Positions 1 through 64,000 of a stretch of 64,000 nt of DNA are shown here, piece after piece. The DNA lies in assembly GCA_944320405.1 (NCBI GenBank), contig CALUHI010000011.1:1-64000 (forward strand), read 5' to 3'. The translations under genes and the position numbers were made by a program. The stretch comes from an uncultured Eggerthellaceae bacterium. GTDB taxonomy: Bacteria; Actinomycetota; Coriobacteriia; Coriobacteriales; Eggerthellaceae. The notes beneath the pieces were generated by a model. The model made no database searches, was not told the DNA's origin, and worked only from the letters and a program-made list of their open reading frames with translations. The number at the start of each line of letters is the position of its first letter. Positions within the stretch are counted from its first letter, which is position 1.

Positions 1-54
1 CCTGCGACCTCTGCGTCCCGAACGCAGCGCTCTACCAAGCTGAGCCACATCCCG
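1..54 (-). tRNA. tRNA-Pro (CGG anticodon), 3' part outside the window
   Basis: On the minus strand the acceptor strand CGGGATG starts at 54, followed by a D-arm and an anticodon stem CTGCG/CGCAG enclosing the loop TTCGGGA. That gives anticodon CGG, which reads proline codon CCG. The T-arm and 3' end lie beyond base 1. Confidence 0.9.
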
Positions 55-252
55 ATGCCGCATTAAGCAGCGACGGATATACTACCACAAACTTTTCGCC
101 TTGCGGAAAAAAGTTTTGATCTTTCCCGGTGCGTCTTCTGTTTTTCGCAGCACCTCCGTTTGCTCATGCCTTTGCCGACAGATTGCGGCATGTTGGTTTT
201 GTACTGGGCGCACATATTCGTTGGCTTGTGCTATCCTTATCGCGCTGCAAGC

Positions 253-280
253 GACCGCCCTGTAAAGGGCGGTCTCTCTG
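253..280 (+). terminator. GC-rich hairpin upstream of tatA
   Basis: GACCGCCC (253-260) pairs with GGGCGGTC (267-274) over a 6-nt loop and is followed by TCTCT. It could terminate upstream transcription or be a leader hairpin of tatA. The tail is only moderately T-rich. Confidence 0.35.
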
Positions 281-337
281 AGGCGTTGGAATGAGCTGGA
301 GCGCATGCTTCAGCGTTCGTCTAATTGGAGGAAACGT

Positions 338-604
338 ATGAAAATCCTGGGAATGGGCGTGCCCGAGCTTCTCATCATCCTGGCCGTCATCCTGCTGATC
401 TTCGGCCCGAAGAACCTTCCCAAGCTGGGCAGCGCTCTGGGCAAGACGGTGAAGAATCTGCGCGAGGGCATTGGCGACAACAAGAAGGATGCCGAAGAGG
501 ACGTCGTGGAAGAGGACGTCGTCGAGGAGGTTGTCGAGGAGGAGCCCGAGCCGGCAGCGAAGAAGACCACGCGCAAGGCGACGGTTCGCAAGAAGGCCGA
601 ATAG
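338..604 (+). CDS. tatA: Sec-independent translocase subunit TatA/TatE family
   Basis: An 88-residue single-span membrane protein of the twin-arginine translocon, which exports folded, often cofactor-bearing, proteins. The order is typical: short N-terminus, hydrophobic helix (about residues 8-23, VPELLIILAVILLIFGP), the FGP hinge, an amphipathic helix (LPKLGSALGKTVKNLREG), then a highly acidic tail ending in Lys/Arg. The ATG at 338 is chosen because GGAGG (327-331) lies upstream and the hydrophobic helix then starts close to the N-terminus, as in the family. An ATG at 305 would add 11 residues without a good ribosome site. No tatC or tatB is in the window, so its partners are elsewhere. Confidence 0.9.
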   Translation: MKILGMGVPELLIILAVILLIFGPKNLPKLGSALGKTVKNLREGIGDNKKDAEEDVVEEDVVEEVVEEEPEPAAKKTTRKATVRKKAE

Positions 605-734
605 CTTTTTCGAGGGATTGCGCAGCGTGGAACGAAGCCCGCTGCGTTTTCGCATGATCGCGCGGGCCGATGCGCTGGCGGGTCGGAGGGCGGCAGTCCC
701 ATGCCGTCCGAATATGCATCATACGGAAATAACG

Positions 735-753
735 ACGCGCCCGTTGGGCGCGT
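735..753 (+). terminator. Possible terminator between tatA and greA
   Basis: ACGCGCCC (735-742) and GGGCGCGT (746-753) form a perfect 8-bp stem with a 3-nt loop. The downstream TCGTTGCGTTT is only partly T-rich, so termination is uncertain. Confidence 0.4.
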
Positions 754-782
754 TCGTTGCGTTTAACGGATAGGTGGAAAAC

Positions 783-1253
783 ATGGCAAACGACAACTTC
801 ATCCTCACTCAGGAAGGCAAGGAAAAGCTGGAAGAGGAGCTGCATTACCTGGAGACCGAGAAGCGCGCTGAGATCGGCGAGCGCATCAAGGTCGCCCGCG
901 AGTTCGGCGACATCTCCGAGAACTCCGAGTACGACGATGCGAAGAACGAGCAGGGCATGATGGAGGCGCGCATCGCCGAGATCACGCGTATTCTGTCCGA
1001 GGCAACTGTCGTGAGCGCCCCCAAGCGCTCGACCAAGGTGAACATCGGCTCCACCGTCACCGTTGACATGGGTGGCCGCGAGCGCGTGTTCACCATCGTG
1101 GGTGGTGCCGAGGCCAACACCGCCGAGGGCAAGATTTCCAACGAGTCTCCTGTGGGTGCAGCGCTTCTTGGCCACAAGAAGGGCGATGATATCGAGGCGA
1201 CCGGCCCCACTGGCCGCGTCATCAAGATGCAAATTCTCAAGATCGAGCACTAG
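783..1253 (+). CDS. greA: Transcription elongation factor GreA
   Basis: A 156-residue factor that rescues backtracked RNA polymerase by stimulating cleavage of the nascent transcript through the secondary channel. It has an N-terminal antiparallel coiled coil (residues about 1-75) with the conserved acidic tip in the ISENSEYDDAKNEQ stretch, and a C-terminal FKBP-like domain containing SPVGAALLGHKKGD. The ATG at 783 follows AGGTGGA (772-778). An in-frame GTG at 774 lies inside that ribosome site and is not preferred. The stop is 7 bases before lysS, so the two genes are probably co-transcribed. Confidence 0.96.
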   Translation: MANDNFILTQEGKEKLEEELHYLETEKRAEIGERIKVAREFGDISENSEYDDAKNEQGMMEARIAEITRILSEATVVSAPKRSTKVNIGSTVTVDMGGRERVFTIVGGAEANTAEGKISNESPVGAALLGHKKGDDIEATGPTGRVIKMQILKIEH

Positions 1254-1260
1254 GACTTCC

Positions 1261-3222
1261 ATGGCAGAGAACATTACCGAAAACCAGGCGCCCGACCTTA
1301 CGCTCAACGATGAGCGTGCGCGGCGTCTTGCCACACGCGAGGAGTACTTGGCGGCGGGAACCAATCCGTATCCCGAGCATTCCGAGGTGACGGACTACGC
1401 CGTCGACATCGAAGCGAAGTACGCCGACCTCCCCAACGAAGGACAGACCGACGACATCGTCAAAATCGGCGGCCGCATCGTGACGAAGCGCGGCCAGGGC
1501 AAGATTTCGTTTGTTGTTCTGCGCGACGCGACTGCCGACATCCAGCTGTTTTGCCGCATCAACGACATGTCCGAGGCGGACTGGGACTTGCTGAAGAAGC
1601 TCGACGTGGGCGATATCGTCAACGTCGAGGGCAACGTGGTGCGCACCAAACGCGGCCAGCTTTCTGTTGCGCCCAAGGCGCTCAAGCTGCTGGCGAAGAG
1701 CGTCCGCCCGCTGCCCGAGAAGTTCCACGGCTTGTCCGACAAAGAGACGCGCTACCGCCAGCGCTACGTTGACCTCATCGTAAACGAAGACGTGCGCGAC
1801 ACGTTCCGCAAGCGCTCTGCCATCCTGTCGGCGTTCCGCCGCTACATGGAAGGCGACGGCTACATGGAAGTGGAAACGCCCATCCTGCAGACCATCCAGG
1901 GCGGCGCCACGGCGAAGCCGTTCATCACGCATTTCAACGCGCTGAATCAGGAGTGCTATCTTCGCATCGCCACCGAGCTTCACCTGAAGCGCCTGCTCGT
2001 GGGCGGTTTTGAGCGCGTGTTCGAGATCGGTCGCATCTTCCGCAACGAGGGCATGGACCTCACGCACAACCCTGAGTTCACCACGATGGAGGCTTACCGC
2101 GCCTATTCTGACCTCGAGGGCATGAAGGCGCTTGCCGAGGGCGTCATCAAGGCTGCCAATGCTGCCGTCAACGACACCGAGCAGATCGAGTACCAGGGCC
2201 AGATCATCGACCTTTCCGGCACGTGGGCTTCGCGCACCATGGCCGAGATCGTCTCCGATGTGCTGGGCCGCGAGGTTTCCATCGACACGCCCGCTGAAGA
2301 GCTCGCCGCCGAGGCGCGTGCTCGCGGCATCGAGGTGAAGCCCGAGTGGACCAGCGGAAAGCTGATCGCCGAGCTCTACGACGAGCTGGGCGAAGAGACC
2401 ATCATCAACCCCACGTTCGTGTGCGATTACCCCATCGAGGTGAGCCCGCTGGCGAAGCGCTACGACGACGAGCCTCGCTTGACGCACCGCTTCGAGCTGG
2501 TCATCGCCGGTCATGAGTACGCCAATGCCTTCAGCGAGCTGAACGACCCGGTCGACCAGGCCGAGCGTTTCGCCCGCCAGATGGAGGAAAAGGCCGAAGG
2601 CGACGAAGAGGCCATGGAGTACGACGAGGATTACGTGCGTGCGCTTGAGTACGGCATGCCTCCGGCGGGTGGCATCGGCATCGGCATCGACCGCGTGGTG
2701 ATGCTGCTGACCAATCAGGCATCCATCCGCGACGTGCTGCTGTTCCCGCACATGAAGCCGGAAAAGGGCGCTCGTTCGGGTGCTGCGAAGGCTGCCGAGA
2801 GCCAGGCCGCAGTCGATCCGTATGCGCCCAACAAGGTGCCTACCATCGACTACTCGAAGATCGCCGTGGATCCGCTGCTTGTCGACGAGGTTGATTTCGA
2901 CACGTTCTGCCAGTCGGACTTCCGTGCCGTGAAGGTGAAGGATTGCGTTGCGGTTCCCAAGAGCAAGAAGCTGCTGCAGTTCACGCTCGATGACGGCAGC
3001 GGTCAGGATCGCACGATCCTTTCCGGCATCAGCGCCTACTACGAACCGGAGGATCTGGTCGGTCGCACGCTGGTGGCCATCACGAACCTGCCGTCGCGCA
3101 AGATGATGGGCATCGACTCGTGCGGCATGATCATCAGCGCCATCCACGAGGAAGCGGGCGAGGAGCGCCTGAACGTCCTCATGCTCGACGACCGCATCCC
3201 CGCCGGCGCCAAGCTGCGATGA
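1261..3222 (+). CDS. lysS: Lysyl-tRNA synthetase (class II) with C-terminal EMAP/Trbp111-type tRNA-binding domain
   Basis: A 653-residue enzyme that charges tRNA-Lys. It has an N-terminal OB anticodon-binding domain (residues about 50-150, beginning IVKIGGRIVTKRGQGK) and a class II catalytic core with motif 2 (FEIGRIFRNEGMDLTHNPEF) and motif 3 (GIGIGIDRVVMLLT). A C-terminal extension from about residue 545 matches the MetRS beta/Trbp111/EMAPII tRNA-binding fold (SDFRAVKVKDC, KSKKLLQFTLDDG, SRKMMGIDSCGMIIS). The usual bacterial LysS is about 500 residues and lacks this domain. It lies 7 bases after greA. Its stop codon sits inside a hairpin repeat (3219-3249). Confidence 0.96.
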   Translation: MAENITENQAPDLTLNDERARRLATREEYLAAGTNPYPEHSEVTDYAVDIEAKYADLPNEGQTDDIVKIGGRIVTKRGQGKISFVVLRDATADIQLFCRINDMSEADWDLLKKLDVGDIVNVEGNVVRTKRGQLSVAPKALKLLAKSVRPLPEKFHGLSDKETRYRQRYVDLIVNEDVRDTFRKRSAILSAFRRYMEGDGYMEVETPILQTIQGGATAKPFITHFNALNQECYLRIATELHLKRLLVGGFERVFEIGRIFRNEGMDLTHNPEFTTMEAYRAYSDLEGMKALAEGVIKAANAAVNDTEQIEYQGQIIDLSGTWASRTMAEIVSDVLGREVSIDTPAEELAAEARARGIEVKPEWTSGKLIAELYDELGEETIINPTFVCDYPIEVSPLAKRYDDEPRLTHRFELVIAGHEYANAFSELNDPVDQAERFARQMEEKAEGDEEAMEYDEDYVRALEYGMPPAGGIGIGIDRVVMLLTNQASIRDVLLFPHMKPEKGARSGAAKAAESQAAVDPYAPNKVPTIDYSKIAVDPLLVDEVDFDTFCQSDFRAVKVKDCVAVPKSKKLLQFTLDDGSGQDRTILSGISAYYEPEDLVGRTLVAITNLPSRKMMGIDSCGMIISAIHEEAGEERLNVLMLDDRIPAGAKLR

Positions 3223-3249
3223 GGAAAAGGGACGGAGGATTTTTCTCAT
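3219..3249 (+). repeat. ATGAG-AAAA hairpin repeat, copy A (overlaps the lysS stop)
   Basis: ATGAGGAAAA (3219-3228) is complementary, with one mismatch, to TTTTTCTCAT (3240-3249). The centre is GGGACGGAGGA. The TGA inside the left arm is the lysS stop codon. A second copy with the same placement is at 3768-3797. Confidence 0.7.
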
Positions 3250-3266
3250 TTTGCATAACGAAAACG

Positions 3267-3295
3267 AAGAGGAGGCGTTTCGCCTCCTCTTTTTT
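3267..3295 (+). terminator. Rho-independent terminator after greA-lysS
   Basis: AAGAGGAGGCG (3267-3277) pairs perfectly with CGCCTCCTCTT (3281-3291) over a TTT loop and is followed by a T run (3290-3295). Confidence 0.9.
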
Positions 3296-3312
3296 GTTGG
3301 GAAAGGCTCAGC

Positions 3313-3771
3313 ATGCTGCTAAGACAATACCATCCATCCGATTGCAAAGCGCTTGTGAACGTTTTCTACGAGTCGGTTCACGCCATTGAAGAAACGGATT
3401 ATTCTTCTGCGCAGCTTGATGCGTGGGCGAGCGGAAGTGTTGATCTGGAGGAATGGAACGAATCGTTTCTCGGTCATTTCACGGTGATTGCCGAAGTTGA
3501 TGGTGCCATCGTGGGTTTTGGAGATATCGACGAGGCGGGGTATCTTGATCGTCTTTTCGTCCACCCTAATCATCAGCGCCAAGGTATCGCTTCAGCGATT
3601 TGCGACGCACTGGAGGCGTCTGTGCCGGAGGCCGTATCTACGATCACGGTGAGCGCTTCCATACCTGCTCGCAGTTTTTTCGAGCACAGAGGGTACACGG
3701 TTGTGAGGCGCCAAGAGGTTCGCAGGAACGGAGAAATCCTCGTCAACTACGCGATGATCCTGCACCGATGA
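3313..3771 (+). CDS. GNAT-family N-acetyltransferase
   Basis: A 152-residue protein predicted to transfer an acetyl group from acetyl-CoA to an unknown amine. It has the GNAT beta-alpha order: an N-terminal LLRQYHPSDCKAL strand-helix, the central strands VIAEVDGAIVGFGDI and YLDRLFVHP, the acetyl-CoA-binding loop HQRQGIASAI (the Q/RxxGxG/A type), and a C-terminal FFEHRGY motif. It resembles the small stand-alone YafP-like group. The substrate cannot be read from the sequence. The ATG at 3313 follows GAAAGG. It lies between a terminator and the clpC promoter, so it appears to be its own small transcription unit, or depends on read-through from lysS. Confidence 0.85.
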   Translation: MLLRQYHPSDCKALVNVFYESVHAIEETDYSSAQLDAWASGSVDLEEWNESFLGHFTVIAEVDGAIVGFGDIDEAGYLDRLFVHPNHQRQGIASAICDALEASVPEAVSTITVSASIPARSFFEHRGYTVVRRQEVRRNGEILVNYAMILHR

Positions 3772-3797
3772 GAAAAAGCGACCGCCCTTTTTCTCAT
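3768..3797 (+). repeat. ATGAG-AAAA hairpin repeat, copy B (overlaps the GNAT stop)
   Basis: ATGAGAAAAAG (3768-3778) is perfectly complementary to CTTTTTCTCAT (3787-3797) around an 8-nt centre CGACCGCC. The left arm supplies the TGA stop of the GNAT gene. The layout is the same as copy A. The right arm ends in a T-rich strand, so it may also act as a terminator. Confidence 0.75.
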
Positions 3798-3809
3798 TTC
3801 GATGACGTT

Positions 3810-3836
3810 TTGGCACTCGAGGGATATGAGTGCTAA
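3810..3836 (+). promoter_or_regulatory. CIRCE operator (HrcA site) overlapping the clpC promoter
   Basis: TTGGCACTC, 9 bases, then GAGTGCTAA. This is the CIRCE inverted repeat (consensus TTAGCACTC-N9-GAGTGCTAA) with one mismatch in the left arm. The left arm also provides a -35-like TTGGCA (3810-3815), and GCTAAA at 3832-3837 can serve as the -10, so bound HrcA repressor would block the promoter. It predicts heat-shock induction of clpC. Confidence 0.9.
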
Positions 3837-3902
3837 AGTGTTCCCCGTATGTAACGCGGTGCCGTTTGTCGGCACCCCAAGCTCCGAAGGAACGAGGCTT
3901 GC

Positions 3903-6470
<2,568 letters not shown>

Positions 6471-6504
6471 CCGCGTTTCGCCCACCTTTGGGCTTCAGCC
6501 ATCT

Positions 6505-6539
6505 GAAAAGCCGTTCGTCTTTTGGCGGACGGCTTTTCC
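6505..6539 (+). terminator. Terminator after clpC
   Basis: AAAAGCCGTTCG (6506-6517) pairs with CGGACGGCTTTT (6526-6537), with a G-T pair, and is followed by pyrimidines. The U-rich side is within the stem. Confidence 0.8.
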
Positions 6540-6570
6540 CATATTGAGCGCCGGGCGCTCTATCTGCGGT

Positions 6571-6576
6571 TATAAT
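6571..6576 (+). promoter_or_regulatory. -10 box for ispD-ispF
   Basis: A perfect TATAAT 44 bases before the chosen ispD start. No convincing -35 is visible at 16-18 bases spacing; TTGAGC at 6544 is 21 bases away. The box overlaps an upstream in-frame ATG and so argues against starting ispD there. Confidence 0.6.
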
Positions 6577-6619
6577 GGGCAAATCAATGAAACGCCAAAG
6601 CGAGGGGGCAGGCACACTC

Positions 6620-7465
6620 ATGACTCAGACCATCGATCCTATCTATTCGCCGTCTGCACTGCAGGGGTTTTCGCTCGTCCCCGACGAATTCGACATGGAA
6701 GCCCTGGTCAAAGAGCATGGGCTCCAAGGCAAGGTGGGCAAGAACCCGAAGACCGCAGCCATCATCTTGGCTGGCGGCACCGGTGAGCGCTTCGGCAAGG
6801 AGGGCGGCAAGCAGCTTGTCGAGATCGCACACAAGCCCATCCTCACATGGTCTGCCGAGGCTTTCGACGCCGTCGAGGACATCGGCCTCATCGTGATCGT
6901 GTGCCCCGAAGAGCGCCACGAGGAGTACCTCAAAACTGCCATCGATCCGTTCCCCTTCGTCACGCCTGTGGTGATGGCACCCTCGGGTGCCACGCGCCAG
7001 GAATCGGCGTTCTCAGGTATCGAGTACGTGCCTGACGAGTACGAGTACGTGGTCACACATGACGGTGCGCGTCCGCTGGTGTCTTCCGAGCTCATCGCCC
7101 ACGCTATCAACACGTTGAAGGGCAACTTCGATGCTGACGGTGCCGTGGTCGCACATCCCGCCATCGACACGTTGAAGGTTGTTGAAGACGGCGTGATCGT
7201 GGGCACTCCCGACCGTCGTGTGTTCTGGAATGCGCAGACGCCGCAGGTGTTCCGCTCCGGCATCTACCGCCGCGCCCATGCCTCGGCGCTTTCGGATGGC
7301 TTCGTTGGTACCGACGACTCTTCGCTCATCGAGCGTCTGGGCGGTCGTGTGCTGGTGGTTGAGGGCAAGCGCGACAACATCAAGCTCACGGTTCCCGAGG
7401 ACTACCTGATGATGGTCGCCGCCGTTGGCGCGCATCTGCGCGAGAAGGAAGGACGCGATCTGTGA
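6620..7465 (+). CDS. ispD: 2-C-methyl-D-erythritol 4-phosphate cytidylyltransferase
   Basis: Third enzyme of the MEP isoprenoid pathway: it joins CTP and 2-C-methylerythritol 4-phosphate to make CDP-ME. The nucleotide-binding loop is [14 protein letters not shown] followed by GKQ, with the conserved THDGARPL and [10 protein letters not shown] motifs. The protein is 281 residues. About 48 residues ([14 protein letters not shown] onward) precede the catalytic fold, an extension not found in the common 230-residue enzymes. The ATG at 6620 is used because the promoter -10 overlaps the earlier ATG at 6575. GAGGGGGC lies just upstream. Its TGA overlaps the ispF GTG by 4 bases, so translation of the two is coupled. 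Confidence 0.94.
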
Positions 7466-7956
7466 GTTCGTTTTCCGGATTGCGCATCGGCCAGGGCTAC
7501 GATGTGCATGCCCTGGTAGAGGGTCGCAAGCTCATCCTTGGCGGCGTTGAGATTCCGCATGAAAAAGGCCTTTTGGGCCACTCGGACGCTGACGTGCTGG
7601 CGCACGCCATTGCCGACGCGCTGCTCGGTGCAATCCGCGGCGGCGACATCGGCAAGCTGTTCCCCGACACCGATCCTGCCTACGAAGGCGCGGATTCGCT
7701 GAAGCTTCTGGGCGCGGTCGCCGACAAGGTGCGCGCCGAGGGATATGAAATCATCGACGTCGATTCCGTGATCGCTGCGCAACGTCCCAAGCTGTCTCCG
7801 CATCGCGACGCAATGCGCGAGAATCTGGCTCGTGCAATGGGCATCCCCGTCGAAAACGTGGGAGTGAAAGCCACCACCACCGAGCGTCTGGGCTTCGAAG
7901 GGCGCGAAGAGGGCATTTCCGCAACGGCGGTCGCTCTTTTGTCGCGATGTAGCTAG
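7462..7956 (+). CDS. ispF: 2-C-methyl-D-erythritol 2,4-cyclodiphosphate synthase
   Basis: A 164-residue trimeric zinc enzyme of the MEP pathway that cyclises CDP-ME 2-phosphate. Metal ligands are visible in GYDVHAL (Asp and His) and in the [18 protein letters not shown] block; the C-terminal [15 protein letters not shown] motif is also typical. It starts with GTG in a 4-base overlap with ispD. The ispD-ispF adjacency is common and the ispE step is not in the window. It is followed by 228 bases that hold the cysS promoter. Confidence 0.96.
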
Positions 7957-8121
7957 TTCGATGCAGGAAAATGGCCGTTGGTCGACGCTTTGCAGCGGGT
8001 ATAGGCTTTGGCGGCAGTTGAAAGCCGGACATGCAGAGGGCGCGACCTGGGCTTTTGCGTGAAGAAGGAAACAGAACCCTTTCTTTTCCCCGCACTGCTT
8101 TTTCTCAACGTCGACCAACGC

Positions 8122-8150
8122 TTGTTTTTCTGCATCGCACGTGCTATCTT
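8122..8150 (+). promoter_or_regulatory. Promoter of cysS
   Basis: TTGTTT (8122-8127), 17-base spacer, TATCTT (8145-8150) with an extended TG. Transcription would begin about 25-30 bases before the cysS ribosome site. No T-box-like structure is apparent. Confidence 0.6.
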
Positions 8151-8184
8151 CCGACGCCGACGACATATTCCAAGGAGAATCCGC

Positions 8185-9693
8185 ATGATCAAGCTTTACG
8201 ATACCAAGCTGCACAAAAAGGTCGACCTCGAGCCGCTCGAGAGCGGCAAGATCGGCATGTACGTGTGCGGCCCCACCGTGTACAACTACATTCACATCGG
8301 CAATGCGCGCACGTTCATCAGCTTCGACGTCATCCGCCGCTATCTCATCTGGCGTGGCTACGACGTGACGTTCGTGCAAAACGTCACCGATGTGGATGAC
8401 AAGATCATCAACAAGGCTAATGAAGAGGGTCGCAGCGCTGCTGAGGTTGCCGCCGAGTACACCGAGGCGTTCATCGAGGACATGCATGCGGCGAACGTGC
8501 TGGATCCGGATATTCGCCCCAAGGCGACCGAGGAAATCCCCACGATGATCGAGCTCGTGCAGCAGCTCATCGATGGCGGCCATGCTTACGAGGCGGAAGG
8601 CGACGTGTATTTCGCCGTGCGCTCTTACGATGGCTACGGTGAGCTGTCCGGCCGCAACGTCGACGAGATGGAAGGTGGCCATCGCGAGCTGCGCGCCGAC
8701 GGCCAGGGCCTGGAGGACCGCAAGCGCGACCCGTTGGATTTCGCGCTGTGGAAGGCCGCGAAGCCCGGCGAGCCCGCATGGGAATCGCCGTGGGGCATGG
8801 GCCGTCCTGGCTGGCACATCGAGTGCTCCGCCATGTCGCGCAAGTACCTGGGTCTGCCCTTCGACATCCATGGCGGCGGTGGGGACCTCATCTTCCCGCA
8901 CCACGAGAACGAGCGCGCGCAGAGCGAGGCGGCGTGCGGCTGCACCTTCGCTGAGCACTGGATGCACACGGGCATGCTGCGCATCAACTCCGAGAAGATG
9001 AGCAAGTCGCTGGGCAACTTCAAGCTGCTGCGTGACGTGCTGCAAACGACCGAGCCTGCGGTGCTGCGCTTCCTGATGCTGCAGACCCATTACCGCAGCC
9101 CGCTTGACTTCTCTGACGAGCGCTTGGAAGAAGCGAACTCCGCACTGTGCCGCATTCGCAACACGGTACGCAACCTGGATTGGCTGCTGTCCACCGCCGT
9201 CGATGGGCCGGCGACCATTGATTCTGCCGCCCTTGCCGCAGAGGTGCTGGCGACCCGCGAGGAATTCATCGCAGGAATGGACGATGACTTCAACACCTGC
9301 AAGGCCGCGGGCGAAATCTGCAAGCTCGTGACGTCTCTCAACACGCAGCTGGGCAACACGGCCATCTCCGCCGCTGATGTGGCGGCCATCACCGAGGCGC
9401 GCGACACCATCGTGGAGCTGATGGGCGTGCTGGGCGTGAGCGGAACCTGCTCTGACGATGGTGCGTGCGAGACCATGAACTGGCCCGACGAGATCCTGGC
9501 GCTGGCGAGCGAGCAGGCGGGCTACGAGGGCTCGAACAAGCGTGAAGCGGTGGACGCGCTGCTTGCCGCGCGTGCGGATGCTCGCAAGGCGAAGGACTGG
9601 GGTCGCGCCGATGCGGTGCGCGACGGCCTGACGGGCTTGGGCTTCGTCATCGAAGACACCCCGCAGGGCGCTCGCGTGACGTATTCGGCGTAG
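8185..9693 (+). CDS. cysS: Cysteinyl-tRNA synthetase
   Basis: A 502-residue class I synthetase for tRNA-Cys. The zinc ligand region YVCGPTVYNY is followed by the HIGH-type motif YIHIGNARTF, then the zinc and active-site segment GWHIECSAMSRKYLG, and the KMSKSLGN signature. The C-terminal helical anticodon-binding domain carries the usual insert and ends ADAVRDGLTGLGFVIEDTPQG. Start: the ATG at 8185 after AAGGAG (8172-8177). The open frame extends further upstream, but without conserved sequence and across the promoter. A terminator follows. Confidence 0.97.
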   Translation: MIKLYDTKLHKKVDLEPLESGKIGMYVCGPTVYNYIHIGNARTFISFDVIRRYLIWRGYDVTFVQNVTDVDDKIINKANEEGRSAAEVAAEYTEAFIEDMHAANVLDPDIRPKATEEIPTMIELVQQLIDGGHAYEAEGDVYFAVRSYDGYGELSGRNVDEMEGGHRELRADGQGLEDRKRDPLDFALWKAAKPGEPAWESPWGMGRPGWHIECSAMSRKYLGLPFDIHGGGGDLIFPHHENERAQSEAACGCTFAEHWMHTGMLRINSEKMSKSLGNFKLLRDVLQTTEPAVLRFLMLQTHYRSPLDFSDERLEEANSALCRIRNTVRNLDWLLSTAVDGPATIDSAALAAEVLATREEFIAGMDDDFNTCKAAGEICKLVTSLNTQLGNTAISAADVAAITEARDTIVELMGVLGVSGTCSDDGACETMNWPDEILALASEQAGYEGSNKREAVDALLAARADARKAKDWGRADAVRDGLTGLGFVIEDTPQGARVTYSA

Positions 9694-9723
9694 CGGCCGT
9701 CCGACCAATCGCGTTTGATCTTT

Positions 9724-9758
9724 GGCGGGGCGTTCCTGTGAAGGGCGCCCCGCCTTTT
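9724..9758 (+). terminator. Terminator after cysS
   Basis: GGCGGGGCG (9724-9732) pairs perfectly with CGCCCCGCC (9746-9754) and is followed by TTTT. Confidence 0.85.
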
Positions 9759-9777
9759 CTGTGCTACCATACCCGGC

Positions 9778-11049
9778 ATGAATTCCAACCAGTCCCATAC
9801 CATGGAGCTTCTGGCGCCCGCTGGCGGTGCGTCGCAGTTGGAGGCCGCACTGCGTTTCGGCGCCGATGCGGTGTATCTGGCATGCGACCGATTCGGCATG
9901 CGCCAGCGCGCCGAGAACTTCTCTCTTGCGGAGATCCCAGCCGCTGTTTCGCGTGCGCATAGTGCGGGGGTGCAGGTGCATGTGACGCTCAATACGCTGA
10001 TGGACGCCGATGACATCGCCGCCTTGCCCGGATACCTTGAAGCGCTTGCCGACGCCGGCGTCGATGCCTTCATCGTGAGCGATCTGGGGGCGTTTTCGCT
10101 TGCCCAGCAGCATGCGCCGAATGTTGCCCTGCATGTAAGCACGCAAGCGAGCGTGGCGAATGCGGCTGCCGCCCGCCGCTGGCACGACATGGGGGCGTCG
10201 CGCGTGGTGTGCGCGCGGGAGATGAGCATCGACGAGATCGCTCGCATGCGCGCTGACACGCCGCGCGATCTGCAGATAGAGGTGTTCGCTCACGGCGCAA
10301 TGTGCGTGGCGGTGTCGGGCCGTTGCCTGCTTTCGGCTGCGATGACGGGGCGTTCGGGAAACAAGGGCCATTGCTCGCAGTCGTGCCGATGGAGCTACGC
10401 GCTGGTGGAAGAGAAGCGCCCGGGGGAGTATTTCCCCATCGAAGAGGACGTGCGCGGCTCGTTTGTGCTGAACGCGCAAGATCTCTGCATGATCGACCAT
10501 CTGGACGACCTTGCCGCCGCCGGCGTCGATTCCATCAAGCTGGAGGGACGAAACAAGAAGGCGTTCTACGTGGCGACGGTGGTTCATGCGTACCGCCAGG
10601 TGCTTGACGGGGCCGACCCCGCTTCGGTCCGTGACGACCTCTACGCCATTTCGCATCGGCCCTACGGAACCGGTTTCTACTATGGCCAGCCCAACCAGAC
10701 ACCTGAACGCGACGGCTACGTGAAAGAGTGCTTGCACGTGGCAACGGTGACGTCGTGCGAGCCGAGCCCGGACGCAGCGTGCTGCCTCGACGGCGAAGCT
10801 GCCTGGATTTCCGAGGTCCAGTGCCACAACCGTTTCTGCGAAGGCGACGAATTGGAGCTTCTTGCACCGCACCAGCCCATCGCCAAGATCCGCGTCGAAG
10901 GGCTGCGTTGGTTGCCTGAAGCGACAGAGGACGACCCCAACCCTCATCCTGTGACGGTGGGGGTGGCGAACCGCTCCATGGCGCACTACCGCTTCAAGAC
11001 CGCCGCTCCCTTGAATGAGGGGGATCTGCTACGTGCGCGCATCGCGTAG
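9778..11049 (+). CDS. Peptidase U32-family protein (YegQ/TrhP/RlhA type)
   Basis: A 423-residue protein of the U32 family. Characterised relatives (TrhP, RlhA) carry out prephenate-dependent hydroxylation of tRNA U34 or 23S rRNA rather than proteolysis. An N-terminal TIM-barrel begins LLAPAGGASQLEAALRFGADAVY. The family signature with conserved cysteines is in MCVAVSGRCLLSA and KGHCSQSCRWSY. A C-terminal beta-barrel domain follows (about residue 310 on). The ATG at 9778 has no Shine-Dalgarno sequence; TACCAT (9765-9770) lies 7 bases upstream in the place of a -10 box, so a leaderless transcript is likely. Which RNA it modifies cannot be decided here. Confidence 0.85.
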   Translation: MNSNQSHTMELLAPAGGASQLEAALRFGADAVYLACDRFGMRQRAENFSLAEIPAAVSRAHSAGVQVHVTLNTLMDADDIAALPGYLEALADAGVDAFIVSDLGAFSLAQQHAPNVALHVSTQASVANAAAARRWHDMGASRVVCAREMSIDEIARMRADTPRDLQIEVFAHGAMCVAVSGRCLLSAAMTGRSGNKGHCSQSCRWSYALVEEKRPGEYFPIEEDVRGSFVLNAQDLCMIDHLDDLAAAGVDSIKLEGRNKKAFYVATVVHAYRQVLDGADPASVRDDLYAISHRPYGTGFYYGQPNQTPERDGYVKECLHVATVTSCEPSPDAACCLDGEAAWISEVQCHNRFCEGDELELLAPHQPIAKIRVEGLRWLPEATEDDPNPHPVTVGVANRSMAHYRFKTAAPLNEGDLLRARIA

Positions 11050-11140
11050 GAAGCCTGACAGGGGAGTGATTCCTGCATCCGTTTGACGGGGCGGCGCTGC
11101 CGGGTTCGCGTCGGGCTGCCCGCATGCCTTTCCCGTTGCG

Positions 11141-11146
11141 TATAAT
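11141..11146 (+). promoter_or_regulatory. -10 box for the homocysteine methyltransferase-like gene
   Basis: A perfect TATAAT 45 bases upstream of the start, with no clear -35. Confidence 0.5.
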
Positions 11147-11190
11147 GGCGGGAACCGCTGATCCGTTTGTCTGAAGGGAAGGTGCTCCCC

Positions 11191-12702
11191 GTGTCTGCAT
11201 CCTCCGACCGTTACGAAGCTTCCAGCTATTCCGCATGGGATGCGCTGCGCGATCCTGCATCGTCTCCGTTGCCCGATCCGCTTGAGGGGCTCACCATCAA
11301 AGACGAGCATTTGGAACGCGTTCTGCGCGGCCAGGACCTGCTGGTTCAGGATGGCGCGATGGGCACGCAGCTGCAGGCGCACGGCCTTGCGCAAAGCGGT
11401 CAGATTCCCGACCTTGCCAGCATCTCGGATCCGGAAATCGTCACGCTTGTACACAAGAAGTACCTCGAAGCGGGTGCCGAGATGGTGACTACCAATTCGT
11501 TCGGGGCGAATGAGATCAAACTTGCCGGGACGGCCTCCGTTGACGAGGCGTGCGCAGCGGCGGTCGCATGCGCAAAGGCATCCGGTGCACGCTATGTTGC
11601 CGGCAGCATCGGTCCTTTGGGGAAACTGCTCGAGCCGTATGGCGAAGTGCCGTTCGAACGCGCCTACGAACTGTTCTTCCAGCAGGCGCGTGCGCTTGCG
11701 GAAGCCGGCGCAGACGTCATTGCCATCGAGACGATGACCGACCTGCGTGAGGCGAAGGCCGCGCTGCTCGCCGCGAGGGCTGCGTGCCGCCTTCCTGTGT
11801 TCGCGTCGATGACCTACACCGAAAAAGGCCGCACGCTGTTCGGCACGCCCCCTGCCGTTGTGGCGGCGACGCTTTCGTCGCTGGGAGCCAACGTCGTGTG
11901 CGTCAATTGCTCGCTTGGTCCACGCGAACTGCTGCCCATCGTTCACGAGCTTGTGGCCGCCTCGCGGTGCCCTGTTGCTGTGCGCCCCAATGCGGGCATG
12001 CCGCGCCTAGAAGACGGCAAGACTGTCTACGATGTCACACCTGACGAATTTGCCCAGGTCATGGAGCAGATGCTGGATATAGGTGTGAACATCATGGGTG
12101 GTTGCTGCGGAACCGACCCTTCGTTTACCGAGAAGCTTGCCGAGCTTGCGGCGCGCAAGGAAGCGCCAGCGCCGCGACCCTATCTGCCGGCGCTGCGCAT
12201 CTGCGCTGCCCAGGGCATGGCGCAGGCGGATTTCCGCGCGGGTGATGAACTTGAGATCGCGTTCGCGGTCGATTCCGATGATGAAGACGTTTTGGACGAC
12301 GTGCGCGAGGGCGATGCCGATTCGGTGGTCGATGAGGCGATGGATCTTCGCGGCGAAGCCGATGTCGTTGAGCTGAACCTGGCGCCGGCGGGCGTGACGG
12401 GGGAGGATGAGCGCGAGCTTCTGGAGGAGGTTGTCGCCGAGCTGGAAGAGACGTCTCCTATGCCGCTGTCACTGCGCACCGACGATCCGGAAACGCTTGA
12501 GGCGCTCGTGCGCGCTATCGCAGGCAAGCCGCTTGTCGGTACGGCGCAAGGCGGAGCGGCTGCTTTGGAACAGCTTCTTCCTGTTGCGAAGCGCTACGGA
12601 TGCGCCATTGCCATCCCTGCGGCGGGTGACGCGGCGCAGCATGCGGCAGAACGGGCGATGGAGCTGGGCATTCCCGGAGAGGATATCGTTTTCCGCGGTT
12701 AA
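11191..12702 (+). CDS. Homocysteine S-methyltransferase domain protein with shortened pterin-binding-like C-terminus
   Basis: A 503-residue protein. Residues about 40-340 are a zinc-dependent homocysteine S-methyltransferase barrel as in MetH (VQDGAMGTQLQ, TNSFGANEIKL, VNCS and GGCCGTDP supplying zinc cysteines). The remaining 160 residues resemble the beginning of a dihydropteroate synthase-like, methyltetrahydrofolate-binding barrel (ADVVELNLAP, ending ELGIPGEDIVF) but stop about halfway. The cobalamin and reactivation domains of full MetH are absent. Probable role: methionine synthesis or methyl transfer, the methyl donor being unclear. Start: the GTG at 11191 after AAGGGAAGG; a TTG at 11167 lacks support. 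Confidence 0.8.
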   Translation: MSASSDRYEASSYSAWDALRDPASSPLPDPLEGLTIKDEHLERVLRGQDLLVQDGAMGTQLQAHGLAQSGQIPDLASISDPEIVTLVHKKYLEAGAEMVTTNSFGANEIKLAGTASVDEACAAAVACAKASGARYVAGSIGPLGKLLEPYGEVPFERAYELFFQQARALAEAGADVIAIETMTDLREAKAALLAARAACRLPVFASMTYTEKGRTLFGTPPAVVAATLSSLGANVVCVNCSLGPRELLPIVHELVAASRCPVAVRPNAGMPRLEDGKTVYDVTPDEFAQVMEQMLDIGVNIMGGCCGTDPSFTEKLAELAARKEAPAPRPYLPALRICAAQGMAQADFRAGDELEIAFAVDSDDEDVLDDVREGDADSVVDEAMDLRGEADVVELNLAPAGVTGEDERELLEEVVAELEETSPMPLSLRTDDPETLEALVRAIAGKPLVGTAQGGAAALEQLLPVAKRYGCAIAIPAAGDAAQHAAERAMELGIPGEDIVFRG

Positions 12703-12813
12703 CAGCGTTGAAGCGTGCTCGAAAATCGCATCTTGCCGCAGGTTGTGGGGCTTGAGCACCTGCGGTTATTGTAAGATAGGGATAACGACATTCCCAAGGG
12801 AAAGGGGTTCACT

Positions 12814-13116
12814 ATGGGAATCAAAGCACCGGAGGCGCTGGATGTCACCTTCGACGAGCTGACGACCTACCTGCATGCCAATCACGCGGTATACATGGAG
12901 GTCGGCGGTGAGACCTACTACCTCACCGACGTGAACGACCGTTACTGGCGCGTTCAGGACACCACCAAGTTCAACGACAAGGGCCATTACGTCGACATGA
13001 GCGAGCTCGTCCCCACCATCAGCGAGTTTTTGGAGCTCCCGTTCCTGGACGGCAAGTCTATCAAGGATCTGTTCGACGACGCTACTTTCTATGCGTCCGA
13101 GAAGAAGGCTGAATAG
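12814..13116 (+). CDS. Conserved-looking hypothetical protein, 100 residues
   Basis: A small, acidic, soluble protein of no family I recognise. It has no signal peptide, membrane span or cysteine motif. Aromatic residues cluster in the middle (YYLTDVNDRYWRVQ) and the C-terminal half is helix-like. A good ribosome site (AAAGGGG, 12800-12806) precedes the ATG at 12814, codon use is like the neighbours, and a strong terminator follows at 13143, so it is a real single-gene unit. An extended -10-like TGTAAGAT lies at 12770-12777. Confidence 0.7.
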   Translation: MGIKAPEALDVTFDELTTYLHANHAVYMEVGGETYYLTDVNDRYWRVQDTTKFNDKGHYVDMSELVPTISEFLELPFLDGKSIKDLFDDATFYASEKKAE

Positions 13117-13142
13117 CCCCATTCAAAATCGAATAGCGAACC

Positions 13143-13170
13143 GAAGGGCGGCCTGCGGGCCGCCCTTCTT
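13143..13170 (+). terminator. Strong hairpin between convergent genes
   Basis: GAAGGGCGGCC (13143-13153) pairs perfectly with GGCCGCCCTTC (13158-13168). It lies between the convergent 100-residue gene and the minus-strand membrane protein gene and can serve both. Confidence 0.85.
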
Positions 13171-13181
13171 CGTTAATTTGT

Positions 13182-14384
13182 CTAGTGTTTGCGAAGATGC
13201 TGGAAGAAGCCCGTTTGCCTTTTCGGGATGGTACGGGCAGCTGCGTCTCGCATGGCCGTGCTCGCGTCTTCCACGCCATCCTTCACCGCATCGAGCATAT
13301 CGCCCACGCGCTCGGTTCCCGAGCGCACGGTGCGGCCGACGGAATCGCGGGTGGCGTCTAAGGTTTCCGCCGCTTTCTCGCGTGCGGCCTTGCCAGCTTC
13401 GGCGACCTTTTCCTTCGCTGCGTCGCGCATGGATGCAGCGACCGATGCCACGGCGGCGCGCAGATCATCCAACAGACCGCACGTCCTTAAGAATTCGAGC
13501 GCTTCGCCATAGGAAGATCGCCTGAGCTCGCGCATGTCGGCTGGAGCATCTTTTGACAGAAGCAGCTTCTTGGCTATGACGCCAACGCGCACCGTGAGGA
13601 AGGCGTTTGAGGCACCCTGCGCCGCCGAAGAGAGCACCATGCCAGAAGCACCGATAAGCGTGTTGCCCCCGGCAAGCGCGATGACTTCTTCCAAATCCAT
13701 CTGCTCAATGCCGCCGGCGAAAAGAGTTGCCTTCATAACGCGTGCGTAAAGCCCCCACAGGGTTGGTCCGCTTGGACGAAAACCGCAATCAGTGGCGATG
13801 GAGCGCACGAGGCGTAGGTTCACGGCGGCAACCGAAAGCATGTCGAATGCCGGAGCCTGAGAGATGGCGGTGCTGACGAAAGACGCTTTCGCTGCACGCT
13901 TGATATCGGCATCGACTACCGGTTCAAGCACTCTAACGTAGAGATCGGCGAGTTCGGCGGGGGAGGGATTCGTTATGCGAGCGATGGCGTCGCGTTCCTT
14001 GCAGGGAATGCGCGCTCGCTTCAGCAGGTTGTCCACGAGGAATTGCAGCTTTCGTCTCTGTTGGCGGGTGTTCCCTCTTTCTAAACAGTCTAGACCGAAC
14101 ACGGGTCGTGAGAGCGTGCGTGCTATCGGTACCACTGCACCTACAACAACGCAGACGCCGCACAGCAAGTAGAACAGCACTCCCAAGGCGAAATTCGCTG
14201 CGCCAAGCTGTTGTCCCAGCGAGACGATGCTACCTGTGAGTGCCAGAGCCACAAGCAGCACCGCAGCGGTGGCAGATGCAACGATGCGAGGATTGACCCC
14301 TTTGCTTAGTGTCTGGGGTTCTTTGTAGGGGACATCAGGTGCAGGAGCGCCACTGTCGGGCGTTGCGTTTGCGGATTCTTTCAT
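13182..14384 (-). CDS. DUF697/YcjF-like membrane protein with long charged amphipathic tail
   Basis: A 400-residue protein. Residues about 35-85 hold two hydrophobic spans (VASATAAVLLVALALTGSIV and ANFALGVLFYLLCGVCVVVGAVVPI). A helical domain follows (about 110-300) with glycine-rich segments such as VIALAGGNTLIGASGMVLSSAAQG, resembling DUF697 (YcjF-type) proteins. The C-terminal 90 residues are an Ala/Lys/Glu/Asp-rich repetitive amphipathic helix (KEKVAEAGKAAREKAAE and so on). Function unknown. The start is the ATG at 14384 after GGAAG; the open frame runs on upstream but without conserved-looking sequence. Its stop is near the 13143 hairpin. Confidence 0.7.
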   Translation of the reverse strand: MKESANATPDSGAPAPDVPYKEPQTLSKGVNPRIVASATAAVLLVALALTGSIVSLGQQLGAANFALGVLFYLLCGVCVVVGAVVPIARTLSRPVFGLDCLERGNTRQQRRKLQFLVDNLLKRARIPCKERDAIARITNPSPAELADLYVRVLEPVVDADIKRAAKASFVSTAISQAPAFDMLSVAAVNLRLVRSIATDCGFRPSGPTLWGLYARVMKATLFAGGIEQMDLEEVIALAGGNTLIGASGMVLSSAAQGASNAFLTVRVGVIAKKLLLSKDAPADMRELRRSSYGEALEFLRTCGLLDDLRAAVASVAASMRDAAKEKVAEAGKAAREKAAETLDATRDSVGRTVRSGTERVGDMLDAVKDGVEDASTAMRDAAARTIPKRQTGFFQHLRKH

Positions 14385-14708
14385 CGGGCTTCCTCTCTTT
14401 CCGCGATTTCGTTGCGTTCCATGGTAGAGAGGCGTGTTCATAGGCGCTGCGTGGAACGGAGGGGGAAGCGGGGGAATGGGTCGCTTTGCGCTTCCCTTGA
14501 TAGTAGGTGTGCTGTGCCAGGCTTTCCTTCTCATTGGGATGCTGCTTCGGAATTTGCCATGGCGCACTATGCGAAAGAATGCTTTCCGCTTCGGATAGTC
14601 CGCAGAAATCTGAAGCTTCACAGTAGGAAAATTCCCGAAAAAAGGGTCTTGCGCGGGGTAGGAGGTTCGGATAATATATCCGTTGCTGCTTCGGTAGCAA
14701 CCCATTTC
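14385..14708. other. 324-base gap between divergent membrane protein and tRNA-Ala
   Basis: No convincing coding sequence. The left part should hold the leader and promoter of the minus-strand membrane protein gene, not clearly recognisable. The right part holds the tRNA-Ala promoter at 14649-14677. I see no repeat shared with the rest of the window. Confidence 0.6.
14649..14677 (+). promoter_or_regulatory. Promoter of tRNA-Ala
   Basis: TTGCGC (14649-14654), 17-base spacer, TAATAT (14672-14677), placed 31 bases before the mature tRNA. Confidence 0.65.
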
Positions 14709-14784
14709 GGGGCATTAGCTCAGCTGGGAGAGCGCATGGCTGGCAGCCATGAGGTCAGGGGTTCGATCCCCCTATGCTCCACCA
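14709..14784 (+). tRNA. tRNA-Ala (GGC anticodon)
   Basis: A 76-nt cloverleaf. Acceptor GGGGCAT pairs with ATGCTCC, the anticodon stem CATGG/CCATG holds the loop CTGGCAG (anticodon GGC), the T-arm is AGGGG-TTCGATC-CCCCT, and CCA is encoded at the 3' end. A terminator follows. Confidence 0.97.
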
Positions 14785-14791
14785 AATTTTT

Positions 14792-14829
14792 CAGGCCGTC
14801 GGGGAAATCCGGCGGCCTGTTTGCTTTTC
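14792..14829 (+). terminator. Terminator after tRNA-Ala
   Basis: CAGGCCG-CGG pairs with CCGGCGGCCTG (to 14819) over GGAAAT and is followed by TTTGCTTTT. Confidence 0.85.
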
Positions 14830-14881
14830 TGTAGTGATTGTTTCGCTCGCCGAAATGCGGCGGTCTTAGGGGCCGCTTCAC

Positions 14882-14887
14882 TATAAT
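14882..14887 (+). promoter_or_regulatory. -10 box for cysE
   Basis: TATAAT 41 bases before the cysE start, directly after the tRNA terminator. No clear -35. Confidence 0.5.
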
Positions 14888-14927
14888 TGAGTGGAACCAA
14901 AGCTGCTCTTCATGCCAAGGAGGCCCC

Positions 14928-15839
14928 ATGTTCGGAGAGAACCTCGACCAGATCGTCAAGGCGATCGAGAAGAACTACGAAGCAGATGAGATCTTCTTCA
15001 CCAAGCCTGGGCGAAAGTTCCCCAGCCGCCTTGCGGTCAAAAACGTCCTGAAGACGCTGCGCCGCGTTCTGTTCCCGGGGTATTTCGGGCCGGAGATGCT
15101 GTCGGCGGCGGCGAGTCCGTCGTATTTTATCGGCAACACGCTCATCGAAGTCGAGCGCGAGTTGCGTGGGCAGATCGTCACGGCGCTTACCTACACTTCT
15201 GACGATCCTGACGCCCGCTGCGCTCCCGACGAGGTCCAGCAGCGCGCCGACGAGATCATGGCGGCGTTCTTCGCCGAGCTTCCCAACATCCAACGCATCC
15301 TGCTGACCGATGTCGAGGCGCTGTTCGAGGGTGACCCGGCAGCCGGCTCCAAGGAAGAGGTCATCTTCGCGTATCCGGGCCTGTACGCCATCTACGTGTA
15401 CCGCGTTGCACATGTTCTTTACGAGCAGAAGGTGCCCATCATCCCGCGCATCATGACCGAGCTGGCGCATTCCGGCACCGGCATCGACATCGGCGCGGGC
15501 GCCAAGATCGGCGAGTACTTCTTCATCGACCACGGTACCGGCGTCGTCATCGGCGCGACCACCGAGATCGGTGACCATGTGAAGATCTACCAGGGCGTCA
15601 CGCTGGGCGCGCTGTCCACGCGCGGCGGCCAGCGCCTTGCGGGCGTGAAGCGCCATCCCACCATCGAGGACAACGTGACCATCTACTCCAACGCGTCGGT
15701 GCTTGGTGGCGAGACGGTCATCGGCGAGGGCTCGGTCATCGCCGGCTCGACGTTCGTGACGTTCTCCGTTCCGCCGCACTCCCGCGTGTCGGTCAAAGAG
15801 CAAGAGATCACCGTCCGCCAGCCAGGCGAGCGCGACTAA
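14928..15839 (+). CDS. cysE: Serine O-acetyltransferase (EpsC/CysE type)
   Basis: A 303-residue enzyme that acetylates serine with acetyl-CoA, the first step of cysteine synthesis. The helical N-terminal domain has RLAVKNVLKTLRRVLFPGYF and YFIGNTLIEVEREL, as in the longer EpsC-type enzymes. The C-terminal left-handed beta-helix has hexapeptide repeats (GIDIGAGAKIGEYFFIDHG, VIGATTEIGDHVKIYQ) and the active-site His in FIDHGTG. No cysK is adjacent. Start: the ATG at 14928 after AAGGAGG. Confidence 0.93.
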   Translation: MFGENLDQIVKAIEKNYEADEIFFTKPGRKFPSRLAVKNVLKTLRRVLFPGYFGPEMLSAAASPSYFIGNTLIEVERELRGQIVTALTYTSDDPDARCAPDEVQQRADEIMAAFFAELPNIQRILLTDVEALFEGDPAAGSKEEVIFAYPGLYAIYVYRVAHVLYEQKVPIIPRIMTELAHSGTGIDIGAGAKIGEYFFIDHGTGVVIGATTEIGDHVKIYQGVTLGALSTRGGQRLAGVKRHPTIEDNVTIYSNASVLGGETVIGEGSVIAGSTFVTFSVPPHSRVSVKEQEITVRQPGERD

Positions 15840-15860
15840 CGGGCCAAGCGGCAATGTTTT

Positions 15861-15896
15861 GAGAGAGGCGGGCGAATTGTCCGCCTCTCTTTATTC
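15861..15896 (+). terminator. Bidirectional terminator between cysE and the radical SAM gene
   Basis: AGAGAGGCGG (15862-15871) pairs with CCGCCTCTCT (15881-15890) and is followed by TTTATT. It lies between convergent genes. Confidence 0.85.
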
Positions 15897-15916
15897 TGCC
15901 GGAGAGGATCCGCCTA

Positions 15917-17230
15917 CTATTCCGCGCAGCAGAATCGCAGGTCGCGCAAGTAATCGGGCAGTGTGGTTTTCAAGGGATGGCACTGCATTTGGTCGGTGCG
16001 GCGTTCCCAGTCGCAGTTGCCTAGGCAGATGGGCAGCAGGGCGCATTCTCGGCATTGCGGGTCGGCGAAGGGGTCGTGGCTGATGGCTTGCAGCTTGTCC
16101 GGCGCGGGGCAGGGCTCTTCCAGCAGGTTGAACACGACGTGTTCCTTGTTGCCGACGTATCCATCGCAGGCGTACACGTCGCCCACGCAGTCGATCACGT
16201 AGTAGTTGTCGCTCTGTCCTCCACAGAACACCGGGGGAGCGGCAAGCTTTGCGAGGATCGTCTGCTCATCGAACCCGCGCGAGGCGAATTCCTCGTACTC
16301 AAGCTGCGCAAACTCTTCCGGCTTCAGCAGAACGAACTCTGGTTTGCAGAAATCGCGCGTGCCGTAAAAATGACCGCAGTCGGAAAGCCGTCCACAGGAC
16401 AGGTCGATGCCCAGCGTGCAGTGCAGCTCATCGCGCAGAGCGTGGTATTCCGGCCAGTTCGTGCGGTCGACGTTCATGATGGCGTTTACCTGGATGCCGT
16501 GCTCGATGAACAGCCTTGCGGCGGTTATGACGCGCTCGAACGAGTTGACCGAAGGGTCTGCGGGCATGCGACGTTTGTTGTGGGTTTCCTCGAAACCATC
16601 GATGGTGAGCAGTGCGGTACTTACGCGGCAACGTGCGAGCATAGCAGCGGCAGCATCGTCGATGAGGGTTCCGTTAGTCAGGATGAGCGCGTCGTAGGCG
16701 ACGTCTCGTTGGTCGCAAAACGCGATCTTGCGCTCGGAAAGCCGTTCCACCTGGGGGAGCGCAAGCGATGGGTCGCCGCCGTACCACTGCACAGAAAGGC
16801 TGCGGAAGGGGTGCTGCGCGTAGCGATCTGCCATGAAGCGCAGAATGGCGTCCATGACGTCTTCTTGCATGGTCCCTTTGATTGCGGGTATTCCCTGCTC
16901 GTAGCAGTAGGGGCAACGGTAGTTGCAGGCGTAGGTGGGCACAAGCACGAGCGTCAGCGCAGAGAGGTCGTGGCGTGCTGCTTCGAAGCGCGTCTGCAGC
17001 GCAGCGAGCTCTTCTTCTGGTGAAGCGTCGGTGAGGAATCCGTCTGCTGCAAGTCGTTCAACCAACGGCTGCGCCTTCGCGTTGTCGTGCCAGTCGATGC
17101 CGTTTTCCTCAAGCGTTTGGTAGATCTGCGCCGCCGCCTCGTCGAGCGCGGTGAATGCACCTGTTGCTGTGTTGAACAGAAGGGTCTCGCTGCCGTTCTC
17201 GACGGCTATGTTGTAGCGCGATGCGTGCAT
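15917..17230 (-). CDS. Radical SAM/SPASM domain protein
   Basis: A 437-residue enzyme. The N-terminal 85 residues look like a RiPP-type recognition or PqqD-like wing (RYNIAVENGSETLLFNTATG). The radical SAM barrel follows, with the cluster motif CNYRCPYC (Cys102, 106, 109) and a WYGGDPS variant of the GGEP motif. A C-terminal SPASM region has cysteines in VFCGG, VIDCVGDVYACDG and CRECALLPICLGNC. Relatives mature peptides or sulfatases. I find no plausible precursor peptide or sulfatase next to it, so the substrate is unknown. Start: the ATG at 17230 after GGAGG on the minus strand. It runs convergent to cysE. Confidence 0.85.
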   Translation of the reverse strand: MHASRYNIAVENGSETLLFNTATGAFTALDEAAAQIYQTLEENGIDWHDNAKAQPLVERLAADGFLTDASPEEELAALQTRFEAARHDLSALTLVLVPTYACNYRCPYCYEQGIPAIKGTMQEDVMDAILRFMADRYAQHPFRSLSVQWYGGDPSLALPQVERLSERKIAFCDQRDVAYDALILTNGTLIDDAAAAMLARCRVSTALLTIDGFEETHNKRRMPADPSVNSFERVITAARLFIEHGIQVNAIMNVDRTNWPEYHALRDELHCTLGIDLSCGRLSDCGHFYGTRDFCKPEFVLLKPEEFAQLEYEEFASRGFDEQTILAKLAAPPVFCGGQSDNYYVIDCVGDVYACDGYVGNKEHVVFNLLEEPCPAPDKLQAISHDPFADPQCRECALLPICLGNCDWERRTDQMQCHPLKTTLPDYLRDLRFCCAE

Positions 17231-17479
17231 CGTGGTACTGGCCTCCTTGATGCTTGGACGGTTCGATGATACTCCCTCGAGCACATGCGTCAAAGGTTCA
17301 CAGCATGCGGAATGCGGGCAGTCGGTGCAGCAAGGAGGGGAGTTGTGGATTTATGTTCGGCTTGCGGGGAAGCTCTTCCCTTGAAGTGGACTCCAGGGTG
17401 TTCAATAGTGGAATCGATCCCGCATTGAGGCAAGCTGCTGCGGGGAAATCTGTTCAGAGGGGTTTCAAGGAGGCAATTC

Positions 17480-18613
17480 GTGCAGTATCGCGATTTTCAA
17501 GACGAGAAGCTTTCGCTGTACGCCATGGGCTGCATGCGTCTGCCGGTAATCGACGGCGATGACAACAACATTGACGAGCCCGCTGCTGCGGCGATGGTAG
17601 ATTACGCCATCGAGCATGGCGTCAACTATTTCGACACCGCTTGGGGCTACCATGGCGGCAATTCCGAGTTGGTGGTGGGCCGCGCGCTCGCCAAGCATCC
17701 GCGCGAGTCGTTCAACCTGGCCGACAAGTTCCCCGGCTATGACCTTTCCAACTTTGGCAAAGTCCAGGAGATCTTTGAGAAGCAGCTTGAGAAGTGCCAG
17801 GTGGGCTACTTTGACTTCTATCTGGCGCACAACGTATGCGAGCTGAACATCGATTCCTACTTGGACGACGAGAAGTTCGGCACCATCAGCTACCTTGTTG
17901 AGCAGAAGAAGGCTGGCCGTATCCGCCATCTGGGCTTTTCCGCCCACGGCAACCTGGATGTCATCAAGCGCTTCCTCGATGCGTACGGCGAGCACATGGA
18001 GTTCTGCCAGCTGCAGCTGAACTACCTGGATTGGGAGTTCCAGGCAGGTAAGGAAAAGGTGGAGCTCGTGGCGTCGCATGGCATTCCCGTGTGGGTGATG
18101 GAGCCGGTGCGCGGCGGCCAGCTGGTCAACATTTCCGATGCTGTGAAGGCAAAGCTTGCCGCTGTCAATCCTGACATGCCGCCGGTTGAATGGGCGCTGC
18201 GTTGGTTCTTCGGCATCCCGCAGGTGGCCACTGTGCTTTCCGGCGCATCTTCGATGGAGCAGATGGCTGAGAACATCGCCATCTTCGACAAGGCGCCGCT
18301 TTCCGATGCGCAGCGCGCTGTGGTTGCAGAGGTTGCCGAGGACATGAAGCGCGGCGATGTTCTGCCTTGCACCGCATGCCACTATTGCACGAGCCATTGC
18401 CCGCTGGAGCTGGACATTCCGCATCTGCTGGCGCTTTACAACGAACACAAGCTCACGAAGGGCGGGTTCATTGCGCCCATGGCGCTTGCCGCGCTTCCCG
18501 ACGACAAGCAGCCTTCCTCGTGCATCGGCTGCGGAAGTTGCGCGGCGGTTTGTCCTCAGCAGATTGACATTCCCGCCGCACTGTCCGATTTTGCGGAGAT
18601 GTTGAAGGCGTAA
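17480..18613 (+). CDS. Aldo/keto reductase with C-terminal 4Fe-4S ferredoxin domain
   Basis: A 377-residue fusion. Residues 1 to about 285 are an aldo/keto reductase barrel with the catalytic Asp/Tyr region (HGVNYFDTAWGYHGGNSE), Lys in LADKFP and His in FYLAHN. The C-terminal 90 residues carry two Cys clusters, CTACHYCTSHCP and CIGCGSCAAVCPQQIDIP, each typical of a 4Fe-4S site. The architecture is common in anaerobes and suggests that reducing power can come from an iron-sulfur donor. Substrate unknown. Start: the GTG at 17480 after AAGGAGG. Confidence 0.9.
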   Translation: MQYRDFQDEKLSLYAMGCMRLPVIDGDDNNIDEPAAAAMVDYAIEHGVNYFDTAWGYHGGNSELVVGRALAKHPRESFNLADKFPGYDLSNFGKVQEIFEKQLEKCQVGYFDFYLAHNVCELNIDSYLDDEKFGTISYLVEQKKAGRIRHLGFSAHGNLDVIKRFLDAYGEHMEFCQLQLNYLDWEFQAGKEKVELVASHGIPVWVMEPVRGGQLVNISDAVKAKLAAVNPDMPPVEWALRWFFGIPQVATVLSGASSMEQMAENIAIFDKAPLSDAQRAVVAEVAEDMKRGDVLPCTACHYCTSHCPLELDIPHLLALYNEHKLTKGGFIAPMALAALPDDKQPSSCIGCGSCAAVCPQQIDIPAALSDFAEMLKA

Positions 18614-18650
18614 ACTGGAATTCTTCTCATCAGCGAAAACAGAGTATGAA

Positions 18651-18688
18651 ACAAGAAGGCCGCAAAGCGATGCGGCCTTCTTGTTGTG
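18651..18688 (+). terminator. Terminator after the aldo/keto reductase
   Basis: A 14-bp perfect stem, ACAAGAAGGCCGCA (18651-18664) with TGCGGCCTTCTTGT (18671-18684), followed by TGTG. The 3' arm is T-rich. Confidence 0.85.
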
Positions 18689-18761
18689 TGCGGGGGCAGT
18701 TCTGCGCTCAATCGTTCACGTCGAAACGAGAAAAGGGGACGGCTGCTCGCCTCCCAACAAT

Positions 18762-18792
18762 GACGCCCGGAGGCGTATGCCTGCCGGGCGTC
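18762..18792 (-). terminator. Nested hairpin after mrp
   Basis: GACGCCCGG (18762-18770) pairs with CCGGGCGTC (18784-18792). The loop itself folds as AGGC-GTAT-GCCT. It lies 33 bases beyond the mrp stop on the minus strand. Confidence 0.6.
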
Positions 18793-18824
18793 GGGCTGTG
18801 TGGGTTTGCTTTGCCGGAGCGAGG

Positions 18825-19679
18825 TTACTCCGCTTTCTCCTCACGATGGGCGGCTTCAACCTGCTCGACGATGGTGTCAAGCGCACCTTCGACGTCGTAG
18901 TCTTCGACCTTTCCCGCATCGCACAGGCTGGCGAACGACGGATCGAGGGGCAGCGTGGCATAGGCGGGGATGTCGTACTTCTTGGACACGGCCTCGCCCT
19001 GCGGCTCGCCGAAGATGAAGTGCTTCTTGCCGCACTCGTCGCATTTGAAGTACGCCATGTTCTCAACCAGGCCGATCACGGGCACGTTCAGGCTGTGCGC
19101 AAGGTTCACGGCTTTGCCCACGATCATCGCAACGAGCTCCTGCGGCGCCGAAACCGTGACGATGCCGTCAACGGGCAGCTGCTGGAACACGGTGAGGAAC
19201 ACGTCGGAGGTTCCCGGAGGCATGTCGACGAACAGATAGTCGATGTCGCCCCAGTGCGTCTCTCCCCAGAATTGGCTGATGATGCCAGACACGACCGGGC
19301 CGCGCCATGCGACAGGCGCATCCTCGGAGGGCAGCAGCAGGTTTACGGACATCACTTTGATGCCGCTTTCGGTTTGCGCGGGGAAGATGCCGTCAATGTC
19401 TGCCACGACATGGCCGGTGATGCCGAAGGTTTTGGGGATGGACGGGCCGGTGACGTCGGCGTCCAGGATGCCCACCTTGAAGCCGCGTTTCTGCATCTGG
19501 CTGGCAAGCAGGCTGGTGACCAGCGATTTTCCCACGCCGCCCTTGCCGCTCACGACGGCGATGACGTGCTTGATGTTGCTATGCGCATCGGTCGGCAGCG
19601 TCGCGGGGCCCTGCTCCGTGCGCTCGCCGCAACCGGCGACACCGCAGCTGCCGCACTCGTGCGTGCATTCTTCTGCCAT
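18825..19679 (-). CDS. Mrp/NBP35-family iron-sulfur cluster carrier ATPase
   Basis: A 284-residue ParA-like ATPase predicted to carry and deliver 4Fe-4S clusters to apoproteins. The deviant Walker A is SGKGGVGKS (residues about 44-52), then DADVTGPSIP, the CPC-like region replaced by YFKCDECGKKH with its CxxC, and VENMAYF. The N-terminus is rich in cysteine (CTHECGSCGVAGC), as in NBP35-type proteins. Start: the ATG at 19679 after GGAGG on the minus strand; the open frame extends 75 bases further without family resemblance. It is divergent from the amidohydrolase gene. Confidence 0.9.
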   Translation of the reverse strand: MAEECTHECGSCGVAGCGERTEQGPATLPTDAHSNIKHVIAVVSGKGGVGKSLVTSLLASQMQKRGFKVGILDADVTGPSIPKTFGITGHVVADIDGIFPAQTESGIKVMSVNLLLPSEDAPVAWRGPVVSGIISQFWGETHWGDIDYLFVDMPPGTSDVFLTVFQQLPVDGIVTVSAPQELVAMIVGKAVNLAHSLNVPVIGLVENMAYFKCDECGKKHFIFGEPQGEAVSKKYDIPAYATLPLDPSFASLCDAGKVEDYDVEGALDTIVEQVEAAHREEKAE

Positions 19680-19853
19680 GAAAAACCTCCTTTTTGCGCC
19701 GTGTTCCGCGCGGCGCATCTCGTCTGTGCGGGATGATAGCATATATGTTGACAACAGCTATGTAACGAATGCTTCGATTCTTCGCAGCGGTGGGGGTGGC
19801 AACCGTTTTAACGGGATTCCGCCATGTTTCGCGCTGTGTTCGCCATTATTGGA

Positions 19854-19859
19854 TATAAT
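19854..19859 (+). promoter_or_regulatory. -10 box for the amidohydrolase gene
   Basis: A perfect TATAAT 60 bases upstream of the ATG; no good -35. Confidence 0.5.
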
Positions 19860-19919
19860 CCTATACGCAAAATGACCAGAAGGGCGGTACCGATCCGTCT
19901 TTGTGAAAGAGGAGGGCGC

Positions 19920-21230
19920 ATGCTGTTCAGGAACATCGACCTGCTTGACGAGAATCTCGACTTCCAAGCCCGCCAGTGGGTGGGCGTGAAGAACGGGCGC
20001 ATCGACTACATCGGCAGCGAAGCGCCTGCCGACGCCGATGCGTATGGAGAGACCTACGACGGTGCCGGCAAGCTGCTTCTGCCTGCGTTCTACAACGCCC
20101 ATGCTCACGCACCGATGACGCTTCTGCGCGGCTTCGCCGAAAACCTGCCGTTGCAGGCGTGGCTTGAGACGAAATGCTGGCCCTTCGAAGCGAAGATGAC
20201 GCCCGAAGACAATTACTGGGGCACGCTTCTGGCATGCGCCGAGATGGCGCGCTATGGCTGTGTGAGCTTTTCGGACATGTACTATGCCACCGATGAACGC
20301 GTTCGCGCAGTCGATGAAGCGGGCATCAAGATGAACGTGTGCGAAAGCGAGCTGTTCTTCGAGACCAAGCCCTTCGCCGATTACGCCATCGCCGCGAAGA
20401 TGGAAGACTACATCAAAAAGTATCATGGCGCGCTGGACGGCCGTATCCTGGTGGACTACAACATTCACGCTGAGTACACCTCTAACGAGCAGACCTGTCG
20501 CGACATCGCCGAGGTCACGAAAGCCGCCGGCCTGCGCATGCACCTGCACCTTTCCGAAACGAAAAGCGAGCATGAAGAGTGCAAGCAGCGCCATGGCGGC
20601 ATGACGCCGGCAGCATACTTTGCCAGCATTGGCGTGTTCGATTCGCCCACGACTGCAGCGCATTGCGTGTGGTGCGAGGACGACGACCTGGAGATCCTCA
20701 AGCAGCACGGCGTGTGGGTGGCCTTCAATCCCGCATCCAACATGAAGCTGGGCAGCGGTTTCGCTCCGGTGAAGAAGATGCTTGATCGCGGCGTTAACGT
20801 TGCGCTGGGCACCGATGGTATGGCATCCAACAACAACCACGACATGTTCCAAGACCTGTACCTGATGGCTCTGCTTTCCAAGGGGTATTTGAACGACCCC
20901 ACCGCCGTTACGCCCCGACAGGCGCTTGGTGCGGCAACCCGCGGGGGCGCGCTTTCCCAGGGTCGTGAGGACTGCGGTCAGGTGAAGGTGGGCATGAAGG
21001 CGGACCTCGCTGTGCTCGACGTTACCGGCCCGTCGTGGCATCCCATGACCGACCCGCTGATGAACGTCGTGTATGCGGGCCATGGCTCCGACGTGGTTCT
21101 TACGATGTGCGACGGCAAGGTGGTTTACCGCGACGGCGTTTGGCCGGGCATCGATATCGAACGCGCTAAGGCTGAATGCACCCAGCGCACCCAGCGCATC
21201 ATTTCCGAGCTGCAGAACACGCCAATTTAG
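19920..21230 (+). CDS. Amidohydrolase, SAH/MTA deaminase-like
   Basis: A 436-residue metal-dependent hydrolase of the TrzN/MtaD group. The metal-binding HxH is in NAHAHAPMTLLRG. Further ligands and substrate residues lie in MHLHLSETKSEHEEC, AAHCVW and GTDGMASNNNHDMF; the C-terminal composite beta-sandwich ends KADLAVLDVTGPSWHP. Relatives deaminate S-adenosylhomocysteine, methylthioadenosine or related purine nucleosides, but the exact substrate cannot be assigned. Start: the ATG at 19920 after GGAGG (19911-19915), chosen over an ATG at 19824 that precedes the -10 box. A terminator follows. Confidence 0.88.
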   Translation: MLFRNIDLLDENLDFQARQWVGVKNGRIDYIGSEAPADADAYGETYDGAGKLLLPAFYNAHAHAPMTLLRGFAENLPLQAWLETKCWPFEAKMTPEDNYWGTLLACAEMARYGCVSFSDMYYATDERVRAVDEAGIKMNVCESELFFETKPFADYAIAAKMEDYIKKYHGALDGRILVDYNIHAEYTSNEQTCRDIAEVTKAAGLRMHLHLSETKSEHEECKQRHGGMTPAAYFASIGVFDSPTTAAHCVWCEDDDLEILKQHGVWVAFNPASNMKLGSGFAPVKKMLDRGVNVALGTDGMASNNNHDMFQDLYLMALLSKGYLNDPTAVTPRQALGAATRGGALSQGREDCGQVKVGMKADLAVLDVTGPSWHPMTDPLMNVVYAGHGSDVVLTMCDGKVVYRDGVWPGIDIERAKAECTQRTQRIISELQNTPI

Positions 21231-21249
21231 CGCACGACGAACAAAAACG

Positions 21250-21275
21250 GACCCGGCGGGAGTCGGGTCTTTTTT
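21250..21275 (+). terminator. Terminator after the amidohydrolase
   Basis: GACCCG (21250-21255) pairs with CGGGTC (21264-21269), followed by TTTTTT. Confidence 0.85.
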
Positions 21276-21336
21276 GCTACGTGAACTATTCAGAAAAAAA
21301 AATAAGCCGAAAACAGAATAAACCTTACTGTATATA

Positions 21337-21366
21337 TTGCAAAACGCGAATAATGTTTTCTATACT
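21337..21366 (+). promoter_or_regulatory. Promoter of modABC with possible operator
   Basis: TTGCAA (21337-21342), 18-base spacer, TATACT (21361-21366). The spacer holds ACGCGAATAATG. The string TGCAAAACGCGAATA is nearly repeated at 55081, overlapping the promoter of another transport operon, so it is a candidate binding site for a shared regulator. Confidence 0.7.
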
Positions 21367-21377
21367 GCTGGTAAGGG

Positions 21378-21447
21378 GCGAACGGAAGACTTGCCCCGTG
21401 CATCGGCATTGCTCCAAGGGGAACACAGGGGCGTCGACTCCGTTCGC
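21378..21447 (+). ncRNA. Nested stem structure in the modA leader (candidate riboswitch)
   Basis: GCGAACGGA (21378-21386) is perfectly complementary to TCCGTTCGC (21439-21447). Inside it GAC/GTC and GCCCC (21393-21397)/GGGGC (21428-21432) continue the helix around a 30-nt apical region. The structure begins about 5 bases after the predicted transcription start and ends 55 bases before modA. A molybdenum- or tungsten-cofactor riboswitch is a natural candidate, but I cannot confirm a match to the known motif. Confidence 0.45.
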
Positions 21448-21502
21448 AATAACGTCGTGCGGTGCGCTTGCAGCGCCTGCGCGGGGAGCAAGAGGAGGAG
21501 AC

Positions 21503-22351
21503 ATGAAGTCCCAAACGAATCGCGTCAAGGCTCTGACCAGGAAAAAGTTTGCTGCAGTGGTCGTTGCTGCGGCATGCGCCCTCACGATGGCGCTTGCGGG
21601 ATGTTCGGCGGGCGAGCCGTCCTCGCAGGGAGGGGACAAAGCTGCCGAGCCCGCCGCTGAAGAGCAGGCGAGCCTCGAGGGCAAGGAACTCAACATCTAT
21701 TGCGGTGCCGGCATGACCGATCCGTTCCAGGAGATTGCCGATGCGTTCGAAGCGGAAACCGGCTGCGCGATGAACGTAACGTTTGCCAACGCCGCTCAGA
21801 TCCAAACCCAGATCACTACGACTGAAGAAGGCGATTTCTTCGTCGCTGGCTCTGCCGACGAACTCAAACCCGTAACGGATTACGTTGAGCAGCAGACCGA
21901 TCTGGTCAAGCATATTCCCGTGCTCGCTGTTCCGGCCGACAATCCGAAGAACATCACTGGCCTTGCCGACCTCGCCAATTGCGAGCGCGTGCTGGTAGGC
22001 GACCCTGAGTCTACCCCCATTGGCAAGATCGCCAAAAACGCGCTGACCAAGCAGGGTCTTTGGGACTCTATGATGGCCGGCAACGTGCTGACTACAACCA
22101 CCACCGCTCCTCAGATCTCCACGGCACTTGCCAACAACGAGGGCGATGCGGGCATCGTGTGGAAGGAAAACGTCACCGACGATGGTGCCATTATCGTTGA
22201 GACGACCGATCTCGACGCGTTCGTCAAGACCATCCCCGCCGCTCAGCTGACCTGCGCCGCAGACGCTGATGCCGTGGCTGCGTTCAACGAGTTCCTGCAG
22301 TCCGATACCGCGTGGGACATCTGGGCTGACTACGGTTACGAGCGGGTGTAG
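21503..22351 (+). CDS. modA: Molybdate ABC transporter substrate-binding lipoprotein
   Basis: A 282-residue binding protein. The lipoprotein signal peptide ends in a lipobox (ALAGC, Cys34), followed by a Gly/Ser/Glu linker. The periplasmic-binding fold begins ELNIYCGAGMTDPFQEIADAFE and has the ModA-type AQIQTQI, the D-E-TP region in VGDPESTPIGKIAK, and NNEGDAGIVWKENV. First gene of modABC; the ATG at 21503 follows GGAGGAG. It is preceded by a promoter and a structured leader. The specificity (molybdate or tungstate) comes from the family and the modD neighbour, not from ligand residues. Confidence 0.9.
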   Translation: MKSQTNRVKALTRKKFAAVVVAAACALTMALAGCSAGEPSSQGGDKAAEPAAEEQASLEGKELNIYCGAGMTDPFQEIADAFEAETGCAMNVTFANAAQIQTQITTTEEGDFFVAGSADELKPVTDYVEQQTDLVKHIPVLAVPADNPKNITGLADLANCERVLVGDPESTPIGKIAKNALTKQGLWDSMMAGNVLTTTTTAPQISTALANNEGDAGIVWKENVTDDGAIIVETTDLDAFVKTIPAAQLTCAADADAVAAFNEFLQSDTAWDIWADYGYERV

Positions 22352-22354
22352 TCC

Positions 22355-23245
22355 ATGGGCGCCCCCTTCGGGCGCCGTTCCAAGGTAGTGGGGGGACGTG
22401 AAAGAAAGCACCGCGGGCGAAAGCGCGACGTGTTCTCCGCTGTGTCCATCGTGGTGGCGACGTTGGTATTGTTGTTCGTTGGCAGTGCCATCGTCGCCAT
22501 CGTCGCAGGTGGAGTGGCGCATTTCGGCGACGCGATCCGTTCCGAGGAAGTGCTGTTCTCGCTGCGCATGAGCGTGGTGACCTCCACCATCTCCACGGCG
22601 CTGTGCTTGATACTGGCGTTGCCGTCAGCCTATGCGCTGTCGCGCACGAACATGCCGTTCAAACGCGTGGCTGAAGTGCTGATGGAGCTGACGCTCTCGC
22701 TTCCTTACATTCTTCTGGGCTTTGCCTTGCTTCTCATCTTTTCGTCGCCGCTTGGGAAAGCGCTGCGTGATATTGGGTTTGCTGTGGTCTTTGAGCCAAC
22801 GGGCATCGTGTTTGCCCAGCTCATCGTGAACCTTCCTTTCGCCATTCGCATGGTGCGCACTGCGTTCGCCGATGTGAACCCGCGCATGGAGTTCGTTGCG
22901 AAGACGCTGGGGGCAACACCTGGTGATGTGTTCCGCACGATCATCCTGCCGCTGTGCCGCAATTCCATCATCAGCACGCTTGTGCTCACGTGGGCACGCG
23001 GCATGGGCGAGTTCGGTGCGACGTTGATGCTGGTGGGCGTGACGCGTATGAAGACCGAGACCCTGCCTGGCAGCATCTACCTGAGCATATCCACCGGCAA
23101 CAACGAAACCGCCATGGCCACGGCAATGATCATGCTGCTGCTTTCGGCAGCGACGCTGGTGGTGGCTAACGTGCTGAACCGCCCGGTGGGCGAGGTGCGC
23201 GTGGGCGCAACCGGAAAGAAGCGACGCAAAGAAGCGGAAAGGTGA
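22355..23245 (+). CDS. modB: Molybdate ABC transporter permease
   Basis: A 296-residue inner-membrane permease with a basic N-terminal tail and about six hydrophobic spans. The family EAA loop is AKTLGATPGDVFRTIILPLCRNS, and EFGATLMLVG is the typical ModB/CysU-type segment near the C-terminus. It starts 3 bases after the modA stop. The basic tail after the last span (GATGKKRRKEAER) is short. Its TGA lies about 10 bases before modC. Confidence 0.92.
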   Translation: MGAPFGRRSKVVGGRERKHRGRKRDVFSAVSIVVATLVLLFVGSAIVAIVAGGVAHFGDAIRSEEVLFSLRMSVVTSTISTALCLILALPSAYALSRTNMPFKRVAEVLMELTLSLPYILLGFALLLIFSSPLGKALRDIGFAVVFEPTGIVFAQLIVNLPFAIRMVRTAFADVNPRMEFVAKTLGATPGDVFRTIILPLCRNSIISTLVLTWARGMGEFGATLMLVGVTRMKTETLPGSIYLSISTGNNETAMATAMIMLLLSAATLVVANVLNRPVGEVRVGATGKKRRKEAER

Positions 23246-23255
23246 TGAATGCGCT

Positions 23256-23984
23256 ATGGCTGGCAGCATCTCGATACGCGATCTGACGGTAACGCGCGGG
23301 TCTTTCACGCTTCGGGTTGATGCGCTTGACGTGGAGCCGCGCGAAGTATTCGCCATCCTTGGTCGCACTGGATCGGGGAAGACCGTGCTCATGGAGTCGA
23401 TTGCAGGGGCGTTTCCGCTTGACGGCGGCACCATCTTGCTTGACGGGAAAGACGTTGAGTCGCTGCCCATTCAGCAACGTCATATGGGTGTGGTGTATCA
23501 GGATCACGCGTTGTTCCCCCATATGACTGTGCGTGAGAACATCGCTTACGGGCTCAAGATGAACGGCTGTCCGCGAGACGAGGCGGAGCGGCGCGTGAGC
23601 GAACAGATGGCGCTGTTCGGCATAGATGGCATCGCCGACAAACACCCTGGAATCATCAGCGGTGGGGAGGCGCAACGCACGGCGCTTGCACGGGCTTTGG
23701 TGCTGCAGCCCGAAATCTTGCTGCTTGACGAGCCTTTCTCGGCACTCGACCCGTCTACAAAGGAGCGCATGTACGACACGATCCGCGACATCCATGCGCG
23801 CTTCGACTGCACCATTGTGTTCGTGACCCACGACTTCAACGAAGCGGCGATGCTTGCTGATCGCGCGGGAATCGTGCTTGACGGAAACTTGCGCGCCATC
23901 CTTCCGGCCGCCCAGCTGTTCGCCGCAGAGTGCGACGAGGATGTCGCGGCGTTTCTGGGGCGGGAGAGAAACTCTCTTGCCTGA
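23256..23984 (+). CDS. modC: Molybdate ABC transporter ATP-binding protein
   Basis: A 242-residue ABC ATPase with Walker A GRTGSGKT, Q-loop VVYQDHALFPH, signature ISGGEAQRTALARAL, Walker B LLLDEPFSALD and switch VTHDF. It lacks the C-terminal TOBE/MOP domain that binds molybdate in longer ModC proteins, so it cannot sense oxyanion that way. ATG at 23256 after GGAAAGG. It is followed after 86 bases by modD. Confidence 0.9.
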   Translation: MAGSISIRDLTVTRGSFTLRVDALDVEPREVFAILGRTGSGKTVLMESIAGAFPLDGGTILLDGKDVESLPIQQRHMGVVYQDHALFPHMTVRENIAYGLKMNGCPRDEAERRVSEQMALFGIDGIADKHPGIISGGEAQRTALARALVLQPEILLLDEPFSALDPSTKERMYDTIRDIHARFDCTIVFVTHDFNEAAMLADRAGIVLDGNLRAILPAAQLFAAECDEDVAAFLGRERNSLA

Positions 23985-23989
23985 AATTA

Positions 23990-25672
23990 TTATTGTGCGA
24001 GAATAGATCGAAACGTTTCAGCCCTGCCGGTGGATTGCGGGGCGGATGCCATGGAGAAGGAGAGAGCGCGATGGTGTGGTTTCCCGCAGCCCGAATCGAT
24101 CAGTTGATTTCCGAAGACGTGCCGTATCTTGACCTCACAAGTGAGGTCTTGGGCGTGGCTGACCAACCGGGCGAGATGGAGTACTACACGCGCGAGGATT
24201 GCGTGCTTGCCGGCGTCGAGGTCGTCAAGGCGATTGCGAAACACCTTGGCTGTACGGTGGCAGAGGCCCGTGCTGATGGCGATCGCGTCATTGCCGGGGA
24301 ATCGTTCATGGTGCTGCAGGGCCCTGCATCCGCCTTGCACCAGGTGTGGAAGGTGGGTCTGAACACCTTCGACCATCTGTCTGCGGTCGCTACGAAGACG
24401 CGCCAGATGGTCGACGCGGCTCATGCGGTGAACCCGCGTTGCGAGATTCTCACCACGCGCAAGAGCATGCCGGGCGCGAAGGACCTGCTGACGCTGGGCG
24501 TGCGCGCTGGCGGCGCGTGGCCGCATCGCCTGGGGCTTTCCGAGACCGTTTTGGTATTCGACCACCACATGGAGTTCATGGGCGGCTTCGATGCCTTCCT
24601 CGAGCAGCTTCCCGCCATCAAGGCTCGCTGCGTTGAAAAGAAGCTGTTCGTCGAAGCGGGCGAGGAACAAGCGCTCCGACTGGCGAAGGCGGGCGTTGAC
24701 GGCATCCAGTTCGACAAGATTCCCGTCGATCGTTTGGCGGGGCTGGTCGGCGAGCTTCGGGCGATCGATCCGCATTTGACGCTCATCGCTGCAGGCGGCA
24801 TCAATCCGTCCAACGTTGCCGACTACGCTGCAACGGGCATCGACGGCGTTGCGACTACGGCGCCGTTTTCTGCCAAGCCGCTTGACATGAGCGTTCGAAT
24901 GCGGACGAAAAGCGCGTAAGCAGGCTTCTGAGCAAACCACCATTGTCCGTTCATCAGCAAATCTGCTGTAACTGCAGGTAATGAGCGTTATCGTCTGATC
25001 TGGCCGCGCAGCCGTGTCGACAACAGACGTGGCGCGATAGAGCTCTTCTTCATACCAAGCATCGAACGTCTTATCGCTTTCGAACCGAATGCGCTCGAAG
25101 TTTCTGCCGCCATCGATCACGCGTGCGAAACGGACGAGGTATCGTCGCGTTTCGTCGGGGGTTTGAACAACGACCTCGGCATGGTCATGCGCCCAAGCGG
25201 GATCGGCGTAGCGAGCGATTTCGCTGAACATGGTGCCGTCTTTGGTGTGGTGGCCGTATACCAAGGCGTTCTTCGATCCGAACAACCCTCCTTTGCATTC
25301 TGCATCCAGGTAGACGCAACCCCAGGGGCTGAGGTTTCCGAATACGTCGTGGTCTAGATAGCGGTCGGGGTCGTTTGCCTGCGCTTGGACGATGGGTTGG
25401 GATATCGACGTGCCGGCGATGGACACCCATCCGATGACGTCGGGATTCGTTTCCTTCCACCAGCTCCAATCGACAACGGGCCCCGAGTTTTCCTCTTTGA
25501 CGTCATAGGTTTCAAGAGCTGGGGAAGGCAGGGGTTTGGTCGCTGCCTCCTTAAGGGACAGCAACCATCCCAAACAGGCGATTGCGATGATGCACAAGGT
25601 CGATCCTGCAGCAATGAGAAGCCCTGCTGTTCCTCCGGTTCGCGCCATGAGATCTCGTTTCAGCGACGTCAA
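23990..25672 (-). CDS. Class B-type sortase reading through modD (stop codon apparently lost)
   Basis: Residues 1 to about 247 are a class B-like sortase: a membrane anchor (LLIAAGSTLCIIAIACLGWLL), then NPDVIGWVSIAGTSISQPIVQ, catalytic His in YGHHTKDG (His141), Cys in LITCSY (Cys233) and Arg242 in DERT. Sortases join sorting-signal proteins to the cell wall or pilus. The domain ends near 24930, 11 bases from the modD stop, but the frame has no stop until 23990, so about 310 extra residues are encoded entirely antisense to modD. A TTG start at 25672 overlaps the surface-protein stop (TTGA); the ATG at 25648 is the alternative. The partner protein lies directly upstream. Confidence 0.7.
   Translation of the reverse strand: MTSLKRDLMARTGGTAGLLIAAGSTLCIIAIACLGWLLSLKEAATKPLPSPALETYDVKEENSGPVVDWSWWKETNPDVIGWVSIAGTSISQPIVQAQANDPDRYLDHDVFGNLSPWGCVYLDAECKGGLFGSKNALVYGHHTKDGTMFSEIARYADPAWAHDHAEVVVQTPDETRRYLVRFARVIDGGRNFERIRFESDKTFDAWYEEELYRATSVVDTAARPDQTITLITCSYSRFADERTMVVCSEACLRAFRPHSNAHVKRLGRKRRRSRNAVDARCSVVGNVGRIDAACSDERQMRIDRPKLADQPRQTIDGNLVELDAVNARLRQSERLFLARFDEQLLFNAASLDGGKLLEEGIEAAHELHVVVEYQNGLGKPQAMRPRAASAHAQRQQVLRARHALARGENLATRVHRMSRVDHLARLRSDRRQMVEGVQTHLPHLVQGGCRALQHHERFPGNDAIAISTGLCHRTAKVFRNRLDDLDAGKHAILARVVLHLARLVSHAQDLTCEVKIRHVFGNQLIDSGCGKPHHRALSFSMASAPQSTGRAETFRSILAQ
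24071..24919 (+). CDS. modD: ModD, quinolinate phosphoribosyltransferase-like protein of molybdenum transport loci
   Basis: A 282-residue homologue of nicotinate-nucleotide pyrophosphorylase (NadC). It has the NadC-like N-terminal domain (ISEDVPYLDLTSEVLG), then the barrel segments KVGLNTFDHLSAVATKT, TTRKSMPGAKDL, HRLGLSETVLVFDHH and IAAGGINPSNVADYAATGIDG. ModD-type proteins occur next to modABC; their reaction is not established. Start: the ATG at 24071 after GGAGAGAG. It is co-directional with modABC and convergent with the sortase, whose frame crosses it. Confidence 0.88.
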   Translation: MVWFPAARIDQLISEDVPYLDLTSEVLGVADQPGEMEYYTREDCVLAGVEVVKAIAKHLGCTVAEARADGDRVIAGESFMVLQGPASALHQVWKVGLNTFDHLSAVATKTRQMVDAAHAVNPRCEILTTRKSMPGAKDLLTLGVRAGGAWPHRLGLSETVLVFDHHMEFMGGFDAFLEQLPAIKARCVEKKLFVEAGEEQALRLAKAGVDGIQFDKIPVDRLAGLVGELRAIDPHLTLIAAGGINPSNVADYAATGIDGVATTAPFSAKPLDMSVRMRTKSA

Positions 25673-28359
25673 CGGATTTTCTGACGGCGCGGGGTCTGAC
25701 CTCGACGCCGTTTGATGCCAATCAAGAGGACGGTAGCGCCAAGGACGGCAAGCGCGCCTGCAGCAAGGATCGCCATTCGGGCATTTGTTCCGGTTTTATC
25801 GAAAGGCTCACCAGGTGTGGTGGGCTCTTCTATAACAGTGGGTTCGTCAGGTTTTTCCACCGTTACCGTTTGATCGGCGTCGTCGGGGTCGGCGTGTTCG
25901 AGAACGAGGGATCCCTCTTTGTCGTAAACCCATTCGTACATGACGATCATCTGGCCTCCCTCAAGCCCCCCGGTATTGCAAGGGGTCTGGACTTTCGTGG
26001 TGCCTTCTGCGGTTTCGGGCACGAAAAGCCCCTCTGCGCTTCCAAGCGCTGCGTCCAAGTTGCCTTCCGACACCTTGCTGGCATCTTCGCGAAGTATCGC
26101 TGCCGACACGATGCGGTATTCAGAGCCTGCTTCAAGATGGGTGTATTCGATGACGTCGTTGATCACCGTGTTGGCACTTCGCGAGATCATCGAGTCTCCG
26201 TCTTCAGCGTCGCTTGCCGTGGTGTCGATGGTTGGTTCAGGGAGGCGTAGATTGTCGATTGTTCCCAAATCAACGACGTGCTTGTCCCTTGTTATTTCAA
26301 TGCCGGTTAGCTTGACGAGCTCATGGCCTTCGTTGGCGCTGCAGGCAAGCTCTTCTACGGTATAGGTATCAAAGGGCAAAGCGCCCAGATCGTCGCGCGT
26401 CGGCGCCCCTGCCTCCATGCCGAACCACACGCCGCATTCGCTGTCGTAGGCGTTATTTTCCACGTTGTCATTGCCGTTGGTCTTTTGCGTGTGAGGGTTC
26501 CATGATGCCGCAGTCGATGCGTACCCGTTTGCGTCGGTTACGATGACATGGGCCTCGCCGGTGGTTTCCGATGCGATGCGGAACGGAATGCCTGCCATCT
26601 TGGCGTTTGTCAGCTCATCCGCCTTGATAAGTTCAAGGTCGCCGCGCTTCACTTGGTTTTTAAACGAGCGCCCACCGACCAGCTCTTCTATCTCTCCGTC
26701 TTGCTCTATCGAGAAAACGATGGAAAGATCGGTTCCCAGGTACCCTTCGGGTGCGTTCACTTCGGTGACGGAGTACGTGCCGTACGGCAGCAGGTCTTCT
26801 GCTGTGCGGGCGAAGCCTTCTTGATCGGTCTCGATGTCGCAAACCCAGCCGCCAGCGGGAACCTCTGCTCCGTCAATGAAGACCGCGTGGTCGCTTTCGT
26901 TGACGATTCTGAACACCGCGCCTTTAAGCGTTGCGCCGCCGAGCGCGCCTTCTCCGGTTTCGGCGTCGTTTTTGCCAATGATAACGCCACCGCGTCCGAC
27001 CTCGTTGGGAACGATGGGCGCATTGTAGCCGTTGACCTCACCGGAAAATCCCTCGGCCGTCACAGTAATGAGGTGTGTCGGAACGGGCTGGGGGAGCAGA
27101 TATCCTCTCGGTGCTGCAATTTCTGTGACAAGATAGGTTCCCAGAGGCAGTGTGCAAGCTCCGCCGATTCGGTACAGCTTGTCTCCGTCGACTTTATAGG
27201 AATCGTCGAGCCTGATGAATCCGTCGGAATCGGTTTCAAACACCCAACGGCGCACGGGCTGCGACGACGCTTCGGCGAGTTCGGGCGTGGCGTAGACGCT
27301 ATCGTAATACGCCACTTCAAACCGAGCGCCGGCCAACGACGCGGCGCCTTGCGGGAGGTTTCCCTTATCGCTGTAGGTGCGCTCTCCATCGTGTTTTCCC
27401 AACAGAAGCTGGGCGGTGTCTGTTTTCGGCACATCGCGAACGATTCCTCCGCTTGCTGCATTTGCAGTTCGCGTTTCCCCGCCGACGACTTGGGCGTCGT
27501 AGATTGCTTCATCGAGCTTGAAGCCTTCCGATGGCTTCATTTCGCGCACATAGTACATGCCTGCGGGCAGATTGCCCGAAGATGCCTTGCCTTCATCATC
27601 GGTGACGAGTACCTCCACGGCATTTTTGCGTACATCGGCATCGGCTTGCGATCGGAATATGCCGTATTCGGCACCGGCGAGGGAATACATGCGATTGTCG
27701 TTGGTGATCTCAGGTGCTGTGGAGTCCTTGTCGAGGGAAAGCCTACCCTCGTTCACCCAGTCTGCGTAAACGTAGGTCATGCCGGCGGTCGCCTGGTCGA
27801 ATTCGTCGTCCACCCAGGTACCGTTCACCCAGAAGATAAAGCAGGCATGGTAGACGCTTCCCTCCCACCATGAGTTCTCTTCGATAAGCAGCAGGTGGGC
27901 GTCTCGTTCGTGCGGGGAAGTTGCTTCATAGCCGCGTTGCGCGCAGTGCGCCGTGTCGGGAAGGGTGGTGAATTGGATTCCGTTGAGGTTCTCCAGCACA
28001 TGGATGTATCCGTATTTGAACTGCGACACGCCCCATCCGCGGAAATCGGCGGTTCCGAGCTGCTCTGCTTTGATGAAGCATTCAGGGTAGGGAAACGGTG
28101 CAGCGTCGTAACCCGGGCTGTGGGTCTTGCGGATGTCGCCCACGCGGATGTTCATTCCGGCTATCTTGTATGTTTGGGTGTAGTCGTCCCAGACGAAGTC
28201 GCCGTTTTCGAAAGGGTTTCCCTGGTTGACAGGCGTCGCCGCGCGGGCTTCGCTTGCAGCTGCCAAGGTGAACACGGGCATGAGTCCCGCAACGAGCAAG
28301 AGCGCGAGCAGGATACGCGGTGCTTTTTTGCGGCTTGCGATCTGATGCAACGATGCCAT
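25669..28359 (-). CDS. Large isopeptide-type (SpaA/VaFE-like) cell-wall-anchored surface protein
   Basis: An 896-residue secreted protein with a signal peptide (ILLALLLVAGLMPVFTLAAASEARAA). An N-terminal domain contains a Cys/Trp-rich region, then several Cna B/SpaA-like modules (AGAEYGIFRSQAD, AGARFEVAYYDS, KGAVFRIVNES, AGIPFRIASE, each followed by a YYVREMKPSEGF- or YSVTEVNAPEGY-type strand) and a final VaFE-like module (TVINDVIEYTHLEAGSEYRI). The C-terminal sorting signal is EPFDKTGT, then a hydrophobic span and RRR; it is a non-LPxTG variant. It overlaps the sortase gene by 4 bases, so the sortase is its likely partner. Start: the ATG at 28359 after GGAAGG. Confidence 0.85.
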   Translation of the reverse strand: MASLHQIASRKKAPRILLALLLVAGLMPVFTLAAASEARAATPVNQGNPFENGDFVWDDYTQTYKIAGMNIRVGDIRKTHSPGYDAAPFPYPECFIKAEQLGTADFRGWGVSQFKYGYIHVLENLNGIQFTTLPDTAHCAQRGYEATSPHERDAHLLLIEENSWWEGSVYHACFIFWVNGTWVDDEFDQATAGMTYVYADWVNEGRLSLDKDSTAPEITNDNRMYSLAGAEYGIFRSQADADVRKNAVEVLVTDDEGKASSGNLPAGMYYVREMKPSEGFKLDEAIYDAQVVGGETRTANAASGGIVRDVPKTDTAQLLLGKHDGERTYSDKGNLPQGAASLAGARFEVAYYDSVYATPELAEASSQPVRRWVFETDSDGFIRLDDSYKVDGDKLYRIGGACTLPLGTYLVTEIAAPRGYLLPQPVPTHLITVTAEGFSGEVNGYNAPIVPNEVGRGGVIIGKNDAETGEGALGGATLKGAVFRIVNESDHAVFIDGAEVPAGGWVCDIETDQEGFARTAEDLLPYGTYSVTEVNAPEGYLGTDLSIVFSIEQDGEIEELVGGRSFKNQVKRGDLELIKADELTNAKMAGIPFRIASETTGEAHVIVTDANGYASTAASWNPHTQKTNGNDNVENNAYDSECGVWFGMEAGAPTRDDLGALPFDTYTVEELACSANEGHELVKLTGIEITRDKHVVDLGTIDNLRLPEPTIDTTASDAEDGDSMISRSANTVINDVIEYTHLEAGSEYRIVSAAILREDASKVSEGNLDAALGSAEGLFVPETAEGTTKVQTPCNTGGLEGGQMIVMYEWVYDKEGSLVLEHADPDDADQTVTVEKPDEPTVIEEPTTPGEPFDKTGTNARMAILAAGALAVLGATVLLIGIKRRRGQTPRRQKIR

Positions 28360-28674
28360 GGCGACGTCCTTCCCATCGGCTGCGTCTTCTTGCACGGCGC
28401 CTTGATGGCATGCCGTGCCTTTGGGAAGGGCATTGTATCTGCGCCGTTCAACGTACGAGCCGTAAGAGCGTCGTCTGGATGCAGCGTCTATTGCCCGCCT
28501 GTTCCCTCTGGGGTGGGTCGTGATCCAATGCGGATCCAACGCAGATCTAACGCGGATTCAAGTGGTGCTCTATCGGCATGCGGAAACAGGGAAATGAGCT
28601 GCAGGCAAACAGCGCAGAAGCTGATGACGGGACGCATTTCCCGTTGTTTCAGGTGAGGTTACAGGGGGAAGAAG
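28360..28674. other. 315-base gap upstream of the surface protein gene
   Basis: No credible gene. It holds the leader of the surface protein gene and a four-unit 11-bp tandem repeat (28522-28565). It also carries the end of the transcript from the WecA/TagO-like gene. Confidence 0.6.
28522..28565. repeat. Four tandem 11-bp repeats upstream of the surface protein gene
   Basis: Units GATCCAATGCG, GATCCAACGCA, GATCTAACGCG and GATTCAAGTGG run head to tail with exact 11-base spacing, about one helical turn, 163 bases before the surface-protein start. They could be a repeated operator. Confidence 0.65.
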
Positions 28675-29823
28675 CTATTCCTCGCGAGGGGTTTCGTCTT
28701 CTTTGTCGCTGCTGTAGTACGTATGTCTTCTCGGGCGCGGGTTGTAGTGATGCTTCAAAACCGATCCAAGAAGCTTCAGGCGCACAATGAAAAACGCCGA
28801 CACGCCGAGCGCGAGCAGCGCGAATGGAATGCGCGCGGCGCCACACATCTCGGTGATGAAGATGGCGCATATGGCTAGGACGGCTGTCCAACCCCACATG
28901 ATGAGAACGGTCTTGCGCTGGCTGAATCCCTCGTTGAGCAGCTGGTGGTGGATGTGCCCGCGGTCTGCCTTCTGGATGGGCTGGTGAGCGCGAAGGCGGC
29001 GGATGATGGCCGCGGCGGTGTCGATGATGGGCACGCCCGCCACGATGATGGGTACGAACAGCGAAACGAACAACGCCGAACGTGCCGTGGCGAACAGAGA
29101 CACCACGCCTAGTCCCATGCCCAACAAAAGCGCTCCTGAGTCGCCCATGAAGATGGACGCCGGATAGAAGTTGTAGCGCAAAAATCCAATGCAAACGCCA
29201 ACCAACGCGACGCAGAAGAACGCAGCGTTAAAACGCATCGTGATGGTTGCGAAGACGAATATCGTCAACGCAGCGATAGCGGTAATGCCCGATGCGAGAC
29301 CGTCGAGGCCATCGATGAGATTGATGATGTTGGTGAACGCAACCAGGTAGAACACGGTGAGGGGATAGGCGATCCAGCCAAACGAGATGTAGCCGGAGCC
29401 AAAGGGGTTGTGCATGTTGTCCAGAAGCAGCCCGGATGCGGCAATGATGGATGCTGCAACGATTTGACCAGCAAGCTTGACGGGAGGCTTGAGGTCCCAG
29501 ATGTCGTCGGCGACGCCCACAAGGAAGATGGCGATCATTCCCAACGCGACGCCAGGGTAGGAAAGACGCGTTCCCAACGGCGTTTGCGGGGGAAAATACC
29601 AGCCAAAGAAGTTCACGCCGATGCATATGACCGCTATGGCGGCGACGAGTCCGCAAAACATCGCGACGCCGCCGAAGCGGGCGATGGGTATCTTGTTGAC
29701 GCGCCGGGCGCTGGGGTAGTCGACGGCGTTGATGCGGAATGCGATGAATCGCGCGGCAGGAACAAGGGCGACGGTCACGATACAGGCGACAAGCGCCACT
29801 ATGGCGAACTGGAGCCATATCAT
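28675..29823 (-). CDS. Undecaprenyl-phosphate sugar-1-phosphate transferase (WecA/TagO/MraY-like)
   Basis: A 382-residue polytopic membrane enzyme with about ten or eleven hydrophobic spans. It moves a sugar-1-phosphate, usually GlcNAc-1-P, from UDP-sugar onto undecaprenyl phosphate to begin a cell-surface polymer. The family motifs are VADDIWDLKPPVKLAGQ (metal-binding Asp pair), NLIDGLDGLASG, FMGDSGALLLG and the cytoplasmic RGHIHHQLL. MraY is less likely because the HIHH form is typical of WecA/TagO. The tail is basic. Start: the ATG at 29823 after AAAGGGGG. It is divergent from a glycosyltransferase gene. Confidence 0.92.
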   Translation of the reverse strand: MIWLQFAIVALVACIVTVALVPAARFIAFRINAVDYPSARRVNKIPIARFGGVAMFCGLVAAIAVICIGVNFFGWYFPPQTPLGTRLSYPGVALGMIAIFLVGVADDIWDLKPPVKLAGQIVAASIIAASGLLLDNMHNPFGSGYISFGWIAYPLTVFYLVAFTNIINLIDGLDGLASGITAIAALTIFVFATITMRFNAAFFCVALVGVCIGFLRYNFYPASIFMGDSGALLLGMGLGVVSLFATARSALFVSLFVPIIVAGVPIIDTAAAIIRRLRAHQPIQKADRGHIHHQLLNEGFSQRKTVLIMWGWTAVLAICAIFITEMCGAARIPFALLALGVSAFFIVRLKLLGSVLKHHYNPRPRRHTYYSSDKEDETPREE

Positions 29824-29898
29824 GCCGACGATCCCCCTTTCTGCAGTGTATTATTCGTCGGGGCGATGCTGACCGCGCAACGCCCTAACGAGTTATTC

Positions 29899-29904
29899 TA
29901 TAAT
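29899..29904 (+). promoter_or_regulatory. -10 box for the glycosyltransferase gene
   Basis: TATAAT 42 bases before the GTG start; -35 not clear. Confidence 0.5.
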
Positions 29905-29945
29905 ATGCCGCACGCTAGGTCGATGAAACTAATGGGAGCCTTTTG

Positions 29946-31007
29946 GTGCAACACATTCCTTGCATAAGCATCATTGTGCCCGTTTACGGGGTTGAGAAGT
30001 GGGTCGGCCGCGCTATTGAATCCGTTCAGGCACAGACATTCGCAGATTTCGAACTCATTCTCGTCGATGACGGAAGCCCCGACGACAGCGGCCGCATTTG
30101 CGAAGAATATGCCGTGCGCGATGAGCGCATCAAGGTCATACATAAGGAGAACGGAGGCGCTGCCAGTGCGCGCAACGCTGCAATTGGCATCGCGCGTGGT
30201 GAGTATCTGTTCTTCATGGACGCTGACGATTGGTGTGAGCCTTCCATGCTGGGGGATATGCATCTGCTCGCCGAGAAGCATGACCTCGACCTGCTCATAG
30301 CAGGCTTCTACATCGACACGTATTACAGCGATTCGAGGTTTTACCACGAGAAGAAAAGCTGCCCCGCGCGGATTTATGCCAGCCAGCAGGATTTTCGCTT
30401 GGATGCGCACAACCTCTTCGACAAAAACCAGCTGTATCCGCCGTGGAACAAGCTTTACCGTGCGGCGTATCTGCGCGAAAAGGGAATCGAGTTCCCCGAC
30501 ACCTGGTGGGACGACCTTCCGTTCAACTTGGCGGTCATCCGCGACGTTGAACGCGTGGGCGTCACCGATCAAGGGTATTACCACTTCCTGCGCGCTCGCG
30601 CGGAAAGCGAGAACACCCGCTATCGTCCAGGGACGTTCGAGAAACGCGAAGAGGAAGATGGCTGGATCAAGGAGCTTTATGCTCACTGGGGCATTGATAC
30701 CCCCGAGTCCCGTGAGTTTATCGCGCGGCGTCATGCCGAGCGCGTGCTGGGTTGCATCGAGGCGGTTACCAGCCGAGACTGCCCCTTGTCGACAGAAGAG
30801 CGCAAGGCGGAGGTTGAGCGCATGGTGATGGCGCCTTCCGTCCAGCAAGCTGCTGAGGCGGCCCGGCCCGGCTCGCTCATGCTCCGTCTCCTGTTTGCTC
30901 CGATCCGCATGCGCAAACCCGGCTTGATGATGCTTGAGAGTCGTTTCGTCTCATGGGTGAAGCGCAATTTCGTGGGCGTTTTTGCATTTTTGAAGGCGCA
31001 CCGCTAG
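29946..31007 (+). CDS. Family 2 glycosyltransferase
   Basis: A 353-residue GT-A fold enzyme: CISIIVPVYGVEKWVGRAIESV at the N-terminus, then LILVDDGSPDDSG, ENGGAASARNAAI and the DxD-type FFMDADDW. The C-terminal half has PWNKLYRAAYL and a late basic segment, which fits EpsH/WaaV-like transferases that act at the membrane. Donor and acceptor are unknown; a surface polysaccharide is likely given the divergent WecA/TagO-like gene. The start is the GTG at 29946 (GGGAG 7 bases before); a TTG one codon upstream is also possible. Confidence 0.88.
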   Translation: MQHIPCISIIVPVYGVEKWVGRAIESVQAQTFADFELILVDDGSPDDSGRICEEYAVRDERIKVIHKENGGAASARNAAIGIARGEYLFFMDADDWCEPSMLGDMHLLAEKHDLDLLIAGFYIDTYYSDSRFYHEKKSCPARIYASQQDFRLDAHNLFDKNQLYPPWNKLYRAAYLREKGIEFPDTWWDDLPFNLAVIRDVERVGVTDQGYYHFLRARAESENTRYRPGTFEKREEEDGWIKELYAHWGIDTPESREFIARRHAERVLGCIEAVTSRDCPLSTEERKAEVERMVMAPSVQQAAEAARPGSLMLRLLFAPIRMRKPGLMMLESRFVSWVKRNFVGVFAFLKAHR

Positions 31008-31027
31008 GCCGCTCTCCCTCAATTTCG

Positions 31028-31045
31028 GTGCTGCTAGCACTTTTT
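31028..31045 (+). terminator. Short terminator-like hairpin
   Basis: GTGCT-GCT-AGCAC followed by TTTTT, at the convergent end of the glycosyltransferase and the RNA methyltransferase. The stem has only 5 bp. Confidence 0.4.
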
Positions 31046-31969
31046 CTCGATGAGGGCTAAAAAGAACCCTTCGAACAAATCAGTGGGGCACACGACTGCC
31101 GCTTCGGGCAGGCGGCAGGGCAGAAGCGGCACGCCTTCGAGCAGCCCTTCTGGAAGAGGTGCAAGGTCGGCTTTCGATTTTGCCAGCACGCGTTCGAGAA
31201 CGCCTTCGTTTTCTTCCGCCAAGATGGAGCAGGTCGCATAGACAAGGGTGCCGCCTGGTGCGAGCACATCAAGCGCACGGCGCAAAAGGGCCTGTTGCGT
31301 CTTGACGCTGCGCGCAAGAAGCTCGTCGGAAAAGGAGCATTTGCGTGTATCCGGTCCAATGCGCACGGTGCCCGATCCGCTGCACGGTGCGTCGAGCAGA
31401 ATCTTGTCGAAGCGGAAGAACTCGTCGAGCTTGCGGGCATCGCATTCCATTACGTTGACACGTGGGGCGCCTTGTTTGGCCAGGTTGTAGCGCAGACGCT
31501 CGGCGCGCACGTGGTTTTTCTCGCAGGCGGTGATGAATGCGCCCCCACCCGAGAGCGCCGCCATGTGGCACGTTTTTCCGCCGGGCGCCGCCGCCATGTC
31601 CAAGATGTTCTCGTTGGGGCGGGGGTCGAGCGCGAGTGCAGGCAGCATGGCTGAAAGGCTCTGAAGGTACACTTCGCCCTTGTCGTAGGCGGACAGTGCG
31701 CGCACGGCGTCTTCGTGCGCGTTGCGGATGACGAACGCGTTGGCAAGTGCCGGAGCGGGTGCGGGCTCCCATGCGATGCCGGCTTCGTCTAGCTGGCTTG
31801 CAATGTCGTCGCGGCTCGCTTTGAGCGTGTTGGCGCGCAGCGTCGTCGGGCGCTGTGCTTTGAACCCGGCGCGGATGCGCGCAGCGGCTTCGCTGCTGTA
31901 CTGGGCGTCAATCCTGCGCGCAAGGCTTTCGGGGATTTCCGTTGGGGCGTTGTTCTGGTTGTCTGCCAT
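31034..31969 (-). CDS. RsmB/NOL1/NOP2-family RNA cytosine-C5 methyltransferase
   Basis: A 311-residue SAM-dependent enzyme that methylates C5 of a cytosine in rRNA or tRNA. SAM-binding motif I is NILDMAAAPGGKT; then DAPCSGSGTVR with the PC motif and YATCSILAEENEGV with the TC catalytic cysteine. The short N-terminal domain lacks an NusB-like module, so it is closer to RsmF/YebU or Trm4-type size than to E. coli RsmB. The exact target is unknown. Start: the ATG at 31969 after GAGGACA on the minus strand. Confidence 0.85.
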   Translation of the reverse strand: MADNQNNAPTEIPESLARRIDAQYSSEAAARIRAGFKAQRPTTLRANTLKASRDDIASQLDEAGIAWEPAPAPALANAFVIRNAHEDAVRALSAYDKGEVYLQSLSAMLPALALDPRPNENILDMAAAPGGKTCHMAALSGGGAFITACEKNHVRAERLRYNLAKQGAPRVNVMECDARKLDEFFRFDKILLDAPCSGSGTVRIGPDTRKCSFSDELLARSVKTQQALLRRALDVLAPGGTLVYATCSILAEENEGVLERVLAKSKADLAPLPEGLLEGVPLLPCRLPEAAVVCPTDLFEGFFLALIEKKC

Positions 31970-32028
31970 GGGGTGTCCTCGGTTGATGCATTGGTGCAAG
32001 CGGTCGGGCGTGGATGGTTTTGAGTGGC

Positions 32029-32502
32029 CTACGCCAGAACCTTGACCACGATCTTGCGGATGCGCTGCGCACGCCCTTCATGCGCAGAGGGGATGCAGCG
32101 GGGTTTGTGCGCGTCTTCGGGCGCCACTACCGCCAGGTCGCCCGGCCTGAGGACGATCTCGCTTTCCGGCGCGCCGAGAGCGGGGGAGTACAACCCACCG
32201 TCTCCCTCTTCATCGAAATCGCCTTCGGGCGCAAGCTCATCAAGCGGCGCGTACCACATCGACTCGACGCCATCGACCATGAACTGCACGTCGTAATAAC
32301 GCCGATGCGCTTCATAGAGGCGCTCGCCGGCCGGTGCCGTTTCGTATTCTTGCACGTTGGCGAACACCTCGTCGCCGTCGATGTCGATGCGTCCGACGGG
32401 AAGCGCACAGAGGTCGTCGCGCTCAAGGAACGCATAGGCTTTGCGGAAGCGCTCGGAGAGGTAATCGTGGGATTGCGCGTTTTTCAGAGGGGCTACCAGC
32501 AC
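32029..32502 (-). CDS. YhcH/YjgK/YiaL family (DUF386) protein
   Basis: A 157-residue cupin-like beta-sandwich protein. Characteristic segments are FANVQEYETAPAGERLYEAHRRYYDVQFMVDG and LRPGDLAVVAPEDAHKPRC, with conserved His and Glu positions that probably bind metal. Family members occur in sialic acid and other sugar-acid loci, often as suspected isomerases or mutarotases, but none of those genes is here. Start: a GTG at 32502 with AAAGG upstream. It lies 59 bases upstream of the methyltransferase gene on the same strand and may be co-transcribed. Confidence 0.85.
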   Translation of the reverse strand: MLVAPLKNAQSHDYLSERFRKAYAFLERDDLCALPVGRIDIDGDEVFANVQEYETAPAGERLYEAHRRYYDVQFMVDGVESMWYAPLDELAPEGDFDEEGDGGLYSPALGAPESEIVLRPGDLAVVAPEDAHKPRCIPSAHEGRAQRIRKIVVKVLA

Positions 32503-32543
32503 GATGGGCCTTTCTTCTTGAGATCGTTTGATGCGTTTCTGTA

Positions 32544-32570
32544 TTGTAGCGCCGGCGAAGCGGCTATACT
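32544..32570 (+). promoter_or_regulatory. Promoter of the patatin-like gene
   Basis: TTGTAG (32544-32549), 15-base spacer, TATACT (32565-32570). The -10 ends 7 bases before the ATG, which implies a leaderless message. Confidence 0.55.
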
Positions 32571-32577
32571 GCGGAGC

Positions 32578-33558
32578 ATGGATACTTCGAAATCATCACA
32601 AAGCCAAATGAAGAGCGCGGCATGCGCTGCAGGCTCGGTCAGCCTGCCGAAAGCTGCGCCGGATTTCGCCATCAACATTCCTGACGTCGCGCTCATCATC
32701 GAGGGCGGCGGAATGCGTGCGAGCTACACGGCGGGTGCCATGGTCACGCTTTTGCAGCGCAACCTCAACTTCGCGAACGTTTACGGCATCTCCGCCGGCT
32801 CGAGCCATTCGGTGAACTATGTGTCGCGCGACATTCCGCGAACCAAGGCGTCATTCGTTGATCTGGTGGACGATGCCAATTTCGGCGGCCTGCGCACGAT
32901 GGTCGAAGGGAAGGGCTACTTCAACGCCGCGCACCTCTACGAAGGTTTGGCTGAGCAGCTTCTGGGAACCGATGATGTGATGGCCTTTGATTGGGAGACG
33001 TTCGTTGCGAACCCTGCCGATTTGCACATCGAAGCCATCGACTGGGACACCGGCGAGACCGTTTCCTGGACGAAGAAGGACATGCCCGACGTGCGCGCCA
33101 TGGGCCTGCGGGTGCGGGCTTCCTCCACGATGCCGCTTTTCATGCCGCCCACTCGCGTTGACGGACGCGTCTACATGGACGGCGGCATGGGTTCGAGCTG
33201 GGGCATCTGCCTTGAGGCGGCTCGTCGCGACGGTTACGAAAAGTTTTTTATTGTGCGCACGCGTCCGCGCGGGTACCGCAAGAAGCCCTTGGGTGCCGGT
33301 GCGAAGGCGCTTATGAAAGCGGCGTTTCGCAAACATCCTGTTATTGCTGAGAGAACCATTGAACGCTGGCAGCCCTACAACGAGCTGTGTGACGAAATCG
33401 AGCAGCTTGAGAAATCTGGCTCCGCCTATGTGTTCTATCCCGAAACGATGGAGGTCTCGAACAAGGAGACTGACCGCGCCAAGTTGGAGGCAAGCTTCTT
33501 GCGCGGGCTCGCGCAGGCGCAGCGCGAAGCAGATGCGTGGGAGGAGTTCCTGCGATGA
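32578..33558 (+). CDS. Patatin-like phospholipase family protein
   Basis: A 326-residue lipid hydrolase of the RssA/YjjU group. The oxyanion glycine stretch is VALIIEGGGMRASYTAG, the nucleophile elbow is GISAGSS (GxSxG) and the catalytic Asp is in YMDGGMGSS. The substrate is likely a phospholipid or acyl ester in the cytoplasm; no signal peptide is seen. About 35 low-complexity residues precede the fold. Start: the ATG at 32578, only 7 bases after a -10 box. Its stop overlaps the ATG of the next gene (ATGA). Confidence 0.9.
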   Translation: MDTSKSSQSQMKSAACAAGSVSLPKAAPDFAINIPDVALIIEGGGMRASYTAGAMVTLLQRNLNFANVYGISAGSSHSVNYVSRDIPRTKASFVDLVDDANFGGLRTMVEGKGYFNAAHLYEGLAEQLLGTDDVMAFDWETFVANPADLHIEAIDWDTGETVSWTKKDMPDVRAMGLRVRASSTMPLFMPPTRVDGRVYMDGGMGSSWGICLEAARRDGYEKFFIVRTRPRGYRKKPLGAGAKALMKAAFRKHPVIAERTIERWQPYNELCDEIEQLEKSGSAYVFYPETMEVSNKETDRAKLEASFLRGLAQAQREADAWEEFLR

Positions 33559-34412
33559 CGGCGGTGGACCGCGAGGCTTTGGAGGCATGCGATGCGGGCG
33601 ATGCGCAGGCAGCCGAAGCGCGGCCCGAGGTGATGGAGCCGTGCGACGCCGCCGAGGCTTCTGCGGGGGATGCTTCCGAGAAACTTGAGCTGATCATGGG
33701 CGCCGATGGTCTTGCTCGCCTTGCTGCGGCGCATGTTGCCGTGCTGGGTTTGGGAGGTGTCGGCTCGAACTGCGTGGAAGCGCTTGCGCGCGGCGGCGTG
33801 GGGCATTTGTTTCTGGTTGATCGCGACATCGTGCAGGTGAGCAACATCAATCGGCAGGCAATCGCCTTCCGCAGCACGCTCGGGCAGCGCAAAGTGGATG
33901 TGGCGCGTGCGATGATCGCGGACATCAATCCGTCCGCCAAGGTGGAAACGCGTCATATGCTCGTACTGCGCGAGAATGTCGGTGCGCTGCTGGACGAGGC
34001 GCGCGCGTGGGCCGAGGCGGACGGTGGGACGCTTGACTACGTGGTTGATGCCATCGACACCGTGTCGACCAAGCTCGCGCTCGCCGAGATCGCCCAGGAG
34101 CGAGGCATTGCGTTGATCAGCAGCATGGGGGCGGCCAACAAGCTTCATCCCGAGGCGCTGCGCATCACCGATCTCTACGACACGGTGAACTGTCCGCTGT
34201 GTCGCATTATGCGCAAAGAGGGACGCAAGCGCGGCATTCGGCATTTGCGCGTGCTGTATTCAGCCGAGGAGCCGGTGCGCGTGCCGCCACGCGAGGGTGC
34301 CGCTCGCAGCGAACGGTCGAACCTGGGCACGGCATCGTTCATGCCTCCCATCATGGGCCAAATGATCGCCGGCGCCGTCCTCCGCGAACTCGCCCTCCTC
34401 GACAAAGCGTGA
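33555..34412 (+). CDS. tcdA: ThiF/MoeB-type E1-like enzyme, probably tRNA threonylcarbamoyladenosine dehydratase
   Basis: A 285-residue adenylating enzyme. The ATP-binding motif is VAVLGLGGVGSNCVEALARGGVG, then LVDRDIVQVSNINRQ, DYVVDAIDTVSTKL and the zinc/catalytic cysteine region CPLCRIMRKEGRKRG. These match TcdA (CsdL/YgdL), which cyclises t6A37 of tRNA to ct6A. About 45 residues, variable in sequence, precede the fold. Start: the ATG at 33555 after GGGAGGAG, overlapping the patatin stop. Its TGA touches palindromic repeat copy 1. Confidence 0.87.
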   Translation: MTAVDREALEACDAGDAQAAEARPEVMEPCDAAEASAGDASEKLELIMGADGLARLAAAHVAVLGLGGVGSNCVEALARGGVGHLFLVDRDIVQVSNINRQAIAFRSTLGQRKVDVARAMIADINPSAKVETRHMLVLRENVGALLDEARAWAEADGGTLDYVVDAIDTVSTKLALAEIAQERGIALISSMGAANKLHPEALRITDLYDTVNCPLCRIMRKEGRKRGIRHLRVLYSAEEPVRVPPREGAARSERSNLGTASFMPPIMGQMIAGAVLRELALLDKA

Positions 34413-34417
34413 CAGGC

Positions 34418-34443
34418 GTGACAGGGGACGGTCCTTCTGTCAC
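34418..34443 (+). repeat. REP-like palindrome copy 1 (forward)
   Basis: GTGACAG (34418-34424) and CTGTCAC (34437-34443) enclose GGGACGGTCCTT. It is followed by ATTTGGATAAT and preceded by a partial duplicate GCGTGACAG (34408-34415) that includes the tcdA stop. Confidence 0.9.
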
Positions 34444-34530
34444 ATTTGGATAATATGCGCTGAGGAAACCAGCTGATGCTTCTCTTTCTGCGCCGGGGAG
34501 CAAGTCTGCGACGGAAAGGACTAAGGCTCG

Positions 34531-35292
34531 ATGCCTCTGTACGACATGCATTGCCATCTGGGATTCGCCGAGAATGCGTGCGAGCTGGCTGCCGCGCTGG
34601 CAGGAGATGGCGGCGGCGCGCTGTCGGCGACGGTCGAGCCCTCGGAATACGTGCGCATGCGCGAACTGCTGGCTGATGAGCCGGCGGTGCGTGTGGGATT
34701 GGGCTTGCATCCATGGTGGCTCGACGACGGGCGATGCGGCGAAGATGATGTCGCAAATTGCATCGAGCTTGCACAGGAGGCGCGCTTCATTGCCGAGATC
34801 GGGCTTGATTTCGGAAAGCGTTGCGAAACGTCGCGCGACGTTCAACTGGGTGCTTTCGAGAGGGTCTGTGCCGTAGCGGGCGCGGCAGGGAGAAAGGTGC
34901 TGTCGCTTCATGCGGTGAACGCTGCGACAGAGGTGTTGGATGTCCTTGAGAAGACCGGCTGTCTGGCACCCGGCGGGGGAGGCTCGTGCACCTGCATTCT
35001 GCATTGGTACTCCGGCTCTTCGGATCAGCTTCAGCGCGCCGTGCGTTTAGGCTGCCACTTTTCGATCAACCCCCGCATGCTGCAAACGAAACGCGGACGT
35101 GAATACGCCCGAATCCTTCCGGCGAGCCGCCTGCTGCTCGAAACCGATCTTCCTCCCTCGGCGGGTGGAAGTTTCGATCCGGACAAGATTCTCCGCATTT
35201 TGCCCGACACTCTTGAAGCTCTCGAGGCGTTGCGCGGCGAGCCTCTTGCCGACCGTATCGCCGCAAACAGCGAAGCGCTCCTGCTTGCATGA
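34531..35292 (+). CDS. TatD-family hydrolase
   Basis: A 253-residue metal-dependent hydrolase with a TIM-barrel. HxH is in YDMHCHLGF, followed by VGLGLHPWWL, the Glu ligand in AEIGLDFG, His in SLHAVNA and HWYSGSS, and the C-terminal Asp in LLETDLPPS. TatD relatives include DNases and D-aminoacyl-tRNA deacylase-like activities; the substrate here is unknown. The protein is slightly diverged, for example the alanine-rich insertion at residues 20-35. Start: the ATG at 34531 after GGAAAGGA. It lies between repeat copies 1 and 2. Confidence 0.85.
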   Translation: MPLYDMHCHLGFAENACELAAALAGDGGGALSATVEPSEYVRMRELLADEPAVRVGLGLHPWWLDDGRCGEDDVANCIELAQEARFIAEIGLDFGKRCETSRDVQLGAFERVCAVAGAAGRKVLSLHAVNAATEVLDVLEKTGCLAPGGGGSCTCILHWYSGSSDQLQRAVRLGCHFSINPRMLQTKRGREYARILPASRLLLETDLPPSAGGSFDPDKILRILPDTLEALEALRGEPLADRIAANSEALLLA

Positions 35293-35298
35293 CCGGGC

Positions 35299-35324
35299 GT
35301 GACAGGGGACGGTCCTTCTGTCAC
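35299..35324 (+). repeat. REP-like palindrome copy 2 (forward)
   Basis: The same 26 bases as copy 1 (GTGACAG...CTGTCAC), followed by CTTTGGATAAT. It begins 7 bases after the tatD-like stop, 176 bases upstream of the transposase start. Confidence 0.9.
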
Positions 35325-35500
35325 CTTTGGATAATCGATTCTCGGCTCTAAATTGTCGCGCTTGTCGGAGAAGGACGCCTCTCCTGACAGTTTGACAACA
35401 AGATCCTTAAGGATAATTACAGGTAATTGTCTAGACGATACAATGCAGCTCCTGCGAAAGCGACGATTGTGGTTGCTTCGGTTCTGGGAGGTGTGTGGCG

Positions 35501-36250
35501 ATGCGCGCTGCAAGAAGACCATGCGAGACCAATGTTTATCATGTGTTCGCCCGCGGAGTCGGTCGACAGCTTATTTTCGAAGACGAAGAGGATCGGCTTT
35601 TGTTTCTCGACTTGATGAGCCGGTTTTCGACGCGAGACGGCATTTCCTTTCTCGCGTGGGCGCTCATGGACAACCACATTCATTTCCTTTTGAAAGCGCC
35701 CTTGCCGGCAATTTCGAAATTCATGTCGAGGCTGGAATCCGCATATGCGACCGCATTCAATGCGCGTCATGACCGGGTGGGCCATCTTTTTCAAGGACGG
35801 TTCGGATCACAGGGAATTGACTCCGATAGGCATCTTCTCGCGGCAGTGCGATACATTCACCAAAACCCGGTGAAGGCAGGAGTGTCGTCGGGGTGCTTCT
35901 ATCGGTGGAGCAGTTACGACGAATACGTTGGCTCCCCGCATCTGTGCGACACCGACATGGTTTTGGGGCTGTTCGCGAATCGAGAAGAATTCGCGTCGTT
36001 TCACGAGGTGGCAGAGACCTGTCGGTTCGCGGACGTCGAAGAAGAAGGGTCGCGTAAAAGCCGCCTCAGTGATCGGCGGGCCGAGGAACGGGCAATGGAG
36101 CTGTTTGGCGCCGAGTGGCGGCGCGACCTTTCCCTTATGGGCAAGCAAGATCGTGATGCGCGTTTGAGGGAGCTGATAAGCCTAGGATTGTCAGTGCGTC
36201 AACTTGAGCGGCTCACGGGAATCGGGCGCGGCATCATCCAGAGATGCTAG
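35501..36250 (+). CDS. REP-associated tyrosine transposase (RAYT, IS200-like Y1 family)
   Basis: A 249-residue HUH nuclease-like protein. N-terminal RPCETNVYHVFARGV is typical of the family. The HUH motif is MDNHIHFLL (His59, His61), then HLFQGRFGSQ and the catalytic Tyr118 in RYIHQNPVKAG. A C-terminal helix-turn-helix-like segment (LGLSVRQLERLTGIGRGI) is present. RAYTs are single-copy and bind and cut REP palindromes. Four copies of one palindrome flank it symmetrically. Start: the ATG at 35501 with GGGAGG upstream; a GTG at 35495 is too close to that site. No transposon ends of IS200 type or accessory orfB are seen. Confidence 0.9.
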   Translation: MRAARRPCETNVYHVFARGVGRQLIFEDEEDRLLFLDLMSRFSTRDGISFLAWALMDNHIHFLLKAPLPAISKFMSRLESAYATAFNARHDRVGHLFQGRFGSQGIDSDRHLLAAVRYIHQNPVKAGVSSGCFYRWSSYDEYVGSPHLCDTDMVLGLFANREEFASFHEVAETCRFADVEEEGSRKSRLSDRRAEERAMELFGAEWRRDLSLMGKQDRDARLRELISLGLSVRQLERLTGIGRGIIQRC

Positions 36251-36293
36251 ATTGCATCTGCGAAAAGGAAGTGCCCGTTTTGGATTATTCAGA

Positions 36294-36319
36294 TGTGACA
36301 GAAGGACCGTCCCCTGTCA
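36294..36319 (-). repeat. REP-like palindrome copy 3 (inverted)
   Basis: The reverse complement of copies 1 and 2 over all 26 bases, 43 bases after the transposase stop. The flanks GAT/ATC extend the stem by three pairs. Confidence 0.9.
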
Positions 36320-36336
36320 CATCCTGTTGTAGATGC

Positions 36337-36672
36337 TTAATCGCCGAACTCGAAGAGGTCTTCCAGGAAGCTTGTGGGCTTCTTCTTTTTCTTCTTCTTG
36401 TAGTCGTCGTGGCGCTTTTCGTGATCGTAGTCGTAGTCGCGCGAACGATGCTCGCGGTCGCGTCGGTCGTCGTAGTCGCGCGAGCGATACTCGCGGTCGC
36501 GTCGCTCGTCGTGGTCACGAGCGGGCTCCGCAGCGGATGGCGTCGAGCGTTCGATGATCTTGTCGAGCTCTCCGCGATCGAGCCAAACCCCGCGGCACTG
36601 GGGGCAGTAATCAATCTCGATGCCTTGGCGTTCGCTCATCAACAGATCAACATTACACAGGGGGCATTTCAT
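36337..36672 (-). CDS. TFIIB-type zinc-ribbon small protein with repetitive charged tail
   Basis: A 111-residue protein. The N-terminal zinc ribbon has CPLC (residues 3-6) and CPQCRGVWLDRGELDKII, as in the zf-TFIIB/COG3809 family. The middle is a charged Arg/Asp/Tyr repeat encoded by two 39-bp tandem DNA units (36431-36508), and the end is a seven-lysine run followed by SFLEDLFEFGD. Function unknown; nucleic-acid binding is possible. Start: the ATG at 36672 after GGAGGA. It lies between repeat copies 3 and 4. Confidence 0.85.
   Translation of the reverse strand: MKCPLCNVDLLMSERQGIEIDYCPQCRGVWLDRGELDKIIERSTPSAAEPARDHDERRDREYRSRDYDDRRDREHRSRDYDYDHEKRHDDYKKKKKKKPTSFLEDLFEFGD
36431..36508. repeat. 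Two 39-bp tandem repeats inside the zinc-ribbon gene
   Basis: Units 36431-36469 and 36470-36508 each begin TCGTAGTCGCGCGA and differ at only a few positions. A partial third (TCGTGGTCACGAGCG) follows. The period is 13 codons, so the frame is kept. Confidence 0.8.
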
Positions 36673-36979
36673 GGGATTCCTCCATTCCGCCGCGATCGGT
36701 CACTGCGGGAAAGCGGCATTGCCTGTAGTGTAGCGGACGCTCAAGGCGCCTCTTCCATCGGTAACCATGCCGTAAACCTGAGTTCAGGAATCTTGTCAAC
36801 ATCGCGATGCTTTCCGTGGCCAATTCTGCGAGAAGAACGAGAAGAAGGGGGCAATTATCCAAGCGTGACAGAAGGACCGTCCCCTGTCACGCTGTGGTAG
36901 GATTTCCGTGGTACGAACATGGGCGGCGATTCGGGCGCGGTGCCGGGGTCGCTGCCTTCTTGCGATGGAGGAACCATTC
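36673..36979. other. 307-base divergent gap holding repeat copy 4
   Basis: No gene seen. It contains palindrome copy 4 (36865-36890) and must hold divergent promoters for the zinc-ribbon gene and the FAD protein; no clear consensus boxes are visible. Confidence 0.6.
36865..36890 (-). repeat. REP-like palindrome copy 4 (inverted)
   Basis: The same 26 bases as copy 3, preceded by ATTATCCAA, which is the reverse complement of the TTGGATAAT that follows copies 1 and 2. The flanks AGC/GCT extend the stem. Confidence 0.9.
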
Positions 36980-38380
36980 ATGTCCAACGAAACCGACATC
37001 GTCATCATCGGCGCCGGGCCATCCGGCATCTTCACGGCGTTGGGACTGCTCGCGCACCAGCCCGGCGCGCGTATTGTGCTGATAGACGCCGGTCTGCCGG
37101 TAGAGCAGCGGAAGTGCCCAAAGGAGCACACCGGCGAGTGCGTGGGCTGCGATCCGTGCCGTATCACCACGGGGTTCTCGGGCGCAGGCGCGTTCTCCGA
37201 TGGCAAGCTCTCGCTTTCGGCTGAAGTGGGTGGCGACCTTCCCGAACTTATTGGCTTCGACGTTGCCCAGGCGGCAATCGGCGAGGTTGACAGCATCTAC
37301 CTTTCCTTCGGTGCGGACGAGCACGTGGAAGGTGCAGGCGTTGACGAAGAGGTCAAGGAGATCCGCCGGCGCGCCATTCAGGCAGGTCTCAAGTTGGTGG
37401 ATTGTCCGATCCGTCACCTGGGCACCGAATGCGCCCAACAAATCTACGCGCGTATCGAGAACCACCTGCGCGAAGCAGGCGTCGACCTGCGCTTCCGCAC
37501 CATCTGCCGCGACATTTTGGTAGAGGGCGGTCGATGTGCGGGTGTCGCACTTGAAGGTCCTGGCGGTGTCGCCGAAACGTTGCGCGCCGACCGCGTGATC
37601 ATCGCGACTGGGCGTCGCGGTGCCGACTGGCTCGAACAGCTGTGCGAGCGCCACGGCATCGCGCACGAGCCGGGTGTGGTGGACATCGGAGTGCGCGTGG
37701 AGCTGCGCAACGAGGTTATGGAGCGCGTGAACAACGTTCTCTATGAAAGCAAGCTCATCGGGTACCCCAATCCGTTTCGAGACAAAGTGCGCACGTTCTG
37801 CCAGAACCCTGGTGGGTTCGTCAGTCAAGAGAACTACGCTGAGGGCCTTGCGGTGGTCAACGGTCATTCCTACAAGGACCGCAAGTCGGACAACACCAAC
37901 CTTGCCATCCTGTGCTCGCATCGCTTCACTGAGCCGTTCGACCAGCCCATCGCCTACGCGCGAAAGATCGGAGAGCTGGCAAACATGCTGGGTTCGGGAC
38001 GTCTACTGGTGCAACGCTTCGGCGACATCCAGGACGGCAAGCGCACCTGGCAGCACGAGCTTGACCGCTCCAACGTGCGCCCAACGTTGCCCGACGCGGT
38101 GGCGGGCGACATCACCAACGCGCTGCCGTACCGCACGATGACTTCCATCATCAATTTCATGCTGGCGGTTGACGAGGCGATTCCCGGATTCGCGGCGGGC
38201 GAAACGCTTCTGTACGCCCCCGAGCTCAAGTTCTACAGCAACCGCGTCAAACTTGGTGACGGGTTCGAGACAAGCATGCCGGGCCTGCATTGCCTGGGCG
38301 ATTCAAGTGGTTGGACCCGCGGTCTTATGATGGCGTCGGTGATGGGCCACCTGATAGGGAAGTGGCTGGCGGAAAACTAG
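36980..38380 (+). CDS. FAD-dependent oxidoreductase (NAD(P)/FAD-binding, uncharacterised)
   Basis: A 466-residue flavoprotein with an N-terminal Rossmann motif (DIVIIGAGPSGIFTALGLL), a cysteine-rich segment (CPKEHTGECVGCDPC) near residue 50, a second glycine-containing ADRVIIATGRRG and a C-terminal FAD segment (GLHCLGDSSGWTRGLMMASVMG). It resembles the COG2509-type dehydrogenases often labelled FAD-dependent protein; the substrate is unknown. Start: the ATG at 36980 after GGAGG (36967-36971); upstream in-frame codons are not supported. Confidence 0.87.
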   Translation: MSNETDIVIIGAGPSGIFTALGLLAHQPGARIVLIDAGLPVEQRKCPKEHTGECVGCDPCRITTGFSGAGAFSDGKLSLSAEVGGDLPELIGFDVAQAAIGEVDSIYLSFGADEHVEGAGVDEEVKEIRRRAIQAGLKLVDCPIRHLGTECAQQIYARIENHLREAGVDLRFRTICRDILVEGGRCAGVALEGPGGVAETLRADRVIIATGRRGADWLEQLCERHGIAHEPGVVDIGVRVELRNEVMERVNNVLYESKLIGYPNPFRDKVRTFCQNPGGFVSQENYAEGLAVVNGHSYKDRKSDNTNLAILCSHRFTEPFDQPIAYARKIGELANMLGSGRLLVQRFGDIQDGKRTWQHELDRSNVRPTLPDAVAGDITNALPYRTMTSIINFMLAVDEAIPGFAAGETLLYAPELKFYSNRVKLGDGFETSMPGLHCLGDSSGWTRGLMMASVMGHLIGKWLAEN

Positions 38381-38391
38381 CTGGCGGCGGC

Positions 38392-38420
38392 TTGTTGCGC
38401 GGACGCTAAGTCCGTATGAT
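38392..38420 (+). promoter_or_regulatory. Promoter of the flavin reductase-rubredoxin gene
   Basis: TTGTTG (38392-38397), 17-base spacer, TATGAT (38415-38420). The roughly 90-nt leader that follows contains TACCGG-CTTCGCT-CCGGTG and GCCGC-TTTT-GCGGC hairpins, the latter right before the ribosome site. Confidence 0.6.
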
Positions 38421-38516
38421 TGCAGCATCGGGAAAACCGGGAGGGCCTGCCTTTCCGGAAAGATACCGGCTTCGCTCCGGTGGGACAAGCCGCTTTTGCG
38501 GCGGAAAGGCGGAACC

Positions 38517-39188
38517 ATGATCGACAAAAAGGCATTCTATAGCCTGAGCTACGGGCTCTATATCATCACCACCGAGGCTGACGGGTTTGCTGCTGGGTGT
38601 GTGTGCAACACATTTCAGCAGGTCACGTCTGATCCCATGCAGGTAAGCGTGGCGCTCAACAAGCAGAACGCCACCACTGAAGCCATCCGAGCATCCAAGC
38701 GCTTCGCTGTTTCCGTGCTCGCGCAAGATGCGACGATGGAACTCATCGGCGCGTTTGGTTTCCGCTCCAGCAAGGAAACCGACAAGTTCGGCGCTTTCGC
38801 AGTCGAGCGGGACGAGGCGGGCGTTCCTTACGTTGCCGAGCAATCCGTGGCGCGTTTTTCCGCCCATGTGGTGAACGAACTCGACCTGGGCACGCACATC
38901 CTGTTCATCGCTGAGGTTGATGAAGCGGCAGCGTTGGGCTCGGGCGATCCGATGACCTATGCCTACTATCATCTGGTGAAGGGCGGCAAGACTCCTCCGA
39001 AGGCGTCGAGCTATCTGGGTGCCGACGAGCCTTCTGCCCCTGCTGCGGAAGCCGGCGCTACCCGTATCGCATGGCGCTGCACCATCTGCGGCCACATCGA
39101 ATACGTCGACGAACTCCCCGATGATTTCGAGTGTCCCATCTGCGGCATGGGCAAAGAAGTCTTCGAAAAAATCGAGGTCCCGGCATAG
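38517..39188 (+). CDS. Flavin reductase-like protein with C-terminal rubredoxin (Hrb-like)
   Basis: A 223-residue fusion. Residues 1 to about 160 are an FMN-binding flavin-reductase domain (YGLYIITTEADGFAAGCVCNTFQQVT, KRFAVSVLAQDA). After an Ala-rich linker, residues about 180-223 are a rubredoxin with paired CTICGH and CPICGM iron ligands. This matches high-molecular-weight rubredoxin of anaerobes, which passes electrons to flavodiiron proteins that remove O2 or NO. No flavodiiron gene is adjacent. Start: the ATG at 38517 with GGAAAGG upstream. Confidence 0.92.
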   Translation: MIDKKAFYSLSYGLYIITTEADGFAAGCVCNTFQQVTSDPMQVSVALNKQNATTEAIRASKRFAVSVLAQDATMELIGAFGFRSSKETDKFGAFAVERDEAGVPYVAEQSVARFSAHVVNELDLGTHILFIAEVDEAAALGSGDPMTYAYYHLVKGGKTPPKASSYLGADEPSAPAAEAGATRIAWRCTICGHIEYVDELPDDFECPICGMGKEVFEKIEVPA

Positions 39189-39226
39189 CAAGCGGCGCTA
39201 CGACGCTGCGGCGCTGACGCGTTGCG

Positions 39227-40273
39227 TTACTTCCCCCATGCGATGAACGCCCAGCCGATGGTGCGGGGGCGGGTGGTTTTCAGCTTTCCTTGCGGAACGC
39301 CTTTGCGGTCGGGCTTTCCGGCGTCGGGGTTGGAGATGAGGTTGTCGTTCAGCCATGCGCGCAGGCGTTCGTGCGCCTTGGCTCGCTCTGCCTCTTCCGC
39401 TGCGTTTGCCATCCCGTCGGGTGCGAAGCGAAGTGCGCTGTCAACCATGCGCGTGAAGCTTTCCCAGGCGTCGTCCCAGGTTTCGAACGTGTCGTCGCGC
39501 ATGCTCTTGATGTAGGAGATCTCGGGGGAAAGTCCTTCGTTGGCCAAGATGTTGAACGCGTACAGGTAGTCGCGCCCAGCGCGCCCCGCCAGCCCCAGCT
39601 CGGCAAGCAGCGTGTCGTCGGATCGCGGAGACGACCCGGTGGACAACGTGACGCACACGCGTCGACGGGCGACGTCGGTCAGACGCAGCAAGGAATCGCG
39701 CATGTCGGCGGTGGCGATGGAGCGCGAGGCGAGCGCGACATCAACGCAGTCGGTGCCGACGCCTTGGGCTGCCCAGTCGTCCTCCCAGCTCATTTGAATG
39801 AGATGGGCGAATCCTTCCTCGTTCGTCGCTTTTTCGAAGGGGGCGGATCCGCTGCCATGGGCGATGCCGGCATCACCCAGCAGTCCCTCCAGCACGCCTA
39901 GCATTCCGCCTGAAAAATCCGCCGCAACCACGCGGTGTCCCGCGCGTGCGAGCGGCACGGTGAGTGCGCCGGTGCCGCAGCCCATGTCGAACACGGTCTC
40001 GCCGGGTCGAATGCCCGCCAGTTCCAAGAATCGATCAACGTAGGGGTTCGGAGCGTCTTTCGTGCCAAACGTTGCAGAGCGTTTGTCCCAATAGGAGGCG
40101 TCGTCTGCCGCTTTGCGCGAACGCTGCAGCGCTTTCCACTCCTCGTTCCAGTCGTACGTGGTCAGGAGCGGGACAAACGGCTCGTCAGCCTTGGAAAAGG
40201 CGATCGCGTCAGAGCCGTGCAGCGTCGCCTGGACGGCTCGGGCTGCGGCGGTCGATGTTAAGTTTTCGCTCAT
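39227..40273 (-). CDS. Class I SAM-dependent methyltransferase
   Basis: A 348-residue protein. Motif I is VFDMGCGTGALTVPLARAG, followed by VVAADFSGGML. The N-terminal 80 residues include WNEEWKALQRSRKAADDASYWDKRSATFG, a segment common to a family of corrinoid-anaerobe methyltransferases of unknown substrate. The C-terminal region is helical and ends TIGWAFIAWGK. Start: the ATG at 40273 after GGGAG on the minus strand. It is divergent from thyX. Confidence 0.85.
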   Translation of the reverse strand: MSENLTSTAAARAVQATLHGSDAIAFSKADEPFVPLLTTYDWNEEWKALQRSRKAADDASYWDKRSATFGTKDAPNPYVDRFLELAGIRPGETVFDMGCGTGALTVPLARAGHRVVAADFSGGMLGVLEGLLGDAGIAHGSGSAPFEKATNEEGFAHLIQMSWEDDWAAQGVGTDCVDVALASRSIATADMRDSLLRLTDVARRRVCVTLSTGSSPRSDDTLLAELGLAGRAGRDYLYAFNILANEGLSPEISYIKSMRDDTFETWDDAWESFTRMVDSALRFAPDGMANAAEEAERAKAHERLRAWLNDNLISNPDAGKPDRKGVPQGKLKTTRPRTIGWAFIAWGK

Positions 40274-40389
40274 GGTTGAACTCCCTGCGCACGTTTCCTA
40301 CGATTGCGTATCATACTAGCGTACCGGAAGTCGGCGCGAGGTATCATCCTTGCGTGCGAATTATATTTTCAGACGAGGAGCAATCTGCC

Positions 40390-41070
40390 ATGCAAGTCGA
40401 GCTGCTGTACCACACCCCTGACCCTGAGCGCGCCATCGCCACGGCTGCGCGCCTGTGCTATGCGCCGGTAGGCGCTTCCGAGCTGATGGAAACCATGCCC
40501 GAGGAACGTGTGAAAAGCGTTTTGACCACCATCATGGCGTCGGGACATTTCTCCACGCTCGAGCACGCCAGCTACACGTTCGCCATCGACGGCGTGTCGC
40601 GTGCGCTCACCCATCAGCTGGTGCGCCACCGCCTGGCCAGCTTCAATCAGCAAAGTCAGCGCTACGTGAAATTCAAAAACGGCATCTCGGTGGTGAAGCC
40701 CGAAACCGTCGCCGCGAACCCCGAGACCGAGGCGGTGTTCGACGATGCCATCGCCGCCTGCGAGGCCGCCTATCAGAAACTGCTTGACGCAGGCACCCCC
40801 GCCGAAGACGCGCGCTATCTGCTGCCCAACGCGTGCGAAAGCAAGATCGTCGTCACCATGAACGTTCGTGAGCTGCTGCACTTCTTCAGCTTGCGCTGCT
40901 GCAATCGCGCCCAGTGGGAGATCCGCGACCTCGCACATCGCATGCTGGAGCTCGCCTGCCCCACGGCGCCGTTCATTTTCGCCGACGCTGGCGCAGGATG
41001 CGTGCGCGGCGCCTGCCCCGAGGGCAAGATGTGCTGCGGCAACCCGTACCCGCATGTGACGAGGGACTAG
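40390..41070 (+). CDS. thyX: Flavin-dependent thymidylate synthase ThyX
   Basis: A 226-residue FAD enzyme that methylates dUMP to dTMP using methylene-tetrahydrofolate and NADPH. The ThyX signature RHRLASFNQQSQRY (residues 79-92, RHRxxSxNxxSxRY) is intact. Also visible are HFSTLEHASYTF and ELLHFFSLRCCNRAQWEIR. The C-terminus has a cysteine-rich tail (CVRGACPEGKMCCG) as in several actinobacterial enzymes. Start: the ATG at 40390 after GAGGAG. The yqhQ GTG lies 1 base beyond its stop. Confidence 0.96.
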   Translation: MQVELLYHTPDPERAIATAARLCYAPVGASELMETMPEERVKSVLTTIMASGHFSTLEHASYTFAIDGVSRALTHQLVRHRLASFNQQSQRYVKFKNGISVVKPETVAANPETEAVFDDAIAACEAAYQKLLDAGTPAEDARYLLPNACESKIVVTMNVRELLHFFSLRCCNRAQWEIRDLAHRMLELACPTAPFIFADAGAGCVRGACPEGKMCCGNPYPHVTRD

Positions 41071-41071
41071 C

Positions 41072-42481
41072 GTGACTGAAGAATCCGCCGCCGAACAGAA
41101 AACGCGCAAGAAAAGCGAAGCTGCACGCGCGTTCGCCGAAGACGGACCGCGCAAGACCCATGTAGGCGGTCAGGCGCTCATCGAAGGCGTCATGATGCGC
41201 GGAAAATACAATTGGGCTGTCGCCGTGCGCGAGCCCAGCGGCAACATGCATGTCGAAGAACACGACCTTGCCAGTGGTCGCGCCAAGAACGGCTGGATGC
41301 ACTGGCCGGTCATTCGCGGCTGCCGTGCATTCGTGGAGTCGCTGATGCTAGGGTACAAGGCGCTGGAGGTCGCCGCCATCCATGCATTTGCGGATGAAGA
41401 TGAAGAGCCAGGGGACGATCCCGGGTCGTCCGCGGCCCTTTCGGGCGCGGATGCTTCCGTGACGCGCCGCTTCGCTGCTCAGGATCCTGCGGATCCTTCG
41501 TGCGCTTCGCTACTGCAATCAGATGAAGTCATAGATGGTGTGCAGACGGTCGCTCCAGCATCCGCGCCCGAAAGGGCCGCTACGTTTTCATGCTCGGAGC
41601 AGGGGGCGGCGACTCCGAAGGGGGAAGAAGAGAAAAAGTTCTCTTGGAAGGATGACTTTGGGAATCCGGATGAGATGATTGATGCGTTGGGGGCGCAGCG
41701 GACGTTGGAGGTTGTTGCCGAACCTGTGCCTGAGCCTGAGCCGGAGGCGGACGCACCTGAGAAGGAAAAGGAGTCTTCCGAAGAAGGGTTCGGGAAGAAG
41801 GAGATGGCCGTCTCCATGGTGCTGGGCCTGGTTTTGGGCGTGGCGCTGTTCATCGTGGCGCCGGCATTCATCACCAATTTGGTGGTGGGCGAGTACGATT
41901 CCAACCCGGTGCTCTGGAACATCTTCGACGGCATCCTGCGCGTGCTTGTGTTCATCTTCTACATCTGGCTGATTGGGCGCATGTCCGAGATCAAGCGCAT
42001 GTTTTCCTACCACGGTGCCGAGCACAAGACCATCCATTGCTACGAGCACGGCATGCCGCTCACGCCTGAGAACGCCCGGTCGTTCCCGCGTCTGCACGTG
42101 CGCTGCGGCACGGCATTCCTCATCATGGTGATGATCATCGCCATCTTCGTGTACACCGCCATCCCACTCGACGCGCTCATCGGCGCATGGGGGGTGCCCG
42201 ACGGCGCTCCCAAGCTGGCGCTCGTCATCTTCGTGCGCATTCTGTTCCTGCCAGTGATCGCGGGCATCTCCTATGAGATCACGGTGAAGTGGGCGGGCAG
42301 CCATCCGGAAAACCCGCTGGTGAAAGTGGTGCTGTGGCCAGGCATGCAGATGCAGCGCCTCACAACCAAAGAGCCTGATGACGGGATGCTGGAATGCGCG
42401 ATTGCGGCCATGCAGCGTGTGCTCGACCGCGAGGAAGAGGAGGCGTCGTGCGCCGCCCGGCCAGCGGAATCGCGGTCGTGA
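41072..42481 (+). CDS. YqhQ/DUF1385 membrane protein carrying an in-frame palindromic element
   Basis: A 469-residue protein. The N-terminal signature VGGQALIEGVMMRGKYNWAVAVR is conserved in YqhQ. After an acidic linker (residues about 108-235) four hydrophobic spans follow, with YHGAEHKTIHCYEHG between them. The function of the family is not established. Residues about 121-170 are encoded by the 149-nt element at 41432-41580, which is also inside the fumarase gene; the insertion lies in the linker and keeps the frame. Starts with GTG at 41072, directly after thyX. Confidence 0.9.
   Translation: MTEESAAEQKTRKKSEAARAFAEDGPRKTHVGGQALIEGVMMRGKYNWAVAVREPSGNMHVEEHDLASGRAKNGWMHWPVIRGCRAFVESLMLGYKALEVAAIHAFADEDEEPGDDPGSSAALSGADASVTRRFAAQDPADPSCASLLQSDEVIDGVQTVAPASAPERAATFSCSEQGAATPKGEEEKKFSWKDDFGNPDEMIDALGAQRTLEVVAEPVPEPEPEADAPEKEKESSEEGFGKKEMAVSMVLGLVLGVALFIVAPAFITNLVVGEYDSNPVLWNIFDGILRVLVFIFYIWLIGRMSEIKRMFSYHGAEHKTIHCYEHGMPLTPENARSFPRLHVRCGTAFLIMVMIIAIFVYTAIPLDALIGAWGVPDGAPKLALVIFVRILFLPVIAGISYEITVKWAGSHPENPLVKVVLWPGMQMQRLTTKEPDDGMLECAIAAMQRVLDREEEEASCAARPAESRS
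41432..41580 (+). repeat. 149-nt in-frame palindromic coding element, copy 1 (in yqhQ)
   Basis: Left arm 41432-41455 (starts GCGGCCCTTTCGGG) is perfectly complementary to right arm 41557-41580. The core is 41456-41556 (101 nt, starting TCCGTGACGCGCC, ending GACGGTCGCTCC). The core matches copy 2 at 58681-58781 in 95 of 101 positions; the arms do not match those of copy 2. It is read in the only open frame of six. Confidence 0.92.
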
Positions 42482-42485
42482 GCCC

Positions 42486-42947
42486 TTACAGATACGCCAG
42501 GTATCCCATATATTGGCGCGCCGATTCGGGCACTTCCAGCGTAAGGTTCTGCCCGTAGGCGTTTACGGTGACGTAAGAAGGGTCGTCGTATACGGTGAGC
42601 GTGCCGTCCACGCCGGCGGCCGATGCACTGAAGGTGCCTTCTGCCTGCGCGCTGGCGGGGAGGTCGGTCACCTTCCATTCTTGCACGGCTAAGTCGTCGA
42701 TGCCCTTCTGCACCTCGGCGGTGGAAAGCCCTGTGGCGGCGGCGATGTCGCCCACATGGGCGTCAAGCGCCTCTTGCACGCGATTTTTCGCACCGCTTGC
42801 GTCGAGCGCGGCGTTTGCGGCAGCATTCTTTGCATCGCTGGCGACATCGCCAAGGATGCCGTCGGTTCCCGAAAGCGCGGTGATGCCGATGATGCCCACG
42901 ATGATGAGGGCGATAAGCCCCACGAACAGCTTGATGATCTTTCCCAT
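42486..42947 (-). CDS. Hypothetical protein with N-terminal signal anchor
   Basis: A 153-residue protein with an N-terminal hydrophobic helix (LFVGLIALIIVGIIGITALSG), then an Ala-rich helical part and a C-terminal beta-rich part (GTFSASAAGVDGTLTVYDDPSYVTVNAYG). It is probably anchored in the membrane and extracellular. No family is recognised. Start: the ATG at 42947 after GGAGG on the minus strand. It ends 5 bases from the yqhQ stop, convergent, with no terminator between. Confidence 0.75.
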   Translation of the reverse strand: MGKIIKLFVGLIALIIVGIIGITALSGTDGILGDVASDAKNAAANAALDASGAKNRVQEALDAHVGDIAAATGLSTAEVQKGIDDLAVQEWKVTDLPASAQAEGTFSASAAGVDGTLTVYDDPSYVTVNAYGQNLTLEVPESARQYMGYLAYL

Positions 42948-43250
42948 GGTTAGAGCCTCCGTCGGTCGGCGGTCCGCCGATTCTGCGTTGATGCGGCGTA
43001 CGTTCTCGTTCAGGGTGCGTGTGTTCAGCGTTCGTCGGTTTGTTCCGACGGCCCGCCTCGCCCTCTAGCCTAATCGAACCCAGCGCGCTTCACGAAACGT
43101 CCGCCCATCCTCCAAAGAGTGCGGACGGAAAACCCACGGGAACTCCGTTTCGCAAATGATATTATACTGATGGCAATTAAAGGGCGCCTCCGCCGGGCGC
43201 CCTTCGATCAACTGGAGGCGAGCAGCGTGCGGAAGGGGAGGAGGCGGCCT
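42948..43250. other. 303-base divergent gap before cydDC
   Basis: No gene seen. It contains a TCGGCGG-T-CCGCCGA palindrome (42966-42980), a CGTCCGC/GCGGACG stem (43098-43127), an extended TATACT (43163-43168) that may be the cydD -10, and a leader hairpin AAGGGCGCC/GGCGCCCTT near 43180-43203. Confidence 0.5.
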
Positions 43251-44999
43251 GTGCTCGACAAGAACATGTTCGCGCTTCCCGGCGCATCTCGCATGCTTGC
43301 CGTCCTCTGTTTTTTCACGCTGCTGAAGGCGGCCTCGGTGGTGGGGCAGGCGTGGATGCTGGCGACTGCCGTCGATCTGCTGCGCGCGGGAAGCCCGGTG
43401 GTCGATGCCGCGTTTGCGCTTGCAGGCTTTCTCGTCTGCTTTATGGCGCGCCAGGCCATCGTCTTTTTTCAGGACGGACTGCTCGAACGCTATGCAGATG
43501 CGTGCGTGACGCAGCTGCGCTCCAGCCTGCTCCAACGCGTGTTCGCCGAGGGTCCGCTTTTCGTGGGCGCGATGGGGACGGGCAACGTGGTGACGCTGGC
43601 GCTTGAGGGTGCCGAACAAGTGGAGAACTATCTGCGGCTCGTGCTTCCCAAGATCGCCGGCGTGGTGATCATCCCGCTGGTGCTCCTGGCGTTTGCGTTC
43701 CCCTTCGACTGGGTGTCTGGCCTGATCATGCTTGTCGTGTTTCCGTTCATCATCTTCTACATGGTGCTTTTGGGCAAAACGGCAAAAGCCGAAGCCGACA
43801 AGCAGCATGACGAGTTCAACCGGCTGGCGAACCACTTCGTCGACACGCTGCGCGGCATCGATACGCTGAAGCTGTTCGGTCGCGGAGCCGACCGCGGCGA
43901 AGAGGTGTTCGCCGCAAGCGAGCGCTTGCGCCGTGCAACGATGAAGACGTTGCGCACGGCCATCTTGAGCGGGGCGGTGCTGGATCTGTTCGCCACGTTT
44001 TCGGTGGCGGCGGTGGCCATCATGCTGGGGTTCCGCCTGGTGGATGGATCGATTGCCTTCTTCCCAGCGCTGTTGATGCTCATCCTGGTTCCCGAATACT
44101 TCAAGCCTATTCGCGAGTATGCGTCTGATTATCACGCGTCGTTGGATGGAAAGACGGCGCTGGCGTCTTTGTTGAAGGCGGCGCCGTTGGATGCGCCGGC
44201 ATTGCGGCTGGCGGAGCCAGGCGCGTCGTATCCGCCTTGGTCGGCTTCTTCGGTGCTTGAGGTTCGCGGAGTCTCGTTTGACTATGCGGATCATCGGGGG
44301 CTCGAGGGAGTTTCGTTTTCTGCTCGCGGGTTCTCGAAGATCGCGATCGTGGGGATGAGCGGATCGGGGAAAAGCACGCTTGCCAATGTGGTTGGGGGGT
44401 TTGCGAAGCCATCCGAAGGCGGGTTCTGCGCATCTTTCGGCGACGGCGAGGAGCTGCGCCCGTTCGATCTTGCTTCGGACGCGTGGCGCAGGCAGGTGGC
44501 CTATATTCCGCAGGATCCTTACCTCTTCCATGCGTCGTTGCGCGACAACATTGCGTTTTACCGACCGGATGCCGATGATGCGGCCGTTGCGCGCGCGATT
44601 GAAGCGATGGGGCTGCAATCTTTGGTGGAGCAGCTTCCGCAGGGGCTCGACACGCCTATTGGCGAGGGCGCGCGGGCGCTTTCTGGCGGGCAGGCGCAGC
44701 GCATCGCGTTGGCGCGTGCGTTTCTTGACCCGTCGCGGCGCATCCTGATCTTCGACGAGCCCACGGCGCATTTGGACATTGAGACCGAGCTCGAGTTGAA
44801 GGAGCGCATGCTTCCGCTGATGGAGGGGCGGCTCGTGTTCTTTGCGACGCATCGCCTTCACTGGATCGGCAACATGGATGCGGTGCTGGTGATGGAGGAC
44901 GGGCGCGTGGCGGAGTTCGGCGCGCCTGATGAGCTCTTGGCGCGTGGAGGCGCCCTGACGCGTTTGGCTGAACGGACGTTGGAAGGTGGGCGACGATGA
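43251..44999 (+). CDS. cydD: Thiol reductant ABC exporter subunit CydD
   Basis: A 582-residue half-transporter with an N-terminal six-span membrane domain (LCFFTLLKAASVVGQAWMLATAVDLL onward) and a C-terminal ATPase with Walker A GMSGSGKST, signature LSGGQAQRIALARAF and Walker B ILIFDEPT. CydDC exports cysteine and glutathione-type thiols or heme-related cargo and is needed for assembly of cytochrome bd. Start: the GTG at 43251 after GGGGAGGAGG, which matches the usual short N-terminus (LDKNMFALPGA). A GTG at 43227 also has a ribosome site. It overlaps cydC by 4 bases. Confidence 0.9.
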   Translation: MLDKNMFALPGASRMLAVLCFFTLLKAASVVGQAWMLATAVDLLRAGSPVVDAAFALAGFLVCFMARQAIVFFQDGLLERYADACVTQLRSSLLQRVFAEGPLFVGAMGTGNVVTLALEGAEQVENYLRLVLPKIAGVVIIPLVLLAFAFPFDWVSGLIMLVVFPFIIFYMVLLGKTAKAEADKQHDEFNRLANHFVDTLRGIDTLKLFGRGADRGEEVFAASERLRRATMKTLRTAILSGAVLDLFATFSVAAVAIMLGFRLVDGSIAFFPALLMLILVPEYFKPIREYASDYHASLDGKTALASLLKAAPLDAPALRLAEPGASYPPWSASSVLEVRGVSFDYADHRGLEGVSFSARGFSKIAIVGMSGSGKSTLANVVGGFAKPSEGGFCASFGDGEELRPFDLASDAWRRQVAYIPQDPYLFHASLRDNIAFYRPDADDAAVARAIEAMGLQSLVEQLPQGLDTPIGEGARALSGGQAQRIALARAFLDPSRRILIFDEPTAHLDIETELELKERMLPLMEGRLVFFATHRLHWIGNMDAVLVMEDGRVAEFGAPDELLARGGALTRLAERTLEGGRR

Positions 45000-46801
45000 G
45001 CCATTCTCGCGAATTTGCTCCAACCGTTCAGCGCTCAAACGCAGCGTCGGGCTCCGTCTGTCGAGCGCCGCTTTGGCGTCGCGACACATGGATCAAGCCG
45101 TTTTTCAGGCAATATCGCCGCGCGCTGCTACTGGCGCTTGCGCTGGGCCTTGCAACGTTTGTGTTCGCGGCGGCGCTGATGTTCACTTCCGGCTATCTGA
45201 TCAGCGGTGCGCCGTTGGTGGTGTCGGTGCTGGTTCTCAATGTTCCGCTGGGGCTGGTGCGCCTGTGTGGCGTGGGCAAGCCAATCCTCAATTACTTCGA
45301 GCGCCTGGCCAGCCACGATTGGGTGTTGCGCATGACCAGCGCCCTTCGTCTGAGGCTCTACCGCGCAGCGGAAAGCGAAGCGATGGCGTTTGGGTCCAAG
45401 CGCTCTACCGGCGATGTACTGGGCCTTCTGGCGCAGGATGTGGGGCATATCCAGAACCTGTACCTCAGGACGCTGTTCCCGTTGGCGCTTGGCGGAATCC
45501 TCTACCTTGCGCTGGTGGTATGCACCGGCGTGCTTTCTTTTCAGCTGGGGCTTGCGATCCTTGTACTGACCGGGCTTGCCGCCGTAGCAGCGCCCCTCAT
45601 CTCCGTGCTGGCAAACGCCGCGCGCGAGGCGCGTCGCAAGCAGCAGCGGGCACGCCTGTACGACACGCTTTCCGACAACGTCTTAGGCGTGGCGGACTGG
45701 ATGTTCGCTCAGCGCGGCGCCGATTACCTTGCGGCGCACGAGGACGCCCAACGTGCCCTTCGTGCCGAGCAGCGCCGTATCGAGCGCTTCAACCGTGTGC
45801 GCGACTTGGCGTTGCAGCTTGTGTTCGGGGCGATCGTCGTGGTGCTGCTGGCGTGGGCAGGAACGCGCTTTGGCGGGCTTCCCGACGGCGGGGCGAACTG
45901 GGTGGCGGCGTTTGCTTTGGGGTTCTTCCCGCTCATCGAAGTGTTTGCGCCGCTGTCATCCGCCGCGCAGGAAGCGGGCGCCTACCGCGATTCCATCGAG
46001 CGCCTGAACGATCTGCCCGACCCGGATGAGACGCCGCGCGCAACGCATGTGGCGCCGCGGGAACCGTTGGACATAAGCCTTGAAGGAGTGCAGTTCCGCT
46101 ACGAGGGAGAAGCCGAAGACACGCTCCGCGGGCTCAGCCTCCGCATCCCCTTTGGCCAAAAGATCGCCGTTCTTGGGCGCAGCGGGGCGGGCAAGTCCAC
46201 GCTCGCATCGATAATCCGCGGCGATCTTGTGCCCCAACAGGGCTCGGCCATGCTTGGCGGCGTTCCATGCGCGGCGCTTGGCGACGGCATGGCGCGCTAC
46301 TTGGGCGTTATCCAGCAACGCACGTATCTGTTCAACGCAACGCTATTGGACAACCTGCGTATCGGCAACCCCGACGCCACCGAAACGGAAGTCCGCGCGG
46401 CGCTGGTTCGCGTGGGGCTTGACGAGCTTTTGGAGCGTCTTCCGCAGGGGCTGCACACGATGGTCGACGAGGCAGGGAAGCGCTTCTCGGGCGGCGAGCG
46501 CCATCGTATCGCGCTTGCGCGCGTGCTTCTGCAGGGCGCACCCGTCGTGATTCTGGACGAGCCGTTCGCCGCGCTCGACCCCATCACCGAGCGGGAGCTG
46601 CTCGACACGCTGCTCGATGTTTTCGCTGATCGAACACTCATTTTGATCACGCATCATTTGCAGGGGGTCTCCAAGCTCGACCGCGTGGTGTTCATTGCTG
46701 ACGGTACCGTCTCGCTTGATGGAGCTCCGGATGACCTCGAACGCGAAAGCGTCTACTACCGCCGCTTGCTTGCGCTCGACCGCGGCGGCCGCCTCGGTTA
46801 G
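44996..46801 (+). CDS. cydC: Thiol reductant ABC exporter subunit CydC
   Basis: A 601-residue partner of CydD with a membrane domain (ALALGLATFVFAAALMFTSGYLISGAP, typical of CydC) and an ATPase with Walker A GRSGAGKST, signature FSGGERHRIALARVL and Walker B VVILDEPF. The N-terminal 35 residues before the first span are Ser/Arg-rich and variable. The start ATG overlaps the cydD stop (ATGA), so translation is coupled. The oxidase subunits cydAB are not in the window. Confidence 0.92.
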   Translation: MSHSREFAPTVQRSNAASGSVCRAPLWRRDTWIKPFFRQYRRALLLALALGLATFVFAAALMFTSGYLISGAPLVVSVLVLNVPLGLVRLCGVGKPILNYFERLASHDWVLRMTSALRLRLYRAAESEAMAFGSKRSTGDVLGLLAQDVGHIQNLYLRTLFPLALGGILYLALVVCTGVLSFQLGLAILVLTGLAAVAAPLISVLANAAREARRKQQRARLYDTLSDNVLGVADWMFAQRGADYLAAHEDAQRALRAEQRRIERFNRVRDLALQLVFGAIVVVLLAWAGTRFGGLPDGGANWVAAFALGFFPLIEVFAPLSSAAQEAGAYRDSIERLNDLPDPDETPRATHVAPREPLDISLEGVQFRYEGEAEDTLRGLSLRIPFGQKIAVLGRSGAGKSTLASIIRGDLVPQQGSAMLGGVPCAALGDGMARYLGVIQQRTYLFNATLLDNLRIGNPDATETEVRAALVRVGLDELLERLPQGLHTMVDEAGKRFSGGERHRIALARVLLQGAPVVILDEPFAALDPITERELLDTLLDVFADRTLILITHHLQGVSKLDRVVFIADGTVSLDGAPDDLERESVYYRRLLALDRGGRLG

Positions 46802-46977
46802 TCTTTCGCTTGGTTTTCCCCTTTCCGCGGAAATCGTGTATGCTTACGCACGTTGCGCTTTCGGCGGCGGTGTTGCCGGTGCGCGCATATCCCCGCACAC
46901 GCTAAACAATTAGGTGGGGCAACCGTGTGAACGATCCGCGCCGGCGCTGAGGACGCCGCGCAAGAAGGAGGAACCCC

Positions 46978-49521
46978 ATGAAGCTGGTGGTTACCGAGAA
47001 GAACGACGCCGCCCAGAAAATCGCCGATCTGCTGGGCGCGACCAAACCCAAAGCCGACAAAGTCTACAACACCCCCGTCTACCGCTTCAACGTAGACGGC
47101 GAGGAATGGGTCACCATCGGCCTGCGCGGCCACATCCTTGAACCCGATTTTACTCCGTCGCTCGTTTACAAAAAGCGCGGCGGCTGGCAGGGCGTGACCG
47201 CCGAAGGGGAGGCCATCCCCGCCGACATTCCGGCAAGTCTGCCCAAGCCCCCGTTCAAAAAGAAGAAGCCCTTCACCGAGGACGGCGTGGAGCTCAAGGG
47301 CTGGAAGATGGATGCGCTGCCGTACCTGGTGTACGCGCCGGTGGAGAAGCTTCCCAAGGAAAAAGACATCATTCGCTCGCTGAAGAATCTGGCGAAGAAG
47401 GCTGATTCCATCATCATCGCCACCGACTTCGACCGTGAAGGCGAGCTTATCGGATCTGACGCGCTCGAGTGCATCCGCGAGGTCAATCCAGCGGCACCGG
47501 TGAGCCGCGCCCGCTATTCCGCATTCACCAAGGGCGAGATCACGAGCGCGTTCTCGAATCTGGTGGAGATGGACGACAACCTGGCGGCGGCAGGCGGATC
47601 CCGTCGCGACATCGACCTGATCTGGGGCGCCGTGCTCACGCGCTACCTGACGCTGGTGAAGTTCGCTGGTTACGGCAACGTGCGCAGCTCTGGCCGCGTG
47701 CAAACGCCAACCCTGGCGCTGATCGTGGCGCGCGAGCGCGAGCGTTTGGCGTTCGTGCCCGAAGACTATTGGGTCATTCGCGGCCGCTTCGACGCTGCTG
47801 CGCAGGCTGGCCCTACCGATGGTGAGGGAGAGCTTGCCTTTGAAGCGCCGCATGCTACGGCGCGTTTCAAGGAAGAGGCGGCCGCAAGGGCAGCGATGGC
47901 GCACATCGAGGGTGCGAAGTCGGCCCGCGTGGAGGCCGTCGAGAAGAAGCGCCGCCGCGTGGCGCCTCCCGTGCCGTTCAACACCACCAGCCTGATGGCA
48001 GCCGCATCCGCCGAGGGCCTTTCCCCGGCGCGCACCATGCGCATCGCCGAGAGCCTGTACATGGACGGCTACATCAGCTACCCCCGCGTGGACAACACGG
48101 TGTATCCCTCCACGCTCGATCTGCGTGAAACCGTGCAGACCATCGCCGGCAATCCCGCTTATGCGCCGTATTGCAAAAAGCTGCTGGCGAAGGGCAAGCT
48201 CACGGCTACGCGCGGCAAGAAGGAAACCACCGACCATCCGCCGATCTATCCCACGGCGCTCGCGACGCCGGACAATCTGGCGCCTGCCGACTGGAAGCTC
48301 TACAACCTGATTGCGCGCCGCTTTTTGGCCACGCTTTCCGATGCGGCGACGGTCGAGGGCACCAAGGTGACGCTGGACGTTGCTGGCGAGCCGTTCGTCG
48401 CGAAGGGCGACGTGCTGGTGGAGCCGGGCTTCCGCGCCATTTACCCCTACGGTTTGAAAAAAGACGAGCAGCTGCCTGCACTTGAACAGGGCCAGCAGAT
48501 CGCCTTCAACGGCGCAACCTGCACAAAGAAGCAGACCGAGCCCCCTGCGCGCTACAGCCAGGGCAAGCTCATTCAAGAGATGGAGAAGCTGGGCCTGGGC
48601 ACCAAGTCAACGCGCCACAGCATCATCGAGCGCCTTTACACAGTGAAATACATCCAAAACGACCCCATCGAACCCAGCCAGCTGGGCATGGCGGTGTGCG
48701 ACGCGCTCGACAAGTTCGCGCCTCACATCACGCACCCCCAGATGACGGCCGAGCTCGAAGAGGAAATGGACGCTATCGCCGAGGGCGGCAAGACGAAAGC
48801 CGCCGTGGTCATGAATTCCCGCAACCTGCTGTCCGAGCAGCTTGCCAACCTGATGCCCCACTCCGAGGAAGTGAAAGACGCGCTTGCCGACGCCGTTGCG
48901 GCCGACGCGTATGTGGGGAAATGCCCCAAGTGTGGAAAAGACCTGCAGCTGCGCGCCAGCCAGAAGACCCGCGGCATGTTCATCGGCTGCGCCGGTTGGC
49001 CCGACTGCGACGTGACTTACCCGCTGCCCAAGGGCAAGATCGAAGCATTGCCCGAACCGTGCCCCACGTGCGGCATGCCGCAGGTGAAAGTGACGGCATT
49101 CCGCTCCAAGCCGCGCACCATCTGCATCGATCCCAATTGCGCTTCCAACAAAGAGCCGGACGTGGTGGTGGGCGAATGCCCGACGTGCAAGGAGAAGGGC
49201 GTTTCCGCCAAGCTCGTTGCGCGCAAGAACCCCAAAACGTTGAACCGCTTCATCCGCTGCGAGAACTACGATGACTGCGGTACGGGCTATCCGTTGCCGC
49301 AGTACGGCAAGCTCACCGCCACCGACGAGGTGTGCGAGCACTGCGGCGCGCCGATGGTCATCGTCACCACCAACCGCGGCCCGTGGAAGCTGTGCCCCAA
49401 CTTCGATTGCCCCGGCAAGGAGAACGATGAATCCAAGAAAGCCTCCGGCCGCGGTGGTCGCCGAGGTGCGAAGGGCGCCCGCAGCGGCGCCAAGCGCACG
49501 ACAACGAAGAAGAAGGCGTAG
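46978..49521 (+). CDS. topA: Type IA DNA topoisomerase I with tandem zinc ribbons
   Basis: An 847-residue enzyme that relaxes negative supercoils. TOPRIM: LVVTEKNDAAQKIADLL at the start and the acidic triad IATDFDREGELIG. The catalytic tyrosine is in DGYISYPRVDNTVYP, a variant of the usual SYPRTDN. The hinge and gate region follows, then three zinc ribbons: CPKCGK/C-C, CPTCGM and CPTCKEKG with CEHCGAP/C-C. The C-terminus is a Lys/Arg/Gly-rich DNA-binding tail. The sequence style (VTEKN..., ISYPR) is closer to archaeal-type TopA than to E. coli TopA. ATG at 46978 after AAGGAGG. It lies 3 bases before the formate/nitrite transporter gene. Confidence 0.93.
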   Translation: MKLVVTEKNDAAQKIADLLGATKPKADKVYNTPVYRFNVDGEEWVTIGLRGHILEPDFTPSLVYKKRGGWQGVTAEGEAIPADIPASLPKPPFKKKKPFTEDGVELKGWKMDALPYLVYAPVEKLPKEKDIIRSLKNLAKKADSIIIATDFDREGELIGSDALECIREVNPAAPVSRARYSAFTKGEITSAFSNLVEMDDNLAAAGGSRRDIDLIWGAVLTRYLTLVKFAGYGNVRSSGRVQTPTLALIVARERERLAFVPEDYWVIRGRFDAAAQAGPTDGEGELAFEAPHATARFKEEAAARAAMAHIEGAKSARVEAVEKKRRRVAPPVPFNTTSLMAAASAEGLSPARTMRIAESLYMDGYISYPRVDNTVYPSTLDLRETVQTIAGNPAYAPYCKKLLAKGKLTATRGKKETTDHPPIYPTALATPDNLAPADWKLYNLIARRFLATLSDAATVEGTKVTLDVAGEPFVAKGDVLVEPGFRAIYPYGLKKDEQLPALEQGQQIAFNGATCTKKQTEPPARYSQGKLIQEMEKLGLGTKSTRHSIIERLYTVKYIQNDPIEPSQLGMAVCDALDKFAPHITHPQMTAELEEEMDAIAEGGKTKAAVVMNSRNLLSEQLANLMPHSEEVKDALADAVAADAYVGKCPKCGKDLQLRASQKTRGMFIGCAGWPDCDVTYPLPKGKIEALPEPCPTCGMPQVKVTAFRSKPRTICIDPNCASNKEPDVVVGECPTCKEKGVSAKLVARKNPKTLNRFIRCENYDDCGTGYPLPQYGKLTATDEVCEHCGAPMVIVTTNRGPWKLCPNFDCPGKENDESKKASGRGGRRGAKGARSGAKRTTTKKKA

Positions 49522-49524
49522 GCC

Positions 49525-50340
49525 ATGAGCGATTCCAGCTCGCCGGTGGCGCTGAACGCCGCCGAAACCCAGAAGGCCATCGAGCGCGTAGCGCTGGGCA
49601 AGACGACGATGCCGCCTGCACGCGTGCTCGTGTCGGCCATGCTCGCCGGCGCCTACATTGCGTTCGGCGCGCTGTTCTTCTGCTTGGTGACCTCTGACGC
49701 CAGCCTGCCGTTTGCCGTCTCGCGCGTTTTGGGCGGCGTGAGCTTCTGCTTGGGCCTTGTGCTGGTGGTGTGCTGCGGATCCGAGCTGTTCACGGGCAAC
49801 ATCATGATGATGGGCGCGCTTGGCACGGGCACCGTCTCGTGGGGGCACATTGCGAAGAACTGGTCGCTGGTGTGGCTGGGCAACTTTGCGGGCGCCTTGA
49901 TTGCGGTCGCACTTGTGTTTTTCGCCAACATTGGGGCGATGAACGGCGGCGCGGTCGCTGAAACCATGGTGAGCGTCGCTGCTGGCAAGGCGGTGTTCGA
50001 TGCGCCTGCGCTCTTCTTCAAGGGCGTTCTTTGCAACATCTTTGTGTGCCTGGCAGTGCGCATCGGGTTTTCATCCCGCGCCATCGTCGACAAGGTCGTG
50101 GGCGTGCTCTTGCCCATCACGGCGTTCGTTGCTTGCGGATTCGAGCACTGCGTTGCCAATATGTTCTTCCTGTTCATAGGCTTGGCGCAAAATCTTGCAG
50201 GCGTGGGTGTTGCCGGCGCGGTTGATCCGGCAGGCATCGCGTTCAACCTGGTGGTCGTCACGCTGGGCAACATCGTGGGTGGCGTCATCGTTGCCGGCGT
50301 GTACTGGTTTTTGCTGGGCACCCGCCGCGAGAAGCGATAA
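49525..50340 (+). CDS. Formate/nitrite transporter (FNT) family channel
   Basis: A 271-residue pentameric channel subunit with six predicted spans. FNT signatures: AGAYIAFGALF, the GSELFTGN motif and WLGNFAGALI, with the second GFEHCVANMFF repeat. Cargo is formate, nitrite or hydrosulfide; the sequence alone does not decide. A formate role is suggested by the adjacent anaplerotic malic enzyme and the anaerobic context. ATG at 49525, 3 bases after topA, so it may share its transcript. Confidence 0.92.
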   Translation: MSDSSSPVALNAAETQKAIERVALGKTTMPPARVLVSAMLAGAYIAFGALFFCLVTSDASLPFAVSRVLGGVSFCLGLVLVVCCGSELFTGNIMMMGALGTGTVSWGHIAKNWSLVWLGNFAGALIAVALVFFANIGAMNGGAVAETMVSVAAGKAVFDAPALFFKGVLCNIFVCLAVRIGFSSRAIVDKVVGVLLPITAFVACGFEHCVANMFFLFIGLAQNLAGVGVAGAVDPAGIAFNLVVVTLGNIVGGVIVAGVYWFLLGTRREKR

Positions 50341-50472
50341 CCGCCGCCGCTTATCTGGACGGATGGTGGAGGGACCTGCGCACCGATGCCCGGCGGTGCG
50401 GGAGGGTATACAATGGCGCCCGTTGGATCGCAACGGCGGGGTAGCGTCCGCATTTCGACTGAAAGGCTCATC

Positions 50473-51621
50473 ATGGATTTGAAGGAAAAGGCCCTCGAAC
50501 TGCATCGCGAGTGGAATGGCAAGCTGGACACCGTGCCCAAGATGGATATCTCCACGCGCGAAGATCTGGCGCTTGCTTATACGCCGGGCGTCGCCGAACC
50601 CTGCAAGGTGATCGCGAAGGAGCCCGCCGCCGTCTATGAGTACACGCAGAAGGCCAACACCATCGCCGTGGTGAGCGATGGCAGCGCCGTGCTCGGCTTG
50701 GGCAACATCGGGCCTTTGGCCGCTATGCCCGTTATGGAGGGCAAATGCGCTCTGTTCAAGTCGTTCGGCGATGTCAACGCTGTGCCCATCTGCCTTGACA
50801 CGCAGGATGTCGATGAGATTGTCGAAACGGTCATCCGCATTGCCCCCGCTTTCGGCGGCATCAACCTGGAGGATATCTCCGCGCCGCGCTGCTTCGAGGT
50901 GGAGCGTCGCTTGATTGAGGCGCTCGACATCCCTGTGTTCCATGACGATCAGCACGGCACCGCCATCGTGGTGCTTTCTGGCGTTATCAACGCGCTGCGC
51001 CTGACCGGCAAGAAGAAGGAAGACTGCCGCGTGGTGGTCAACGGTGCTGGCTCTGCAGGCATTGCCATCGCGAAGCTGCTGCTCACCTACGGCTTCAAGC
51101 ATCTGACGCTGGTTGACCGCTGCGGCATCATCAGCTCGCGCTCCGAGGGCATCAACGAGGCCCAGCGCGCGATGCTGGCCACCACCAACCTCGATGACGT
51201 CGACGGTACGTTGGCTGATGCGCTCAAGGGTGCCGACATCTTCATTGGCGTGTCCGCTCCCAACATCGTGTCTGAGGAAATGGTTGCCTCCATGGCCGAC
51301 GACGCCATCCTGTTCGCGATGGCCAACCCCGACCCCGAGATTCTGCCTGATGCGGCCAAGCGCGCCGGTGCTCGCGTGGTGGGGACGGGCCGCTCCGACT
51401 TCCCGAACCAGATCAACAACGTGGTGGCGTTCCCTGGCATCTTCAAGGGCGCGCTCGCGGCGCGTGCGACGCGTATCACCGAGGAGATGAAGCTTGCGGC
51501 TGCCGAGGCGCTTGCGGCGCTCGTGTCCGATGAGGAGCTGTGCGAGGACTTCATCATGCCTGAGCCGTTTGATCCGCGTGCGGTTGATGCGGTGGCTCAT
51601 GCGGTGGAGGCTGCTGTTTAG
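50473..51621 (+). CDS. NAD(P)-dependent malic enzyme, short bacterial form
   Basis: A 382-residue enzyme that oxidatively decarboxylates malate to pyruvate and CO2. N-terminal LALAYTPGVAEPCKVI carries the catalytic Tyr. Then VVSDGSAVLGLGNIGP, metal site FGGINLEDISAPRCFEVE, FHDDQHGTAIVVLSG and the Rossmann GAGSAGIAIAKLLL. The Asp (LVDRCG) after the beta-2 strand favours NAD. It has no C-terminal phosphotransacetylase domain. Start: the ATG at 50473 with GAAAGG upstream and TACAAT at 50409-50414. It links the TCA branch with pyruvate. Confidence 0.95.
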   Translation: MDLKEKALELHREWNGKLDTVPKMDISTREDLALAYTPGVAEPCKVIAKEPAAVYEYTQKANTIAVVSDGSAVLGLGNIGPLAAMPVMEGKCALFKSFGDVNAVPICLDTQDVDEIVETVIRIAPAFGGINLEDISAPRCFEVERRLIEALDIPVFHDDQHGTAIVVLSGVINALRLTGKKKEDCRVVVNGAGSAGIAIAKLLLTYGFKHLTLVDRCGIISSRSEGINEAQRAMLATTNLDDVDGTLADALKGADIFIGVSAPNIVSEEMVASMADDAILFAMANPDPEILPDAAKRAGARVVGTGRSDFPNQINNVVAFPGIFKGALAARATRITEEMKLAAAEALAALVSDEELCEDFIMPEPFDPRAVDAVAHAVEAAV

Positions 51622-51922
51622 GCGCAATCTGATCTTTTCGACCTGTTCGCCCCGGATGGCGGGCGGGGGCTCCGTGCTCAAACAGTCCTGAGCTCGCTCA
51701 AAAGCGCCCACCCGCCCGCTCGGGCGGATAAAATGTTTGTCAACAGTCCACTGGACTGTTGACCATGCGGAACTGCGCGCGGAACCCCCGCCCGCCATCC
51801 GGGGCTACGTTGTCTTTGTTGGGAGTTTTTTTGCTTCTTATACGGCGACGGGCGCACAGGGGAGGGAAGTACCTGCGCGCCCGTCTTCGGTTCGAGCTTG
51901 CCACAGCAAGCTGGTTGCCGTG
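51622..51922. other. 301-base convergent gap holding a 157-nt inverted-arm element
   Basis: It lies between convergent malic enzyme and the transporter binding protein gene. No gene seen. It holds the palindromic element at 51649-51805 and a T run TTTTTTT at about 51830, which could end transcription from the left. Confidence 0.7.
51649..51805. repeat. 157-nt palindromic element with 29-nt inverted arms
   Basis: Left arm 51649-51677 (starts GCCCCGGATGGCGGGCGGGGG) and right arm 51777-51805 are complementary at 27 of 29 positions. The 99-nt core holds an inner palindrome GTCAACAGTCCA-C-TGGACTGTTGAC (51738-51762) and CCGCCCG/CGGGCGG. It has the same arm-core-arm plan as the coding elements. Confidence 0.85.
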
Positions 51923-53065
51923 TTAGGCCTTCGGCGTGGCCTTTGCGATGAGCTCGTTGAGCTCTTCGTCGGACAGGTCGTAGCCGTAGAACGTGGAGTA
52001 GTAGCTCTTCGTCACGTCGGCGATGGTGTCGTCGAACTTGTCGGGATACAACAGGCGCGGCAGCCACTGCATGCCCATCACCTGGTTGACCGTCGGCGGG
52101 TTGTTCAGCCAGTTGTACGGGGTGCCGGGGGCCTCGTAGTAGTTGCCGTTGTCGATGGCGGAGATGCCGTCCCATGCGGGATCGTCGGCGACCGCATCGT
52201 AGATGCTGCCGTAGCCGAAGATGATCATCTCGGGATCCCACAGCGCGATCTGCTCAAGGCTGGACTCGCTGCCGGTGCCTTTGTTGCTGGCGTTCTCGAG
52301 CACGGCCACGTTGTTCGCGAACATGTCAACGACCTGCGCCTGGTAGGTGTCCTTGCCGATGACGTTGGTGCCGTCTTCGCCCAACAGGTACAGCACGCTG
52401 ACGCGCTCATCCTCGGGGATGGTCTCCATGACGGCGGTCACTTCGTCGTAGGCCTGCTGGCAGTACTCGGAAAGCTCGGTGCCGCGCTCTTCCATGCCCA
52501 GCAGCTCGCCGAGCTTCTCGTAGGCGGCGCCGTAGTCGTCAAGCTTCGTTTCGATGAACACGCAGGGGATGCCCAGCTGCTCCTGCAGGGTGTCCAGATC
52601 CTCGGCGATGCCGTCTTTCATCTCGCCGGTGTCGATGAGCACCTGCGGGTCGGCGGCGGCGACAGCTTCTTTGTTGAGGTCGCCCTTGGCGCCGAAGATC
52701 TCACCGAACACAGGAAGGCTGGTAACGTCGATCTCGGAGCCCAGATACTTCTGCTGCGATTCCGAAAGCTCCTGAGACAGGCCGACCATCTTCTCGGGTG
52801 CCATGGTGAGCAGCACCTGGTTGGCCGTGTGGCCAGAGGGTGCGATGCGGTCGATGGTTGCGGGAACCTCGACCGTGCGGCCTGCGTCGTCGGTGAACTG
52901 CACGGTTTCGGTGCTGGCCTCGCTTGCGGGCTCGGAGGTTCCGCCGCTTGAATCGCCGTTGCTCGACGAGCAGCCAACGGCGCTGAACGCCAGGCCCAGG
53001 CACAGCGCCATGGCGGCCAGAACCGCCAGTAGCTTCGCATGCCGCTTCTTGCTGAGAGTGCTCAT
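51923..53065 (-). CDS. Periplasmic-binding lipoprotein of BtuF/FepB type
   Basis: A 380-residue cluster A binding protein. Lipobox SAVGC (Cys32), followed by a Ser/Gly linker. Peripla_BP_2 fold with VQFTDDAGRTVEVPATIDRIAPSG at the start and WDPEMIIFGYGS later; the two lobes are joined by a long helix. Ligands of the class include iron-siderophores, cobalamin, heme and molybdate or tungstate. Start: the ATG at 53065 after GGAAAGGAAGGA. Last gene of a four-gene minus-strand order (metal-chelation protein, permease, ATPase, binding protein). Confidence 0.88.
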   Translation of the reverse strand: MSTLSKKRHAKLLAVLAAMALCLGLAFSAVGCSSSNGDSSGGTSEPASEASTETVQFTDDAGRTVEVPATIDRIAPSGHTANQVLLTMAPEKMVGLSQELSESQQKYLGSEIDVTSLPVFGEIFGAKGDLNKEAVAAADPQVLIDTGEMKDGIAEDLDTLQEQLGIPCVFIETKLDDYGAAYEKLGELLGMEERGTELSEYCQQAYDEVTAVMETIPEDERVSVLYLLGEDGTNVIGKDTYQAQVVDMFANNVAVLENASNKGTGSESSLEQIALWDPEMIIFGYGSIYDAVADDPAWDGISAIDNGNYYEAPGTPYNWLNNPPTVNQVMGMQWLPRLLYPDKFDDTIADVTKSYYSTFYGYDLSDEELNELIAKATPKA

Positions 53066-53138
53066 GATTCCTTCCTTTCCGTTGCTCTTCCGACGTCGAG
53101 ATCCGCCCGCCGTCGGCCTGCCGGCCTCCCTTTGCCGG

Positions 53139-53921
53139 CTATCGCGCGATTTCGTTCACAGGTACGCAGACGCGCACCTTATCGCCGTACAGTGAGTTCA
53201 CCTCTACGTCCACGCCGTAGATGTCGCTCACCAGCTGTTTGGTGATGACGTCTTTGGGGTCGCCGTAGGCGAACACGCGCCCGTCGTTGATGACGAGCGT
53301 CTTGTCGGAATACAGAAACGCCTGGTCGGGCTGGTGCGTTGACTGCACGATTGACAACCCCTCGCGCGCCAGCTGCCGCACGCACGAAAGCACGCGCACG
53401 GTGTTGCCGTAATCGAGCGCGCTGGTGGGCTCGTCCATGATGATGGTGCGCGCGTTTTGCGCCAGCGCGCGGGCGATCAGTACCAGCTGCTGCTCGCCGC
53501 CGGAGATCTGCGTGTAGGTGCGGTGCGCCAGATGCTCCACACCGATGCGTTCGAGCGCCGCGTAGGCGCGCTCGATGTGGCGCGGGCCGGGCGAGCGCAA
53601 CATGCCCAGGTCGGTGCCGGTGCTCATCAACACGACGTCGAGCACCTCGTAGTCGTACACCGGCGCATGGGACTGCGGGATGTAGCTGATTTCGCGGGCG
53701 CGTTCTTTCACCGACAGCTGGCGCATGTCTTTCCCGTTGACGAAGATGCTGCCTTCGTAGCGGCTGTTCAGGCCCAGGATGCAGCGGAACAAGGTGGATT
53801 TGCCCACGCCGTTGGGGCCCAGCACGTTCACGAGCGTCGCATCGGGGATGGAAAGGCTGATGTCGTGAAGCACCTCGTGACGACCGTAGGAAAACGACAG
53901 GTTCTTGATCTCGATGCTCAT
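53139..53921 (-). CDS. ABC transporter ATP-binding protein (FecE/BtuD type)
   Basis: A 260-residue ATPase with Walker A GPNGVGKST, Q-loop YIPQSHAPVYDYEV, signature ISGGEQQLVLIARAL, Walker B IIMDEPTSALD and switch STHQPD. Its LxSTGTDLGM segment is usual in Fe3+-siderophore/cobalamin-type ATPases. It starts 3 bases after the permease stop on the same strand. Confidence 0.92.
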   Translation of the reverse strand: MSIEIKNLSFSYGRHEVLHDISLSIPDATLVNVLGPNGVGKSTLFRCILGLNSRYEGSIFVNGKDMRQLSVKERAREISYIPQSHAPVYDYEVLDVVLMSTGTDLGMLRSPGPRHIERAYAALERIGVEHLAHRTYTQISGGEQQLVLIARALAQNARTIIMDEPTSALDYGNTVRVLSCVRQLAREGLSIVQSTHQPDQAFLYSDKTLVINDGRVFAYGDPKDVITKQLVSDIYGVDVEVNSLYGDKVRVCVPVNEIAR

Positions 53922-53924
53922 CGG

Positions 53925-55010
53925 CTACACCTTCTTCTTCCGCGTGATCAGGTACAAGAAGAACGGCGCGCCGACGAATGCGGTCAGGATGCCGATGGGG
54001 ATTTCCGAGGTAGATGCCAGGCGGGCGATGTTGTCGACAATAAGAAGGAAGCTTGCACCCAACAGCATGCTGGTGGGGATGAGCTTGCGGTAATCGCTGC
54101 CCACCATCATGCGGCACAAGTGCGGGATAACCAGGCCAACCCAGCCGATCATGCCCGATACCGCCACGCTGGCGGCGGTGGCAAGCGTGGCCGCCACGAT
54201 GACCAGGATGCGCAGCCGCTTGGCGTTCACGCCCATGGTGGCTGCCTCGTCGTCGCCCATTGTGAGGATGTTGATGCGCCAACGCAGCGCGAACAGCACG
54301 ATCACGCCCACGGCCATGGGGACGGACGCCAGCATGATGTTGGACATCTTGGCGCCGGTGAGGCTTCCCATCAGCCAATACGTGATGGCGGGCAGGTCGT
54401 CGGTGGGGTCGGCGACCAGTTTGGTGAATGAAACGCCCGCCGAGAACAGCGAGCTGATCATCGTGCCGGCAAGCACCGTCACCAAAATGCGGTTGCCCTT
54501 CGCGCGGCTGCTTACCAAAAGCACCAGCAGCACAGTCGCGATGGAGAAGGCGAACGCGGAAAGCGACACGCCGAATGCTGCCGATCCGGCAAGGATGGCA
54601 AGCGCCGCACCGAACGCCGCGCCCTGCGAGGCGCCCAGGATGTCGGGGGAGACCAGCGGGTTTTGGAACGTGCCCTGAAACGCCGCGCCTGCGGTTGCCA
54701 GGCAGCAGCCCACCATGATGGCGAGCACGATGCGCGGCAGGCGCACGTTGAAAAACAGGGTTGCCTGCTGGTCGGTCCAGAACTGATCGATGGAGATGCC
54801 GGGAATCTGGTTGACCAGCATCGCGATGGCCTGGCCCGGTTCGATGGGGTAGCGTCCCAGCATCAGCGACACGCACACCGTAGCCACCAGGAAAACAGCA
54901 AGGCACACGATGATGACGCCTGCGCGGCGCGATGCCTTGCTGGGGGCGAGCGCCGGCGCCTTGGCGTCCTTCGCTGCTTCGACCCCTTTGCAGTGCGTGC
55001 TGTTTTCCAT
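53925..55010 (-). CDS. ABC transporter permease (FecCD/BtuC type)
   Basis: A 361-residue membrane protein with about ten spans. Family segments: LPRIVLAIMVGCCLATAGAAFQGTFQNPLVSPDILGASQGA and, near the end, GMIGWVGLVIPHLCRMMVGSDYRKLIPTSMLLGA. It carries a metal chelate or oxyanion across the membrane as a dimer. First span at residues about 30-50. Start: the ATG at 55010 after GGGGATAGT; a promoter at 55058-55085 precedes it. Confidence 0.93.
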   Translation of the reverse strand: MENSTHCKGVEAAKDAKAPALAPSKASRRAGVIIVCLAVFLVATVCVSLMLGRYPIEPGQAIAMLVNQIPGISIDQFWTDQQATLFFNVRLPRIVLAIMVGCCLATAGAAFQGTFQNPLVSPDILGASQGAAFGAALAILAGSAAFGVSLSAFAFSIATVLLVLLVSSRAKGNRILVTVLAGTMISSLFSAGVSFTKLVADPTDDLPAITYWLMGSLTGAKMSNIMLASVPMAVGVIVLFALRWRINILTMGDDEAATMGVNAKRLRILVIVAATLATAASVAVSGMIGWVGLVIPHLCRMMVGSDYRKLIPTSMLLGASFLLIVDNIARLASTSEIPIGILTAFVGAPFFLYLITRKKKV

Positions 55011-55057
55011 ACTATCCCCAAATATAAATATACGGAAATAAGAATAAAACTAGGTAG

Positions 55058-55085
55058 AGTATAGCCATTCCGGAATAATATGCAA
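55058..55085 (-). promoter_or_regulatory. Promoter of the BtuCD-type operon with shared motif
   Basis: On the minus strand TTGCAT (55085-55080), 16-base spacer, TATACT (55063-55058). The plus-strand string TGCAAACGCGAATA (55081-55094), extended by the palindrome CGAATATTCG, matches the modA promoter motif. Confidence 0.65.
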
Positions 55086-55132
55086 ACGCGAATATTCGAA
55101 CAGCTACGACTCGAGTGGTGATGCAGCGTGGT

Positions 55133-56005
55133 TTATTCGGTGAGCTTTTCCAGTGACAGCATTTGGATGGCTTCGCCGAACAGCTTCCCTGCACCGTTCT
55201 TCACGGCAAAGCGGGTCTTTTCCGGATCGCCCACGACGCTGCCAGCCAGCATGTCCACGCCCCACTTGAACAAGAACGGCGACATGACAACGCTTGGCCC
55301 CACCATGATGGTGCGCGCGTTGGCGGTAAGATCCAGCAGGCGCGGCGCGGTCTTGTTGATGATGGTCACACCCGTGATGAACGCGAAGTCGGTGCCGGGC
55401 ATGATGTATTCGCAGGCCGGGTCGGGCGTGTCGTCTTCCGAGGAAGGGTTGCGCTCGAGTACCGTGAGGTTCGCGTAGGCTTTGATGCGGTCGACGTGCG
55501 GGAAGTGCCCTACCACGGTCACGTTTTGGAGGCGTCCCGTTTCTGCTTCGGCTGCCTCAACGCGCGGACGCCACATCTCGAACGCGTCCATCTTGCGGAT
55601 GGTGCCGTCGGGCCGCTCGATGGGCTCGTCATACACAGCACCCAACGGATCCAGCAGCTCGGCGCGCGCGTACCAGGCGTTGAGCGCTGCCACGCCCAAC
55701 GTCGCCTCGGGGAAGTTCCACGATTTCGAAAGCTCGGCCACTTCGCGCAGCTGCATGCCGCGCATGTCCAGCGTGTAGCGTCGCGGTGCCCCGCCCGAGC
55801 ACGTGAAGCTCACGCCCATGCCGCATTCCGCCTCCAGGTAGCTCCAATGGGTTCCCAGGCAGTAGTCCAGCACACGGACGTCATCAGGGATTCCGTCGAT
55901 CAGATGGTTGTAGAACCTCCACGGCGTATCGCGGCTTTCGGTGCCGGGATAGCAGATCGTCGTGTTTTCGGGATGGTCGGCGCGGCAGTGGTTGCGGCAG
56001 CTCAT
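55133..56005 (-). CDS. DUF4213/DUF364 (putative heavy-metal chelation) domain protein
   Basis: A 290-residue protein. N-terminal half resembles DUF4213 (DYCLGTHWSYLEAECGMGVSFTC), C-terminal half resembles the Rossmann-like DUF364 (VTVVGHFPHVDRIKAYANLTVLE, FITGVTIINKTAPRLLDL, VGPSVVMSPFLFKWGVDMLAG). The family occurs with metal and tetrapyrrole or molybdate transport genes and is thought to bind metal; no reaction is established. The N-terminus has Cys residues in MSCRNHC and ICYPG. Start: the ATG at 56005 after GGAAAGG. It lies 122 bases upstream of the permease on the same strand. Confidence 0.85.
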   Translation of the reverse strand: MSCRNHCRADHPENTTICYPGTESRDTPWRFYNHLIDGIPDDVRVLDYCLGTHWSYLEAECGMGVSFTCSGGAPRRYTLDMRGMQLREVAELSKSWNFPEATLGVAALNAWYARAELLDPLGAVYDEPIERPDGTIRKMDAFEMWRPRVEAAEAETGRLQNVTVVGHFPHVDRIKAYANLTVLERNPSSEDDTPDPACEYIMPGTDFAFITGVTIINKTAPRLLDLTANARTIMVGPSVVMSPFLFKWGVDMLAGSVVGDPEKTRFAVKNGAGKLFGEAIQMLSLEKLTE

Positions 56006-56077
56006 GGACGGCTTCCTTTCCTCAAGCGGAGGTGCTCGTATCTACATTATTCACAGACACGAATCTTAGTAAAGAAG

Positions 56078-56083
56078 TATAAT
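56078..56083 (+). promoter_or_regulatory. -10 box for the NTPase gene
   Basis: TATAAT in the divergent gap, 36 bases before the ATG of the NTPase gene; no clear -35. Confidence 0.5.
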
Positions 56084-56119
56084 GCAGAAGCAAGGATAAA
56101 CCAATGAAAAGGCGGGGGA

Positions 56120-56752
56120 ATGCTGTTCGTCCTGACGGGCGGGATACAAACGGGAAAAACGTGCTGGCTGGGACGCTTAGCGCGAAACCTTGCTGCTGAG
56201 GGCGTGCGGTGCGCGGGTGTGCTCGCGCCGGGCGTGTGGCGTTGCCGCGAAGCTGGTGACGTGCCTTCGGTGGAAGAGAGAGCCGCCGGCGCACCGGAGG
56301 GCTCGGCGTATGAGAAGCTCGGCATCGACAACGTATTGCTTCCCGGCGGTGAGTGCGTCGCCTTCGCTCGCCGTGCCGACCTTGCGTGGGAAGAAGGCAG
56401 CTATGACGAGGGGAGCCAGGCTGCTCGCGCGGGTTTGGGCTGGGCTATCGATGACGCGGCGATCGCGCGTGTGAACACCCACTTCGAGGAGTTGCGCGAC
56501 GCGCCCAACACGCATCCTTCTCTGTTGATCGTCGATGAGTTGGGAAGGTTGGAACTTGCGCGCGGAGAAGGGCTTGTGGCGGCGATGGACATTCTTGACG
56601 CCGGCCCGTCGGGCGCGTTTCCCGTTGCGCTTGTCGTGGTGCGCGCCGATCTGGTTCCTCTGGCGCGCGAGCGTTTCGAGCCTGTATGGGGTACCCTGGC
56701 TGTCATTTCCCCTGACGACAACGGTGAGCGCCTCCTTCGCGCTGCGCTTTAA
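56120..56752 (+). CDS. Nucleoside-triphosphatase-like P-loop protein (THEP1/DUF265)
   Basis: A 210-residue protein with Walker A LTGGIQTGKT at the N-terminus and Walker B LLIVDELGRLEL. The family includes thermophilic NTPases (THEP1) that hydrolyse nucleoside triphosphates. It is divergent from the DUF364 metal protein and transporter, and similar NTPases are found next to such loci, so a shared role in metal or cofactor uptake is possible but inferred. ATG at 56120; the ribosome site GGCGGGGG is moderate. Confidence 0.82.
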   Translation: MLFVLTGGIQTGKTCWLGRLARNLAAEGVRCAGVLAPGVWRCREAGDVPSVEERAAGAPEGSAYEKLGIDNVLLPGGECVAFARRADLAWEEGSYDEGSQAARAGLGWAIDDAAIARVNTHFEELRDAPNTHPSLLIVDELGRLELARGEGLVAAMDILDAGPSGAFPVALVVVRADLVPLARERFEPVWGTLAVISPDDNGERLLRAAL

Positions 56753-56875
56753 ACTATCCTTCAATTCAACATTGCAGGTGATCAGTGGGGAGCTTTGCGG
56801 TATTGTTCCATATGAACGAATTGCTTCCTTTGCGAAGCGCTGTGCATCAAGGCGACGATACCGGAGGTGCCGAAC

Positions 56876-57718
56876 ATGAGATGGGCGATCGTGACGGATT
56901 CAAGCTGCGACCTGCTTCCATCCCCGAACAACCAGGGGGAGGTGCGGTGCGGAAGCGTTCCGTTCGTCATTCGCGTGGGGGAGCGGGATTTCGTCGATGA
57001 CGAAGCGCTCGACCTTCCCGAAATGGTAGACGCAATGGAACAGGAAGCTCATGCCAGCCACACGTCGTGCCCTTCGCCTGAGGCGTGGCTGAAACAGTTC
57101 GAACAGGCTGATTGCATCGTCGCGATAACCATTTCGTCACAGCTTTCCGGCAGCATGAACAGCGCGCGCGTGGCAAGGGACATGGCAAAGCAAGCCGACC
57201 CAAACAAGAAGATCGCCGTGGTCGACTCCCGCTCAACCGGCCCCGAACTGGTTCTGTGCGTGCAAGAGATTCTGCGCCTGATCAGGGAAGGGAAGGCTTT
57301 CCAAGACGTCGTGTCTTACGCCGAATCGTTCTTCCGCAAGGCCCAGATCGCATTCGCCCTCTGCTCGTTCGACAACCTGATCAAGAACGGCCGTTTGGGC
57401 AAGGTGGCAGGTTTTTTGGCGAAGAAGCTGAAGCTGTGGGGAATCGGGATCGGCTCGGAAGAGGGCGAGATCGAGGTCGTCGGCAAAGTCCGCGGCCAGA
57501 AGAAGGCCTTGGCACGACTGCTCGCCGACATGCACGAGCGGGGTTTCCAAGGAGGAAAGGCCGCCATCAGCCACTGCCTCAACCCGTCATTTGCGATGGA
57601 GCTGAAAGAGCGGATCGTCGAGACGTGGCCGGGAACCGCTGTCGAGGTGATGTCGACAAGGGGTTTGTGCGGATACTACGCTGAACGAGGCGGGGTCATC
57701 GTCAGCTTCGTTGGATAA
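56876..57718 (+). CDS. DegV family fatty-acid-binding protein
   Basis: A 280-residue two-domain protein. N-terminal WAIVTDSSCDLLP is the family hallmark. Then TSCPSPEAWL and ISSQLSGSMNSAR (the SGT-type loop binding the carboxylate), VVDSRST and, in the second domain, CSFDNLIKNGRLGK. DegV/FakB proteins bind a fatty acid and present it to FakA kinase for phosphorylation; no FakA is adjacent. Start: the ATG at 56876 after GGAGG (56863-56867). Confidence 0.92.
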   Translation: MRWAIVTDSSCDLLPSPNNQGEVRCGSVPFVIRVGERDFVDDEALDLPEMVDAMEQEAHASHTSCPSPEAWLKQFEQADCIVAITISSQLSGSMNSARVARDMAKQADPNKKIAVVDSRSTGPELVLCVQEILRLIREGKAFQDVVSYAESFFRKAQIAFALCSFDNLIKNGRLGKVAGFLAKKLKLWGIGIGSEEGEIEVVGKVRGQKKALARLLADMHERGFQGGKAAISHCLNPSFAMELKERIVETWPGTAVEVMSTRGLCGYYAERGGVIVSFVG

Positions 57719-57792
57719 CCTGGCGGGAGCCGCACCTGTTGCGATAGCTTTCGACCGCGTTCGCAGGCAGCCCCTGCGCTACAATATCCGTT

Positions 57793-59343
57793 ATGGATAC
57801 CATCATCACGAAACAGGCGGTGGCGACCGCCGTATACGAAGCAATTCCCCAGCTGGCATGCGAGCTTCCTGCTGACATTCTGGCAGGCCTGCAGGCGGCC
57901 CTCGAGCGCGAGGAGGCCCCGCGTGGGCGCGCGGTGCTGCAGCAGCTGGTGGAAAACGCGCATATCGCCAAAACGGATCATGTTCCCATCTGCCAGGACA
58001 CCGGCACGGTGTGGGTGAGCCTGGAGGTTGGCCCCGGCGTGCTCGTGCCCGCCGACGTGTTCGCGAATGTGAACAACGCCGTGGCGCGCGCTTACGACGA
58101 AGCGCGTCTGCGCAAGTCGGTTGTGCGTGACGCCATCCTCGACCGCACGAACACGGGCGACAATACGCCGGCGTTCTGCGACATCCACCCCGTGGACGAA
58201 CCGGGTGTTGCCCGCCTGCGCATCATGCTGAAGGGCGGCGGGTCGGACAACGCCAGCCGTGTGGTCATGCTGCCGCCGGGAGCGGGACGTGCGGGCATCG
58301 TCGAAGAAGTCGTGAAATGCGTGCGAGAAAAAGGCGCCAACGCCTGCCCGCCGCTTGTCACCGGCATCGGCATCGGCGGTACGTTCGACAAAGTCGCAGG
58401 CCTTGCGAAGCGCGCGCTCATGCGCCCGCTGGATGAACCCGCCGAAACCGAAGACGTCCGTGAGCTCGAAGAGGAGCTGCTTGAGGCCATCAACGCCACG
58501 GGAGTGGGACCGGGTGGTATCGGTGGCGCGACTGCCGCGCTTGGTGTACGCGTTGCGACCGCCCCTTGCCACATTGCCGCGCTGCCGCTGGCCATCAACA
58601 TGGGTTGCAGCGCGATGAGGCGCGCGACGGTTGACCTTGCGGTTCAACTTGCGGGGGCGTCCGCAGAGCCCGTCGGGGATTCCGCGACGCGCCGCTCCGC
58701 TGCTCAGGATCCTTCGGATCCTTCGTGCGCTGCGCTACTGCAATCAGATGAAATAATAGATGGTGTGCAGACGGTCGCTCCATCCCCGACGGGCTCCGCG
58801 GACGCTAACGATGCTGTTCGCCTTACTCTTCCGCTTGACCGCGCCCAGTTGCGCGGGCTCAAGGCGGGGCAGGCGTGCTTGCTTTCGGGGCCGATGTACA
58901 CGTTGCGCGATGCGGGGCATATGCGCCTGATGGAAGAGCTTGCCGAAAACGGCGGCGTGCTGCCGTACGGCCTTGATGGCCAGGCCATCTTCTACGCGGG
59001 GCCCACGCCTGCGGCGGCTGGGCGGCCGTTTGGCGCTGTCGGTCCCACGACGGCGTCCCGCATGGACTTTGCCGCACCGGCGCTCCATCGCGCTGGCATT
59101 GCGGCCACGATAGGCAAGGGGCATCGCAGCGCTGAGGTTCGCGCGGCGTGCGCCGAAACCGATTCCGTTTATTTCGTGGCATGCGGCGGGGCCGCGGCGT
59201 TGCTGGCGCGTTGCGTGGCATCATCGGAGACGGTTGCGTATGCGGATCTGGGCACCGAGGCCCTGCGCCGCATCGAAGTTGAGGACTTCCCGGTGTTCGT
59301 CGGCGTGGACACCGAAGGTAAAGACGTTTACGAGATCGTCTAG
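57793..59343 (+). CDS. Class I fumarate hydratase, fused alpha and beta subunits, with an in-frame palindromic element
   Basis: A 516-residue 4Fe-4S enzyme interconverting fumarate and malate. Alpha part (residues 1 to about 285): PICQDTGTVWV with Cys67, LRIMLKGGGSDN, GANACPPLVTGIGIGG and NMGCSAMRR. Beta part (about 342-516): GQACLLSGPMYTLRDAGHMRL and VGPTTASRMD. Between them, residues 289-338 are encoded by the 149-nt element at 58657-58805. No Shine-Dalgarno is seen; TACAAT (57780-57785) ends 7 bases before the ATG, so the mRNA is probably leaderless. L-tartrate dehydratase is a possible alternative activity. It supplies malate for the malic enzyme. Confidence 0.93.
   Translation: MDTIITKQAVATAVYEAIPQLACELPADILAGLQAALEREEAPRGRAVLQQLVENAHIAKTDHVPICQDTGTVWVSLEVGPGVLVPADVFANVNNAVARAYDEARLRKSVVRDAILDRTNTGDNTPAFCDIHPVDEPGVARLRIMLKGGGSDNASRVVMLPPGAGRAGIVEEVVKCVREKGANACPPLVTGIGIGGTFDKVAGLAKRALMRPLDEPAETEDVRELEEELLEAINATGVGPGGIGGATAALGVRVATAPCHIAALPLAINMGCSAMRRATVDLAVQLAGASAEPVGDSATRRSAAQDPSDPSCAALLQSDEIIDGVQTVAPSPTGSADANDAVRLTLPLDRAQLRGLKAGQACLLSGPMYTLRDAGHMRLMEELAENGGVLPYGLDGQAIFYAGPTPAAAGRPFGAVGPTTASRMDFAAPALHRAGIAATIGKGHRSAEVRAACAETDSVYFVACGGAAALLARCVASSETVAYADLGTEALRRIEVEDFPVFVGVDTEGKDVYEIV
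58657..58805 (+). repeat. 149-nt in-frame palindromic coding element, copy 2 (in fumarase)
   Basis: Left arm 58657-58680 (starts GCGTCCGCAGAGCC) is complementary to right arm 58782-58805 at 23 of 24 positions. The 101-nt core is 58681-58781 and is 95/101 identical to the yqhQ core; the arms are unrelated to those of copy 1. It lies exactly at the alpha/beta subunit junction. Confidence 0.92.
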
Positions 59344-59379
59344 GCGAACACCGCCTGGGTATTATTCGGAAGAGGAACC

Positions 59380-60150
59380 GTGTCGGACGGCATCGAAAAC
59401 ATCGCGGCATCGCATCGCGGGCTGTTCATCACCTTCGAGGGGGGCGATGGCGCGGGCAAATCCACGCACATCCGCTTCCTTTCCGAAGCGCTGCGCGTTC
59501 ATGGGTGCGAGGTCGTCAGCCTGCGCGAGCCGGGCGGCACGCGCATTGGCGAGAAGCTGCGCGAGGTGCTTTTGGACCCCCGCAACGACGATCTGTCCGA
59601 CCAGGCCGAGCTTCTCGTGTTCGAGGCGGCGCGTGCGCAGATCGTGGCCGAGGTCATCAAGCCGGCGCTCGACCGCGGGGCGGTGGTGCTGTGCGACCGC
59701 TTCACCGATTCCACGGTGGCCTACCAGGCGTACGGGCGCGGCCTGTCGCTTGACTTCGTCCGTCGCGCCAACGAGTTCGCCTGCCAGGGCATCGTGCCCG
59801 ACCGCACCATCTTGCTGACCGCAGGAGGGTCTTCCGCCAGCATCAAACGCGCTACGCGCCGCGGCGCCGACCGCATGGAGCGCAGCGGGCAGGAGTTCTT
59901 CGAGCGCGTGGCCGCCGGCTTCCGCGATGCGGCCGAGCGTGAACCTGATCGCATTCGCGTGGTGGAAAGCTCGGGCGCGCATGCCGATACGGCGCGTGCG
60001 GTGTTTAGGGGGCTTTCCGATCTGTTCCCCTGGATGGCAGACGAGTCGCAGTGCGACGATGCGTACTTTTCCCTGATCAACCGTCGTCCCGCACGCAAGG
60101 GTGCTGACGGCAAGCGCTCTGGCGGCAAGCACGGCAAGCGGGGTGCCTGA
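59380..60150 (+). CDS. tmk: Thymidylate kinase
   Basis: A 256-residue kinase that phosphorylates dTMP to dTDP. P-loop FEGGDGAGKST, the REPGGTRIGEKLRE motif and DRFTDSTVAYQAYGRGL. It is longer than the usual 210 residues, with a C-terminal Lys/Arg/Gly tail (RKGADGKRSGGKHGKR). Starts with GTG at 59380 after GAGGAA. First of tmk-holB-ricT, a widely conserved order. Its stop is 2 bases before holB. Confidence 0.95.
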   Translation: MSDGIENIAASHRGLFITFEGGDGAGKSTHIRFLSEALRVHGCEVVSLREPGGTRIGEKLREVLLDPRNDDLSDQAELLVFEAARAQIVAEVIKPALDRGAVVLCDRFTDSTVAYQAYGRGLSLDFVRRANEFACQGIVPDRTILLTAGGSSASIKRATRRGADRMERSGQEFFERVAAGFRDAAEREPDRIRVVESSGAHADTARAVFRGLSDLFPWMADESQCDDAYFSLINRRPARKGADGKRSGGKHGKRGA

Positions 60151-60152
60151 TC

Positions 60153-61325
60153 GTGGCAGATGCGTTTGAGAACATCTTAGGCCAGCCGAAGGTCCGCGAG
60201 TTTTTGCGCGCCAGCGTGGTGGGCGAGCGCGTGAGCCATGCCTACCTGTTCGTGGGGCCCACCGGCTCCAACAAGATGACGGCGGCATATGCGTTGGCCC
60301 AGGCGCTTATCTGCCCGAAGGGGCCGAAGGGGCCGCGCGGCGGTCAATGCGGCGCCTGCGACGCGTGCGGGCGCATCATGCGCCGCAAGCATCCCGATGT
60401 CGTGCTGCTGCAACCCGAGGGCGCGCACGGCTATCTGGTCGATCAGGTGCGCGAGATCATCGCGGCGGCAAACCTGGCACCCATCCAGGCAAAGCGCAAG
60501 GTCTATATCGTGGACGAGGCCGACCGCCTGAGCATCCAAGCTGCCAACGCCTTCCTCAAAACACTGGAAGAACCTCCCGCCGACGTGGTGTTCATCCTTT
60601 TGGCGCGCATGCGCGAGGGCGTGCTTCCCACCATCGCGTCGCGCTGCCAGGTGGTGCCGTTTCGGCACATCCCGGCAAGCGAGGCGGCGGGCATCCTGGC
60701 GCAGAACACCGGCGCGTCGCTGGAGAAGTGCCGCATCGCCATCGAGTCGTGCGGCGGGTCCATCACCCGCGCGGTCGACTTCCTGAAGTCAAACGAGCGC
60801 CTGGCGTTTCGCACGCGCGTGCTGGAAGCCATGGAGATGCTGCGCAACGCCGACGACTGGGACATCCTATGCACCGCGCGCGATCTGGTGGTGCTTTCCA
60901 AGGCGCCGCTTGATGTGGTCCGCGCCGAGCAGGAGGAAGAGCTTGCCAAAAACGCCGATTTCCTGGCGAAGTCGGCCATTCGTCAGATAGAGGCGCGCAA
61001 CAAGCGCGCGCTGTCGGCGAAGTCCCTCGAGGCGCTCAGCCAGCTGACGTCAATCGCGTCGTCGTGGCTGCGCGATGTGCTGGCCATCTGCGCCGAAACG
61101 CCGGAGCTGGTCATCAACGTGGATGCCCGCGGAGCGCTCGAAGACGCCGCCTACGCCACCGACGAGGCGCGTGTTGCCGAGGCGTTGGCCGCTGTGCGCC
61201 GCTGCAACAGGGCGATCTCCTATAATGTATCGCCAGAAACATGCATCGACGGATTGCTGCTTGAGGTGCGCGAAGCGCTGTACGCGCCGCGCGGCACGCA
61301 GGCGGCGCCGTCGCGATTCCGATAA
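60153..61325 (+). CDS. holB: DNA polymerase III subunit delta'
   Basis: A 390-residue clamp-loader subunit. N-terminal HAYLFVGPTGSNKMTAAYALAQAL has an altered P-loop (GSNKM where functional loaders have GSGKT), as expected for a subunit that need not hydrolyse ATP. Zinc module CGACDACGRIMRRKHPD, the DEADRLSIQAANAFLKTLEEPP block and the SRC arginine-finger motif (IASRCQ). The C-terminal helical collar follows. Starts with GTG at 60153. Confidence 0.93.
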   Translation: MADAFENILGQPKVREFLRASVVGERVSHAYLFVGPTGSNKMTAAYALAQALICPKGPKGPRGGQCGACDACGRIMRRKHPDVVLLQPEGAHGYLVDQVREIIAAANLAPIQAKRKVYIVDEADRLSIQAANAFLKTLEEPPADVVFILLARMREGVLPTIASRCQVVPFRHIPASEAAGILAQNTGASLEKCRIAIESCGGSITRAVDFLKSNERLAFRTRVLEAMEMLRNADDWDILCTARDLVVLSKAPLDVVRAEQEEELAKNADFLAKSAIRQIEARNKRALSAKSLEALSQLTSIASSWLRDVLAICAETPELVINVDARGALEDAAYATDEARVAEALAAVRRCNRAISYNVSPETCIDGLLLEVREALYAPRGTQAAPSRFR

Positions 61326-61340
61326 AAGCGAGGTTTGCAT

Positions 61341-62795
61341 ATGACGCGGGTTGCACCCGTTAAACTGAAGAACAACCACCGCACGCTCTGGTTCGATCCG
61401 GCCGAGGTGGACGCCAAGAAAGGCGACGCCGTGGTGGTGACCACCGCCCGCGGCACCGAGCTCGGCCACATGGCCGACGACGTGATCGAAGTCGACGAGA
61501 AGCGCATCAAGGAGCTGAAATCGCCCCTGAAGCCGGTCGAGCGCCTGGCTACCGAAGCCGACCTTGAGAAAGCCGAAGAAATGGACCGCAAGGCCGCTGA
61601 GGCCCTGCCCATATTCCGGGAAATGGCGGCAGAGACCAGCGAAGACATGCATCCGGTGTCGGTGGAGTATCTGCTGGACGGCGAGCATGCCGTGTTCTAT
61701 TTCGAAGCCGAAGAGCGCATCGATTTCCGCGAGTTGGTGCGCAAGCTGGCGTCGCGTTTCCATGTGCGCGTGGACATGCGCCAGATCGGCGTGCGCGACG
61801 AGGCACGCATGGTGGGCGGTCTGGGCCATTGCGGCCAGGAGCTGTGCTGCAAGCGCTTAGGCGGCGAGTTCTGCCCCGTGTCCATCCGCATGGCAAAGGA
61901 GCAGGACCTCTCGCTGAACCCCCAGAAGATCTCTGGCGTGTGCGGGCGCTTGATGTGCTGTTTGCGCTACGAGTTCGACGCGTACAAGGACTTCAAGTCG
62001 CGCGCGCCCAAGAAGAACGCCTCCATCCAAACGCCCGAGGGCCCCGCGAAGGTGGTGGACCTCAACGTTCCACGGGAGATCGTGACGCTCAAGACCGAAG
62101 AGGGCCAGGTGGTAAAGGTTCCGCTGGCAAACTTCGAGCCCACCGCCGACGCCGCACGTCCCACTCAGGTGGGCAAGCAGGCATGGGAAGAGGCTACGGC
62201 TCCGGTGGATTTGGTAACGTCGAGTTCGCTGTTCGCCGACACCCACAGCCTGTCCGGCAAAGACAAGCTTGCCGAGCCGGGTGCGGTGCGCCATACCGGT
62301 TTGGGCAGCTCGAACGCGAAGAAGCATTCGAACTCCAACGGTGCGCAGCAGAAGGCAGCTGACACGCGCAAGCCGCGCCGCCGCTCCAAGGTGTCCACCG
62401 GCACCGATGCGGCGACAAGTTCCTCCCAGCAGGGAAAGAAGCGCGGCCAGTCGCAGGCGGGCTCCAAGCAGGGCAACCAAGCAAAGCAGTCAGCCAAGCA
62501 GGGCGGTCAGCCGAAGCAGGGAAGCGGTCAGAAGCAGAAGCGCCGCGCAAGCTCCGAAGTGCGTGGTGGCGAGTCCAAAGCGCCTCAGAAGCAACAACGC
62601 CAGCAGACGGCGCGTCCGGGACGCAAGTCCTCTGCTTTGCGTCAGCACGCGCAGCAATCTGCTTCTGAGCGGCCCTCCAAACAGGGGCAGAGCGGCTCGC
62701 AGCGCAGTGCCGGCGAAGGTTCGGGACGCCGCAGCAGGCGTCGCTCGCATACTGCCCACGGCCACGACGAAGCGTCGGGCGCAAACAACGAATAG
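61341..62795 (+). CDS. ricT: PSP1-domain protein RicT (YaaT-like)
   Basis: A 484-residue protein. Residues 1 to about 270 are the PSP1/RicT domain: FDPAEVDAKKGDAVVVTTARGTELG, EALPIFREMA, VRDEARMVGGLGHCGQELCCKRLGGEFCPVSIRMAKEQDLSLNPQKISGVCGRLMCCLRYE, with the conserved cysteines of the YmcA-YlbF-YaaT complex, which affects RNase Y and binds iron-sulfur clusters. Residues 270-484 are a low-complexity Ser/Gln/Lys/Arg tail not found in B. subtilis YaaT. ATG at 61341 after AGCGAGG. In B. subtilis yaaT also follows holB. Confidence 0.92.
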   Translation: MTRVAPVKLKNNHRTLWFDPAEVDAKKGDAVVVTTARGTELGHMADDVIEVDEKRIKELKSPLKPVERLATEADLEKAEEMDRKAAEALPIFREMAAETSEDMHPVSVEYLLDGEHAVFYFEAEERIDFRELVRKLASRFHVRVDMRQIGVRDEARMVGGLGHCGQELCCKRLGGEFCPVSIRMAKEQDLSLNPQKISGVCGRLMCCLRYEFDAYKDFKSRAPKKNASIQTPEGPAKVVDLNVPREIVTLKTEEGQVVKVPLANFEPTADAARPTQVGKQAWEEATAPVDLVTSSSLFADTHSLSGKDKLAEPGAVRHTGLGSSNAKKHSNSNGAQQKAADTRKPRRRSKVSTGTDAATSSSQQGKKRGQSQAGSKQGNQAKQSAKQGGQPKQGSGQKQKRRASSEVRGGESKAPQKQQRQQTARPGRKSSALRQHAQQSASERPSKQGQSGSQRSAGEGSGRRSRRRSHTAHGHDEASGANNE

Positions 62796-62839
62796 GAGCG
62801 CATTCAGCGGACGAATTCACGGAAAGGTCCTGATAATCG

Positions 62840-64000
62840 ATGCCAGTTTCCATTAACCACGCGTTGCTCACCGACCTGTACCAGCTCACCATGGCGCAGG
62901 GGTATCTGGAGTGCGGAAAGGGGCAGACGCAGGCCTGCTTCCACATGTCGTTTCGCGACTACCCGTTTAAGGGCGGCTACGCCATCGCCAGCGGCATGGC
63001 GCATCTGGCCGACCTCGTGGAGGGGTTTCGCTTCTCCGATGAAGACCTCGCCTACCTGGCCTCGGTTCCTGCGCCGGGTGGCGGCGCGCTGTTCAAGCAG
63101 TCGTTTTTGGACTACCTGCGCGATTTCCGACTTTCGGTCGACATCGACGCCGTGCGCGAGGGCACCGCGGTGTTTCCCAACGAGCCCATCGTTCGCGTGG
63201 TGGGTCCCATCATGGAATGCCAAATGCTCGAGACCGCGCTTTTGAACTGCGTGAGCTTCGAAACCCTCATCGCCACCAAGGCTGCGCGCATCTGCCTGGC
63301 CGCGCAGGCGCCTGTGGCCGAGTTCGGTCTGCGCCGTGCGCAAGGCCCGGCAGGCGGCGTGTGGGCATCCCGCGCTGCCGTTGTGGGCGGGTGCGCCTCC
63401 ACTTCAAACGTGATGGCGGGCAAGCTGTTCGGCATTCCTGTGTCAGGCACGCATGCGCATTCGTGGGTGATGGCATTCCCCGACGAGCTCACCGCTTTCC
63501 GTGCTTACGCCGAACAGTTCCCCAAGAACTGCGTGCTGCTGGTTGACACCTACGATGTGGAGCGCGGTATCGACAACGCCATCACGGTGGGGTTGGAGAT
63601 GCGCGAGCGTGGCGAGCGGCTCACCGGCATCCGCATCGATTCGGGCGACCTTGCGTGGCTCGCGAAGATGGCGCGCCGCAAGCTGGATGCGGCGGGGCTT
63701 GAGGATTGCGGTATCGTCTTGTCCAACGATCTCGACGAGCACACCATCCAGTCCATCCGCGACGAGGGTGCCCAGGTGGCGTCGTGGGGCGTGGGCACGA
63801 AGCTTGCGTGCGCGTACGACCAGCCCACGCTGGGCGGCGTGTACAAGCTGTCAGCCTCGCGCGAAAGCGCGGATGCGCCGTGGCAGGACCGCCTGAAGAT
63901 CTCTGAAACGGCCGCCAAGCTCACCGTTCCCGGCGTGCTGGACGTGCGCCGCTACTACTATGAAGACGGCCGCATCGCCGGCGACATGGTCTTCGACGTG
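62840..64000 (+). CDS. pncB: Nicotinate phosphoribosyltransferase (3' end outside the window)
   Basis: 387 codons are visible, running off the edge without a stop. It makes nicotinate mononucleotide from nicotinate and PRPP in NAD salvage. N-terminal LLTDLYQLTMAQGYLECGK, the catalytic-loop region GGCASTSNVMAGKLFGIPVSGTHAHSWVMAF with the autophosphorylated His, LLVDTYDVERGIDNA, and GIRIDSGDLAWLAKMAR. ATG at 62840; GGAAAGG upstream. Short residual spacing suggests it is the next gene of the tmk-holB-ricT run, 44 bases on. Confidence 0.96.
   Translation, partial: MPVSINHALLTDLYQLTMAQGYLECGKGQTQACFHMSFRDYPFKGGYAIASGMAHLADLVEGFRFSDEDLAYLASVPAPGGGALFKQSFLDYLRDFRLSVDIDAVREGTAVFPNEPIVRVVGPIMECQMLETALLNCVSFETLIATKAARICLAAQAPVAEFGLRRAQGPAGGVWASRAAVVGGCASTSNVMAGKLFGIPVSGTHAHSWVMAFPDELTAFRAYAEQFPKNCVLLVDTYDVERGIDNAITVGLEMRERGERLTGIRIDSGDLAWLAKMARRKLDAAGLEDCGIVLSNDLDEHTIQSIRDEGAQVASWGVGTKLACAYDQPTLGGVYKLSASRESADAPWQDRLKISETAAKLTVPGVLDVRRYYYEDGRIAGDMVFDV

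Follow-up and report, generated by a model that had tools for sequence, protein, structure and literature searches.

Palindromic elements with a common core and site-specific arms in yqhQ and other genes of Eggerthellaceae

In the palindromic elements of Rickettsia the palindrome, arms included, is the conserved repeat. They are described in the available text of PMC10969869 as about 150 nt long and dispersed, with several families per genome; copies occupy unrelated genes without breaking the frame, and translation into peptide is predicted for them. Long perfect inverted repeats within genes are also found in nematomorph mitochondria, many of them specific to a species or a locus, with arms that evolve in concert (PMC6649704, in the part available). 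Template switching homogenizes the arms of inverted repeats, and both makes and keeps perfect stems (PMC8604942, PMC8794818); quasipalindrome correction of this kind accounts for perfect arms of any sequence, as well as for inversion of the loop. Coding palindromes pose an open question: how a long perfect stem originates inside a gene, and how it persists there.

Such a stem is found in the yqhQ gene of an uncultured Eggerthellaceae bacterium, within the 64-kb stretch of its DNA analyzed here (the window). An earlier note on this DNA had described a 149-nt palindromic insert, in frame, with perfect 24-nt inverted arms around a 101-nt core. Arms and core are just as described (41432-41455 and 41557-41580, 24/24 complementary; Table 1), and the linker as a whole is in frame; since 149 cannot be divided by 3, the frame is kept by the whole linker only and not by the insert as such. 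The note's further claim, that the core recurs 17 kb away in an unrelated gene, is borne out by a 103-nt match (58680-58782, 94% identity, E 6e-42) in a fumarase ORF, where the arms (GCGTCCGCAGAGCCCGTCGGGGAT) differ from those of yqhQ. The core common to these two copies is termed family I; a third palindrome in the window has a core unlike it (family II), a 72-nt stretch of which is 87.5% identical to one at a Gordonibacter locus (L273, genome G067). There are thus three stems of at least 16 bp with loops of 25-300 nt in the window. Of 20 order-1 Markov sequences as long as the window, 19 had none and the twentieth had one, the longest stem being 16; chance is excluded as the source of the window's long stems. 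The AlphaFold model of YqhQ has a mean pLDDT of 42, and is therefore uninformative beyond the position of the insert, which lies within the lowest-scoring stretch.

Table 1. Features of the window and further copies of palindromic elements in the window genome
Feature	Position	Strand	Remarks
yqhQ ORF (DUF1385 by Pfam)	41072..42481	+	469 aa; element in linker
GTCC beside yqhQ copy	41428..41431	+	Fits left outer motif (..CCTGTCC / ..TCGTCC) common beside copies
yqhQ copy, left arm	41432..41455	+	24 nt; private to yqhQ locus
yqhQ copy, family-I core	41456..41556	+	101 nt; reads in frame with arms as AALSGADASVTRRFAAQDPADPSCASLLQSDEVIDGVQTVAPASAPERAA
yqhQ copy, right arm	41557..41580	+	Exact reverse complement of left arm, 24/24
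TACGTT beside yqhQ copy	41581..41586	+	Fits right outer motif (TACKYTGCC) common beside copies
Third palindrome, left outer motif	51640..51648	+	GACCTGTTC
Third palindrome, left arm	51649..51674	+	25/26 complementary to 51780-51805
Third palindrome, family-II core	51675..51779	+	Loop 105; intergenic, after malic-enzyme-like ORF
Third palindrome, right arm	51780..51805	+	
Third palindrome, right outer motif	51806..51814	+	TACGTTGTC
Fumarase ORF	57793..59343	+	N- and C-terminal domains (Pfam), fused; second family-I copy in interdomain linker
Fumarase copy, left arm	58657..58680	+	Sequence unlike yqhQ arm; 23/24 complementary to 58782-58805
Fumarase copy, family-I core	58681..58781	+	94% identical to yqhQ core
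Fumarase copy, right arm	58782..58805	+	
hypF family-I copy	C4:56631		
rimI-tsaD fusion family-I copy	C4:142045		Core antisense to gene
Family-I copy	C12:137518		No long ORF spanning it
Third palindromic family, copies	L309:11639, L314:3199, L319:18327, L322:14263, L322:17191, L328:6685		

The resemblance to the Rickettsia elements that the note had drawn holds insofar as a dispersed repeat of about 100-150 nt lies in frame in unrelated protein genes, but does not extend to an arms-included palindrome as the conserved repeat. Here the arms are private and the loop alone is common, a probable difference from the Rickettsia elements; in addition, one linker carries two unrelated cores in different species. 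The nematomorph repeats are alike in their long perfect in-gene stems, but the available part of PMC6649704 reports no common dispersed loop, whereas the loop here is a multi-copy repeat family. Private arms with a common loop, and two loops at one site, are the new features. As the note had supposed, no description from Coriobacteriia was found in the literature searched, which does not prove that there is none.

The window genome holds five family-I copies (yqhQ, fumarase, hypF, a rimI-tsaD fusion, and C12:137518), the further copies that a genome search had been expected to find. All five have near-perfect arms of 20-25 nt, each pair with its own sequence. Their cores are 75-94% identical (mean 0.84), while the mean identity of the arms is 0.54, vs. 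0.48 for shuffled arms. Family II has six copies including the one in the window, by a palindrome census of 806 kb (0.81 Mb of the 2.0-Mb genome). In five of the six (the pairwise test left out the window copy, 51649-51805, which has a longer core) the cores are 79-100% identical (mean 0.87) and the arms 0.57 on average, vs. 0.53 for shuffled ones; two of these copies have cores identical at 66 of 66 positions and unrelated arms (p 0.06). Over both families in this genome, likeness between copies gave p below 0.05 in none of 20 arm pairs. With cores alike and arms unlike across loci, the repeat is the core, of about 95-103 nt, whereas each pair of arms is a property of its site. The 149-nt palindrome is not supported as the mobile unit, its arms being found in no other copy; an anatomy of common core and site-specific paired arms is well supported. 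A role for the arms as guides matching another genomic place was also considered, and rejected: the yqhQ arms gave partial hits elsewhere in the genome, none of them full length.

A search with a covariance model (R1) built from 19 cores found family I in 44 of 138 Eggerthellaceae genomes, belonging to 21 of 48 genera, with copy number reaching at least 27 in one genome. In a survey of 398 Coriobacteriia genomes under strict filters, all 34 positives were Eggerthellaceae, and none was found outside that family; neither the family-I pattern nor single strings from either family matched any viral contig. (Genomes are coded here as G000, the window genome; G001, of the same genus; G004, Adlercreutzia equolifaciens DFI.6.87; G008, an uncultured Adlercreutzia; G046, Curtanaerobium respiraculi; G064, Candidatus Gordonibacter avicola; and so on.) Inverted arms are present in 122 of 124 distinct family-I copies, with a median length of 24.5 nt and mean complementarity of 0.94, 41 being perfect; because the arm search takes the best stem near the core, short arms may be chance; in 101 of the 122 the arms are at least 18 nt. 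Copies in G131, and several in Adlercreutzia and Gordonibacter, share their arms as well, so whole elements spread in some lineages too.

In-frame copies, with open frames, were found in YqhQ, fumarase, HypF, RimI-TsaD, and FtsH. Sense copies in genes share one reading frame (..T[RP]RSAA....SCA.LL....GVQ[TR]VA..); two rimI-tsaD copies read on the opposite strand. Every in-gene copy is found in a variable linker or tail, which is where copies should remain if insertions survive only when tolerated. The many copies, and those in frame within ORFs, agree with the note's idea of a dispersed element that has become (predicted) protein. FtsH-like C-terminal tails with family-I elements, their arms different, occur at L201, L205, and L207 (G030, G031, and G035, all of one genus).

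Alignment of YqhQ homologues indicates that the insert is not universal, again as the note had anticipated: G032 has a short linker without the element, and eight linkers have one or the other of two cores, family I in G000, G062, G064, and G065, and family II in G019, G067, G068, and G075. Two unrelated cores plainly occupy the one linker in different species; between G065 and G067 the left flank is nearly identical, and is followed by family I in the former vs. family II in the latter. Other orthologues that are empty, also foreseen, include tsaD of G002 and hypF of both G001 and G002. In the yqhQ gene of G001, by contrast, a decayed family-I core stands at the corresponding position, with 63% identity to that of the window, and the G001 fumarase has one too (by eye, in a protein alignment); by these alignments the yqhQ insertion is not one that arose recently in the window genome alone. 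The G062 YqhQ linker (L023) is 447 nt long and has a second stretch like the core's terminal part (FDGVQRVA), so it may have been struck twice.

The loop can serve as a marker over many sites and 21 genera, which makes the histories of stem and loop separable. The cores of two loci in one Adlercreutzia genome (L162 and L165) are 0.97 alike, vs. 0.88 and 0.83 to their own orthologues, while the arms show the reverse, at 0.84 to the orthologue in each case and 0.64 between the two loci. In the window genome, the yqhQ core is 0.94 identical to its in-genome paralogue and 0.63 to the G001 remnant, and the core of another locus (L317) is 0.91 identical to its best paralogue and 0.69 to its orthologue in G002; L317 and this orthologue have the same flank, and arms that differ between them yet pair in each. 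However, homogenization of cores within a genome rests on a handful of loci and is not universal: in 6 of 11 Adlercreutzia pairs the core is clearly nearest its orthologue, and for a seventh pair the margin does not exceed 0.02. From this pattern of paralogues and orthologues we infer that loops may be copied between sites; no event was caught between strains. Arm changes between the closer orthologues amount to 11 broken pairs, no double substitutions, and one paired 1-nt gap, while a more distant comparison (L130 vs. L191, a single locus) has four double substitutions and no broken pair. Unpaired changes at short distance and paired ones at long distance fit stems that decay and are then corrected.

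In many intergenic copies, with either core family, the left arm is preceded by ..CCTGTCC or ..TCGTCC and the right arm followed by TACKYTGCC. By eye, the left and right outer motifs have no inverted-repeat relation; they may mark either the edges of a larger unit or a favored target. Being common to families I and II, they are not explained by loop copying alone. Where G008 has a copy that is absent from G004, the difference consists of the element, the outer motifs, and some further bases, which fits the ends of a unit, or a deletion. Comparison of empty or deleted sites gave no consistent target-site duplication, their boundaries being blurred by divergence. At one locus of G007 (L123), a family-I element apparently lies nested within a stem that belongs to a different palindrome, whose outer motifs are the same.

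The explanation we favor, with a probability of roughly 0.5, is that the yqhQ insert belongs to a multi-copy Eggerthellaceae hairpin element whose arms renew themselves and whose cores are copied between loci. The arms would fold into a hairpin in single-stranded DNA, and DNA polymerase would switch template between them, copying one arm onto the other; because such switching copies arm to arm, the stem would be renewed whatever its drift in sequence. Repair of a break or a stalled fork at the hairpin might then take another copy in the genome as template for the loop, the short common edges of the core serving as homology, and this would spread and homogenize the core while the arms stay put. 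An element of this kind could persist as a parasite of replication and repair, with no need for a function in the cell, and within genes would survive only where a linker tolerates the insert and the frame stays open. Quasipalindrome correction alone accounts for the arms but not for the spread of the core between loci. A more general form of the idea, which we put forward tentatively as possible rather than probable, is selfish DNA with a hairpin loop as its mobile unit, which replaces the loops of other hairpins, has its stems made and renewed from the sequence around them, and needs no conserved ends. If true, it would be mainly loops that spread, with stems made and renewed where they stand, and protein linkers of these gut bacteria would be repeatedly rewritten by one kind of element, with YqhQ struck by two cores.

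The arms might instead be created at each insertion, if the end of a mobile core folds back on its own short inner stem and polymerase goes on to copy 20-30 nt of the adjoining target, so that one arm would be native sequence and the second an inverted copy of it. Cores that are identical although their near-perfect arms are unrelated, and uncorrected arm decay in the closer orthologues, are in keeping with this, and the left arm of the hypF copy does resemble the empty hypF linker of G002, as that of the G062 yqhQ copy (by eye) resembles the native linker of its relatives. Yet no clean empty site with one arm present and the other absent was found in Adlercreutzia, Gordonibacter, genus g9, or the window's genus (the candidates are partial, deleted, or too diverged): tsaD of G002 shows neither arm, and the partial sites of Adlercreutzia look like deletions. 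The conserved motifs beyond the arms are also at odds with fold-back copying. Old elements common to the window genome and its genus mates (yqhQ, fumarase, and L317) keep perfect or near-perfect arms in the window genome, and because of these the view that every insertion takes its arms from the target was demoted to a rival; it is the main one, and we think it rather unlikely, though deserving of attention. Selection on an RNA structure (a processing site, or a terminator-like or regulatory one), acting on pairing rather than sequence, would suit the strongly conserved core segments, the variable hairpins, and the paired changes in deeper orthologues, but seems improbable for copies that lie in either orientation and inside unrelated genes, whose cores I and II replace each other at one site, whose arm mismatches persist in closer orthologues, and which have decayed in a genus mate. 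Moreover, an Rfam search with eight loci found nothing near the gathering score. RNAalifold gave a weak consensus for the core alignment on either strand; the individual folds have a recurring outer stem and otherwise vary.

The many dispersed copies and common outer motifs, together with the sharing of arms in some lineages, might also suggest that an ordinary palindromic transposon or MITE is at work, about 150 nt long and carried as one piece by a transposase, with the arms as its terminal repeats. The conserved terminal inverted repeats of a MITE are absent here, however: the inverted arms are not conserved between copies, and what should be the conserved ends are in the window genome the least conserved part, which leaves this account with little likelihood. 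The window also has a Y1 transposase ORF (35435-36250), and REP or REPIN sequences mobilized by a RAYT-type enzyme are likewise many-copy palindromic repeats. That it mobilizes the present elements is nonetheless very improbable: the palindromes flanking the Y1 ORF are a different repeat, which keeps its arm sequence (TGTGACAGGGGACGG..), and family I occurs also where Y1 was undetected, in G004, G008, G131, and G050, which are among the genomes richest in it. A reverse transcriptase (PF00078) was detected in 6 of 16 genomes, and its presence does not track the element.

Several other palindromes were seen in the course of this work. Those on both sides of the Y1 ORF (TGTGACAGGGGACGGTCC..TGTCACATT, motif hits at 34418, 35299, 36308, and 36878) recur through the genome, which gives the ORF the appearance of a RAYT accompanied by its REPs. 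The window genome also has a third palindromic family, most copies of which have long, related arms (GCTGAGAGGGCC..) and several the same outer GTCC / TAC motifs (Table 1). Around AATGAGAAAAAGGGAC there are short, perfect palindromes whose arms are conserved, with 15 motif hits in 0.81 Mb of this genome (L301, L309, L313, L316, L324, and others).

Follow-up and report, generated by a model that had tools for sequence, protein, structure and literature searches.

Palindromic elements of Rickettsia (RPEs) are ~100- to 150-nt palindromes that may sit in frame within open reading frames (ORFs), and members of one RPE family resemble one another in sequence along their whole length. Arm homogenization by template switching, together with spacer inversion, is known in yeast. 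Template switching within inverted repeats is reported to homogenize the arms and invert the spacers (PMC8604942), and a role in creating and maintaining stems has been proposed for it (PMC8794818); both papers deal with isolated inverted repeats or with RNA stems, whose spacers are a few bases long. REP elements have an unpaired tag, GTAG or CGTC, at one end (PMC3733652), and they are characterized by a family-conserved palindrome of 20-40 bp and an associated RAYT (Y1 tyrosine transposase). MITEs of the ERIC, RUP, and Correia type (PMC10969869) are short, non-coding, multi-copy inverted-repeat elements without an enzyme of their own, and they are defined by conserved terminal inverted repeats that a transposase recognizes and by a target-site duplication. 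The MRSC-65-2 motif, a mobile/repeat candidate (PMC11109978), reported in diverse phyla, is a single long covarying stem with a conserved UYCCGG repeat; it has dozens of copies per genome and was proposed to be selfish and possibly relevant as DNA.

The window analyzed here is a 64,000-nt stretch of DNA from an uncultured Eggerthellaceae bacterium. It contains a 157-nt intergenic palindrome between two convergent genes, which belonged to a family of Coriobacteriia repeats with a core of 68-81 nt at the tip of a 14- to 50-bp stem. Like REP, BIME, and REPIN elements, the copies were dispersed intergenic palindromes located mostly between co-oriented or convergent genes, with some inside genes, and the feet of a subset, (C/T)GTCC-G and C-TACG (hyphens mark the element ends), resembled both published REP tags, CGTC and GTAG (PMC3733652). 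However, the stems were unrelated between copies, the conserved part was the tip, and there was no link to a Y1 transposase, so the REP criteria of a short family-conserved stem and an associated RAYT were not fulfilled. The general description of MITEs also fit, but the terminal repeats were the variable part of the Coriobacteriia family; with locus-specific terminal arms, and with duplications checked by eye, the MITE criterion was not met. Two coding palindromes in the window were in frame, as RPEs may be, whereas the Coriobacteriia family conserved only its core. The single long stem was reminiscent of MRSC-65-2, in which the conserved element is the UYCCGG repeat. Finally, the copies shared arm homogenization, multi-base matched changes, and spacer inversion with template-switch (quasipalindrome) repeats (PMC8604942, PMC8794818). 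The criterion for an inverted repeat maintained in this way, namely arm homogenization and spacer inversion at orthologous sites, was met, although here the process acts on an entire family of dispersed copies that have a fixed core and spacers of ~60-100 nt.

RESULTS

The first-pass annotation of the window had described 29-nt arms that were complementary at 27 of 29 positions and flanked a 99-nt core with an inner 12-bp perfect palindrome. All of these features were reproduced from the sequence, and their positions are listed in Table 1. The two arm mismatches were C.A and T.G. A chance palindrome was ruled out by seed statistics and folding scores. Specifically, exact 14-nt inverted-repeat seeds within 130 nt occurred 0.05 times per shuffled window and at only four places in the real window, the intergenic element included. 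The RNA folding z-scores of the element were -10.7 on the + strand and -12.0 on the - strand, and 0 of 200 shuffles folded as well.

Table 1. Features of the intergenic element and its neighboring genes (positions in the window)
Feature	Position	Strand	Remarks
Malic enzyme gene	50386-51621	+	Neighbor, convergent
Left foot CTGTTC	51643-51648	+	Fits family foot consensus YG(T/A)(C/T)C beside the stem
Inverted repeat of the element	51649-51680 / 51774-51805		32 nt, 91% complementary
Left arm	51649-51677	+	Locus-specific, G-rich strand; pairing with right arm is perfect over the first 21 nt
Half-motif GTGCTCAAACAGTCC	51674-51688	+	Conserved in the family
Core, long variant	51678-51776	+	99 nt between arms
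Apical hairpin CCGCCC-GCTC-GGGCGG	51712-51727	+	Extra hairpin of the long variant
Inner palindrome GTCAACAGTCCA-C-TGGACTGTTGAC	51739-51763	+	12 bp, perfect
Half-motif TGCGGAACTGCGCGC	51766-51780	+	Conserved in the family; its GGA-ACT is able to pair, with one bulged A, to AGTCC in the first half-motif
Right arm	51777-51805	+	Reverse complement of left arm, 27/29
Right foot TACG	51806-51809	+	Fits family foot consensus T(A/G)C(G)
Periplasmic binding protein gene	51923-53065	-	Other neighbor, convergent

BLAST searches of the 2.0-Mb assembly of the bacterium's own genome, in which the queries were the element and a 72-nt consensus of the core, identified ~17 copies. The half-motif pattern GCTCARACA(N)0-2TCCT matched 17 sites in this assembly and none in a reversed control; the copy census rests on these searches. 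The core sequence was CCGTGCTCAAACAGTCCTGAGCTCGCACGAAACGCCCACTGGGCGTTTCGGCTCGTGCGGAACTGCGCGCGG or a close variant, and cores were 92% identical on average between copies. The long core of the window copy was common to just one other copy (G000:C17:23379-23500; 89% identity over the matched stretch). These two copies had a longer apical part containing the inner palindrome, and in the same place the short-core copies had a covarying hairpin with a CCACTGG-like tip.

The arms of the own-genome copies were 14-28 nt long and mostly perfect. When the outermost 12 arm bases were compared, 11.7 of 12 paired within a copy versus 5.1 of 12 between copies, and none of the 272 cross pairs reached 10. Outer-arm identity between copies (0.58) was at the shuffled level (0.57), and two copies (C30 and C10) had an identical 72-nt core but different arms. 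The suspicion that the arms of the intergenic element were locus-specific was thus borne out, as they were complementary only to their own partners. It had been proposed that a family would be supported by a conserved core with variable complementary arms, and refuted by the absence of other core copies or by arms that were identical everywhere. The core search and arm comparison yielded the former pattern, and neither refuting outcome was found. A different palindromic repeat, CTGAAAAGGGCTGAGG...CCTCAGCCCTTTTCAG, was noticed in the same genome (L011 1650-1760; G000:C2); its inside recurred at ~20 or more places, and it is possibly a third arm-core-arm family.

Some copies had sharp ends of the form YG(T/A)(C/T)C-G...C-T(A/G)C. 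Both feet, G[T/A][C/T]C- and -T[A/G]C, were present in 26 of 216 distinct elements (~12%), compared with 0-1 at shifted positions; most of the 216 lacked one or both. No direct target duplication was seen at the feet by eye. In the two palindromes located within coding sequence in the window (41432-41580 and 58657-58805), the cores were 94% identical and the locus-specific arms were perfect or near-perfect; one was in a DUF1385 gene, and the other separated the Fumerase and Fumerase_C domains of a fumarase gene. The coding and intergenic families had unrelated cores and a common foot signature, YGTCC-G...C-TACG (C-TA(C/A) in the coding copies). The first-pass annotation had suggested that the intergenic element was a second family using the mechanism of the coding one. 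It was indeed a second family, and the common feet supported a single mechanism for both, which is plausible but not proven.

The family was present in 16 of 41 relatives searched, and at least 113 stretches with the family core were found in a collection of bacterial and archaeal genomes. Nearly all of the matches listed from this collection were from Collinsella, Gordonibacter, Slackia, Adlercreutzia, Ellagibacter, Tractidigestivibacter, or related Coriobacteriia, and one record among them was labelled Corynebacterium. No match to the family was found in the plasmids, phages, and viral contigs searched. In Rfam, no family scored above its gathering score at the element; Collinsella-1 (RF01700) was considered and rejected as a different, single-site motif without the family core. 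We also found no openly accessible paper that names a repeat of this kind, whether in Collinsella or in Eggerthellaceae. The hairpin repeat family, in which the tip is fixed and the self-complementary stems are free, is real and widespread, and it was previously unlisted in Rfam or in the papers searched.

No mobilizing enzyme was found for the family. A RAYT/Y1 partner was dismissed on the basis of co-occurrence across genomes, because the presence of a Y1 transposase did not track that of the copies: two genomes with copies had no Y1 match (G007 and G008), and one with 8 Y1 matches had no copies (G009). The window itself contained a Y1 (IS200/RAYT-like) transposase gene at 35537-35866, surrounded by several 37- to 40-nt repeats, GTGACAGGGGACGGTCCTTCTGTCAC, in both orientations (34415-36892). 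Similar repeats flanked the C17 copy (L002).

When genes flanking the copies were predicted with a codon-usage gene caller, 42 copies lay between genes co-oriented with the core, 16 between genes oriented against it, 18 between convergent genes, and 2 between divergent genes. The first-pass annotation had also raised the possibility of a large convergent terminator, that is, a bidirectional transcription terminator between the two genes that converge on the window copy. Beyond this convergent arrangement, the data did not agree with such a role. There was no T-tract terminator match in 51400-52100, and the window element did not meet the criterion for an intrinsic terminator (a GC stem followed directly by a T tract). 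Furthermore, many copies were found between co-oriented genes. In Collinsella, one copy was in the spacer between the genes for threonine synthase and a GHMP (homoserine-type) kinase, inside a gene cluster and just upstream of the GHMP kinase ribosome-binding site. At least one decayed-arm copy (L018/L055; G000:C36:11163-11242) was apparently in frame within an ORF, as judged from a translation by eye without Pfam confirmation. We consider the terminator explanation very improbable. The ORF around the decayed-arm copy resembled a RecQ-type helicase by eye, but Pfam matched nothing in the one frame scanned. Many Collinsella spacers contained two elements within ~300 nt in opposite orientations (L396, L397, L398, L427, L428, L472, L474, and L478).

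The copy in the threonine synthase/GHMP kinase spacer was kept in one orientation across many Collinsella species, and this conservation hints at a function there. It was absent from the spacer in some Collinsella species (L413, L414, and L415), indicating that it is dispensable at this site. This copy and the 42:16 orientation bias, with almost no divergent contexts, would suit a structured RNA element (protein-binding, regulatory, or mRNA-stabilizing) that is transcribed in 3' or inter-cistronic regions, with a stem kept by compensatory mutation and a core that acts as a functional internal-loop motif. The strong fold of the element would suit it as well.

The pattern of substitutions in the helices bears on this idea. 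Across 27 cores, the two half-motifs were nearly invariant, and the apical hairpin covaried: 8 of 10 pairs were altered on both sides (57 such cells), and the covariation score was 0.372 versus 0.098 in shuffles, with 0 of 500 shuffles reaching the observed value. This covariation is what an RNA element would predict. On the other hand, one-sided changes were almost absent from the apical helix, and G-T pairs were nearly absent from the stems. In Collinsella arms, G-T and A-C accounted for 0.9% and 0.7%, respectively, of 3332 stem pairs; in the distal arms of copies that were mostly from Eggerthellaceae, they accounted for 1.0% and 1.5% of 1138 pairs. Stems that evolved as RNA should tolerate G-U, so the G-T level of only ~1%, no higher than that of A-C, looks like copying at the DNA level. 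Use of the G-T and A-C mismatches to identify an RNA strand was abandoned, since an apparent A-C excess near the core reflected a conserved local motif and not a general wobble signal. Further observations opposed an RNA element, namely the inversion of the core at two sites, the presence of cores in both orientations relative to genes, and arms that at some sites diverged beyond the adjacent flanks (a qualitative observation only, because a fixed-window arm-versus-flank divergence statistic was inflated by register). We regard an RNA element as unlikely, though not as negligible.

Presence at orthologous sites was labile. Within the same genus, several orthologous spacers were empty and had no matching hairpin (orthologues of L006, L009, L005, L055, and L057); these sites were too diverged for the target to be read. 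At a few sites, both species were occupied, and the arms and core type differed (L016 versus G001; L009 and L010 versus G002).

Collinsella genomes provided series of copies at the same site, in which the two arms changed in concert. At locus B in close Collinsella relatives, where the flanks were almost the same, the arms ...CCCGTGTGGCTCCGGAGGGGCGGGGCATAAGGTTT and ...CCCGGGGCGGACCGGAGGGCATGAAGTTTG were found; each was matched by its partner arm, and the cores differed. A 7-nt block in these arms was TGTGGCT/AGCCACA or GGGCGGA/TCCGCCC, with both arms altered together; a change was also present on one arm in L308 and on both in L315. At locus F, CTGGCTG/CAGCCAG, CTGCCTG/CAGGCAG, and CTGGCCG/CGGCCAG substituted for one another, and one copy was a mismatched hybrid (L339). 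Hybrids with one arm from each of two types were also observed at locus G (L456 and L457) and in L434. Locus C had two arm types, and the core of L380 was that of L379 inverted between the same arms; a second core inversion between kept arms distinguished L435 from L467. At locus K, four different arms were present between the same flanks, and among them were arms that paired perfectly at 49/49 and 41/41 positions. Template switching is expected to leave footprints of just this kind, namely hybrid and matched arms and core inversions, of which two were seen. The sides of locus B were ~3 kb apart in one Collinsella genome (L335; G218:C4:58900-63600), so the element had been disrupted there by an insertion or rearrangement.

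Comparisons between sites gave a different picture for cores and arms. When 133 Collinsella elements from 26 loci were compared, different loci never had an inner arm in common (best local score, 15), whereas the 81-nt core was 100% identical at many loci. For example, three elements in one Collinsella genome (L426, L449, and L450; G189) had identical 81-nt cores and unrelated arms, with a sharp identity boundary. Thus, when cores came to be shared, the arms did not travel with them. Such boundaries could mean that a mobile core inserts into pre-existing inverted repeats (for example, terminators or older copies), in which case the arms would be the halves of a split target palindrome, or that on insertion it templates an inverted copy of the target. 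The outermost arm bases and flanks were often kept where the inner arm and core differed, which would also fit this reading. Yet the empty orthologous sites of the same genus did not show the matching hairpin that a pre-existing target would leave (no near-identical empty allele was among them), and perfect 20- to 50-bp palindromes are not otherwise expected as targets. A mobile core of this kind seems improbable to us. No insertion was caught between an occupied site and an otherwise near-identical empty site, so the origin of the arms at insertion was not demonstrated.

DISCUSSION

We favor, with a probability of roughly two in three, the interpretation that these elements are interspersed, non-autonomous, REP/MITE-like hairpin repeats found throughout Coriobacteriia, whose site-specific stems are kept self-complementary by template-switch arm copying. 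The core, with its two nearly invariant half-motifs and covarying apical hairpin, would be the part shared between sites, and the stem sequence would belong to the site and not to the family. During replication, the palindrome may fold as a hairpin or cruciform, allowing one arm to template the other by polymerase template switching; the stem would thereby stay self-complementary, and the same process would also flip the core. With arm copying, stem sequence could drift freely, both arms in concert, and the similarity of the cores would be due to their recent spread, to gene conversion, or to selection. Three points here are inferred from the comparisons described above: template switching is the agent, an unidentified enzyme or gene conversion spreads the core, and the element is mainly selfish. 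Cassette exchange may also contribute to the arm changes, which were often accompanied by core changes. The orientation bias in tandem gene contexts counts against our interpretation, as pure DNA parasitism does not predict it; the lack of an identified mobilizing enzyme and the single-orientation copy in the threonine synthase/GHMP kinase spacer also weigh against it.

A more tentative possibility, to which we give less than even odds, is that the only transmissible unit is the hairpin tip. The core would spread, and the replication machinery of the host would make or remake a perfect, site-specific stem.

The Coriobacteriia repeat inverts the usual logic of bacterial palindromic repeats in that the tip is conserved and the stem is free. 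It provides natural series, across many species, that display arm homogenization, hybrid arms, and spacer inversion one site at a time, and the series come from common gut bacteria, including Collinsella aerofaciens. The long-standing question of whether long paired stems reflect RNA selection or DNA template switching is now directly testable, with the caution that covariation alone is no proof of RNA function. If transmission of the tip alone proves to be true, then this repeat would keep a palindrome without keeping the sequence of the palindrome.
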